DNA of 31,047 bases from a virus: positions 1 through 31,047 of IMG/VR virus record IMGVR_UViG_3300032278_000074, one strand, 5' to 3'. Made by a program: the position numbers and the translations under genes. Below, one piece after another: positions 1-31,047 of the stretch. Each line of letters begins with the position of its first letter. Within the stretch, counting starts at the first letter, position 1. The notes beneath the pieces were generated by a model that made no database searches, was not told the origin of the DNA, and saw nothing but the letters and a program-made list of their open reading frames with translations.

Positions 1-10
1 GGTAATGCGG
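1..10. repeat. 10-bp direct terminal repeat (left copy)
   Basis: The first ten bases, GGTAATGCGG, recur exactly as the last ten bases (31038-31047). Joining the ends through one copy gives a sensible gene layout: the late operon runs from 29.9 kb through the junction into parB and terminase. A short exact terminal repeat just upstream of a lambda-type terminase fits filled-in 5' cohesive ends (cos), or closure of a circular assembly. The sequence alone cannot separate these. Confidence 0.6.
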
Positions 11-56
11 CGCGATAAAATTTTAGCGACAGGAATTTGAAAGGCCATTTCGTTTC

Positions 57-680
57 GTGGAAATTGAACTTGTAACCCTAGATAAGATTATTCCCTACGC
101 CCGAAACCCGCGTAAAAATGCGTTAGCTGTGGCCAATGTCGCTTCCAGCATTAAGGAATTTGGGTGGAGGCAACCCATAGTCGTCGATAGCGAAATGGTT
201 GTCGTCGCTGGGCATACCCGCCTTGAGGCGGCGCATTGTTTGGGTGTGGATAAAGTCCCGGTTCATGTTGCAAGAAATTTATCTGTTGAACAAATCAAGG
301 CTTACAGGCTGGCGGACAATAGAACGGGTCAGGACGCGGAGTGGGACCATGAACTTTTATCGCTGGAATTGACCGATTTAAGCGACGCTGATTTTAATTT
401 GGACTTCACTGGATTTACTGACAACGAATTAACGGATCTTTTAAACTACAAACCCAGCATTAATGAACTTTATCCAGACGGTGAAAAGGGCAGTTTACAA
501 GGGCTTTTGGCGGAAAGCCACATGGCGGTTCACACTTACCCGGAGAAAAATTTTATCGCGTTGGATATCTTCACTTGTGGTAATGAGGGCGAACCGTATA
601 GCGTGGTTGATTATTTCCGCGAAAAACTTGATGTTGTTTCTTATAGTATAAACATTATACCGCGTGGAAGAACGCTTTAA
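57..680 (+). CDS. ParB-domain protein fused to C-terminal half of AdoMet decarboxylase (SpeD-like)
   Basis: Two-domain protein of 207 aa with a GTG start; the frame is closed upstream at 24-26 and no earlier start exists. Residues 1-130 are a phage-type ParB/sulfiredoxin-like domain, with ARNPRKN at 15-21, the VVAGHTRLEAA signature at about 49-59 and RLADNRT at 84-90. Residues 138-207 match the alpha-chain half of bacterial S-adenosylmethionine decarboxylase. They include the E153-S154 self-cleavage pair in LLAESH, then H159 and C174 at +5 and +20 from the serine, the spacing of S63/H68/C83 in the Thermotoga maritima enzyme, plus HTYPE. A PxGxxG remnant lies at 140-145, but the N-terminal half of SpeD is absent. 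In related phages a ParB domain at this place is commonly fused to a DNA methyltransferase. Small terminase follows 16 nt downstream. Domain identities are secure; activity (pyruvoyl formation, decarboxylation or DNA binding) is unknown. Confidence 0.85.
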   Translation: MEIELVTLDKIIPYARNPRKNALAVANVASSIKEFGWRQPIVVDSEMVVVAGHTRLEAAHCLGVDKVPVHVARNLSVEQIKAYRLADNRTGQDAEWDHELLSLELTDLSDADFNLDFTGFTDNELTDLLNYKPSINELYPDGEKGSLQGLLAESHMAVHTYPEKNFIALDIFTCGNEGEPYSVVDYFREKLDVVSYSINIIPRGRTL

Positions 681-696
681 TTTTACAAGAAAAAAA

Positions 697-1287
697 ATGC
701 CTAACCCTTCGACTCATTCTTTAAACACCATTGCGAAGCTGCTGGATTTATCGCCCCGGCGAGTGCAACAACTTAGCAAGGAAGGTATTATCCCGCGCAG
801 TGAACGGGGACGTTATGAACTGGTTCCAAGCGTTCGCGGATACGTTAATTACCTTCGTGAACGCTCAATAGATAACGGGTCGAGTGTTGTGTCATTGGAT
901 GACGCCCGGAAAAGAAAAACCAACGCCGAAGCTGAAATGGCCGAAATTGAATTAGCCAAAGCCCGTGCCAGCGTGGTCAATATTAGGGACGTTCGAAAAC
1001 AATGGGACAAAGTTATGGGCGAATGCCGGACCCGTATATTGGCCTTACCTACAATACTCGCCCCCGTTGTCGCCCCTGAAACGGAATTGCAAATTGTCAA
1101 GGAGCTTATGGAAAACAGTGTCAACAAAGCCCTCGGAGAGCTTGCCCAAGGAATTTCGCACACACACAGACGCCCTTCAAAGTCTGCAAAATCTGGCAAG
1201 CCTAACGCTCGAAAAAATGGCACCCCCGCCGCGACTAACGATCAGCGAGTGGGCGGAAAGGGAACGGAAACTATCCCCGGAAGCTAG
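697..1287 (+). CDS. Terminase small subunit (Nu1-like)
   Basis: Predicted 196-aa small terminase that recognises the packaging site and delivers DNA to the large subunit. The N-terminal ~60 residues form a winged-HTH/MerR-like DNA-binding unit (AKLLDLSPRRVQQLSKEGII), as in lambda gpNu1. A charged helix with ARKRKTNAEAEMAEIELAKA follows, and then a helical assembly region. Length is close to lambda Nu1 (181 aa). ATG 697 is preferred over the upstream GTG at 664, which would overlap the ParB-SpeD gene; neither has a clear ribosome-binding site. The last ~48 residues are low-complexity, basic and overlap the terL frame by 146 nt, so they may be an unconstrained tail. Confidence 0.8.
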   Translation: MPNPSTHSLNTIAKLLDLSPRRVQQLSKEGIIPRSERGRYELVPSVRGYVNYLRERSIDNGSSVVSLDDARKRKTNAEAEMAEIELAKARASVVNIRDVRKQWDKVMGECRTRILALPTILAPVVAPETELQIVKELMENSVNKALGELAQGISHTHRRPSKSAKSGKPNARKNGTPAATNDQRVGGKGTETIPGS

Positions 1288-3004
1288 CGCCCTCCCCGGT
1301 GCTTGGGTAACCGTGCCTTACCAGAAAGGGATAATGGACACTATTAGCGACCCGGCTGTTCCACGGGTTGTCATTATGTCCAGTTCTCAGGTTGGGAAAA
1401 CGGAAATTTTATTGAACACGATTGGATTTTATGCGGTTTATGACCCGGCCCCAATCTTGTGTTTACAACCGACGCTGAGTATGGCTCAAGCGTTTTCCAA
1501 GGATCGTTTATCGCCGATGATCCGGGATACGAAAACATTATCAGAAAGGGTGCAGGACCCGCGGTCAAGGGATAGTGGGAACACGACGTTACACAAGGTT
1601 TACACGGGCGGTCACATTTCGATTGCTGGATCAAACAGTAGCGCAAGTCTCGCGTCGCGGCCTATCCGAATTTTATTGTGTGATGAAATTGACCGTTATC
1701 CGTTGTCGGCTGGAACGGAAGGCGACCCGATTTCCTTGGCCCAAAAACGAACGCAAAATTTTATCAACCGAAAAACGGTGATGGTCTCAACCCCTACAAT
1801 CCGGGGGGCGAGCCGTATTGAAAGCGCGTTTGAAAATTCGGATCAAAGATATTTTTACGTTCCTTGTGAAGATTGCGGGGAATTTCAGACCCTAGTTTGG
1901 CAAAACGTGCAGTGGCCTAAGTCTAGACCAAACGCCGCGGCGTATGTATGCGGCGCGTGTGGCACTGCGTGGGGCAACGCACAGCGGCTTCGGTCTCTGC
2001 GTGTGGGTGTGTGGCGGTCAACAAAGCCATACGATGGGATTGCGGGTTTTTTTTTAAATGGCCTTTATAGCCCTTGGATTTCATTAGGCGAGGCGGCAAA
2101 GGATTTTCTGGAAGCCAAGAAACTTCCCGAAACCTTGAGAGTGTTCATCAACACTTATTTAGCCGAAACCTACGAGGAGGAAGGCGAAGGGCTAGAATCT
2201 GTTTTCTTGGAAGACCGCCAAGAGGAAGAGGATTGGAGGGGGTTACTGCCTGAAAATGTCGTGCTTTTGACAATGGGTGTTGACTGCCAGAAAGACCGTT
2301 TTGAATATGAGATTGTGGGTTGGGGCCGCGAGGAAGAAAGCTGGTCTATTGATTATGGAATTATTTATGGCGACCCCAGTGGACCGAAAATTTGGGACGA
2401 ACTAGACGTCATAATAAAGACACAATATAAACATCCGATGGGCGTCGACTTACCTATTAGGTGTTGCTGTATAGACAGCGGCGGTCATTACACCCAATCC
2501 GTCTACAACTTTGTCAGGCCCCGCGAAGGCCGCAGGGTGTTCGCTATTAAGGGCGTTGGCGGGGAAGGCCGTGCGTTAATGGGGCGACCCTCGACATCGA
2601 ATATTGGAAAAATCCGATTGTTCCCGGTGGGCGTTGATACGGCGAAAGAGCTTTTTTATTCGCGTCTGAAAATAGCAGATTTCGGACCCGGTTACTGTCA
2701 TTTCCCGCAACGGGACACAGAATACTTTAAGCAATTAAGTTCGGAAAAAATTGTTACAAAATATTACAAAGGCCGACCCCGCCGCGAGTGGGTCAAGACA
2801 CGGACGCGGAATGAAGCCCTCGATGTCCGGGTCTATGCAACGGCGGCTTTCGCCTTATTGAATACAAATATCAATCATTTGGTTGACAGGTTTCATCAAC
2901 GCTTGAAAACGCGACCACCAGAACAAAACGAACCAGCCCAGCCGTTACGCCCCAGACCCCGGCGTCGAACTGGTCAAAGTTTTGTCAATTCATGGAATAA
3001 ATAA
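1142..3004 (+). CDS. Terminase large subunit (lambda gpA family)
   Basis: ATP-driven DNA packaging motor and nuclease, about 620 aa from a TTG start. It shows ISEWAERERKLSPE at the N terminus, as in lambda gpA, and a Walker A-like SSSQVGKT at about 80-87. A Walker B LLCDEID lies at about 178-184, four cysteines in CxxC pairs at about 242/245 and 270/273, and nuclease-domain acidic motifs (GVDCQKDRFEYE, CIDSGG, RNEALDVRVYA) in the C-terminal half. The usual first ATG would be 1217. TTG 1142 is chosen because GGAGAG lies just upstream and because the extra residues give the number seen before the conserved EWA motif in lambda gpA. The gene overlaps small terminase by 146 nt and abuts the next gene. 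Confidence 0.93.
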   Translation: MPKEFRTHTDALQSLQNLASLTLEKMAPPPRLTISEWAERERKLSPEASALPGAWVTVPYQKGIMDTISDPAVPRVVIMSSSQVGKTEILLNTIGFYAVYDPAPILCLQPTLSMAQAFSKDRLSPMIRDTKTLSERVQDPRSRDSGNTTLHKVYTGGHISIAGSNSSASLASRPIRILLCDEIDRYPLSAGTEGDPISLAQKRTQNFINRKTVMVSTPTIRGASRIESAFENSDQRYFYVPCEDCGEFQTLVWQNVQWPKSRPNAAAYVCGACGTAWGNAQRLRSLRVGVWRSTKPYDGIAGFFLNGLYSPWISLGEAAKDFLEAKKLPETLRVFINTYLAETYEEEGEGLESVFLEDRQEEEDWRGLLPENVVLLTMGVDCQKDRFEYEIVGWGREEESWSIDYGIIYGDPSGPKIWDELDVIIKTQYKHPMGVDLPIRCCCIDSGGHYTQSVYNFVRPREGRRVFAIKGVGGEGRALMGRPSTSNIGKIRLFPVGVDTAKELFYSRLKIADFGPGYCHFPQRDTEYFKQLSSEKIVTKYYKGRPRREWVKTRTRNEALDVRVYATAAFALLNTNINHLVDRFHQRLKTRPPEQNEPAQPLRPRPRRRTGQSFVNSWNK

Positions 3005-3589
3005 ATGGCCAATTTATTTGATACTGATAACGCCACGACCACAGAACCCGCCGAAATAATATCCGGGGATAGGCTGATATGGAAACGGACGGACTTGAAC
3101 ACAGACTATTCAAATAGCACTCATTCTTTGAAATACTCGGCGCGGCTAGAAGGCACGGGAAGTACGGAAATAGAAATAGCGGCCAGCGCAAGCAGTGATG
3201 ATTATCTCGTGGAAATTGCATCTGCGACAACGGCGAATTACACAGCGGGGGTTTATGTGTGGCAAGCGTACATCACCCGCACGAGCGATTCACAAAGACT
3301 GACGATTGACACGGGAACATGGGAGGTTATTGCCAACCGGGACGCTAATACAGCCGACCCGCGAAGTCACGCGAAACTGATGCTTGATAAAATAGAAAGT
3401 ATTCTTGAAGGCCGCGCCGGGTCGGACGTTGGAAGCTATAGCATTAACGGACGGTCATTGACCAAGCTATCAATAAGCGATCTTTTGGTTTGGCGGGATA
3501 GGTACAAGATTGAATTTTTGAGGGCGGTTCGTAAGGAACGGGCTAATAACGGGGTCGGCACTGGTGGTCAGGTGAAGGTGAGGTTTTAA
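3005..3589 (+). CDS. gpW-like head-tail connector with N-terminal beta domain
   Basis: Protein of 194 aa lying between large terminase and portal, where lambda encodes gpW. The C-terminal ~75 residues (SHAKLMLDKIESILEGR, then YSINGRSLTKLSISDLLVWRDRY and a basic tail) look like a gpW-type helix-turn-helix connector. The first ~110 residues are Ser/Thr-rich and beta-strand-like, with an EIEIAASASSDDYLVEIASA-type pattern, suggesting a small Ig-like or beta-sandwich module. It begins one base after the terminase stop. The connector role rests mainly on gene order and the C-terminal pattern; the N-terminal module is not recognised. Confidence 0.6.
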   Translation: MANLFDTDNATTTEPAEIISGDRLIWKRTDLNTDYSNSTHSLKYSARLEGTGSTEIEIAASASSDDYLVEIASATTANYTAGVYVWQAYITRTSDSQRLTIDTGTWEVIANRDANTADPRSHAKLMLDKIESILEGRAGSDVGSYSINGRSLTKLSISDLLVWRDRYKIEFLRAVRKERANNGVGTGGQVKVRF

Positions 3590-3591
3590 TC

Positions 3592-5055
3592 ATGCGCTGG
3601 TTTCAAAGAAAATCAAAAAAGAAATCCCGGCGGTCCTATGCAGGGATTAATACTGGCCGTTTGTTTGCGGACTTTGCGACAAGTACAACATCCGCTGACA
3701 GCGAATTAAAACCCGCTTTAAAAATACTCAGGAACCGTTGCCGGGAATTGGCGCGGAATGATGAATACGTTAAACGTTATTTACAACTTTTAAAAACAAA
3801 TGTTGTCGGCCCCGCCGGGGTGAACTTGCAAGCCAAGGCGCGGAACCCCGATGGCAAACTGGATTCGCCCGGTAATAAATTAATTGAAGCGGCTTGGTCG
3901 CAATGGGGCAAGCGTGGCAACTGCACAGCCGATGGGCGTTTAAGTTTTGTTGATTGTCAGCGCATGGTTGTCGAATCAATCGCCCGTGACGGCGAAGCCT
4001 TGGTGCGTTTGGTTCAGGGGGCGGATAATGGTGATAGGTTTGCGCTGGAATTTATTGAAGCGGATGTTCTGGACGAGGAATTAAATATTACATTGGACAA
4101 CGGAAATCAGGTTCGTATGGGTGTCGAAATTAATGGTTTTGGTCGCCCCCAAAGTTATTACTTATTGACTGAACATCCGGGCGACGGACAGTTTATAAAT
4201 GGTCACGGGCGCAAACATAAGCGCGTGGAAGCGGCTAGTTTACTTCATATTTATAGCCCGGAACGGCCACACCAAACACGGGGTGTCCCCCCACTTGCCG
4301 CCGCGATTAACCCGCTGAAAATGTTACATGGATACAGAGAAGCAGAGCTTGTCGCCAGCCGGGTCGGGGCGAGTGCAATGGGGATGATTACAACCCCGGA
4401 CGGGGACGGTTTCAGCGGGGATGAATACGAGGACAGCTATACACCATTGACAAACGCGGAGCCGGGTACGTTTCACAATTTGCCAGCCGGGGCTGACATT
4501 AAGATGTTCGACCCCCAGCATCCGACAACCGCCTTCGGGGTTTTTCATAAAAGCGTTTTACGCGGCGTGGCGAGCAGTTTAGGTATTTCGTACGCCGCTT
4601 TAGCTAGTGACTTGGAAAGCGTGAATTATAGTTCGATCCGTCAAGGTGCTTTGGATGAGCGTGACAATTATCGGACACAACAAACCTTTTTGATTGAACA
4701 TTTTCTGGAGCCAGTTTTTAGGGCGTGGCTGGGATCGGCTATGTCGTTCGGGGCGTTAAATATACCCATTACCCGTTATGATAAATTTGCGGACAGCGTG
4801 ATTTACAGGCCGCGAGGATTTAGCTGGATTGACCCCTTGAAAGAAATCCAAGCGAACGCCTTGGGAATTCAAAACGGGTTGTTGAGTATGCAGGACGTCG
4901 CGTCGAATTACGGGCGCGAAATCGAGGAAGTGTTCGAACAAATTGAACGCGAAAAAGAATTGGCGGAAAGCCATAACATATCGCTGGCTTTCCAGCCTTT
5001 TGGAATTAAAGCTCCAGCGCAACCTATCGTCGACAATGAGGAACCCAATGAGTGA
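3592..5055 (+). CDS. Portal protein (lambda gpB family)
   Basis: Dodecameric portal at the capsid vertex through which DNA enters and to which the tail connects; 487 aa. It has the typical lambda-portal start, with a basic N terminus followed by helices RCRELARNDEYVKRYLQLLKTNVVG and PAGVNLQAKA. A central SIARDGEALVRL stretch, RPHQTRGVPPLAAAI and SYAALASDLESVNYSSIRQG, all characteristic of Phage_portal_2 members, follow. The ATG has GAGG upstream. The stop overlaps the start of the protease-capsid gene (ATGAGTGA), implying translational coupling. Confidence 0.93.
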   Translation: MRWFQRKSKKKSRRSYAGINTGRLFADFATSTTSADSELKPALKILRNRCRELARNDEYVKRYLQLLKTNVVGPAGVNLQAKARNPDGKLDSPGNKLIEAAWSQWGKRGNCTADGRLSFVDCQRMVVESIARDGEALVRLVQGADNGDRFALEFIEADVLDEELNITLDNGNQVRMGVEINGFGRPQSYYLLTEHPGDGQFINGHGRKHKRVEAASLLHIYSPERPHQTRGVPPLAAAINPLKMLHGYREAELVASRVGASAMGMITTPDGDGFSGDEYEDSYTPLTNAEPGTFHNLPAGADIKMFDPQHPTTAFGVFHKSVLRGVASSLGISYAALASDLESVNYSSIRQGALDERDNYRTQQTFLIEHFLEPVFRAWLGSAMSFGALNIPITRYDKFADSVIYRPRGFSWIDPLKEIQANALGIQNGLLSMQDVASNYGREIEEVFEQIEREKELAESHNISLAFQPFGIKAPAQPIVDNEEPNE

Positions 5056-6967
5056 AGAACACATTGAGACACCCAAGGAGGAGTCAAGCCCTGATACGCA
5101 TAGGGACATTGCTTCTGAAAACAAAGATTCAATTATTAAAGACCGGGATATTGATTTTGAAATTCAGCATCGGTCTATTGAGGTAGAACCCGATTTTATT
5201 AAGGAAGAGGAGCGGCGGGTTGATATTTCAGTTTCATCCGAAGCCCCGGTCGAACGCTCTTTCGGGACGGAAATTTTATCACATAGCGAGGACAGTATTG
5301 ATCTCAGTTTTTTGGGATCAGGTAATGCCCCGTTATTGCTGGATCACGATATGCGCCAGCAAATAGGAATCGTTGAAAAGGTCAACATCGACGACGGTGA
5401 GCGTCGTTTACGCGCAACTGTGCGTTTTGGAAAAAACCCACAAGCGGATGAAGCCTTTAAAGACGTGGCAGACGGGATTCGAAAAAATATTAGTGTCGGA
5501 TACCGAATTGACGAGTTAAACCAAAGTGAGCGCGAAAATGAGACCGTTTTTGTTGCGGATCGGTGGACCCCTTTAGAGGTGTCTTTGGTTGCCATAGGCG
5601 CGGACCAGACAGTCGGCGTCGGACGCTCGGCAGAAATTATTCAACAACAACCCACTGTTCCACAGGAGGAAAACACTATGGAACCACAAGTCGAAATTAA
5701 CGTCGATGAAGCTCGCGCAGAAGCGGCTCGGGACGCTACACAAAACTATGCCAAGCAAGTCAGGGAAATTCTGGCTCTTGGCGCAAAACATAACCGCCGG
5801 GATTTGGCAGAGGAAAGCATTTCTAAAAATCTTTCCATTGAACAATTCCGTGGCGTTTTGTTGCAAGAAATTGGCGATGCAAAACCTTTGGAAGTTGCAG
5901 AACCTGACCTCACCCCGCGTGAGCAAAAAAGCTATTCTTTAATGAAAGCAATTCGCGCCGCGGCTAGCAATGATTGGCGCGAAGCTGGTTTCGAAAGAGA
6001 AGTGTCTGACGAAATTGGCCGGGTTTCTGGACGGACACCCAAGGGCTTTTTCGTACCTTCGCACGCATGGTCACAACGTGATTTGATTGTGGGTGCCGAC
6101 GGAGATGGCGGACACTTGAAAGGCGTGGATCATCTGGGCGGTGAATTTATTGAAGCCTTGAGGTCCCGGCTCGTTGTTGGGTCAATGGGGGCGAGAATTA
6201 TGTCAGGCCTTCAGGGGGATGTTTCCATTCCGAAAATGACAGCCGCGGCAAGTGCGGCTTTTGTTGCAGAAAATAATGCTGTTTCTGAACAAAATCAGAC
6301 CTTCGGTGAATTGGCCCTTGCCCCTAAAACGCTCGGGGTGATGACAGATATATCTAGGAAACTCCTCCTGCAAAGTGACCCTTCGGCGGAAGCAATTGTT
6401 CGTAATGATCTTTTAAATGCCGTCGCAGCCAAGATAGAAGACGTGGCAATCGAAGGTTCAGGATCGAACGAACCCACTGGAATAACGAAAACGAGCGGTA
6501 TTGGATCGGTGGCCATCGGCACGAATGGCGGTCCACCCACTTTCGCTTCTGTGGTCAATTTGGTGAAAGAAGTTGAGCAGGATAATGCCGCAATTTCCGA
6601 CAGCATGGGTTATTTAACCAACTCCAAGGTGAAGGCTAAACTTTCATCCACGGCGAAGGTTAGTTCATCGGACAGCGTTATGATTTTGGATGCGCCTTGG
6701 ACCGAACTTTATGGTTATAAATTTGGTGTGACGAACCATGTTCCTAGTGACCTTACGAAGGGAAGCACTTCTGGAACTTGCTCGGCAATAATCTTCGGTG
6801 ATTTCTCAAACATTATATTGGCTTTCTGGTCAAGCCCTGACATTCTTATTGACCCTTATACCAATTCTTCAAAGGGCGGCACACGCGTCGTTGTTTTTCA
6901 GGATTGCGATGTTGGAGTCAGACACGCACAGGCGTTCGCGGCTTGCTTGGATTACACAACTACATAA
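5048..6967 (+). CDS. Prohead protease-major capsid protein fusion (HK97 fold)
   Basis: One open frame of 639 aa joins a maturation protease to the major capsid protein. Residues ~60-195 form the HK97 prohead-protease domain: ISVSSEAPVERSFG, LLLDHD with catalytic H100, NISVGYRI with catalytic S149, and WTPLEVSLVAIGAD. Residues ~211-320 are a helical, charged scaffold (delta-like) segment. From ~330 the HK97 capsid fold follows, with a GGEFIEALRSRLVVGSMGAR-type N-arm region, LAPKTLGVMTDISRKLL and a C-terminal GVRHAQAFA. ATG 5048 is chosen over 4943 and 5036 because GAGGAA precedes it; it overlaps the portal stop. An internal in-frame start at 5678 is listed separately. Confidence 0.92.
   Translation: MSEEHIETPKEESSPDTHRDIASENKDSIIKDRDIDFEIQHRSIEVEPDFIKEEERRVDISVSSEAPVERSFGTEILSHSEDSIDLSFLGSGNAPLLLDHDMRQQIGIVEKVNIDDGERRLRATVRFGKNPQADEAFKDVADGIRKNISVGYRIDELNQSERENETVFVADRWTPLEVSLVAIGADQTVGVGRSAEIIQQQPTVPQEENTMEPQVEINVDEARAEAARDATQNYAKQVREILALGAKHNRRDLAEESISKNLSIEQFRGVLLQEIGDAKPLEVAEPDLTPREQKSYSLMKAIRAAASNDWREAGFEREVSDEIGRVSGRTPKGFFVPSHAWSQRDLIVGADGDGGHLKGVDHLGGEFIEALRSRLVVGSMGARIMSGLQGDVSIPKMTAAASAAFVAENNAVSEQNQTFGELALAPKTLGVMTDISRKLLLQSDPSAEAIVRNDLLNAVAAKIEDVAIEGSGSNEPTGITKTSGIGSVAIGTNGGPPTFASVVNLVKEVEQDNAAISDSMGYLTNSKVKAKLSSTAKVSSSDSVMILDAPWTELYGYKFGVTNHVPSDLTKGSTSGTCSAIIFGDFSNIILAFWSSPDILIDPYTNSSKGGTRVVVFQDCDVGVRHAQAFAACLDYTTT
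5678..6967 (+). CDS. Major capsid protein from internal start (scaffold + capsid)
   Basis: In-frame internal translation start within the protease-capsid fusion. A perfect Shine-Dalgarno AGGAGGA (5664-5670) sits 7 nt before ATG 5678 (residue 211 of the fusion), exactly at the domain border. The resulting 429-aa protein starts with a helical, acidic/basic delta-like segment and continues as the complete HK97-fold capsid subunit. Hundreds of capsid subunits but few proteases are needed per head, so a strong internal start would set the ratio, much as lambda nests Nu3 within C. The ribosome-binding site and frame are visible; the use of both starts is inferred. Confidence 0.75.
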   Translation: MEPQVEINVDEARAEAARDATQNYAKQVREILALGAKHNRRDLAEESISKNLSIEQFRGVLLQEIGDAKPLEVAEPDLTPREQKSYSLMKAIRAAASNDWREAGFEREVSDEIGRVSGRTPKGFFVPSHAWSQRDLIVGADGDGGHLKGVDHLGGEFIEALRSRLVVGSMGARIMSGLQGDVSIPKMTAAASAAFVAENNAVSEQNQTFGELALAPKTLGVMTDISRKLLLQSDPSAEAIVRNDLLNAVAAKIEDVAIEGSGSNEPTGITKTSGIGSVAIGTNGGPPTFASVVNLVKEVEQDNAAISDSMGYLTNSKVKAKLSSTAKVSSSDSVMILDAPWTELYGYKFGVTNHVPSDLTKGSTSGTCSAIIFGDFSNIILAFWSSPDILIDPYTNSSKGGTRVVVFQDCDVGVRHAQAFAACLDYTTT

Positions 6968-6978
6968 CAAGAAAGGCG

Positions 6979-6998
6979 GGGCCGGGTTTTCTCGGCCC
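6979..6998 (+). terminator. Hairpin after capsid gene (weak terminator or mRNA stabiliser)
   Basis: A perfect 6-bp GC stem GGGCCG/CGGCCC encloses an 8-nt loop GGTTTTCT, 11 nt after the capsid stop codon. The following sequence (TTCCACTTT) is only mildly T-rich, so it is a weak intrinsic terminator at best. It may instead protect the capsid mRNA 3' end or attenuate transcription into the connector and tail genes. Confidence 0.4.
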
Positions 6999-7023
6999 TT
7001 CCACTTTCCAGAATGAGGAAAAT

Positions 7024-7239
7024 ATGAAAATTAAAATTACACGCGACTGCGCTATTGGAGGCGAACACATTGAGGCCGGGACGGTTTTGGATTTGCAAGA
7101 ACGGGATGCCATCAGCATCATCAATATGGGTAAAGGCCAGCCGGATGAAATTAAGAAAAAATCGGACGACCGAAGTGTTGGTCTGGATAGCGATAATTCA
7201 GCGGCGTTGATTAAACGCTCCCGCAAAACGAAAAAATAA
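7024..7239 (+). CDS. Small head-associated protein, unknown
   Basis: Protein of 71 aa between capsid and connector genes. Residues 1-50 form a compact beta-rich unit (KIKITRDCAIGGEHIEAGTV, then LDLQERDAISIINMGKG) followed by a charged, likely disordered tail ending RSRKTKK. Small proteins with this 'G-x-x-x-x-x-G-x-x-x-D-L' layout are common right after phage capsid genes; head decoration or completion is a guess from position. ATG 7024 has a good GAGGAA upstream, so the longer in-frame ORF from 6904 is not used. The stop overlaps the next ATG (TAATG). Confidence 0.7.
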   Translation: MKIKITRDCAIGGEHIEAGTVLDLQERDAISIINMGKGQPDEIKKKSDDRSVGLDSDNSAALIKRSRKTKK

Positions 7240-7547
7240 TGGCAATTGAAACTGATGTTGAACGTGCGGTTTTTTTTAACACAGATGATTTCGGTGTCGC
7301 GGGAACTTATACGCCAAGCGGCGGTAGTGCCTCGACGGTCAATGGAATTTTTGACAAGGATTTTTCACTGGTCGAAGTCGGCAATCAAGTCGGTCTGGAA
7401 TCAAATGACCCGCGGTTTTTGTGCCGTTCATCGGACGTTCCGTCGGTGGCTTCTGGCGATACGTTGGTGGTGAATTCCGTGACGTACACCATTCGCAATA
7501 TAGAAGACGACGGACAGGGAATGACAACTTTGGCTCTTGAGGCTTAA
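7239..7547 (+). CDS. Head-tail joining protein (gpFII-like)
   Basis: Protein of 102 aa with a beta-strand pattern typical of gpFII / Gifsy-2-type head-tail joining proteins. It has an N-terminal VFFNTDDFGVAGTYTPSGG motif, an SSDVPSVASGDTLVVNSVTY segment and a terminal YTIRNIEDDGQGMTTLALE strand. These proteins close the head at the portal and make the tail-docking interface. Position (after capsid, before tail terminator) agrees. Its start overlaps the preceding stop by one base. Confidence 0.75.
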   Translation: MAIETDVERAVFFNTDDFGVAGTYTPSGGSASTVNGIFDKDFSLVEVGNQVGLESNDPRFLCRSSDVPSVASGDTLVVNSVTYTIRNIEDDGQGMTTLALEA

Positions 7548-7550
7548 CAA

Positions 7551-7994
7551 ATGGCCCATGTTCGAAAAACCATCCGCGACAATATTGTAACCGCTTGCAC
7601 GAGTTTGAGTACAACGGGGTCAAATGTTTTTCGGACCCGTGTTTACCCGTTGGCCGCTGGCAATTTACCGGGTTTATGTATTTACACGACCAACGAAGAC
7701 ACAGCACTGGACACATTGAGCGCGACGCGAAACGTGGAGCGTTTGCTGGATGTGAATATTGAAGCTTGGGTTCGTGCCACCACGAATTATGACAATACAC
7801 TGGACACTATTTGCAAGGAAATTGAAGTAGCTATGGCGGCGGACTCGACACGCGGAGGCAATGCAAAGGACAGTTTTTTAATCAGGACAGAATTTGATTA
7901 CAGCGAAGACGGCGACCGCCCGGTGGCGACGGCCCGACTTACCTATTCCGTAATTTATCGAACAGCGATAAATAACCCAGAAACAGCAACTTAA
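7551..7994 (+). CDS. Tail terminator protein (gpU-like)
   Basis: Protein of 147 aa. The N-terminal helix VRKTIRDNIVTACTSL is followed by VFRTRVYPLAAGNLPGLCIY and alternating strands (LLDVNIEAWVRA), a helix LDTICKEIEVAMAAD, and a terminal RLTYSVIYRT strand. This is the layout of tail-terminator/minor tail U proteins, which cap the tube and halt tail polymerisation. It lies between the joining protein and the tail tube gene, with no minor-tail-Z gene next to it; a Z-like gene occurs instead at 29.9 kb. Confidence 0.7.
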   Translation: MAHVRKTIRDNIVTACTSLSTTGSNVFRTRVYPLAAGNLPGLCIYTTNEDTALDTLSATRNVERLLDVNIEAWVRATTNYDNTLDTICKEIEVAMAADSTRGGNAKDSFLIRTEFDYSEDGDRPVATARLTYSVIYRTAINNPETAT

Positions 7995-8006
7995 CAGAGG
8001 TTAAAA

Positions 8007-8147
8007 ATGGCCAAGAGAATTAAATTAATTTCTGAAAATGGCGGCACTGAAATCGAAGTTTACGATATGGATGTCGCGTATTTCAAAAGCGTTGGATACA
8101 AGGAAGTATCCAGTAAATCATCCACCAAACCAAAGTCAAAGGAGTAA
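8007..8147 (+). CDS. 46-aa small protein in tail operon, unknown
   Basis: Short ORF (MAKRIKLISENGGTEIEVYD at the start, SKSSTKPKSKE at the end) between tail terminator and tail tube genes. AGAGG lies 7-11 nt upstream of the ATG and it ends just before the next gene, within its ribosome-binding site. The first 35 residues look like a small folded unit, the rest a Ser/Lys tail, in the same style as the 71-aa protein at 7.0 kb. Function is unknown. Confidence 0.6.
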   Translation: MAKRIKLISENGGTEIEVYDMDVAYFKSVGYKEVSSKSSTKPKSKE

Positions 8148-8153
8148 TAAACT

Positions 8154-8543
8154 ATGGCGACACACAATGGAAGCGAAGGGGTTGTCAAAAGCGGGTCTAA
8201 CAATATCGGTGAACTCAAATCGTGGACCTTGAGCGAATCAACGGAAACAATTGAGGACACTATTATGGGCGACGCCGCCCGGACTTTTACTGTCGGTCTT
8301 AAATCTTGGGAAGGTTCCTTGGAATGTTTTTGGGACGAAACCGACACTAATGGTCAAGTTAGTTTCGCAAATGGTTCAACCGCGACCATAAATTTATATC
8401 CCGAAGGAGCATCGAGTTCTGACACATATTACAGCGGGGCAATTATCGTCACGGGTTTTGAACGGAGCGCCGCTTTGGATGGCATGGTCGAGGCCACAAT
8501 TTCTTTCACTGGAAACGGCGCATTATCCACGGCGACCGTCTAA
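8154..8543 (+). CDS. Major tail tube protein
   Basis: Protein of 129 aa forming the hollow tail tube. Features typical of phage tail-tube proteins are the opening GVVKSGSNNIGELKSWTLSE, the DTIMGDAARTFTVGLKSWEG stretch, an aspartate/aromatic loop, and a strand GMVEATISFTGNGAL at the end. It has a strong Shine-Dalgarno (AAAGGAG) and stands directly before the tail-chaperone frameshift pair. It is shorter than lambda gpV because it lacks the extra C-terminal Ig domain. The stop overlaps the next start (TAATG). Confidence 0.8.
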   Translation: MATHNGSEGVVKSGSNNIGELKSWTLSESTETIEDTIMGDAARTFTVGLKSWEGSLECFWDETDTNGQVSFANGSTATINLYPEGASSSDTYYSGAIIVTGFERSAALDGMVEATISFTGNGALSTATV

Positions 8544-8887
8544 TGCCGTCAAAATTTATTGAACGGGTTAGACAACACAAGGAAAACTTGGGGGTCAGGG
8601 TTATTGATGTCCCGGAGTGGCTCGATGATAATGGCGAAGCGACAAAAATTTATGCTCAGCCCATCACTCTTTATGAAATGCGAAAGTGGTACAAAGGGAT
8701 TACAAACGACGACATTGGGATTTTGGTCGATCTTGTGATTGGGAAGGCTGAAGATGTGGACGGCAAAAAAATGTTCACGTTGGAAGATAGACAACCGCTT
8801 TTACGCACCGCCGAGTTTTCTGTGATCTCCCGAATTGCCGGTGACATCATGGACCATAATGATCCAGACGATATTGAAAAAAACTAA
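8543..8887 (+). CDS. Tail assembly chaperone, short form (gpG-like)
   Basis: Zero-frame product of 114 aa; with its frameshifted long form it probably coats the tape measure protein and recruits tail tube subunits. The sequence is helical and acidic, with TLYEMRKWYKGITNDDIGIL and LLRTAEFSVISRIAGDIMD, as in tail chaperones of this position. The last three codons GAA-AAA-AAC before TAA contain the -1 slippery heptamer A AAA AAC (8878-8884). It sits between the tail tube and tape measure, as in lambda. Confidence 0.8.
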   Translation: MPSKFIERVRQHKENLGVRVIDVPEWLDDNGEATKIYAQPITLYEMRKWYKGITNDDIGILVDLVIGKAEDVDGKKMFTLEDRQPLLRTAEFSVISRIAGDIMDHNDPDDIEKN

Positions 8888-9039
8888 GGGGCGATCAACT
8901 GAAGCAATCAATGTATGCTTTGGCGGATCGCCTGAAAATCATCGACATCCAGATCATCGAGAACCTCAGTGTGGAGGCTTTTTATGAGTGGTGTGCGTAC
9001 ATGAAAATTAGGACGGAAATTTTAGATGGCGAAAGTTAG
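8543..9039 (+). CDS. Tail assembly chaperone, -1 frameshift long form (gpGT-like)
   Basis: Ribosomes slipping back one base at A AAA AAC (8878-8884) read on from CTA 8884 to TAG 9039, adding 51 residues for a 165-aa product. The extension has no independent start close to its beginning and looks like a T domain: RLKIIDIQIIENLSVEAFYE, then WCAYMKIRTEILDGES, with the aromatic Trp/Tyr pattern seen in lambda gpT-like extensions. It overlaps the tape-measure start (9026) by 14 nt. The site, extension and gene order are visible; the efficiency is not. Confidence 0.8.
8878..8932 (+). promoter_or_regulatory. -1 ribosomal frameshift signal (heptamer + stem)
   Basis: Slippery heptamer A AAA AAC in register with the zero frame, directly before the TAA stop. 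After a 5-nt spacer comes a perfect 7-bp stem: GGCGATC (8890-8896) pairs with GATCGCC (8926-8932) around a 29-nt loop. Spacing and order are those of classical stimulators; the loop is long enough to allow a pseudoknot. Confidence 0.8.
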
Positions 9040-10954
9040 CAAATTAGACATTCTTATTGGTGCAAAGGATCGCACCAAAAGAGCGTTTTCCTCTGTGACG
9101 GGTGCCATGAAGAAGATGAAGGGTGCGGCTAAAGCTGCTGGTTTAGCAGTGGCCGCTGTCGGGGCTGGTCTTTTTATGGCCATGAAAAAGACTGTTGATT
9201 TTGCCGACAAGATTGGCAAGACCGCAGACAGGATTGGTCTGGCCACAGGGGAGTTACAGAAACTACGTTTTGCTTTCGATATTGGCGGCATGTCTGCCGA
9301 GGTTACCGACAAGGCCCTCGATAAGTTCAGTCGAAATTTAGGTGAAGCTCGAAAACACACAGGCACACTTGATACCTTCCTCAGAAAACTGGGTGAAAAG
9401 GGTTTTGGCAAAGCCCTTCTTGGGGCCAAGTCGATTACCGGTGCCTTGAAAATTGTCTTTGATCGGATGCGGAAAGCCGGAAATCAATCGGATGCGGCGG
9501 CTATCTCGGTAGCGGCCTTTGGTCGTCAGGGTTCAATGTTGGCCGCGATTGCCAGAAAAGGCGGCGCTGAATTTGTAAAATGGACGAGACGGGCCGAGGA
9601 ACTGGGTCTGGTTTTGTCAGACAAAATGGTGCGGAGTGCCGAGGCTCTAAAAGACAAATTCACCATATTGGAATATCAAATCAGAACGGCTTTCATGAAA
9701 GCGGTTTTAAATTATGGGCCACAGCTTGAGGGGATGCTGGACGGCCTCATCAAACTGGTGTTCAAGGCGACGCAAGCGGTCATCAAACTCGGTAAAAAAT
9801 GGGGGTTAATTGAATTAGGCGCTGCTGATTTCCGGGATCAAATGAAAGCCAATCAAAAACGGATAGATGCTTTTAGAGCCACCAATAAAAAAATCCTTAA
9901 GGAAAACAAAGAATTTAAAAAACGTATTTCGGGTTCATTTCTTAAACCGGAAGGAAGAAGGTCACAAACTGTAAAAAATTTGGACGTCATTAAATTACTG
10001 GAAAAGGAAAACGAAGAGCTAGCGAAAAAATTAGCCAAAATTAAAGCCATTTCAGAACAGCTAAAAAGCGACGGGAAAGGTGCTGGCGGCGGAACTGCCC
10101 CCGACCAAGTGGTCATAAGCGATAAAATTAGAACGGCTTTCGAAAAAGAAGTGATTGCCCTTAAAGCTAAAAAGGGCATGCTTAACGAATTAATGACGAC
10201 TGAGCATGGCAGTATCAAATTGTTGGAAAGGCATAGTACGGCCCTCCAAAACAAAATCACCATCGATCAACGGCTTAACAATCTCAGCGAAAAAGGGATT
10301 GAACTCACGATCAGAGAAGAATTGGAATACCGAAATCTTTGGACAGCCATTACCGCCCTCAATGAAAAGCTATCTGAGAAAAAGAAAAAACTGAGCGCCG
10401 TTAAAAAAGCCACAGAAGACAATTTGCAAAGCCTTAAAGATTACGCGAAAGCATCGAAAAACGTCGAAAAACAATTGTCGAATATGGCGGTGTCTGGATT
10501 GCAAAAGATGGAAGATGCTCTGATCGGGTTGATGAATAGAACCATGAGCGTCAAGGAAGCCTTTAGTTCTATGGCTACCTCCATAATTCAGGACATCCAG
10601 AGAATTTTAATTCGCAAGCATATTACAGGTCCAATCGCCGCCGCCCTTGATGCGTCGTTTGGTGGGACACCCGCTCCTTCAAAACAACACGGCGGACCCG
10701 TTACGGGTGGACGCCCCTACATGGTGGGTGAAGCTGGCCCTGAATTATTCATCCCCAGAAATTCGGGGCAAATAGTTCCCAATGGTGCCGGGGGGGTGAA
10801 TGTGGTCAACAACTATGATTTTTCAGGGGCCAACCCAGCGACTATTCAAGCGTTAAGACAAGAATCTGAACGTATTAAACAAGAAACATTTTCAAGCGTA
10901 TTTAGTGCTGTCGGGCGAGGCGGCGCATATGCCAGAGCCGTCGGGAAAAGATAA
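9026..10954 (+). CDS. Tail tape measure protein
   Basis: Long, mostly helical protein of 642 aa that sets tail length. The N terminus (LDILIGAKDRTKRAFSSVTG, MKKMKGAAKAAGLAVAAVGA) is the typical phage tape-measure opening with a hydrophobic segment at about 35-55. Coiled-coil, Lys/Glu-rich helices occupy ~270-350 and ~410-480. The C terminus has KQHGGPVTGGRPYMVGEAGP and ELFIPRNSGQIVP, the glycine-rich motif common to many tape measures. Length implies a tail of roughly 100 nm by the usual 1.5 angstrom per residue rule. ATG 9026 lies inside the end of the frameshifted chaperone frame. Confidence 0.92.
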   Translation: MAKVSKLDILIGAKDRTKRAFSSVTGAMKKMKGAAKAAGLAVAAVGAGLFMAMKKTVDFADKIGKTADRIGLATGELQKLRFAFDIGGMSAEVTDKALDKFSRNLGEARKHTGTLDTFLRKLGEKGFGKALLGAKSITGALKIVFDRMRKAGNQSDAAAISVAAFGRQGSMLAAIARKGGAEFVKWTRRAEELGLVLSDKMVRSAEALKDKFTILEYQIRTAFMKAVLNYGPQLEGMLDGLIKLVFKATQAVIKLGKKWGLIELGAADFRDQMKANQKRIDAFRATNKKILKENKEFKKRISGSFLKPEGRRSQTVKNLDVIKLLEKENEELAKKLAKIKAISEQLKSDGKGAGGGTAPDQVVISDKIRTAFEKEVIALKAKKGMLNELMTTEHGSIKLLERHSTALQNKITIDQRLNNLSEKGIELTIREELEYRNLWTAITALNEKLSEKKKKLSAVKKATEDNLQSLKDYAKASKNVEKQLSNMAVSGLQKMEDALIGLMNRTMSVKEAFSSMATSIIQDIQRILIRKHITGPIAAALDASFGGTPAPSKQHGGPVTGGRPYMVGEAGPELFIPRNSGQIVPNGAGGVNVVNNYDFSGANPATIQALRQESERIKQETFSSVFSAVGRGGAYARAVGKR

Positions 10955-11559
10955 TGGCGACTTATGCAATGCCCACATCGCCCGGTTTTTCCTCGGCAAG
11001 TTTCGGGCTACGATCAAACACCCAGACTTTTCAATCCCCACTTACAGGGAAGCTCCAAGTTTTAGAACTCACTGGAGCGAAATGGTACGCAAGTTATTCG
11101 TTACCCCCTTTAACAAAAGCCGAAGCGGGGGAATGGGTTGCGTTTCTGGTTAAATTACGAGGCCAAGCCAATTCATTTTACGCTTACGATGTAGCGCGAA
11201 AAACATCACAAGGAACCAGCACGGGAACCCCTTTGGTTAATGGGGCAAGTCAAACCGGGAATTCACTTATTACAGACGGGTGGTCAAACTCGACACTGGT
11301 TTTAAAAGCGGGCGATTACATTGCTGTCGATGCCACACAAAGACAACTCTACATGGTGGTCGCCGATGCCACGTCGAACGGTAGCGGCGAAGTAACTTTA
11401 ACTATTGAGCCATCGATCCGGGTCAGCCCCGAAAATAACGCGGGAATAACTGTAGCCAGCCCAAGTTGTGTAATGCGTTTATCGGGTCAAGATGTAACGT
11501 GGAATGAAACAACGGCTGAACGGTTTGGAATCAGTTTCACGGGTGAGGAGACCATTTAA
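10954..11559 (+). CDS. Distal tail protein-like (GTA g12 position)
   Basis: Protein of 201 aa immediately after the tape measure, the slot of distal-tail (Dit-like) proteins such as GTA g12. It is beta-rich, with a belt-like opening SASFGLRSNTQTFQSPLTGK, LELTGAKWYASYSLPPLTKA, a short helix EAGEWVAFLVKLRGQANSFY and a later strand segment LKAGDYIAVDATQRQLYMVV suggesting a second domain. It starts overlapping the tape-measure stop. No single diagnostic motif is visible, so the call rests on order and overall fold pattern. Confidence 0.6.
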   Translation: MATYAMPTSPGFSSASFGLRSNTQTFQSPLTGKLQVLELTGAKWYASYSLPPLTKAEAGEWVAFLVKLRGQANSFYAYDVARKTSQGTSTGTPLVNGASQTGNSLITDGWSNSTLVLKAGDYIAVDATQRQLYMVVADATSNGSGEVTLTIEPSIRVSPENNAGITVASPSCVMRLSGQDVTWNETTAERFGISFTGEETI

Positions 11560-12116
11560 TGGCACGGGGTTATTCAGCAGATAATCAAACCGCTTTAGCG
11601 TCGGATGTCGTACGCCCGGTCAACTTGGTTAAATTGGAATTTGACAGCGGCCCTATTTATTACAGTGACTCAGACCGGGATATTGATTTTGGCGGGAACA
11701 CTTATTTAGGCACGGGAACACTTGCGGGTTTTTCGGCCATTGAAGAGGGCGTTGAATTACAGACCTATTCGATCACGCTCAGTCTGTCAGGTATTCCAAG
11801 TTCAGTGATAACGCTGGCTTTGTCAGAAAATTTCCAGAACCGTTTCTGCACTTTGTACACCGGATTTTTGAATGACAGTTATGTGTTGATTGCAAACCCC
11901 GTAGAGACTTTTAAGGGGCGCATAAACCAGATGAATGTCGAAAGCGGCGATACATGCACCGTGGCCCTTTCGGTAGAATCCCGATTAGTTGATTGGGAAC
12001 GCGCCAGAGTCAGGCGGTACAATAACGCCGACCAGCAAGTCGAATATGAATCCGACAAGGGTTTTGAATTTGTTCCGCAGATGGTGGAAAAGGAACTGGT
12101 TTGGGGCCGCAATTAA
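11559..12116 (+). CDS. Tail hub protein, DUF2163/BR0599-like
   Basis: Protein of 185 aa likely forming part of the tail hub between distal tail and central tail proteins. It has the N-terminal pattern of DUF2163 / phage BR0599 proteins: VVRPVNLVKLEFDSGPIYYS, IDFGGNTYLGTGTLAGFSAI, and TYSITLSLSGIPSSVITLAL, then ETFKGRINQMNVESGDTCTV and a strand ending in SRLVDWERARVRRYN. This corresponds to g13 in the Rhodobacter gene transfer agent order. The start overlaps the previous stop by one base. Confidence 0.75.
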   Translation: MARGYSADNQTALASDVVRPVNLVKLEFDSGPIYYSDSDRDIDFGGNTYLGTGTLAGFSAIEEGVELQTYSITLSLSGIPSSVITLALSENFQNRFCTLYTGFLNDSYVLIANPVETFKGRINQMNVESGDTCTVALSVESRLVDWERARVRRYNNADQQVEYESDKGFEFVPQMVEKELVWGRN

Positions 12117-12535
12117 CCCGCTTTGAAAATTGGCCGACACGCCTGATAGAATTTATTTACGCCGCAAACCAGCGGCTTTTTTCTTGGGGTGAATTTGACT
12201 GTTTTATTTTTTGCGCCGATGCCATCCAAGCCCTGACCGGGGAGGACGTATTCAAGGATTATGAATTTCGCGGGAAATATAAATCCGCTGAAGGTGCGAT
12301 TAAACAATTTAAAAAACACGGCTTTAAAAACATTGAACATATTTGGGATGAATTTCTAGAACCCGTTCATCCTAATTATGCACAGCGCGGGGATATAGTT
12401 TTGCTAGATTTATTTGACTTTAAAATACCCGCTTCAGGAGTCGTTATTGACTCAAGGGCGGCGTTCCTATCCCCGGATGATATAATCTACAAAAACGTCA
12501 CTGATGCGCGTCTAAGCTGGCGTGTGGGGGCTTAA
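12101..12535 (+). CDS. NlpC/P60-type tail peptidase-like protein
   Basis: Protein of 144 aa with a TTG start preceded by AAGGA; no in-frame ATG is available near the conserved beginning. The motif FSWGEFDCFIFCADAIQALT, about 28 residues in, matches the catalytic-cysteine region of tail-associated NlpC/P60 and DUF6950-type proteins, with the first Cys the probable nucleophile. A PNYAQRGDIVLLD segment matches the usual GD(I/L)V strand. The catalytic His normally found in this family is not obvious after GDIV (the segment reads ASGVVIDSRAAF), so it may be inactive or act structurally. In GTAs and lambda the equivalent protein digests peptidoglycan during DNA entry. It overlaps the hub gene by 16 nt. 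Confidence 0.7.
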   Translation: MGPQLTRFENWPTRLIEFIYAANQRLFSWGEFDCFIFCADAIQALTGEDVFKDYEFRGKYKSAEGAIKQFKKHGFKNIEHIWDEFLEPVHPNYAQRGDIVLLDLFDFKIPASGVVIDSRAAFLSPDDIIYKNVTDARLSWRVGA

Positions 12536-15500
12536 ATGCCAGCCGTAATTCCCGCCGCTATTTCCGCCGCGATGGTTTATATAATGCCCGGCGGCACAGC
12601 AAAAGCTGCGATGTTGATTTTTGCCCTTTCGCTGGCGAGTTCCTACCTTGCGCCTGAACCCGATGCGCCTGATTTTACTTCTGAAAATCGGGATCGTGGC
12701 CAGACTGTCAGAAGCGCAGTCACAGCGCGGCGGATTATTTACGGTGAAATGGTGTCTTCGGGACCGCTGGTTTTTGCGGCCTCAACCAATGAAAACAAAT
12801 ATCTGCATTTAGTCATCCCTGTTGCTGGGCATGAATGTGAAGCGATTAAATCAGTATTTCTGAACGATCAGGAAATCACCGAAGCCATGCTCGATAGTGA
12901 TGGCAATGTTCAGACGGGGCGTTTTGAAAATCGTGTTCGTATCAAGAAACATCTCGGCGCAACAGATCAAGCGGCGGATAGCGATTTGGTTTCTGAAGTT
13001 AGCGAGTGGACAACGGACCACCGGCTTCGAGGAGTTGCATACATATATATAAGGTTGGAATTTGACCGTGATGTTTTTGCTACGGGTATCCCAAATGTAA
13101 AGGCGGTTGTGCGTGGCAAAAAAGTTTACGACACACGGGACGCCGCGACGCGCTGGTCCAGAAACCCGGCCTTGATTGCGCGGGATTATCTAACTTCAAG
13201 CGATGGCATTGGTTCAACAACCGCAGAAATTGATGATGCCACAGTCACCGCCGCCGCTAATATTTGCGACGAATTTGTAACGCTGACCAGTTTGGCCGAC
13301 ACATTTTCAACAAATACAAACGCGGTGGAATTCACAGCGGAATCAACATCCGTTCAAGCCTACGACGAAGACGGGAACGAGGACGGCGATCCGGTGGTAA
13401 CACTCACGGACGTTTTAATCCGGGCCAATTCTGATGACGTTTACGCCACGGGCGACCAGATACAGGTTTCCACGACGGGTTCCTTGCCGGGTGGTTTATC
13501 GGCATCAACGAATTATTTTGTGATAAGGGTCAGCGCGAAGAATTTGAAACTGGCGACAAATTTGAGCAATGCCAACGCCGGGACCGCTATTACTATTACA
13601 AGTGTTGGTTCTGGTGTTCATACCATTTTTAAAAATACAAATTTGGCATTAGCACGGACCACGGCCAGCAAGGAATACAGCCTTGGGGATCGGGTGCAAT
13701 TAACCACGACGGGGACTTTACCGACAGGGTTAGCCACATCCACGAATTATTATGTCGTCCCCGTTTTATCAAAAGGCGCTGATTTTAAACTGGCGACAAG
13801 TTTGGCCAATGCCAACACGGGAACAGTGATTGCGATTAGCACGGAAGGGTCGGGAACCCATACCGTCACTAAAACCGCACAACTCAGATACGTCGCCGAT
13901 GGCTCAAGAAAACTGGATGCCAAGCCGATTGAATTAATGGAACATTTATTAAGCGCATTTTCGGGAACCGTTATTTATACGGCTGGCCAGTACAAGGTTT
14001 TCGCGGGAGCCGCGACCACCCAAAGCGCAAGTTTTGATGAAGATGTCTTGACCGGTTCAATAACAATACAACCCAAGTTTTCGCGGAGGGAGTTATTCAA
14101 TCAGGTCCGGGGAACGCACACCTCGCCTTATACATTTTGGCAGGAAACCGATTTTCCACGGATCACTAATGCTACATATATTGAACAAGACGGCGAAACG
14201 ATAACCCGAGATATTGCCCTGCCGTGGACGACCGATGCGGTTCGGTCGCAAAGGTTGGCAAAGATTGTTCTGGAAAAATCACGGCAAAGCATTGTCGTTG
14301 AAATGCCCTGCAATTTAAGTGTTCTCAATGTTTCCGTTCACGATGTCATTCGCGTGACCAACGCAATTTTCGGGTGGACTAATAAAGAATTTCGCGTGTT
14401 GCAAATGCAGTTTTCCAACGCTGGAATAAACCTGACTTTACAAGAATATGCCTCGACGGTTTTTGATTGGAGCGGCGGCGATGAAACAACTATTGATGCC
14501 GCGCCTGATACAACACTCCCGAATATTTATGACGTTTCAGCCCCCGGCGGTTTGGCGGTAACGGAGGAACTTTACTCAACAAGAAATTCATCGGGTGTGA
14601 AAACAAGGGCTTTATTAAGTTGGGCCACGGGTTCGGGAAATGCCGACATTATTTCTTATGAAGTTCGTTACAAGGAAGCCGGGGCCGCAAATTACAAAAC
14701 CGTCGGAACGATGGGCGAAGGAAGTACAGAAATAAATGATTTGAAACCACGCACTTATTTGTTCGAGGTTCGGTCTGTTAATTCGGTGGGTGTTCGTTCC
14801 ACCTATGCACAAATTACCAAGGAAATTACCGGCCTTTTGGCGGCACCCTCGGCACTGACAAATCTATCGGCTCAATCAAATGGCGGAATGTGTTTGCTGT
14901 CGTGGGATCAATCCACCGATCTCGATGTGAAAATGGGGGGTAAAATTGCATTTCGTCACGCCCCCGCACAAACCGGGGAAACGTGGGTCACCTCGCAGGA
15001 AATCGGTTTCGCTGTTGCGGGTTCGGCAACCGAAGTCACCTTGCCCCTAAAGGCGGGAACCTATTTTGCAAGGCCCTTTGACTCATCAGGCATAGCCGCG
15101 ACAAGCCCGACAAGCGTAGCCCATGACGGTTCGTCAATATTGGCCTACACAACGTCGGCAACGGCTACCGAACACACCGCTTGGGCCGGGGCCAAGGACG
15201 AGGATGTCGAAACATCAGGTGATTTTTTACAACTGGCCAGTGAAGACAATTTTGACACGATTGCCGATATGGATGCTATGGCCAATTTTGATTACACCGG
15301 AGGCGTTGCCGATAACGGAACTTATACTTTTGCCAATGTCATAACATTGGGATCAGTTACAAGAACCCGTTTGGTTGGCCATATAAAATCCGTGATTGCA
15401 AATGTCAACGACACCATCGATGCGAGGGTGGACTATGTGGATGATTGGGACGACATAGACAACGCCTTGGGCGGCGATGCCGATTGCCAGTTATATTTTA

Positions 15501-15670
15501 GGTCAACACAAGACGACCCAGCGGGGTCGCCTACGTGGACAGGCTACCAAAAATTTCAAGCCACGGAAGCGAAAGCCCGTGGATTTCAATTCCAAGCCAT
15601 TCTGACTTCGGCGGAGGATGATTGGAATATTTCAATTGAAGAAATGAGCGTGAAAGCGGAGACAATTTAA
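12536..15670 (+). CDS. Central tail / tip attachment protein (gpJ-like)
   Basis: Largest protein of the window, 1044 aa, at the tail tip. A hydrophobic N-terminal segment (~1-40) precedes RDRGQTVRSAVTARRIIYGE, typical of gpJ/phage-tail-3 family hubs. The hub core continues to ~270 and resumes at ~450-650 (FSRRELFNQVRGTHTSPYTF, VHDVIRVTNAIFGWTNKEFR). Two tandem ~78-residue repeats are inserted at ~288-445. A fibronectin-III-like domain (ALLSWATGSGNADIISYEVR, INDLKPRTYLFEVRSVNSVG) spans ~665-770. The C-terminal ~270 residues are an unrecognised beta-rich region with DDWDDIDNALGGDADCQLYF, possibly receptor-facing. Confidence 0.85.
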   Translation: MPAVIPAAISAAMVYIMPGGTAKAAMLIFALSLASSYLAPEPDAPDFTSENRDRGQTVRSAVTARRIIYGEMVSSGPLVFAASTNENKYLHLVIPVAGHECEAIKSVFLNDQEITEAMLDSDGNVQTGRFENRVRIKKHLGATDQAADSDLVSEVSEWTTDHRLRGVAYIYIRLEFDRDVFATGIPNVKAVVRGKKVYDTRDAATRWSRNPALIARDYLTSSDGIGSTTAEIDDATVTAAANICDEFVTLTSLADTFSTNTNAVEFTAESTSVQAYDEDGNEDGDPVVTLTDVLIRANSDDVYATGDQIQVSTTGSLPGGLSASTNYFVIRVSAKNLKLATNLSNANAGTAITITSVGSGVHTIFKNTNLALARTTASKEYSLGDRVQLTTTGTLPTGLATSTNYYVVPVLSKGADFKLATSLANANTGTVIAISTEGSGTHTVTKTAQLRYVADGSRKLDAKPIELMEHLLSAFSGTVIYTAGQYKVFAGAATTQSASFDEDVLTGSITIQPKFSRRELFNQVRGTHTSPYTFWQETDFPRITNATYIEQDGETITRDIALPWTTDAVRSQRLAKIVLEKSRQSIVVEMPCNLSVLNVSVHDVIRVTNAIFGWTNKEFRVLQMQFSNAGINLTLQEYASTVFDWSGGDETTIDAAPDTTLPNIYDVSAPGGLAVTEELYSTRNSSGVKTRALLSWATGSGNADIISYEVRYKEAGAANYKTVGTMGEGSTEINDLKPRTYLFEVRSVNSVGVRSTYAQITKEITGLLAAPSALTNLSAQSNGGMCLLSWDQSTDLDVKMGGKIAFRHAPAQTGETWVTSQEIGFAVAGSATEVTLPLKAGTYFARPFDSSGIAATSPTSVAHDGSSILAYTTSATATEHTAWAGAKDEDVETSGDFLQLASEDNFDTIADMDAMANFDYTGGVADNGTYTFANVITLGSVTRTRLVGHIKSVIANVNDTIDARVDYVDDWDDIDNALGGDADCQLYFRSTQDDPAGSPTWTGYQKFQATEAKARGFQFQAILTSAEDDWNISIEEMSVKAETI
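13397..13867 (+). repeat. Tandem protein-level repeat inside gpJ-like gene
   Basis: Two adjacent copies (13397-13626 and 13640-13867) encode similar ~76-residue modules. Each has GDxxQxxTTGxLPxGLxxSTNY, a Leu-Ala-Thr-x-Leu-x-Asn-Ala-Asn stretch and GSGxHT at the end. DNA shares runs such as AAACTGGCGACAA. They interrupt the hub core and look like a duplicated beta module. Confidence 0.75.
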
Positions 15671-15671
15671 T

Positions 15672-16592
15672 ATGGCACAGCATGACATGGATTTGGCGAA
15701 CGCCGCTGGCGCAACTTTTAGGGCAGATTTAAATCTCGCCTTGGGCGCGATTGTGAGCACCCATTCAGGCGCAAGCGAACCCAGCACAAGATTTGCGAAC
15801 CAGTTTTGGGTCGATACTAGCAACAATTTATTGAAGTTAAGAAATGAGGATAACGATGCGTGGATCACCCTCTTTCAATTGAACCAATCCACCGATAAAG
15901 CTGAGTGTGATACGGACGTCGTGGATACAAACGCCATTCAAAACGATGCCGTGACAATTGACAAAATCGGAGCGGCGGCGGTTGATGCGACGGCCTTGGC
16001 TTCTAATGCCGTGACCTCTGCCAAAATTGCCGCTGGCGCGGTTTTAACCGCTGGTATAGCTGACTCACAAGTCACCACCGCCAAACTCGCTTCTGGCATA
16101 ACGACCATCGTCGGTGAAATCAGAATGTGGCCCACGGCCAGTGCGCCAACCGGCTGGCAATTATGCGACGGGACTGCACTAAACCGCACAAGTGAGTCCG
16201 CTTTGTTCGCTGTCATTTCAACCACATTTGGAACCGGCAACGGATCAACCACTTTTAACGTCCCCAATTTTCAAGGGCGTTTGCCCGTTGGTGTCGGAAC
16301 ATCAAGTGCTACAGGGGCGACGGCTTGGGCTTTGGCCGAGGCTGGCGGCGAGGAAACGCATGTTTTAACCACGGCTGAACTGGCCGCGCATACCCATGCA
16401 GAACTTTTCAATACGGGAACCGGGACCAACAATACCGGCGATTATTCCTACGGGCGGGGTGACGCTGGACAGAATGTTCGGGGAGATGCCACGAACGACA
16501 ATAGCACCGCCAGCAATCAATCAACGGGCGGCGGCAATGCTCACAATAATATGTCCCCAGTGTTGGGCATCAATTTCATCATTAAGAAGTAG
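15672..16592 (+). CDS. Tail collar-domain fibre protein
   Basis: Protein of 306 aa. Residues 1-65 are an N-terminal module (ANAAGATFRADLNLALGAIV through DNDAWITLF) shared with the next gene and probably used to attach to the tail. The middle carries DAVTIDKIGAAAVDATAL-type repeats with alternating NAVTSAKIAAGAV, as in many fibre shafts. Residues ~150-220 form a phage tail collar domain: GEIRMWPTASAPTGWQLCDG, LFAVISTTFGTGNGSTTFNV and PNFQGRLPVGVG. The His/Gly/Asn-rich C terminus (TAELAAHTH, GGGNAHNNMSPVLGINFIIK) is the usual collar end. It is probably a side or tip fibre involved in host contact. Confidence 0.88.
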   Translation: MAQHDMDLANAAGATFRADLNLALGAIVSTHSGASEPSTRFANQFWVDTSNNLLKLRNEDNDAWITLFQLNQSTDKAECDTDVVDTNAIQNDAVTIDKIGAAAVDATALASNAVTSAKIAAGAVLTAGIADSQVTTAKLASGITTIVGEIRMWPTASAPTGWQLCDGTALNRTSESALFAVISTTFGTGNGSTTFNVPNFQGRLPVGVGTSSATGATAWALAEAGGEETHVLTTAELAAHTHAELFNTGTGTNNTGDYSYGRGDAGQNVRGDATNDNSTASNQSTGGGNAHNNMSPVLGINFIIKK

Positions 16593-16601
16593 GATTTTCG
16601 C

Positions 16602-18974
16602 ATGGCCAACCATGATTATGTAGTCAGCAACGGTACAGGCGCGGCTGTTAGAAGTGATTTGAATCTGCTTTTTCAAGCCGTAGGCACTTCCAATTCTGGC
16701 AACTCTGCCCCCTCCACAATCGTGGGTGCGGGGATGCAGTGGTGGGACTCAAACGGCAACACTCTTTATATACGGAACACGGCAAATGATGCGTGGATCG
16801 CCATTGCTGGGGCCTCTGTCGTTTCTACCGGCAAGATCGAACCCGGTGGAGATACAGCCGCTTCAGATAATGCGGCTATCGGATATACCTCTGCGGAGGG
16901 ACTTATCTTAACTGGTCAAGGTTCTACCAGCGATATCACTGTAAAGAACGATGCAGATGCTACCGTATTTACAATTCCCACTGGCACAGATGACATTCTA
17001 TTTCCAGATAATGCAAAGACAATGTGGGGTACTGGTTCTGATTTAACAGTTCATTGGGATGGAACTGATGGTCATATTGCCGTTGCCGGTACACTTAATA
17101 TTGACGGGTCAGGAGAAACCCTCGCTAAATTTATTGATGATGGTGCCGTAGAGCTTTATCACAATGGTACTAAAATGTTTGCGACAGATGCATTTGGATG
17201 TCAAATTCCTGTAGATGGAAGATTACGACTTGGTGCTTCGCAAGATTTACAGATTTATCACGATGGGACCGATAGCCGGATCGATGATTCTGGCACTGGC
17301 GACTTGATTCTTCGTGCTGCCAGCAATTTAAAGATCGAAAAATACACTGGCGAAACTATGGCCGTTTTTGCCAATGATGGTGCTGTCACTCTCTATTATG
17401 ACAATGCCGCAAAACTAGCCACTACATCAGGCGGCATTACTGTCACAGGGGCGATTACTGGCACATTAGCGACAGCGGCACAAACAAATATCACTTCATT
17501 AGGCACACTCTCCGCACTGACAGTTTCTGGACTTACCACTTCAGGCACGATTAAAGCAACCTCCAGAATGTTTGTTGGAGATATAGCAACTTCAGTGTCT
17601 GTATCTGAGGGTCAACAGAACTGGACTCAGTCGCACGATGCTTCAAATCGTGGTGGAGCCACTTGGTTCAGTACACATAACAGCGCGGGTGGTGCGGAAA
17701 CTGTATTTGCCAAAGGCCGTTCGGGGTCCATCGGGTCGTACACAATCGCGGCGAGTGGAGATACGATTGGAAGTTTAACTTGGTGTGGCGACGACGGCAC
17801 GAATATGAATACGGTTGCGGCAAGAATAATTGGTTCGGTGGATGGGACGCCCGGTGAAAACGACATGCCGGGGAGACTCACATTTTGGACAACGGCTGAT
17901 GGTGCGGCTTCTGCAACTGAACATGTCAGGCTAACGCAAGCGGGAAACCTTGCTATTGGAGCGACCTCCGCATCAACGAAATTAGCCGTTACAGGAACGG
18001 GGCTTGTTACTGGTGATTTTAATTTAGGGTCTGTTGGAGCATCAGGGGGAACTCGCGGAAATTTGGCTTTCGGTGGTGAAAGCGGTGTTGCCGATGGATT
18101 CACAATCGACAACGAAACAGGGAATTACCTTCGCTTCAAAGCCACATCCACGGCATCGGCTTATATGGTTATGAGTAATGTTGGTAAGCTCGGTTTGGGG
18201 ACAACGGCCCCAGAGCATTTGATTGATGTTCAAAATACGGCAAATGATTGCACCATAATGATGGGCAAAGCTGGGGTCACTGACGGGATTTTAGGAACCA
18301 AGGAATCAATGCACTTCATTATTGACTACGATAATAATCAGGCCGATAGGTTTTTTGCTTGGGACTGCAATGGATATGGTTCCACCCAATTAATGAAGTT
18401 AACCGAAGCGGGTGTACTATCTTTACCAGACAACGGCAAGTTTACCGCCGGTACTGGCAGCGACTTTAATATTTACCATGACGGTTCGAATAGCTACATC
18501 GATAATTCCACTGGTATTCTTCTTGTGCGGACTTCGGGGACGAAAAACGCATTGGTAGGGTTGCCGGATTCTTCGATTATTTTGTACCATGACGGCAATA
18601 CGAAACTAACAACAACGTCAACCGGTGTTACTGTAACGGGTCGAGCAATCGTCCCGCAGATCGGAACTCAGACTGCGATTTCTTTAGGCGATGATGCCGT
18701 CACATCTTTCACGCCTCCGATTCAATATGGCTTTGTCCTCATCCACAGCATTTCTACAGACTTTGCGATTGTTGCTTTTGATGCTTCGACAGGCACGGCG
18801 GAAACCACAGTCCACACAAATTCATCGGGGCGTGTGGCCGTTACCACGGGAATTTTGAGTGGAACCACGGGAACGGATGGAAAATTGAATTTCTCCGCTC
18901 ATACGAATGGAACCCTATACATCGAGAATAGAATGGGCGGAGGCACGGAAATCGGATACACGGTCATCGGTTAG
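16602..18974 (+). CDS. Long tail fibre with YHDG repeats
   Basis: Protein of 790 aa whose first ~65 residues match the N-terminal module of the preceding collar protein (RSDLNLLFQAVGTSNSGNSA, NTANDAWIAIA). Then come beta-helical type repeats built on an xLxIYHDGTxSxIDxS core and an 'LYYDNAAKLATTSGGITVTG'-like end. Copies start at about residues 146, 213 and 620. The middle (~340-600) is Gly/Ser/Thr-rich without the repeat. The last ~130 residues form a different strand-rich tip. Similar repeats are common in fibres of marine phages. Receptor binding is the likely role. The DNA of ~16.85-17.6 kb uses visibly different, A/T-ending codons from its flanks, suggesting acquired modules. Confidence 0.85.
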   Translation: MANHDYVVSNGTGAAVRSDLNLLFQAVGTSNSGNSAPSTIVGAGMQWWDSNGNTLYIRNTANDAWIAIAGASVVSTGKIEPGGDTAASDNAAIGYTSAEGLILTGQGSTSDITVKNDADATVFTIPTGTDDILFPDNAKTMWGTGSDLTVHWDGTDGHIAVAGTLNIDGSGETLAKFIDDGAVELYHNGTKMFATDAFGCQIPVDGRLRLGASQDLQIYHDGTDSRIDDSGTGDLILRAASNLKIEKYTGETMAVFANDGAVTLYYDNAAKLATTSGGITVTGAITGTLATAAQTNITSLGTLSALTVSGLTTSGTIKATSRMFVGDIATSVSVSEGQQNWTQSHDASNRGGATWFSTHNSAGGAETVFAKGRSGSIGSYTIAASGDTIGSLTWCGDDGTNMNTVAARIIGSVDGTPGENDMPGRLTFWTTADGAASATEHVRLTQAGNLAIGATSASTKLAVTGTGLVTGDFNLGSVGASGGTRGNLAFGGESGVADGFTIDNETGNYLRFKATSTASAYMVMSNVGKLGLGTTAPEHLIDVQNTANDCTIMMGKAGVTDGILGTKESMHFIIDYDNNQADRFFAWDCNGYGSTQLMKLTEAGVLSLPDNGKFTAGTGSDFNIYHDGSNSYIDNSTGILLVRTSGTKNALVGLPDSSIILYHDGNTKLTTTSTGVTVTGRAIVPQIGTQTAISLGDDAVTSFTPPIQYGFVLIHSISTDFAIVAFDASTGTAETTVHTNSSGRVAVTTGILSGTTGTDGKLNFSAHTNGTLYIENRMGGGTEIGYTVIG

Positions 18975-18984
18975 GAGAATTTTT

Positions 18985-19287
18985 ATGCCAGAAATTAAAG
19001 AGTTTTTAAGCAAAGACGGTCAAAACTACGACGACGAAGGTGACCCCGTTAAAAACAATTATCTCGTTGATGGAAAACGTTGGATAATTGGTGACCACCA
19101 AACCATCGAGGAAGCCTTGGACGATGTGCTGGTCAATGTGCCAGAGCCGAAATACCGAAAAGACAGGCGTAACGAATATCCGCCGATTGGCGATCAACTT
19201 GATGCGCTTTGGAAAGGCGACACCGCCGCTGATGCGATGCGGGAAGTTATTGAAGCTGTGAAAACCAAATATCCCAAGGAGGGTTAA
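18985..19287 (+). CDS. Fibre-associated small protein with YPPIGDQLDALWK motif
   Basis: Protein of 100 aa directly after the long fibre. The C-terminal half has RRNEYPPIGDQLDALWKG followed by a helix ending AVKTKYPKEG. This 'YP-I-DQLD-LWK ... KYPK' pattern recurs in small proteins next to tail fibre genes of many phages (XkdW-like) and is suspected to help fibre assembly. The N-terminal half (NNYLVDGKRWIIGDHQTIEE) may be a second small domain. ATG 18985 has GGAG 6-8 nt upstream, so the longer ORF from 18907, inside the fibre gene, is not used. Confidence 0.75.
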   Translation: MPEIKEFLSKDGQNYDDEGDPVKNNYLVDGKRWIIGDHQTIEEALDDVLVNVPEPKYRKDRRNEYPPIGDQLDALWKGDTAADAMREVIEAVKTKYPKEG

Positions 19288-19293
19288 TTTACA

Positions 19294-19632
19294 ATGACTG
19301 AATTTGCGATGAATTACGAAAACATCGAGGCGCAAAAAGTGGATGGGGACTTGGTAAATGTATGCAAAGTAGTGCATTGGCGATACGTTGCCGTTGATGC
19401 TGAGAAAAATGAAAGTTCCAATGCTTATGGCTCTGTCGCATTAGGCGATCCAGACCCTGAAAAGTTTGTTGATTTTGACAAGCTCAAAAAAGCGGATGTT
19501 GAAAAGTGGGTGTGGGCCGTTTTAAAAACACAAGAAACCACCAAAGAAAAAATGAAGGAAGCACTTCAAGCCCAAATTGACAAACAAGCCAATCCGCCAA
19601 CTGAAAACAAGCTCCCCGCTGGTTGGAAATAA
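19294..19632 (+). CDS. Conserved small protein downstream of fibres, unknown
   Basis: Protein of 112 aa with strong AAGGAGGG upstream. The core VVHWRYVAVDAEKNESSNAY, GSVALGDPDPEKFVDF and helix LKKADVEKWVWAVLKTQE resemble small proteins often found after fibre genes in marine tailed phages, with a charged helical tail QAQIDKQ. Function is unknown; a fibre-tip or assembly role is possible from position. The stop overlaps the next ATG (TAATG). Confidence 0.7.
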   Translation: MTEFAMNYENIEAQKVDGDLVNVCKVVHWRYVAVDAEKNESSNAYGSVALGDPDPEKFVDFDKLKKADVEKWVWAVLKTQETTKEKMKEALQAQIDKQANPPTENKLPAGWK

Positions 19633-19925
19633 TGTTTCGCACCCTTGCGCTTGTGGCCGCTTTTATAGCGGCTTTTTTTACGACCGGGTTATCCGCGCAA
19701 GGGGTTCCATGCGGCCCGAAGGACCCGTCACATAATCTCCTTGAATTACACAACGAAACCCCGCTTGTGGTTGCGATGACAAGTCGAAACGCATTAATGA
19801 CGGTTTATGCCTCTCCAAAAGGTTCTTGGAGCCTGATAGTTTTTTTACCCAGTCAGAACATATTTTGTATGATAGACAATGGCGAACAGATAGAAATCAT
19901 TCCCTCGAAATCAAAAAAAAAATGA
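19632..19925 (+). CDS. Small secreted protein at head of lysis block
   Basis: Protein of 97 aa with a clear signal peptide (LALVAAFIAAFFTTGLSAQG, likely cleavage after SAQ). The mature part is ~74 aa with two cysteines, one in GVPCGPK and one in NIFCMIDNG, plausibly a disulphide in the periplasm. It also has a strand motif PKGSWSLIVFLPSQ and a basic end. Similar secreted proteins occur in phages and bacteria without known function. Being first in the lysis block, it could act on the envelope or exclude superinfecting phage; neither is shown. ATG 19632 overlaps the prior stop. Confidence 0.65.
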   Translation: MFRTLALVAAFIAAFFTTGLSAQGVPCGPKDPSHNLLELHNETPLVVAMTSRNALMTVYASPKGSWSLIVFLPSQNIFCMIDNGEQIEIIPSKSKKK

Positions 19926-19940
19926 AGGTTTGCTAGTCCG

Positions 19941-20165
19941 ATGGCTAAAGTATCCCCGACCCAATTGGCAACAGAAGCCCTTTCTAAGCTGGCGGAGCAT
20001 GAAAAAACGTGTGGCCTCCGATGGAAAGAAGCGACTTTGGAACTCAAACAAATCAACAAAACGGTCAACGCTCACGCCGCCCGGTGGGAAAGATTGAGTT
20101 GGATGGTTATTTCTGTGGTTTGTTCAGGTGTTTTTTTAACTATTGTTAAAAGCTGGTTTTTTTAA
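19941..20165 (+). CDS. Small membrane protein, XhlA-like (lysis block)
   Basis: Protein of 74 aa. An N-terminal amphipathic/coiled region (ALSKLAEHEKTCGLRWKEAT, LELKQINKTVNAHAARWERL) is followed by one transmembrane segment near the C terminus (WMVISVVCSGVFLTIVKSWF). This is the topology of XhlA/hemolysin-type accessory proteins that partner holins. GAAGG lies ~13-17 nt upstream and the gene abuts the holin gene. The sequence gives topology only; the family is inferred. Confidence 0.6.
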   Translation: MAKVSPTQLATEALSKLAEHEKTCGLRWKEATLELKQINKTVNAHAARWERLSWMVISVVCSGVFLTIVKSWFF

Positions 20166-20567
20166 ATGCTGGGAATTTTGAACGCAATTTTGCCACTTGC
20201 TGGCGAGGTTTTGGACAGGGTGATACCTGACAAGGCGGCGAACGAGAAAGCCAAGCTGGAACTTGAAGCGACCCTTGCCACCGCCGCAATGAAGGGCCAG
20301 CTAGGGCAACTGGAAATCAATAAGGTCGAAGCGGCGCATAGGTCTCTTTGGACGTCCGGTTGGCGACCTAGTGTTGGTTGGTGCTGTAGCCTCGCTCTAT
20401 TTTTCCATTTTATTGTCGCGCCGATTGTGCAGTGGTCGGGTGGTTTGTGGGGTTTTAATTTACCATTGCCGAATTTCGACATGGATGCCCTTTTGTATGT
20501 TCTTGGTTCACTGCTCGGCGTAGCTGGTTTGCGGACCTATGAAAAACAAAGGGGATTGACACGTTGA
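20166..20567 (+). CDS. Holin, GTA-type three-transmembrane
   Basis: Protein of 133 aa resembling the 'holin of 3TMs, for gene-transfer release' family. It has an N-terminal hydrophobic stretch ILNAILPLAGEVLDRVIPD, KAANEKAKLELEATLATAAM, a glutamine-rich linker and EAAHRSLWTSGWRPSVGWCC. Two further membrane segments follow (SLALFFHFIVAPIVQW and ALLYVLGSLLGVAGLRTYEK). The EAxHxSLxxxGWRP motif is diagnostic. It would permeabilise the inner membrane so the endolysin, which lacks a signal peptide, can reach the wall. It follows the XhlA-like gene without a gap. Confidence 0.88.
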   Translation: MLGILNAILPLAGEVLDRVIPDKAANEKAKLELEATLATAAMKGQLGQLEINKVEAAHRSLWTSGWRPSVGWCCSLALFFHFIVAPIVQWSGGLWGFNLPLPNFDMDALLYVLGSLLGVAGLRTYEKQRGLTR

Positions 20568-20662
20568 GACAGTTGAGTAAACGGGTTTTTCAAGGTTACA
20601 TTTTGTGGTCAATTTGTGTCGATTTAGTGCTTTTGTTTGGTATTTTGTGGTTAATTTTTTAA
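20564..20662 (+). CDS. 32-aa single-pass membrane protein between holin and endolysin
   Basis: Short ORF with a TTG start overlapping the holin stop (TTGA) and AAGGGG about 10 nt upstream. A basic N terminus (RQLSKRVFQGY) is followed by one strongly hydrophobic segment (WSICVDLVLLFGILWLIF) to the end. It could be an antiholin or a minimal membrane partner. It is not recognised as a spanin, having no lipobox or periplasmic domain. Size and unusual start make it tentative. Confidence 0.5.
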   Translation: MRQLSKRVFQGYILWSICVDLVLLFGILWLIF

Positions 20663-20678
20663 CAAAAAAAGGCCGGAA

Positions 20679-21095
20679 ATGAATATTGAATTATGTATGG
20701 AAGACTTGCGGAGGGAAGAAGGATATTCCCGCTGGTGTTATTACGACAGCGTCGGGGCGCACACGGTCGGGCATGGTAGGAATATTTCTAAAGGGGGAAT
20801 TGGAATTAGTGAAGGCGAGGCGGATTTCTTACTGAAAAATGATGTTTTGAGAAGCCTGAAAGAATGTGAAAAGTTCAGTTGGTTTAATGAATTAAATAAC
20901 ACCCGGAAAAGCGTTCTTGTTCAATTATGTTTTCAATTAGGATATCCGAAACTTACAAATTTCACAAAAATGTTGACCTTTATCTCACAACAAAATTTCA
21001 ACGAAGCGGCTGAAGAATTATTCCCCAACTCGAAGTTCGCGATCCAGTGTCCGGCACGGGCGAAGCGGTTAGCGGAACAAATTAAAAAGGGTTAA
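20679..21095 (+). CDS. Endolysin, T4-lysozyme-type (GH24) muramidase
   Basis: Protein of 138 aa that cuts the glycan strands of peptidoglycan. The catalytic triad of T4 lysozyme (E11-D20-T26) is kept with identical spacing as E14, D23 and T29 in REEGYSRWCYYDSVGAHTVG. The C-terminal half has SVLVQLCFQLGYPKLTNFTK, equivalent to the usual 'NMxFQLG...F.kml' region. There is no signal peptide or SAR segment, so it depends on the holin. ATG 20679 has AAGG upstream. Confidence 0.92.
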   Translation: MNIELCMEDLRREEGYSRWCYYDSVGAHTVGHGRNISKGGIGISEGEADFLLKNDVLRSLKECEKFSWFNELNNTRKSVLVQLCFQLGYPKLTNFTKMLTFISQQNFNEAAEELFPNSKFAIQCPARAKRLAEQIKKG

Positions 21096-21100
21096 ATATT

Positions 21101-22138
21101 ATGGCAACGCCGCCTTTAAGCCCCGAATTAATGGCGGAAGCCCTTGCCGCCCTGAAAGAATATAAAACAATGACCGAAGCGGCGAAAGCCCTTGGCATAA
21201 ATCGAAGCACATTTTCCCATCGTTTGCATGTGGCCAAAAACAGCGCGGAAATTCAAACGCCTGACGACGTAGAAATGCCTGAATTTGTCAGTATGAATGA
21301 AGATTTAACCGCCGCTGAAATTCTGGGCCATATGAAAAAAATCACCGCCCGAAAAAGGGCTTATGAAAAATCCCAACAATGGTTCCCCATAAGGATCAAA
21401 ACCGATAATCCCGTCGGGTTAGCTGTGGTCGGGGACCCTCATTTGGGGGTCCATTGTAATCACGAATTACTCGAACACGATGTCCATATTTTAGCGGAAA
21501 CGCCCGGAATAATGAGCGTGAACATAGGAGACACGACTGATAATTGGGGAAGATTAATACATTTGTATGCGGATCAGGATATTTCGAAAAAATCCGAAAG
21601 GACATTGGCCCGGTGGTTCTTGGCGGAAAGCGGTATTAAATGGCTGTTATGGCTGTTCGGAAACCACGACCAGATGCACAGTGAATTCGCGACATTTTTA
21701 AAAACCATTTCGGCCCATCAAATCCCGATGGTTGATTGGCGAGCTAAATTTGTTTTAAATTTTCCAAGCTCAAAAATTCGCTGTGATTTCGCCCATAACC
21801 ATAAAGGAACGAGTATTTACAATCCCCTTCATGGTCAGAAAAGGGCCGCTTTATGGGATGAAAATGCAGACGTTTACTGCGCTGGACATCATCATAACTG
21901 GTCATTAACACATGAAGAGCTTCAGGACGGGCGTGTGGTCTGGATGGCCCGTGCAAGAGGTTATAAATATTATGGCGACGAATATGCGCTCCGTGGGGGT
22001 TTTAAAAATCACCAGTTCGGGGCCACGATTTTATTTGTGATTGATCCCAAATCAAACAAACCCACGACACGTATTCAAGCCTTTGCGGACTTGGAGGAAG
22101 GCGCGGAATACCTGAAATGGAAGCGTCGGAATTTGTGA
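21101..22138 (+). CDS. HTH-metallophosphoesterase
   Basis: Protein of 345 aa. Residues ~10-48 form a helix-turn-helix (MTEAAKALGINRSTFSHRLH). Residues ~105-330 are a calcineurin-like metallophosphoesterase with all metal motifs: GDPHLG (D112, H114), NIGDTTDNW (D144), FGNHD (N188, H189), AHNH (~231-234) and AGHHHNW (~261-267). Phage proteins of this type are probable phosphodiesterases or nucleases; the substrate is unknown, though the HTH points to DNA. It is the last late-strand gene before the terminator at 22.17 kb, next to the convergent recombination operon. Confidence 0.85.
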   Translation: MATPPLSPELMAEALAALKEYKTMTEAAKALGINRSTFSHRLHVAKNSAEIQTPDDVEMPEFVSMNEDLTAAEILGHMKKITARKRAYEKSQQWFPIRIKTDNPVGLAVVGDPHLGVHCNHELLEHDVHILAETPGIMSVNIGDTTDNWGRLIHLYADQDISKKSERTLARWFLAESGIKWLLWLFGNHDQMHSEFATFLKTISAHQIPMVDWRAKFVLNFPSSKIRCDFAHNHKGTSIYNPLHGQKRAALWDENADVYCAGHHHNWSLTHEELQDGRVVWMARARGYKYYGDEYALRGGFKNHQFGATILFVIDPKSNKPTTRIQAFADLEEGAEYLKWKRRNL

Positions 22139-22168
22139 TTTGTGCACAGATTAGAATGATAAAATTTA

Positions 22169-22195
22169 GGGGGCGTTTGCCCCCCTTTTTTTTTT
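22169..22195 (+). terminator. Strong intrinsic terminator at convergent operon ends
   Basis: Perfect 6-bp GC stem GGGGGC/GCCCCC (22169-22174 with 22179-22184), tetraloop GTTT, one extra C and a run of ten T. It ends the plus-strand late operon 30 nt after the metallophosphoesterase stop. The minus-strand operon stops at 22197, so the hairpin probably works from both sides, though the reverse tail (TAAATTTT) is less U-rich. Confidence 0.9.
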
Positions 22196-22196
22196 G

Positions 22197-22721
22197 TTAA
22201 AAAATGGGTTTTCCCCCAATATCAACGGCAACCGACTCTTTGTTTTCGTTGTCTTCGCTGGTTGATAAAAATTGCCCTTGTTGCGGATGCCGGGAATTCT
22301 CTTCAACCCTGTCCATTCGTTCTGTAAGTTTGTTTAAAGCATCCATGATTCCACGTTCCATTCCACCCAAAGCCAACGGTTTTTTATTAGCTGATTTGGA
22401 AGCGATTAAACGGCCAAAATTAGACTTGCGGATCAACTGAACGCTGGAAATTTCACTTCCTGTCGCTTTGGCTATTTTCGAGTCATTCCAGCCGTTAATG
22501 TAAACCACCATATTTTTATCGATTTTTAACAAGGCTTCATCAACCCATTTTTGGTCTAAAGGTACGCCTGAAAACGTCTTGTCATTTTCGGAATAAACTC
22601 TTTTATAAAAGTCGCTTACTAATTCACACACCGTATTCGAATTCAGCGACTCTGTGTTCTCTTTTAACAACTGAATAATAAAAAGTGCTTTCAATTTTGT
22701 TTCGCTGGGGGCTTTGTTCAT
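22197..22721 (-). CDS. Unknown protein, end of leftward operon
   Basis: Protein of 174 aa, not recognised. The N-terminal ~100 residues are helical (KLKALFIIQLLKENTESLNS, CELVSDFYKRVYSENDKTFS) and contain WNDSKIAKATGSEISSVQLI, which resembles a helix-turn-helix. A helix IMDALNKLTERMDRVEEN and a Gln/Ser/Glu-rich tail follow. A DNA-binding accessory role is possible. ATG 22721 is preferred to GTG 22733 because GAGG precedes it. It is the last gene of the leftward unit. Confidence 0.7.
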   Translation of the reverse strand: MNKAPSETKLKALFIIQLLKENTESLNSNTVCELVSDFYKRVYSENDKTFSGVPLDQKWVDEALLKIDKNMVVYINGWNDSKIAKATGSEISSVQLIRKSNFGRLIASKSANKKPLALGGMERGIMDALNKLTERMDRVEENSRHPQQGQFLSTSEDNENKESVAVDIGGKPIF

Positions 22722-22729
22722 TGCATACC

Positions 22730-22978
22730 TCACTTTGAATATTTCTTAAAAAATGGAACCCTTTTTTCTTTTTTGGGCGTGGGTTCCACACCACCCGCCG
22801 CCAATATAATTTTATTTTTTTCAAGGATTGGCGAACCCATCTCGGAAACAACGTCGAGAATCCTCTGTGCCAGCCACAGAAGCTCTATTTGGCTCCGCTG
22901 GTCTGTGTATGTCTCTTCCCCGACCCGTGCGTGTAGATGGCCGTCTGTGGCCCAAACGCTTAATCGATCTGTTGACAA
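22730..22978 (-). CDS. Unknown 82-aa protein
   Basis: Small protein with a TTG start (GAGG about 10 nt upstream) overlapping the end of the HTH gene by 19 nt. The N-terminal part has SVWATDGHLHARVGEETYTD, then a helix RSQIELLWLAQRILDVVSEM and a Lys-rich C terminus KKEKRVPFFKKYSK. Not recognised. The stop lies just upstream of the next gene's ribosome-binding site. Confidence 0.6.
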   Translation of the reverse strand: MSTDRLSVWATDGHLHARVGEETYTDQRSQIELLWLAQRILDVVSEMGSPILEKNKIILAAGGVEPTPKKEKRVPFFKKYSK

Positions 22979-23175
22979 AATCTTAAAACCTCGGCGCGTG
23001 GAAAATAATGTCGTTTCCCCGTGCGTTTGCTTTTTAAATAGCCCGTTTCGATCAACCGATAGATTCGCTGGCGCTTGCTTTCTTTTGTGCTTTTATCGTC
23101 GCCCCAAATTCGTTCCGCGCATTGGTCGATATTATAGAGAAGTGGTTCATTTAGTTCAGAATGGAATTTCGTCAT
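22960..23175 (-). CDS. Small DNA-binding protein, excisionase/MerR-like HTH
   Basis: Protein of 71 aa. The segment SKRQRIYRLIETGYLKSKRT, then GKRHYFPRAEVLRFCQQ, has the 'R-IYR-I--G-L-----G-R-YFP--EVLRF' layout of excisionase, AlpA and MerR-type winged helices. The first ATG (23175) lies inside the last codons of the SSB-like gene, a 20-nt overlap. It may be an architectural protein for recombination or a regulator; with no integrase in the window, a true excisionase role is doubtful. Confidence 0.72.
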   Translation of the reverse strand: MTKFHSELNEPLLYNIDQCAERIWGDDKSTKESKRQRIYRLIETGYLKSKRTGKRHYFPRAEVLRFCQQID

Positions 23176-23536
23176 CAATTTGGTCCTGTATGGTTGAAGG
23201 ATTTTTCTCCGCTTGTATTTCAGCGCGGGGTGGATGGTGTGGTTGAGTCACAAGGGAGGGATTTAATATTTTTGAGATTTGAAAACTTAAATTTCCTTGA
23301 CCGTTTTCTTCGCGATACCACCACGCGCCGAAATTTAATATTGTCCCGGCTTCAATGGTTTCCGGGATGGGAATTTGGTTTTTTGTTGACCAGTGAGGTC
23401 TAAACTTAATACCTTGCGGGTTATCTTTTTGCAATGGAATCAAAATTCCGCTTTTTTCATCCTGATACCATTGTTGGTTGTTAAAATACAGGGACACTCT
23501 TTTTAATTCGATTTCGTTTGTGGGGTCGTAAGCCAT
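23156..23536 (-). CDS. SSB-like protein with DDEIPF tail
   Basis: Protein of 126 aa. The C terminus reads QDQIDDEIPF, the acidic tip by which bacterial SSBs recruit partner enzymes, after a Gln/Pro-rich linker (~95-118). The body has strands RVSLYFNNQQWYQDEKSGIL, TIEAGTILNFGAWWYREENG and LSFQISKI, compatible with an OB fold, but does not look like canonical SSB. It is coupled to the ERF recombinase gene (TGATG overlap) with a strong GGAGGTGA. Binding and protecting single-stranded DNA for ERF annealing is the likely role. Confidence 0.7.
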   Translation of the reverse strand: MAYDPTNEIELKRVSLYFNNQQWYQDEKSGILIPLQKDNPQGIKFRPHWSTKNQIPIPETIEAGTILNFGAWWYREENGQGNLSFQISKILNPSLVTQPHHPPRAEIQAEKNPSTIQDQIDDEIPF

Positions 23537-24180
23537 CAGTTCACCTCCGTTTTTATTTCGTTTTTAAGCTCCGAATTCCGCTTACTGTAGGCCTCACGAA
23601 GCGTTTGTTTTTGTTCGTCCGGGAGCGTTTCAACACCCGCTTTATTCACCTCCGCCCATGACTTTAGTTCTGTGGTGTTTTCCAATTTCTTGAATATTTC
23701 CAACGCTTCGGCGGTCCAGATTTCGGGGGTCATATTTGGTAGATCATGCTCGGCTACGGCACTTTGTGCGTCGTCATCCTCGTTTATACCGACCAAGCCG
23801 AACGCCCCCATCGTAACGTAGCGACGGGCATAGGTAAAACTTGCCGCGAACTTTTGCGGGTTGTTTTTGTCCACGCAGTAAAGTGGCCATTCTCCAACAT
23901 CCATAAAATCCCCGTTATGGTGCTGGACACGCAAAACACAACGGTCATTCGTGTTATTTTCATCGGCGGATAAGACAAAATGGTAAATAATTAATTCCGT
24001 GGGCATGGCACCACGAGCACACTCCATCACCCGTTTCAGGCTCGGATATCTTCCGTAGTTTGCTTCGGAGTCCAAAATAGGGTTTCTGACGCTTTTTATC
24101 GCCTTTACCCACGCCGCCGCCAACTGGTTTCCGTGTTGTTCCGCCTCGGCGTTCAAATTATGAATTTTTGGTTCGGACAT
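23536..24180 (-). CDS. ERF-family single-strand annealing protein
   Basis: Recombinase of 214 aa that anneals complementary single strands. ERF hallmarks are NPILDSEANYGRYPSLKRVM near the start and FAASFTYARRYVTMGAFGLV followed by GINEDDDAQ, matching the ERF 'SFTYARRYAL...GLVGDDDDDG' block. The C-terminal ~70 residues are a charged helical tail. ATG 24180 is used, with GAGGAA upstream, instead of the longer frame from 24198. It is in one operon with the exonuclease and SSB-like gene, a Red-type recombination set. Confidence 0.9.
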   Translation of the reverse strand: MSEPKIHNLNAEAEQHGNQLAAAWVKAIKSVRNPILDSEANYGRYPSLKRVMECARGAMPTELIIYHFVLSADENNTNDRCVLRVQHHNGDFMDVGEWPLYCVDKNNPQKFAASFTYARRYVTMGAFGLVGINEDDDAQSAVAEHDLPNMTPEIWTAEALEIFKKLENTTELKSWAEVNKAGVETLPDEQKQTLREAYSKRNSELKNEIKTEVN

Positions 24181-24391
24181 TGGGTTCCTCACTTGCAATT
24201 AAATGCGATTCCTCGATTTGCTTGATTTTTTGATCGGGAAGGCGAATATCATAAACGGCCCCCCCATCATGTACGATTAACCCGATAATTGTAGCCAGAC
24301 GCCTGTTTTTACCTTTTTCATAGACTCGATCACCGAGCTTGAAAGTATAACCTTTAAATAGTTCATCTTTGGTGAGTAATTGATTTTGCAT
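24158..24391 (-). CDS. Small beta-barrel (KOW/SH3-like) protein, unknown
   Basis: Protein of 77 aa. The core FKLGDRVYEKGKNRRLATII, GLIVHDGGAVYDIRLPDQKI reads as a small SH3/KOW-like barrel seen in several phage and host nucleic-acid proteins. ATG 24391 has GGAGG directly upstream, so the longer frame to 24499 is not used. It overlaps the next gene (ERF) by 23 nt. Function unknown. Confidence 0.65.
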   Translation of the reverse strand: MQNQLLTKDELFKGYTFKLGDRVYEKGKNRRLATIIGLIVHDGGAVYDIRLPDQKIKQIEESHLIASEEPNVRTKNS

Positions 24392-24539
24392 AACTGCCTC
24401 CATATTGTTTTTGAATTGCGGGTTCCGGCATATGTAACGCCGAGCATTGGTCATCCAACGCACAGGCGAAAAGGAAGGCCCCAAACACGCCCCCGGCAAT
24501 CAAAAGACCTCCCAGTAAATCGCTAATTTTTAAATTCAT
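24363..24539 (-). CDS. 58-aa small membrane protein
   Basis: Starts at ATG 24539 overlapping the exonuclease stop (ATGA) with GGAG upstream. One hydrophobic segment (LLGGLLIAGGVFGAFLFACA) near the N terminus is followed by a short polar tail with two further residues of Cys character (ALDDQCSAL). A signal anchor, or lipoprotein-like, cannot be excluded. Why it sits inside a recombination operon is unclear; it may act in exclusion. Confidence 0.6.
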   Translation of the reverse strand: MNLKISDLLGGLLIAGGVFGAFLFACALDDQCSALHMPEPAIQKQYGGSYAKSITHQR

Positions 24540-25492
24540 AAATGGCTCCATAGTTGTTTCGCTTTTTTTAAAAAATCAGGGGCGGCGTTTTGCCAACGCC
24601 AATCCGAAAAATCTGGGTTCACAAGCCCGAAAAGCTCTTCCAAGTTGGAACTACGAGCCATCATGTTTTCGCGGATTTTTGCGGTCAAACGCATATCTTC
24701 CAACGCCCGTAAAAACCTTTCATCCGTTAGAAATTCGCTGTCGGCGTTTGAAAAAATTCTATAGCCGATATTGTTGGCGTAAATTAATTTTGCGGGAACG
24801 GTTTTGGATTGTTTTTTTAGCCATGCCCAATAGAGGCCGATTTGGGCCACATTATCCGCAACAAATTGTCCCGTTAATTTACTGGGAAGGGAATTGGTGT
24901 TCCAGCCACGCCCTTCCTTGCTAATTTTTGGCCATTTCGTCTTAATTTCAATAACCCCGCCCAATGCCTCCACATCCATTTCCCCTATAAAATCCAATTC
25001 AAGCCCCGGCATGGAAAACGAAATTTTCCGGCCATCAACGATTTTATTTGCCCCTTTTGTCGCCTCCCGCAAGGCCGACAAGGTATGCTTCAGGGTTAAC
25101 TCAAAAACTGACCCGGTTTCTGGGGGGACCTTGGCTTTCTTGTCGGCCTTGCTTTTTGGTACTGTGTAAATTTCGTTGCGAATAATTTTGTGCTTTTTTG
25201 CGTCGTCAAGGTTATGTTTTTGGCACTTGTGAGCATCGAATTTAGCCAAAGCCTTTTCCATGGCTTTTTCGTAGGGCATATTTTTAATCAAAACATCCTT
25301 GGCAAAATTTTCCGCGCATATACCGCCAATCATTGTACAACCCGGCGGGTCATATATTTTGTTAGGTTTAGCGTAACATTTGCCGAATAGTTCGTGAGAA
25401 TCGCTTCTGGCGACCCCGCTGGCACTGTGGTGCGTAAAGTTAAATCTGTTAGCCCATTCAGGTAAAGGTTGCTCAAAAATTGTCATAATCAT
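24536..25492 (-). CDS. PD-(D/E)XK exonuclease, recombination partner of ERF
   Basis: Protein of 318 aa, first gene of the leftward operon. The nuclease core is at about 160-225: LELDFIGEMDVEALGGVIEI-KTKW with D173 and E182-x-K184, then VAQIGLYWAWLKK, the glutamine motif of Cas4/AddB-like and lambda-exonuclease-type folds. An N-terminal helical region contains GGICAENFAKDVL. With ERF and the SSB-like protein it should resect ends to give strands for annealing. ATG 25492 or 25486 could start it; neither has a strong ribosome-binding site. Confidence 0.82.
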   Translation of the reverse strand: MIMTIFEQPLPEWANRFNFTHHSASGVARSDSHELFGKCYAKPNKIYDPPGCTMIGGICAENFAKDVLIKNMPYEKAMEKALAKFDAHKCQKHNLDDAKKHKIIRNEIYTVPKSKADKKAKVPPETGSVFELTLKHTLSALREATKGANKIVDGRKISFSMPGLELDFIGEMDVEALGGVIEIKTKWPKISKEGRGWNTNSLPSKLTGQFVADNVAQIGLYWAWLKKQSKTVPAKLIYANNIGYRIFSNADSEFLTDERFLRALEDMRLTAKIRENMMARSSNLEELFGLVNPDFSDWRWQNAAPDFLKKAKQLWSHL

Positions 25493-25601
25493 TTATCACT
25501 GCTAATAATAGGTTGCGGAAAGTAACTTTTCTTTTTTTATTTTGCAAGTTTTTATTTTTTTTCTTGCAAGGTACCTAATTGTTACGTTAAAAATAAATAT
25601 T
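25493..25601. promoter_or_regulatory. Divergent control region between exonuclease operon and XRE regulator
   Basis: AT-rich 109-bp gap. TTGCAAG occurs twice, 22 bp apart (25542-25548 and 25564-25570), the second within palindrome CTTGCAAG. TTGCAA at 25564 with a 17-bp spacer to TTAAAA could be the rightward promoter, with operator B filling the spacer. A lone AGTAAC half-site lies at 25521-25526, near the probable leftward promoter, and TATTAT on the minus strand upstream of the exonuclease start may be its -10. Confidence 0.6.
25570..25586. promoter_or_regulatory. Operator B (imperfect palindrome)
   Basis: GGTACCTAATTGTTACG matches the perfect palindrome at 27556-27572 at 12 of 17 positions, including GTA-C, the central AAT and the complete right arm GTTAC. 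It fits exactly between a TTGCAA -35-like and a TTAAAA -10-like element in front of the XRE gene, suggesting autoregulation. Confidence 0.55.
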
Positions 25602-25805
25602 ATGAACTTTTCAAATTGGATTAAAAATACGGGGCGCACACAAAACCAGATAGCGGGGGAGCTAGGCGTTTCCCGCCCGTTTATAACGCAGATTCTAGGG
25701 GGTCACAAAAAACCATCTTGGAAAATCGCCCAGCGGATCAGAAAAATTTCAGGCGGTGAAGTGACTGCGGAGGATTTGATGGATGAATTCTCGCCGGGTG
25801 AATAA
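25602..25805 (+). CDS. XRE-family repressor (Cro/CI-like)
   Basis: Protein of 67 aa consisting almost only of a lambda-repressor-type helix-turn-helix: WIKNTGRTQNQIAGELGVSR, then PFITQILGGHKKPSWKIAQR and IRKISGGEVTAEDL. The size is that of Cro-like proteins without an oligomerisation or RecA-cleavage domain. The longer frame from 25542 has an implausible hydrophobic N terminus in the control region; ATG 25602 is used though no ribosome-binding site is evident. Its likely targets are the palindromes at 25570 and 27556. Confidence 0.85.
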   Translation: MNFSNWIKNTGRTQNQIAGELGVSRPFITQILGGHKKPSWKIAQRIRKISGGEVTAEDLMDEFSPGE

Positions 25806-26187
25806 AAATGTTATCCCGCTGGAAAGACAAATTCACAAAACAATCGTCCGTTATTTGCGGATGGCCTTACCCACCGGGTCCATGATTAACCACTCGCCGA
25901 ATGGGGGTATGCGCGAATCTTTCCGAAAATACTCCCACGCCTTCGGGGTGCTAGCGGGTTGGCCGGATTTGGTCGTTATAATTCCGGCGTCAAAGTGGAT
26001 TAGTAAGGAAGTTCCTTGGGGGCCTGTTTACTTGGAAATAAAACGGGCCAAAAAAGGCGTTGTTTCGGAGCAACAAATGAACGTCCATCAAGGACTCGTT
26101 AATGCTGGGTGTCATGTGGCCGTCGTTCGCACTGTGGACGAGGTTGTTTTTGTGCTGAAAAATCTGTGCGAGTTAAAAGCCAAATGA
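25783..26187 (+). CDS. VRR-NUC domain nuclease
   Basis: Protein of 134 aa. The whole chain fits a VRR-NUC (PD-(D/E)XK) unit: helix LERQIHKTIVRYLRMALPTG, AGWPDLVVIIPA with the conserved Asp, then YLEIKRAKKGVVSEQQMNVH carrying the E-x-K pair, and a C-terminal GCHVAVVRTVDEVVFVLKNL. Stand-alone VRR-NUC proteins are common in phages and probably act as structure-specific nucleases or in resolving recombination. GGAGG precedes ATG 25783; it overlaps the XRE gene by 23 nt and the next gene by 4. Confidence 0.88.
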   Translation: MNSRRVNKNVIPLERQIHKTIVRYLRMALPTGSMINHSPNGGMRESFRKYSHAFGVLAGWPDLVVIIPASKWISKEVPWGPVYLEIKRAKKGVVSEQQMNVHQGLVNAGCHVAVVRTVDEVVFVLKNLCELKAK

Positions 26188-26573
26188 ACCGAGAAGAATA
26201 CCAGCAAGAAATCGAGGAAATGCAGAAAATTAAACCAAATATAAAAAGGGTCTATTTTTCTGATTTATTTTCAGCCGTTATGGAAATTCACGACGTTACT
26301 TTTGAACAATTAATCCATCACACAAAAAACCGCACGATGTCACCGCACCGACGCCGCTTGGCTTGGATGGCGTCAAAAACGCTGTACTTAACCGCTGGTC
26401 AAATTGCGAAACTCATGAACCGCGATGAAAGTACGATTACGCATAGCGTTCGGAAGTACGAAATTTGCTCAAAACAACCGTCAGAAAAGGAAGCCCGGAA
26501 AGAGATATACAAGCTGGCCGAAATGATCCGGGACGAAATCACCAAGGAACTAACGGAAAATGACACAAATTGA
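26184..26573 (+). CDS. Orphan DnaA domain-IV-like protein
   Basis: Protein of 129 aa. Residues ~36-93 resemble the origin-box-binding domain IV of bacterial DnaA: VTFEQLIHHTKNRTMSPHRR, LAWMASKTLYLTAGQIAKLM, then NRDESTITHSVRKYE, compared with 'RR...RQIAMYLAKELT..SLPEIG..F.GRDHTTVLHAVRKIE' in DnaA. The AAA+ ATPase part is absent. Such proteins might recruit or imitate the host initiator at a phage origin, or block it. ATG 26184 overlaps the nuclease stop (ATGA). It is the only replication-type gene seen. Confidence 0.75.
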   Translation: MNREEYQQEIEEMQKIKPNIKRVYFSDLFSAVMEIHDVTFEQLIHHTKNRTMSPHRRRLAWMASKTLYLTAGQIAKLMNRDESTITHSVRKYEICSKQPSEKEARKEIYKLAEMIRDEITKELTENDTN

Positions 26574-26721
26574 ATTACACATAGCGGTTCTGCAAGACGA
26601 AATCCAAACATTGAAAAGCCTTTTGGAACCCAGCGGAACCGGGCATTTACACACGACAATCCATGTTTTGCTTTGGCGTATCGATGAGCTTAAAAAAGTA
26701 TCAAATGATTCCTCACAGTGA
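26560..26721 (+). CDS. 53-aa small helical protein, unknown
   Basis: ORF overlapping the end of the DnaA-like gene by 14 nt. It is two helices (IELHIAVLQDEIQTLKSLLE and HTTIHVLLWRIDELKKV), likely a short coiled coil. It fills the only space between neighbouring genes and overlaps the next gene, as is usual in this operon. No family recognised. Confidence 0.5.
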   Translation: MTQIELHIAVLQDEIQTLKSLLEPSGTGHLHTTIHVLLWRIDELKKVSNDSSQ

Positions 26722-27199
26722 ATTTTTGCTTTGGCTGGACCTATCCAGAACCGGAGGGATTAGGCGAATCACACGGACAGAGGTCAAAAATTACACGAAT
26801 CTGATTGATCGGGGCTTAACAGAAATCAAAAAAAATGTTAATAAAAGTTCCCCCTCTAATGTAACACTAGTGATTCAGTTGACTAATGAATCACTTAAAA
26901 TACTTAAAAAAAACTTAGAATTAAATAATAGGATTTCATTAGCTGATAACAATAGTGAAACTATAGAAGCGAATGAAAACCGAATTAAAAAAATCCTTTT
27001 AACAAACAAAAAAATGTCTAACCCGAATTACCGGGCGGTTGTTGATGGGAAAAAACCAAGGTTCAAACAAGACCCTATTTCCACAATTGCCAAAAAAATG
27101 ACCCCCGTGGATGCTGGGGATTTCTACGAAGCCCTCTTGAAAATGACCCCTGATGAAAAAGCCCGTTTCGCTTCTCGGCTTACACAACAGCCTAATTGA
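26705..27199 (+). CDS. Unknown protein of early operon
   Basis: Protein of 164 aa from ATG 26705; ATG 26684 is an alternative giving seven more residues. The N-terminal third (HSEFLLWLDLSRTGGIRRIT, EVKNYTNLIDRGLTEIKKN) and a Lys/Asn-rich middle are helical. The C-terminal third has FKQDPISTIAKKMTPVDAGD and FYEALLKMTPDEKARFASRL, a probable helical hairpin. It is markedly A/T-rich in its middle. No function can be given. Confidence 0.65.
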   Translation: MIPHSEFLLWLDLSRTGGIRRITRTEVKNYTNLIDRGLTEIKKNVNKSSPSNVTLVIQLTNESLKILKKNLELNNRISLADNNSETIEANENRIKKILLTNKKMSNPNYRAVVDGKKPRFKQDPISTIAKKMTPVDAGDFYEALLKMTPDEKARFASRLTQQPN

Positions 27200-27557
27200 A
27201 GCGGCTGAAACAGAACGTCGGCTCCCGGCGGCGTTGCCGCGCAAATCTCTCACCTTTTGGCCAGACACTTCAAAACCAGAATGGCTCGCCTATGCCCCCG
27301 AAAAAACAGAACAAAAACTTGAACCCGCCACGGCACGGCAAGTCACTGATTACGAATCCATTCTTGTTGCTATTGCGAAACTCCCGACGGCTGATATGCG
27401 GCGGACACTGTGGACCGTTGCCCACAGCGCGGCCTTTCGCACCCGTGGTCCTAATTGGAAACAAATAGCGGCCCGGTTACACAAAGACAGGCGAACATCC
27501 AAGCGTATCTATCAAGAATATTTATTTAATTTTTTTTGCATTTACCCCTTTACATAG
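27153..27557 (+). CDS. DUF6362-like HTH protein
   Basis: Protein of 134 aa overlapping the previous gene by 47 nt. The layout LIEAAETERRLPAALPRKSL, TFWPD, then ADMRRTLWTVAHSAAFRTRG and PNWKQIAARLHKDRRTSKRI matches DUF6362 proteins of alphaproteobacterial phages (ERRLP ... WP ... R-VWARA ... WK-IA-RLG-SR-T--RR). The end is a helix-turn-helix, so DNA binding is probable. The terminal residues FNFFCIYPFT are read through the promoter at 27549, whose -35 overlaps the stop codon region. Confidence 0.72.
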   Translation: MKKPVSLLGLHNSLIEAAETERRLPAALPRKSLTFWPDTSKPEWLAYAPEKTEQKLEPATARQVTDYESILVAIAKLPTADMRRTLWTVAHSAAFRTRGPNWKQIAARLHKDRRTSKRIYQEYLFNFFCIYPFT

Positions 27558-27577
27558 TAACCAATAGTTACTAGAAT
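27549..27577 (+). promoter_or_regulatory. Early rightward sigma-70-type promoter
   Basis: TTTACA (27549-27554), a 17-bp spacer, and TAGAAT (27572-27577): each hexamer differs from consensus at one position. The first gene (ATG 27609) starts about 25 nt after the expected transcription start. The palindromic operator A occupies the spacer. Confidence 0.78.
27556..27572. promoter_or_regulatory. Operator A (perfect palindrome in promoter spacer)
   Basis: AGTAAC-CAATA-GTTACT, a perfect 6-5-6 inverted repeat lying between the -35 and -10 of the early promoter. A related copy (operator B) precedes the XRE gene. Binding of a dimeric repressor here would exclude RNA polymerase. Confidence 0.75.
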
Positions 27578-27595
27578 CCTTTTATTCAATAAATA

Positions 27596-27611
27596 AGGGA
27601 TATGCAAAATG
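27596..27611 (+). repeat. Duplicated translation leader (copy 1)
   Basis: AGGGATATGCAAAATG, ending in the start codon of the 190-aa gene, is repeated exactly at 28197-28212 at the start of the 77-aa gene. It contains an AGGGA ribosome-binding element and a nested ATG 6 nt before the real start. Confidence 0.7.
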
Positions 27612-28181
27612 ACAACATTAACAAACGATACTCGAAGAGCCAGCCCGACAGACGCCCGCTTTTTGATTTGGAAAGATGAAAATGATGTGCCTTGTTGGGA
27701 AATTGGTTTTGCTGAGAATGCTTTTAACAGAGAAAATAATGTGATTGCTCTTTTGACTAATTTTCCCACCGACGTGCCGACCGCCACAGTTAAATTTGAA
27801 GGTAAAGAAGTGACTGTAACGGGTAAAACTCTTGACGAGGTTTATTCAAAGGTGATCGAAACTTATCTTCGGATGGTGGAGGAAAGCGCAGAAATTAAAA
27901 TCGAAAAAATGGTTAAAGAATATAACGAGGAAATTGTTGTTGAAACCAAAACAACGCCGGTTGGACCGAAATTGTGGGAAGAGATGACAGATAAAGAGCT
28001 TGAAGAGTTTGAGAAAGAATGGGTTGAAGATTATGTGTTTCATACTGGTGTGACAAAAAAACAAGCCAAAATGCAGTATGAAGTTTGGGTTAATCAGGAA
28101 GGCCATTTTGCTAGGGATGAAAAAATTCTTGTAGAAAGAAACTCGGATGCTTTAAAAAATGAATGGTTGCTTGGCCACTAA
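27609..28181 (+). CDS. First early gene, unknown acidic protein
   Basis: Protein of 190 aa, first after the operator-controlled promoter. An N-terminal region (FLIWKDENDVPCWEIGFAEN) is followed by a strand-rich part (TATVKFEGKEVTVTGKTLDE), then an acidic coiled helix (AEIKIEKMVKEYNEEIVVE and MTDKELEEFEKEWVEDYV). First-expressed small acidic proteins are often host-takeover or anti-defence factors, but nothing here identifies one. AGGGAT lies at the ribosome-binding position. Confidence 0.75.
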   Translation: MTTLTNDTRRASPTDARFLIWKDENDVPCWEIGFAENAFNRENNVIALLTNFPTDVPTATVKFEGKEVTVTGKTLDEVYSKVIETYLRMVEESAEIKIEKMVKEYNEEIVVETKTTPVGPKLWEEMTDKELEEFEKEWVEDYVFHTGVTKKQAKMQYEVWVNQEGHFARDEKILVERNSDALKNEWLLGH

Positions 28182-28196
28182 TAAACAAAAAAAATG

Positions 28197-28212
28197 AGGG
28201 ATATGCAAAATG
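28197..28212 (+). repeat. Duplicated translation leader (copy 2)
   Basis: Exact second copy of AGGGATATGCAAAATG, at the start of the 77-aa gene (ATG 28210). Confidence 0.7.
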
Positions 28213-28443
28213 TTAAAACATGAAATTTTAAAAGACTTAATCAACCGCGAAACCCCAGAGGGAATGGATTACGAAGTTTATCAAACCGCCCAAGAATTAA
28301 TAAATGAAAACCAGTGGGAAGCGTTGAGCTACAGAGTTAGCCGTTTAGACACCGTCCCCCGCGATGCGATCATCCTTGCGGTTTGTAAATTTTTTGGCAA
28401 AGACGAAATGGAAGCCCTTTTTAACGTAACGATTTTGAAATAG
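28210..28443 (+). CDS. 77-aa early protein, unknown
   Basis: Small, wholly helical, acidic protein: ILKDLINRETPEGMDYEVYQ, TAQELINENQWEALSYRVSR, then LDTVPRDAIILAVCKFFGKD. It shares its translation leader with the preceding gene. No family recognised. Confidence 0.7.
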   Translation: MLKHEILKDLINRETPEGMDYEVYQTAQELINENQWEALSYRVSRLDTVPRDAIILAVCKFFGKDEMEALFNVTILK

Positions 28444-28456
28444 GGAGGGTTGAACG

Positions 28457-28672
28457 ATGAAAATGCGAATTGAATTTACCTACGATTTTGACGACGAAGA
28501 ACTTAAAGCCGTTCGTTTTGCTTATGAAGATGCAAAGGCTGAAGGTTACGCCGAAGGCGAAACATTTAGGGAATGGGTTAAATCTCATGCTCCCTCTTCA
28601 TTCTACGGATGGATTAACTCTCGAGAGCAAGAATACAAACGGGAGCAAAAATATCTGGAGCAAAACCAATAA
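28457..28672 (+). CDS. 71-aa early protein, unknown
   Basis: Small acidic protein with a strong ribosome-binding site (AGGGAGGG). The start KMRIEFTYDFDDEELKAVRF gives a strand then helices, ending in a charged coil SREQEYKREQKYLEQNQ. No family recognised. Confidence 0.68.
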   Translation: MKMRIEFTYDFDDEELKAVRFAYEDAKAEGYAEGETFREWVKSHAPSSFYGWINSREQEYKREQKYLEQNQ

Positions 28673-28711
28673 TCAAATTGACACCGCGAAACAAACCCCA
28701 AGGAGAGACAA

Positions 28712-29116
28712 ATGACTAAAATAAAAAAATCAATTCTAAGAGTGCAAACAATTTATTTAATCTATTTATGGAAGTTTAAAGCCTTTGTTAAATTTGAAAA
28801 AAACCGGGTTTTAATTCGACAAAAGAAAGAAAGCGTTAAATATTGGACTAAGCGTTTATCGTACATGATGAACCCTTTCCCCGTTTATTGGGCTTCGGAC
28901 AGTAGGGACTGTGATCACGTTCGCGCCACATCTCCACACCGTTCATCGAACGGATACATATACACCAAAGACGTTGACGCCTTATATGAAGGGGCCGAAG
29001 GCCCGACCAGTCATTGGAGAATAACCAAGAGTGAATACAGAGGATTTGTTAGTTCGTGGCGTGACTACAATTCGGAGGCCCACGAAAACGGGCATCCATA
29101 CAACCCGCATTATTGA
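28712..29116 (+). CDS. 134-aa early protein, unknown
   Basis: Has AAGGAGAG upstream. A basic N-terminal half (LRVQTIYLIYLWKFKAFVKF and onward) precedes an acidic/aromatic half with GYIYTKDVDALYEGAEGPTS, HWRITKSEYRGFVSSWRDYN and SEAHENGHPYNPHY. A 'GP-S-(W/Y)-RI-K-EY ... RD--(S)EA-ENG-P' pattern occurs in other small phage proteins without known role. Confidence 0.68.
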   Translation: MTKIKKSILRVQTIYLIYLWKFKAFVKFEKNRVLIRQKKESVKYWTKRLSYMMNPFPVYWASDSRDCDHVRATSPHRSSNGYIYTKDVDALYEGAEGPTSHWRITKSEYRGFVSSWRDYNSEAHENGHPYNPHY

Positions 29117-29130
29117 GCAGGAATAATTTA

Positions 29131-29301
29131 ATGAACATTTCTTTAACTGATGTTGAAATTGAAATGCTACGGGAAGCAATGGACGCGGTTGCGTGGGGCT
29201 CCGAATTTAACAACTTAATGAATAGTCAATCCAGCCGTGCAAAGCGAATCGGACGAAAACTGGATCGAGCGATGGACCATTCAGAAACCAAATTTGAATA
29301 A
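29131..29301 (+). CDS. 56-aa early protein, unknown
   Basis: ATG 29131 with AGGA upstream is used; the TTG at 29113 overlaps the previous stop. Two helices (LTDVEIEMLREAMDAVAWGS and RAKRIGRKLDRAMDHSE) suggest a compact helical hairpin. Unknown. Confidence 0.55.
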   Translation: MNISLTDVEIEMLREAMDAVAWGSEFNNLMNSQSSRAKRIGRKLDRAMDHSETKFE

Positions 29302-29314
29302 TAGGATCAAAATA

Positions 29315-29707
29315 ATGAAATTAATCACAAAAGAAATTGAAAAAAAATTACTAGCAACACCCGTGAATTCCACTAGGGACAAAAGCCCGGAAGATATCCC
29401 TGTCATTGTTAAATTTTTTGGCGGGGGTCAATACTCATGTTTTGTCTATGAAGGTGATAAACTTGAAAATGGCGATTGGCTTTTTTCAATTTTTGGCTGT
29501 ATGCACGAAAATGAATTTGGGTCTATTTTACTCAGTGAATTAGAAACGGTTCATTTTCCGCCTTTTGGGTTGCCCATAGAGCGTGATATGTATTTGCCAA
29601 AAATGACACTAGACGATGTATTGGCTGAATACGGTTCCTCTCATTACAAATTCAACGGAGCAAGGCCAATGAATGAACAGAAAATTAAACCAAATTCGAA
29701 TGACTAA
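29315..29707 (+). CDS. DUF2958-like early protein
   Basis: Protein of 130 aa from ATG 29315 (AGGA upstream). The start MKLITKEIEKKLLATPVN, then DIPVIVKFFGGGQYSCFVYE, NGDWLFSIFGCMHENEFGSI, LLSELETV and LPIERDMYLP follow the DUF2958 pattern (KLLT-E--K-L ... P-VK-F ... FG ... E-G---L-EL ... -ERD--F). Members are widespread on phages and plasmids with unknown function. Confidence 0.7.
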   Translation: MKLITKEIEKKLLATPVNSTRDKSPEDIPVIVKFFGGGQYSCFVYEGDKLENGDWLFSIFGCMHENEFGSILLSELETVHFPPFGLPIERDMYLPKMTLDDVLAEYGSSHYKFNGARPMNEQKIKPNSND

Positions 29708-29731
29708 ATACCCGTTTTTATTCATCAATTT

Positions 29732-29767
29732 CGTTTAGTCCCTGTAATTCGTCTAATCCCTAGAATT
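29732..29767. repeat. 18-bp imperfect tandem repeat
   Basis: CGTTTAGTCCCTGTAATT followed directly by CGTCTAATCCCTAGAATT; 14 of 18 bases agree. Two iteron-like units. Confidence 0.6.
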
Positions 29768-29810
29768 ATGTATGTACTGAAAACCCGGAAATTGATAATC
29801 TAATTTCTAG

Positions 29811-29842
29811 CCTTGAGGCCGTTGCGACCTTGAGGCCGTTGC
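29811..29842. repeat. 15-bp exact direct repeat
   Basis: CCTTGAGGCCGTTGC occurs twice, two bases apart. Confidence 0.85.
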
Positions 29843-29861
29843 ATGTCTCCCATCTTAACTT

Positions 29862-29889
29862 AAGCCCATCTTAAACGGTGGGCTTTTTT
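29862..29889 (+). terminator. Intrinsic terminator between early and late genes
   Basis: Perfect 7-bp stem AAGCCCA/TGGGCTT with a 10-nt loop and continuing T run (29884-29889). It ends the early rightward transcript and sits 14 nt before the TTG of the first late gene. Confidence 0.8.
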
Positions 29890-29902
29890 CTGGGGAAATA
29901 CT

Positions 29903-30523
29903 TTGCAGATTTCAATCAAAGTCAACGCGAAACGTGCTATTAGGGATTTAAAACGGGCAGGAGAAAGAAACGTGCCGTTAGCCGTTGCCCAAGCCCTCAC
30001 AGCGACCGCCAAGCATGTCGCGGCAGTGGAAGCGCGGGTAATGCCCAAATATTTGGACAGGCCGCGTCCGGGGACTGTGAAGGCTTTCAGGGTTAAGATA
30101 GCCAAGGCCGCAGATTTTAGCCGGGGTAATCTCCATTCGGCGGTTATTGTAAAGGACAGACCCTTTTCTCGTGAATATTTAAAGTGGACGATTTTCGGAG
30201 GTACAAAAACACGCGGGGGGAAACCGCTATATGTACCCGGAAGGAATATTAAACTAGACAAGCATGGTAATTTTCCCAGCCCAAGGACTTATATAAATAA
30301 AATGTTAGCCCGTGATGACACATTTGTCGCAACACGGCGCGGGGTGGAGGGGTTATGGCAACAAAGAAAGGATGGCGTGGTATTGCTGGCAATGTATTCT
30401 CAGTCAGCGACTTATAAATCCATCTTCCCTTACTTTGATATTGCCAAACGGCTTATCCCCAAAACATTCGAGAAACAGGTCAAACGGTCAATGGCACGGG
30501 CTATGAGAGCGAGGAGCAAATGA
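29903..30523 (+). CDS. Minor tail Z-like / tail completion protein
   Basis: Basic protein of 206 aa with a TTG start (GGGGA upstream; the next methionine is residue 47, inside the conserved part). It opens with ISIKVNAKRAIRDLKRAGER, VPLAVAQALTATAKHVAAV, then LDRPRPGTVKAFRVKIAKAA, EYLKWTIFGGTKTRGGKP and ends FDIAKRLIPKTFEKQVKRSM-ARAM. The N-terminal 'A--AL--TA--V' helix, central GG loop and C-terminal amphipathic helix recall minor tail protein Z and related tail completion proteins. Its place before the terminase region, far from the tail genes, is unusual. Confidence 0.6.
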   Translation: MQISIKVNAKRAIRDLKRAGERNVPLAVAQALTATAKHVAAVEARVMPKYLDRPRPGTVKAFRVKIAKAADFSRGNLHSAVIVKDRPFSREYLKWTIFGGTKTRGGKPLYVPGRNIKLDKHGNFPSPRTYINKMLARDDTFVATRRGVEGLWQQRKDGVVLLAMYSQSATYKSIFPYFDIAKRLIPKTFEKQVKRSMARAMRARSK

Positions 30524-30717
30524 GCAAACAGATAATTGTTAATGATGGTGGTAAGGTTAACCAAAGCATTTCAACCACGGTCGAAAAACCCGCAAGCGTA
30601 TCGGTCGGGCCGGTCAAAGTTGAGCACGACAATGTCTGGATTGCCGTTGTGTGTGTTTTAATTATCGCCGTCGCTTGGACTGTGGTCCGTAAGTGGTACA
30701 AAAAAGATAAAAGATAA
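30520..30717 (+). CDS. 65-aa single-pass membrane protein
   Basis: ATG overlaps the previous stop (ATGA) with GAGGAG 4 nt upstream. A polar N-terminal half (Ser/Val/Lys-rich, ending PVKVEHDN) precedes one membrane segment (VWIAVVCVLIIAVAWTVV) and a strongly basic end RKWYKKDKR. Function unknown. It sits in the chain of small genes leading to the ParB-SpeD and terminase genes. Confidence 0.65.
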   Translation: MSKQIIVNDGGKVNQSISTTVEKPASVSVGPVKVEHDNVWIAVVCVLIIAVAWTVVRKWYKKDKR

Positions 30718-30896
30718 TGAACCCGGCGGACGAATTTTCGCGGATGAATTATATGGTTTTCCATGACAAAAGGGAAAATCGTGTGACTTTGGTTGTCTCA
30801 GGATTCCCAACGGATGACGATGCCAGTGATTTCGCGGAATGGCTGTCTGAAATGGATTTCATTCAGGGAAACAAACCAAAGGTCACAATTAATTGA
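30717..30896 (+). CDS. 59-aa small protein, unknown
   Basis: ATG overlaps the previous stop by one base (TAATG). Sequence includes MVFHDKRENRVTLVVSGFPT and DFAEWLSEMDFIQGNKPK: a strand-strand-helix-like small fold. The next ORF starts within its stop. Unknown, but the overlapping layout supports it as real. Confidence 0.6.
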   Translation: MNPADEFSRMNYMVFHDKRENRVTLVVSGFPTDDDASDFAEWLSEMDFIQGNKPKVTIN

Positions 30897-31042
30897 CAGA
30901 ACCCGATGTATTGCCCGTGTATCACCTATCTTGGGGTGGCGATGTGTGGGTAATGCCTCACCTATTAGTTCGCACTGTGTCGGCGGATATGGCGGTTTTC
31001 AGGGCAAAAGGTACTTTCCAGCCCTTCAAGCCTTGCGGGTAA
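30893..31042 (+). CDS. 49-aa small protein reaching the terminal repeat
   Basis: TTG start overlaps the previous stop (TTGA). Contains VLPVYHLSWGGDVWVMPHLL and a C terminus KGTFQPFKPCG. Its TAA lies inside the 10-bp terminal repeat. If the ends are joined, an 11-codon ATG reading frame and then the ParB-SpeD gene follow. Unknown. Confidence 0.5.
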   Translation: MTEPDVLPVYHLSWGGDVWVMPHLLVRTVSADMAVFRAKGTFQPFKPCG

Positions 31043-31047
31043 TGCGG
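31038..31047. repeat. 10-bp direct terminal repeat (right copy)
   Basis: Exact copy of the first ten bases of the window. Confidence 0.6.

Follow-up and report, generated by a model that had tools for sequence, protein, structure and literature searches.

A ParB–SpeD fusion gene at a phage genome end is probably the scar of a deletion in a ParB-methyltransferase/SpeD gene pair

What kind of protein begins as a phage ParB domain and ends as the catalytic half of an AdoMet decarboxylase (AdoMetDC, SpeD)? Such a protein is encoded at positions 57–680 (plus strand) of IMG/VR virus record IMGVR_UViG_3300032278_000074, whose 31,047 nt were analyzed in full and are referred to here as the window. 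The frame is real as sequence: it is open over 207 codons and starts with GTG, a plausible start given that the homologous ParB frame of two related contigs (L023 and L024) begins at a near-equal distance from a conserved genome end. Three readings of this ORF were weighed, of which the scar of a deletion is the most likely, a join made during assembly less so and a working new enzyme the least.

Scanning the two segments separately with Pfam and PHROG profiles, a check proposed in the initial annotation, matched ParB in front and SpeD behind, and bore out its description of a frame that joins a ParB domain to a SpeD C-terminal half without the N-terminal half. The ParB N-terminal domain comprises residues 1–135 (57–461, plus strand) and would be the front of an ancestral ParB-methyltransferase (ParB-MTase). 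Scanned alone, residues 2–88 matched Pfam ParB_N at 1.5e-07; the score for this family (PF02195) was 31.8 bits, compared with a curated cut-off of 26.3, and the ParB GxxR motif is present as GHTR in ...VVVAGHTRLEAA. PHROG 620 matched residues 1–130 at 3e-50, and PHROG 498, a family of phage DNA methyltransferases, matched the ParB part (the first 135 residues) at 3.9e-44. The domain is 55–64% identical to the ParB-MTase and ParB proteins of the related sequences L001–L015, and ∼49% identical to that of the viral sequence L019.

The SpeD C-terminal half (501–680, plus strand) was recognized by Pfam AdoMet_dc (PF02675), which matched the last 72 residues at 1.6e-16 while covering just positions 51–107 of its 107. 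All catalytic residues expected in this part are in place, namely the Glu-Ser site E153-S154 (513–515 and 516–518), the His at +5 (H159, 531–533) and the Cys at +20 (C174, 576–578), each of them invariant among 58 distinct aligned SpeDs, so that the catalytic set at family spacing claimed earlier stood up to alignment. This half is 56% identical to the full-length SpeD of L019 and likewise to the SpeD sequence of L018, and the nearest solved structures to the C-terminal part were those of bacterial and T. maritima AdoMetDCs, from about residue 137–142 onward. The border between the domains, initially placed at residue 136, had to be moved to about residue 148–149, since residues 136–147 hold the linker that connects ParB to the MTase in relatives (YPDGEKGSL).

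Equally telling is what the window lacks. PF02675 describes a complete alpha/beta domain made of N- and C-terminal halves, the first of which is absent from the ORF; other viral SpeDs have ∼43–66 residues ahead of the serine, and N-half sequence is present in every other listed SpeD that has the ESH..HT.PE motif. A search of the window for a second SpeD returned none beyond this single match. Nor did a search across the whole window for a methyltransferase domain (motif I plus SCPPY) yield any match, so the ORF does not qualify as a ParB-MTase.

The position of the ORF is informative as well. The first 10 nt of the window (GGTAATGCGG, 1–10) are repeated exactly and in direct orientation as its last 10 nt (31038–31047), probably representing a lambda-type cosN cohesive end. 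The contigs L012, L021, L023, L024 and L025 begin at a conserved GGTAACGCGCGA...TTTT...ACAG...TTTCGTTTC, ahead of ParB or of the small terminase gene (terS). Taken together, the terminal repeat, the related contig starts and the GpA-type terminase suggest a lambda-type cos end, based on the presumed likeness of the window ends to lambda cos; with a cos end at the terminus, ORF 57–680 would be the first gene of the genome. It is followed by the small terminase subunit (697–1287, plus strand; HTH, DUF1441-type position) and by a large terminase of the lambda GpA type with ATPase and nuclease parts (1241–3004, plus strand; Pfam GpA_ATPase 2e-84, GpA_nuclease 8.7e-94). The small subunit had no Pfam match of its own; its homologues precede terL in many of L001–L025, and the gene at the terS position of phage ZRG1 is annotated as DUF1441. 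Farther downstream, positions 4943–6967 form a single long frame whose translation looks like a fusion of prohead protease and major capsid protein.

Among relatives, the cos–terS slot varies in content, holding either of two kinds of ParB-MTase, a short-tailed ParB (L006, L012) or nothing (L021). The ParB-only proteins suggest that loss of the MTase need not be fatal. In L023 and L024, which are identical in sequence and come from two metagenomes, nt 1–180 contain a ParB stub with fewer than 40 matching residues before terS, which looks from its sequence like the outcome of a separate, independent deletion at this place.

In phages, ParB domains of the window's kind are often followed by an MTase, and in L019, L107/L187, L108/L199, ZRG1 and P2559S the ParB-MTase is directly followed by a full-length SpeD, usually with overlapping genes. 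In L019, for example, a 471-codon ParB-MTase (4397–5830) shares an ATGA overlap with the gene of a complete, 120-aa SpeD, the two lying in different frames. Pseudomonas phage ZRG1 (OQ504961) has the order ParB-MTase, full SpeD, small terminase (DUF1441) and GpA large terminase. In Croceibacter phage P2559S (JQ867099), the sole SpeD of the genome overlaps an MTase with Asp in motif I (see below). The pair occurs in phages with differing terminase types, and its genes abut or overlap across a large clade. Measured against such a module, consisting of a ParB-MTase with an FAGD motif and then a full-length SpeD, the window holds the outer two parts only. Many module SpeDs (e.g. L218, L225, L230 and L253) stop shortly past the catalytic Cys at ∼85–100 aa, which is below the usual class 1b size. 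The SpeD behind the ParB-MTase of L228 (IMG/VR 3300010935_000116) is missing ∼20 residues relative to P2559S, including Glu-Ser and His; the gap sits between two QGYT repeats and may be an internal in-frame deletion in a second SpeD or an assembly collapse.

A witness that is independent of SpeD is provided by the linker. Behind its ParB domain, the window retains a remnant of the ParB-to-MTase linker (...NELYPDGEKGSLQ, 462–500, plus strand) that matches the pattern Y.DG.KGS[ML] found before the MTase of SpeD-linked proteins. It reads YPDGEKGSLQ and then runs straight into GLLAESH, and the linkers of SpeD-linked ParB-MTases read YDEGEKGSM (L019), YSDGQKGSM (L188), YTDGEAGSL (L201) and YADGVQGSL (L214). 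Outside the SpeD-linked clade, this form was absent from MTases without SpeD wherever the linker could be read. Of the viral SpeDs, those of L018/L019 and L107 lie nearest to the window half, and they are themselves members of the module or identical sequence at a contig end. The ORF combines the linker of SpeD-linked ParB-MTases with a SpeD closest to theirs, as expected of a remnant of the module. Because the linker matches, an in-frame deletion best explains the ORF, and we consider it highly probable, judging from sequence comparison, that 57–680 is the in-frame scar of a ∼1.0-kb deletion in a two-gene module of a ParB-MTase-like enzyme and SpeD.

According to this explanation, the ancestral module would have been flanked by the cos end on one side and the terminase genes on the other. 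One deletion, reaching from just within the MTase to the Trp codon that precedes LLAESH of SpeD, could account for the entire sequence: it would have taken the MTase domain together with the first ∼57–58 SpeD residues, leaving the ParB domain with its linker attached to SpeD at ...LLAESH. The predicted junction is CAA GGG CTT (Q148-G149-L150, 498–506, plus strand), in place of the relatives' intervening stretch; between the matching points, relatives have ∼1.02–1.03 kb (L019 4967–6000, L107 1980–3000), made up of the MTase domain and SpeD residues 1–∼58. As the two parents overlap without sharing a reading frame, the number of nucleotides lost would not be divisible by three, and one in three deletions would leave the fusion in frame. 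No close relative of the window's phage with an intact module was found, which is why deletion and breakpoint are inferred from L019-type relatives (SpeD ∼56% and ParB ∼49% identical).

Since full-length speD already adjoins the ParB-MTase in relatives, the SpeD half did not arrive as a replacement. The initial annotation had seen in it a SAM-related domain that takes the place of the MTase in a working protein, and this proposal found no support; the alternative that it also offered, an inactive fusion created by deletion, is the one that the relatives' gene order and the linker favor. Counting against a scar are the fully open fused frame and the intact catalytic residues, which a non-functional relic keeps only if it is young. 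Counting in its favor is the other deletion that the L023/L024 contigs show at this position. The scar would most likely be recent.

Alternatively, the join could be an artefact of assembly, or a chimera, in which reads from a phage with the intact ParB-MTase-SpeD arrangement, or from a mixed population, were connected across the missing 1 kb. The record does belong to a collection of uncultured viruses, and a single copy of the fusion is known. We nevertheless consider an artefact unlikely: the clean 10-nt terminal repeat resembles the conserved genome-end sequence, which indicates that the genome was assembled coherently; the join is in frame despite the differing frames of the parents, for which a random join has a chance of one in three; and what appear to be natural deletions affect the same slot in the two other metagenomes represented by L023 and L024.

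A second ParB-SpeD fusion was not found in IMG/VR, GenBank phages or a bacterial genome scan at the sensitivity used, and to that extent the earlier remark that no protein of this architecture has been described holds. The bacterial scan returned ordinary bacterial SpeDs only, and a near-identity DNA search of phages gave no match. One candidate, L016, matched query residues 1–205 and was rejected, as another domain occupies its C-terminal part. At 2675–4949 this sequence encodes ParB with a different C-terminal domain and a similar protein directly downstream, which by reading may be glycosyltransferase-like.

Could the fusion still work? From −5 to −12 ahead of the serine, the residues have departed from the family pattern: the W/F/Y usually found at −5 is Gly, and the L/V at −6 is Gln. 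Structure models were made of the window SpeD half alone and of the L019 ParB-MTase. When the half was modeled by itself, as likewise proposed at the outset, two strands and a helix were predicted with good confidence, and a low-confidence helix took the place of the strand expected before Glu-Ser; the best structural match was the T. maritima AdoMetDC alpha chain in its processed form. Lacking its N-half as well as the strand on which the Glu-Ser bond is displayed, the fusion should not decarboxylate SAM, and decarboxylase activity is unlikely. Most likely, the product keeps the fold of a ParB-domain protein and carries the SpeD tail as a passenger. That the fusion is instead a maintained working protein, whose ParB part targets DNA while the SpeD half cleaves itself, binds SAM or pairs with a second subunit, seems very improbable, for although the frame is open across both parts, E153, S154, H159 and C174 are all kept and the T. 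maritima alpha chain is also a separate chain once processed, no other fusion turned up in phage records or viral contigs at the sensitivity used, the segment from −5 to −12 departs from the family and there is no second SpeD to provide the N-half.

The fusion itself is thus probably a broken leftover, and its value lies in pointing to the conserved ParB-MTase/SpeD pair. In the SpeD-linked phage enzymes, an Asp follows the glycine of motif I, as it does in spermidine synthase (motifs compared by eye). We compared 102 distinct MTase-domain relatives, sampled around a SpeD-linked query, and scored the presence of SpeD by HMM. Of the 79 scorable ParB-MTases whose motif I has Asp (FAGD[TS]VFG and near variants), 75 are directly followed by SpeD and four are not; of the 22 that lack the Asp, none is. 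The median offset of the SpeD stop-to-stop frame relative to the MTase stop was −22 nt. For the association between Asp and SpeD, the Fisher value uncorrected for relatedness is 1.6e-18. When the motif columns were left out of the tree, four changes were needed for Asp and eight for SpeD; the three to four independent contrasts all point in one direction and remain below significance in a sign test, the link coming mostly from one clade.

Where SpeD was lost, the Asp tends to have been lost too. The nested lineages L202, L234 and L283 have lost both, each with a motif I that is one residue shorter, and L308, a close relative of L202, has both. GenBank phages outside the Asp clade (Listeria B054, Enterococcus phiFL3A, Mycobacterium AlanGrant, HCTV-2, Funu2 and Mae-JY30) have Gly and no adjoining SpeD. 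Contig L239 carries both MTase types, one with FAGG and no SpeD and one with FAGD and SpeD (491–1393 and 2997–4355). In AlanGrant (L270, 1–2275), a ParB-MTase with FAGGPVRG overlaps the next gene, which is annotated as nucleoside deaminase / tryptophan synthase beta superfamily and is possibly another enzyme paired with a ParB-MTase.

What might the intact module do? In motif I of spermidine synthase (V-I-G-G-G-D-G-G-V), the Asp binds decarboxylated SAM (dcSAM) at its amino group through a salt bridge and presumably repels the SAM carboxylate; changing this Asp alone gave a methyltransferase (PMC3725402). The phage enzymes combine the two sequence features looked for in an aminopropyltransferase, Gly-Asp in motif I (FAGD[TS]VFG) and a source of dcSAM in the adjacent SpeD. 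By analogy, we infer that SpeD supplies dcSAM and that the "methyltransferase" is a DNA aminopropyltransferase: SpeD would make dcSAM for the neighboring enzyme, and the ParB-MTase-like protein, with its Gly-Asp of the spermidine synthase type, would move the aminopropyl group from dcSAM onto DNA bases. A Foldseek search with the L019 ParB-MTase model returned generic class I methyltransferases, a result that does not discriminate for the donor. No description of a ParB/SpeD pair, of aminopropyl DNA or of DNA modification from dcSAM was found in the open-access literature, and the intact pair, present in dozens of other phages, is apparently a conserved, undescribed system. The chances seem evenly balanced that the window is the remnant of a widespread phage hypermodification system of this kind, in which a Gly-to-Asp ParB-MTase homologue and dcSAM from a dedicated SpeD would place aminopropyl groups on DNA bases, probably as a means of anti-restriction.

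Spermidine synthesis with host enzymes is a serious rival to this dcSAM/aminopropyl reading. SpeD would then work together with the host synthase, its adjacency to the ParB-MTase would be incidental and the MTase would use ordinary SAM. Indeed, the SpeD of P2559S is a functional AdoMetDC that restores spermidine in E. coli lacking speD, acting with host SpeE, and polyamines aid phage growth (PMC9992855). We still regard this explanation as somewhat unlikely, since the pair overlaps or abuts across a large clade with several terminase types, and SpeD tracks a single residue in the SAM loop of the MTase, with joint loss on three occasions. Furthermore, a spermidine synthase was detected in 0 of 16 SpeD-linked phage records, which also leaves the polyamine or packaging role raised by the initial annotation without specific support. 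A further possibility, that SpeD blocks host methyltransferases by depleting SAM or by producing an analogue that competes with it, while the Asp adapts the ParB-MTase to high dcSAM without using it, would account for the co-occurrence and the altered SAM loop too but is distinctly unlikely, because an Asp of the spermidine synthase type attracts dcSAM and disfavors SAM, the opposite of what avoiding dcSAM requires.

If aminopropyl transfer to DNA is indeed the function of the module, it would add a new chemistry to DNA modification, with dcSAM as the source of a base mark that carries positive charge, and part of the phage speD genes would gain a role beyond spermidine synthesis. P2559S and ZRG1 are isolated phages in which the idea is directly testable.

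Compared with known systems, the window ORF shares the C-terminal half and the spacing of Glu-Ser, His and Cys with class 1b AdoMetDC (SpeD/SpeH, PF02675; T. maritima 1tlu/3iwc; phage members in PMC9992855), but it lacks the N-terminal half, is fused to ParB and is unlikely to be active. Like the SpeD1SpeD2 fusions (PMC10407285), it has a SpeD domain inside a larger polypeptide, whereas those proteins join two SpeD homologues and have no ParB. With the phage ParB-MTase fusions (PHROG 498; Bce_0392 type, cited in PMC5512222), it has in common the ParB domain, the linker and the place before the terminase, the MTase domain having been deleted in the window according to the favored reading. The SpeD-linked ParB-MTases differ from other such fusions in that Asp replaces Gly in motif I. 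For these module enzymes, spermidine synthase (PF01564) is a mechanistic analogue, with Gly-Asp in motif I and an Asp that binds the amino group of dcSAM (PMC3725402); its substrate is putrescine, not DNA, and we do not claim a shared family. Finally, the order ParB, SpeD, terS and GpA-type terL is identical in ZRG1 and the window, and the same protein families occur in ZRG1 and P2559S; in these two phages, ParB-MTase and SpeD are separate, intact genes, annotated merely as unrelated single genes, whereas the window carries one truncated fusion.
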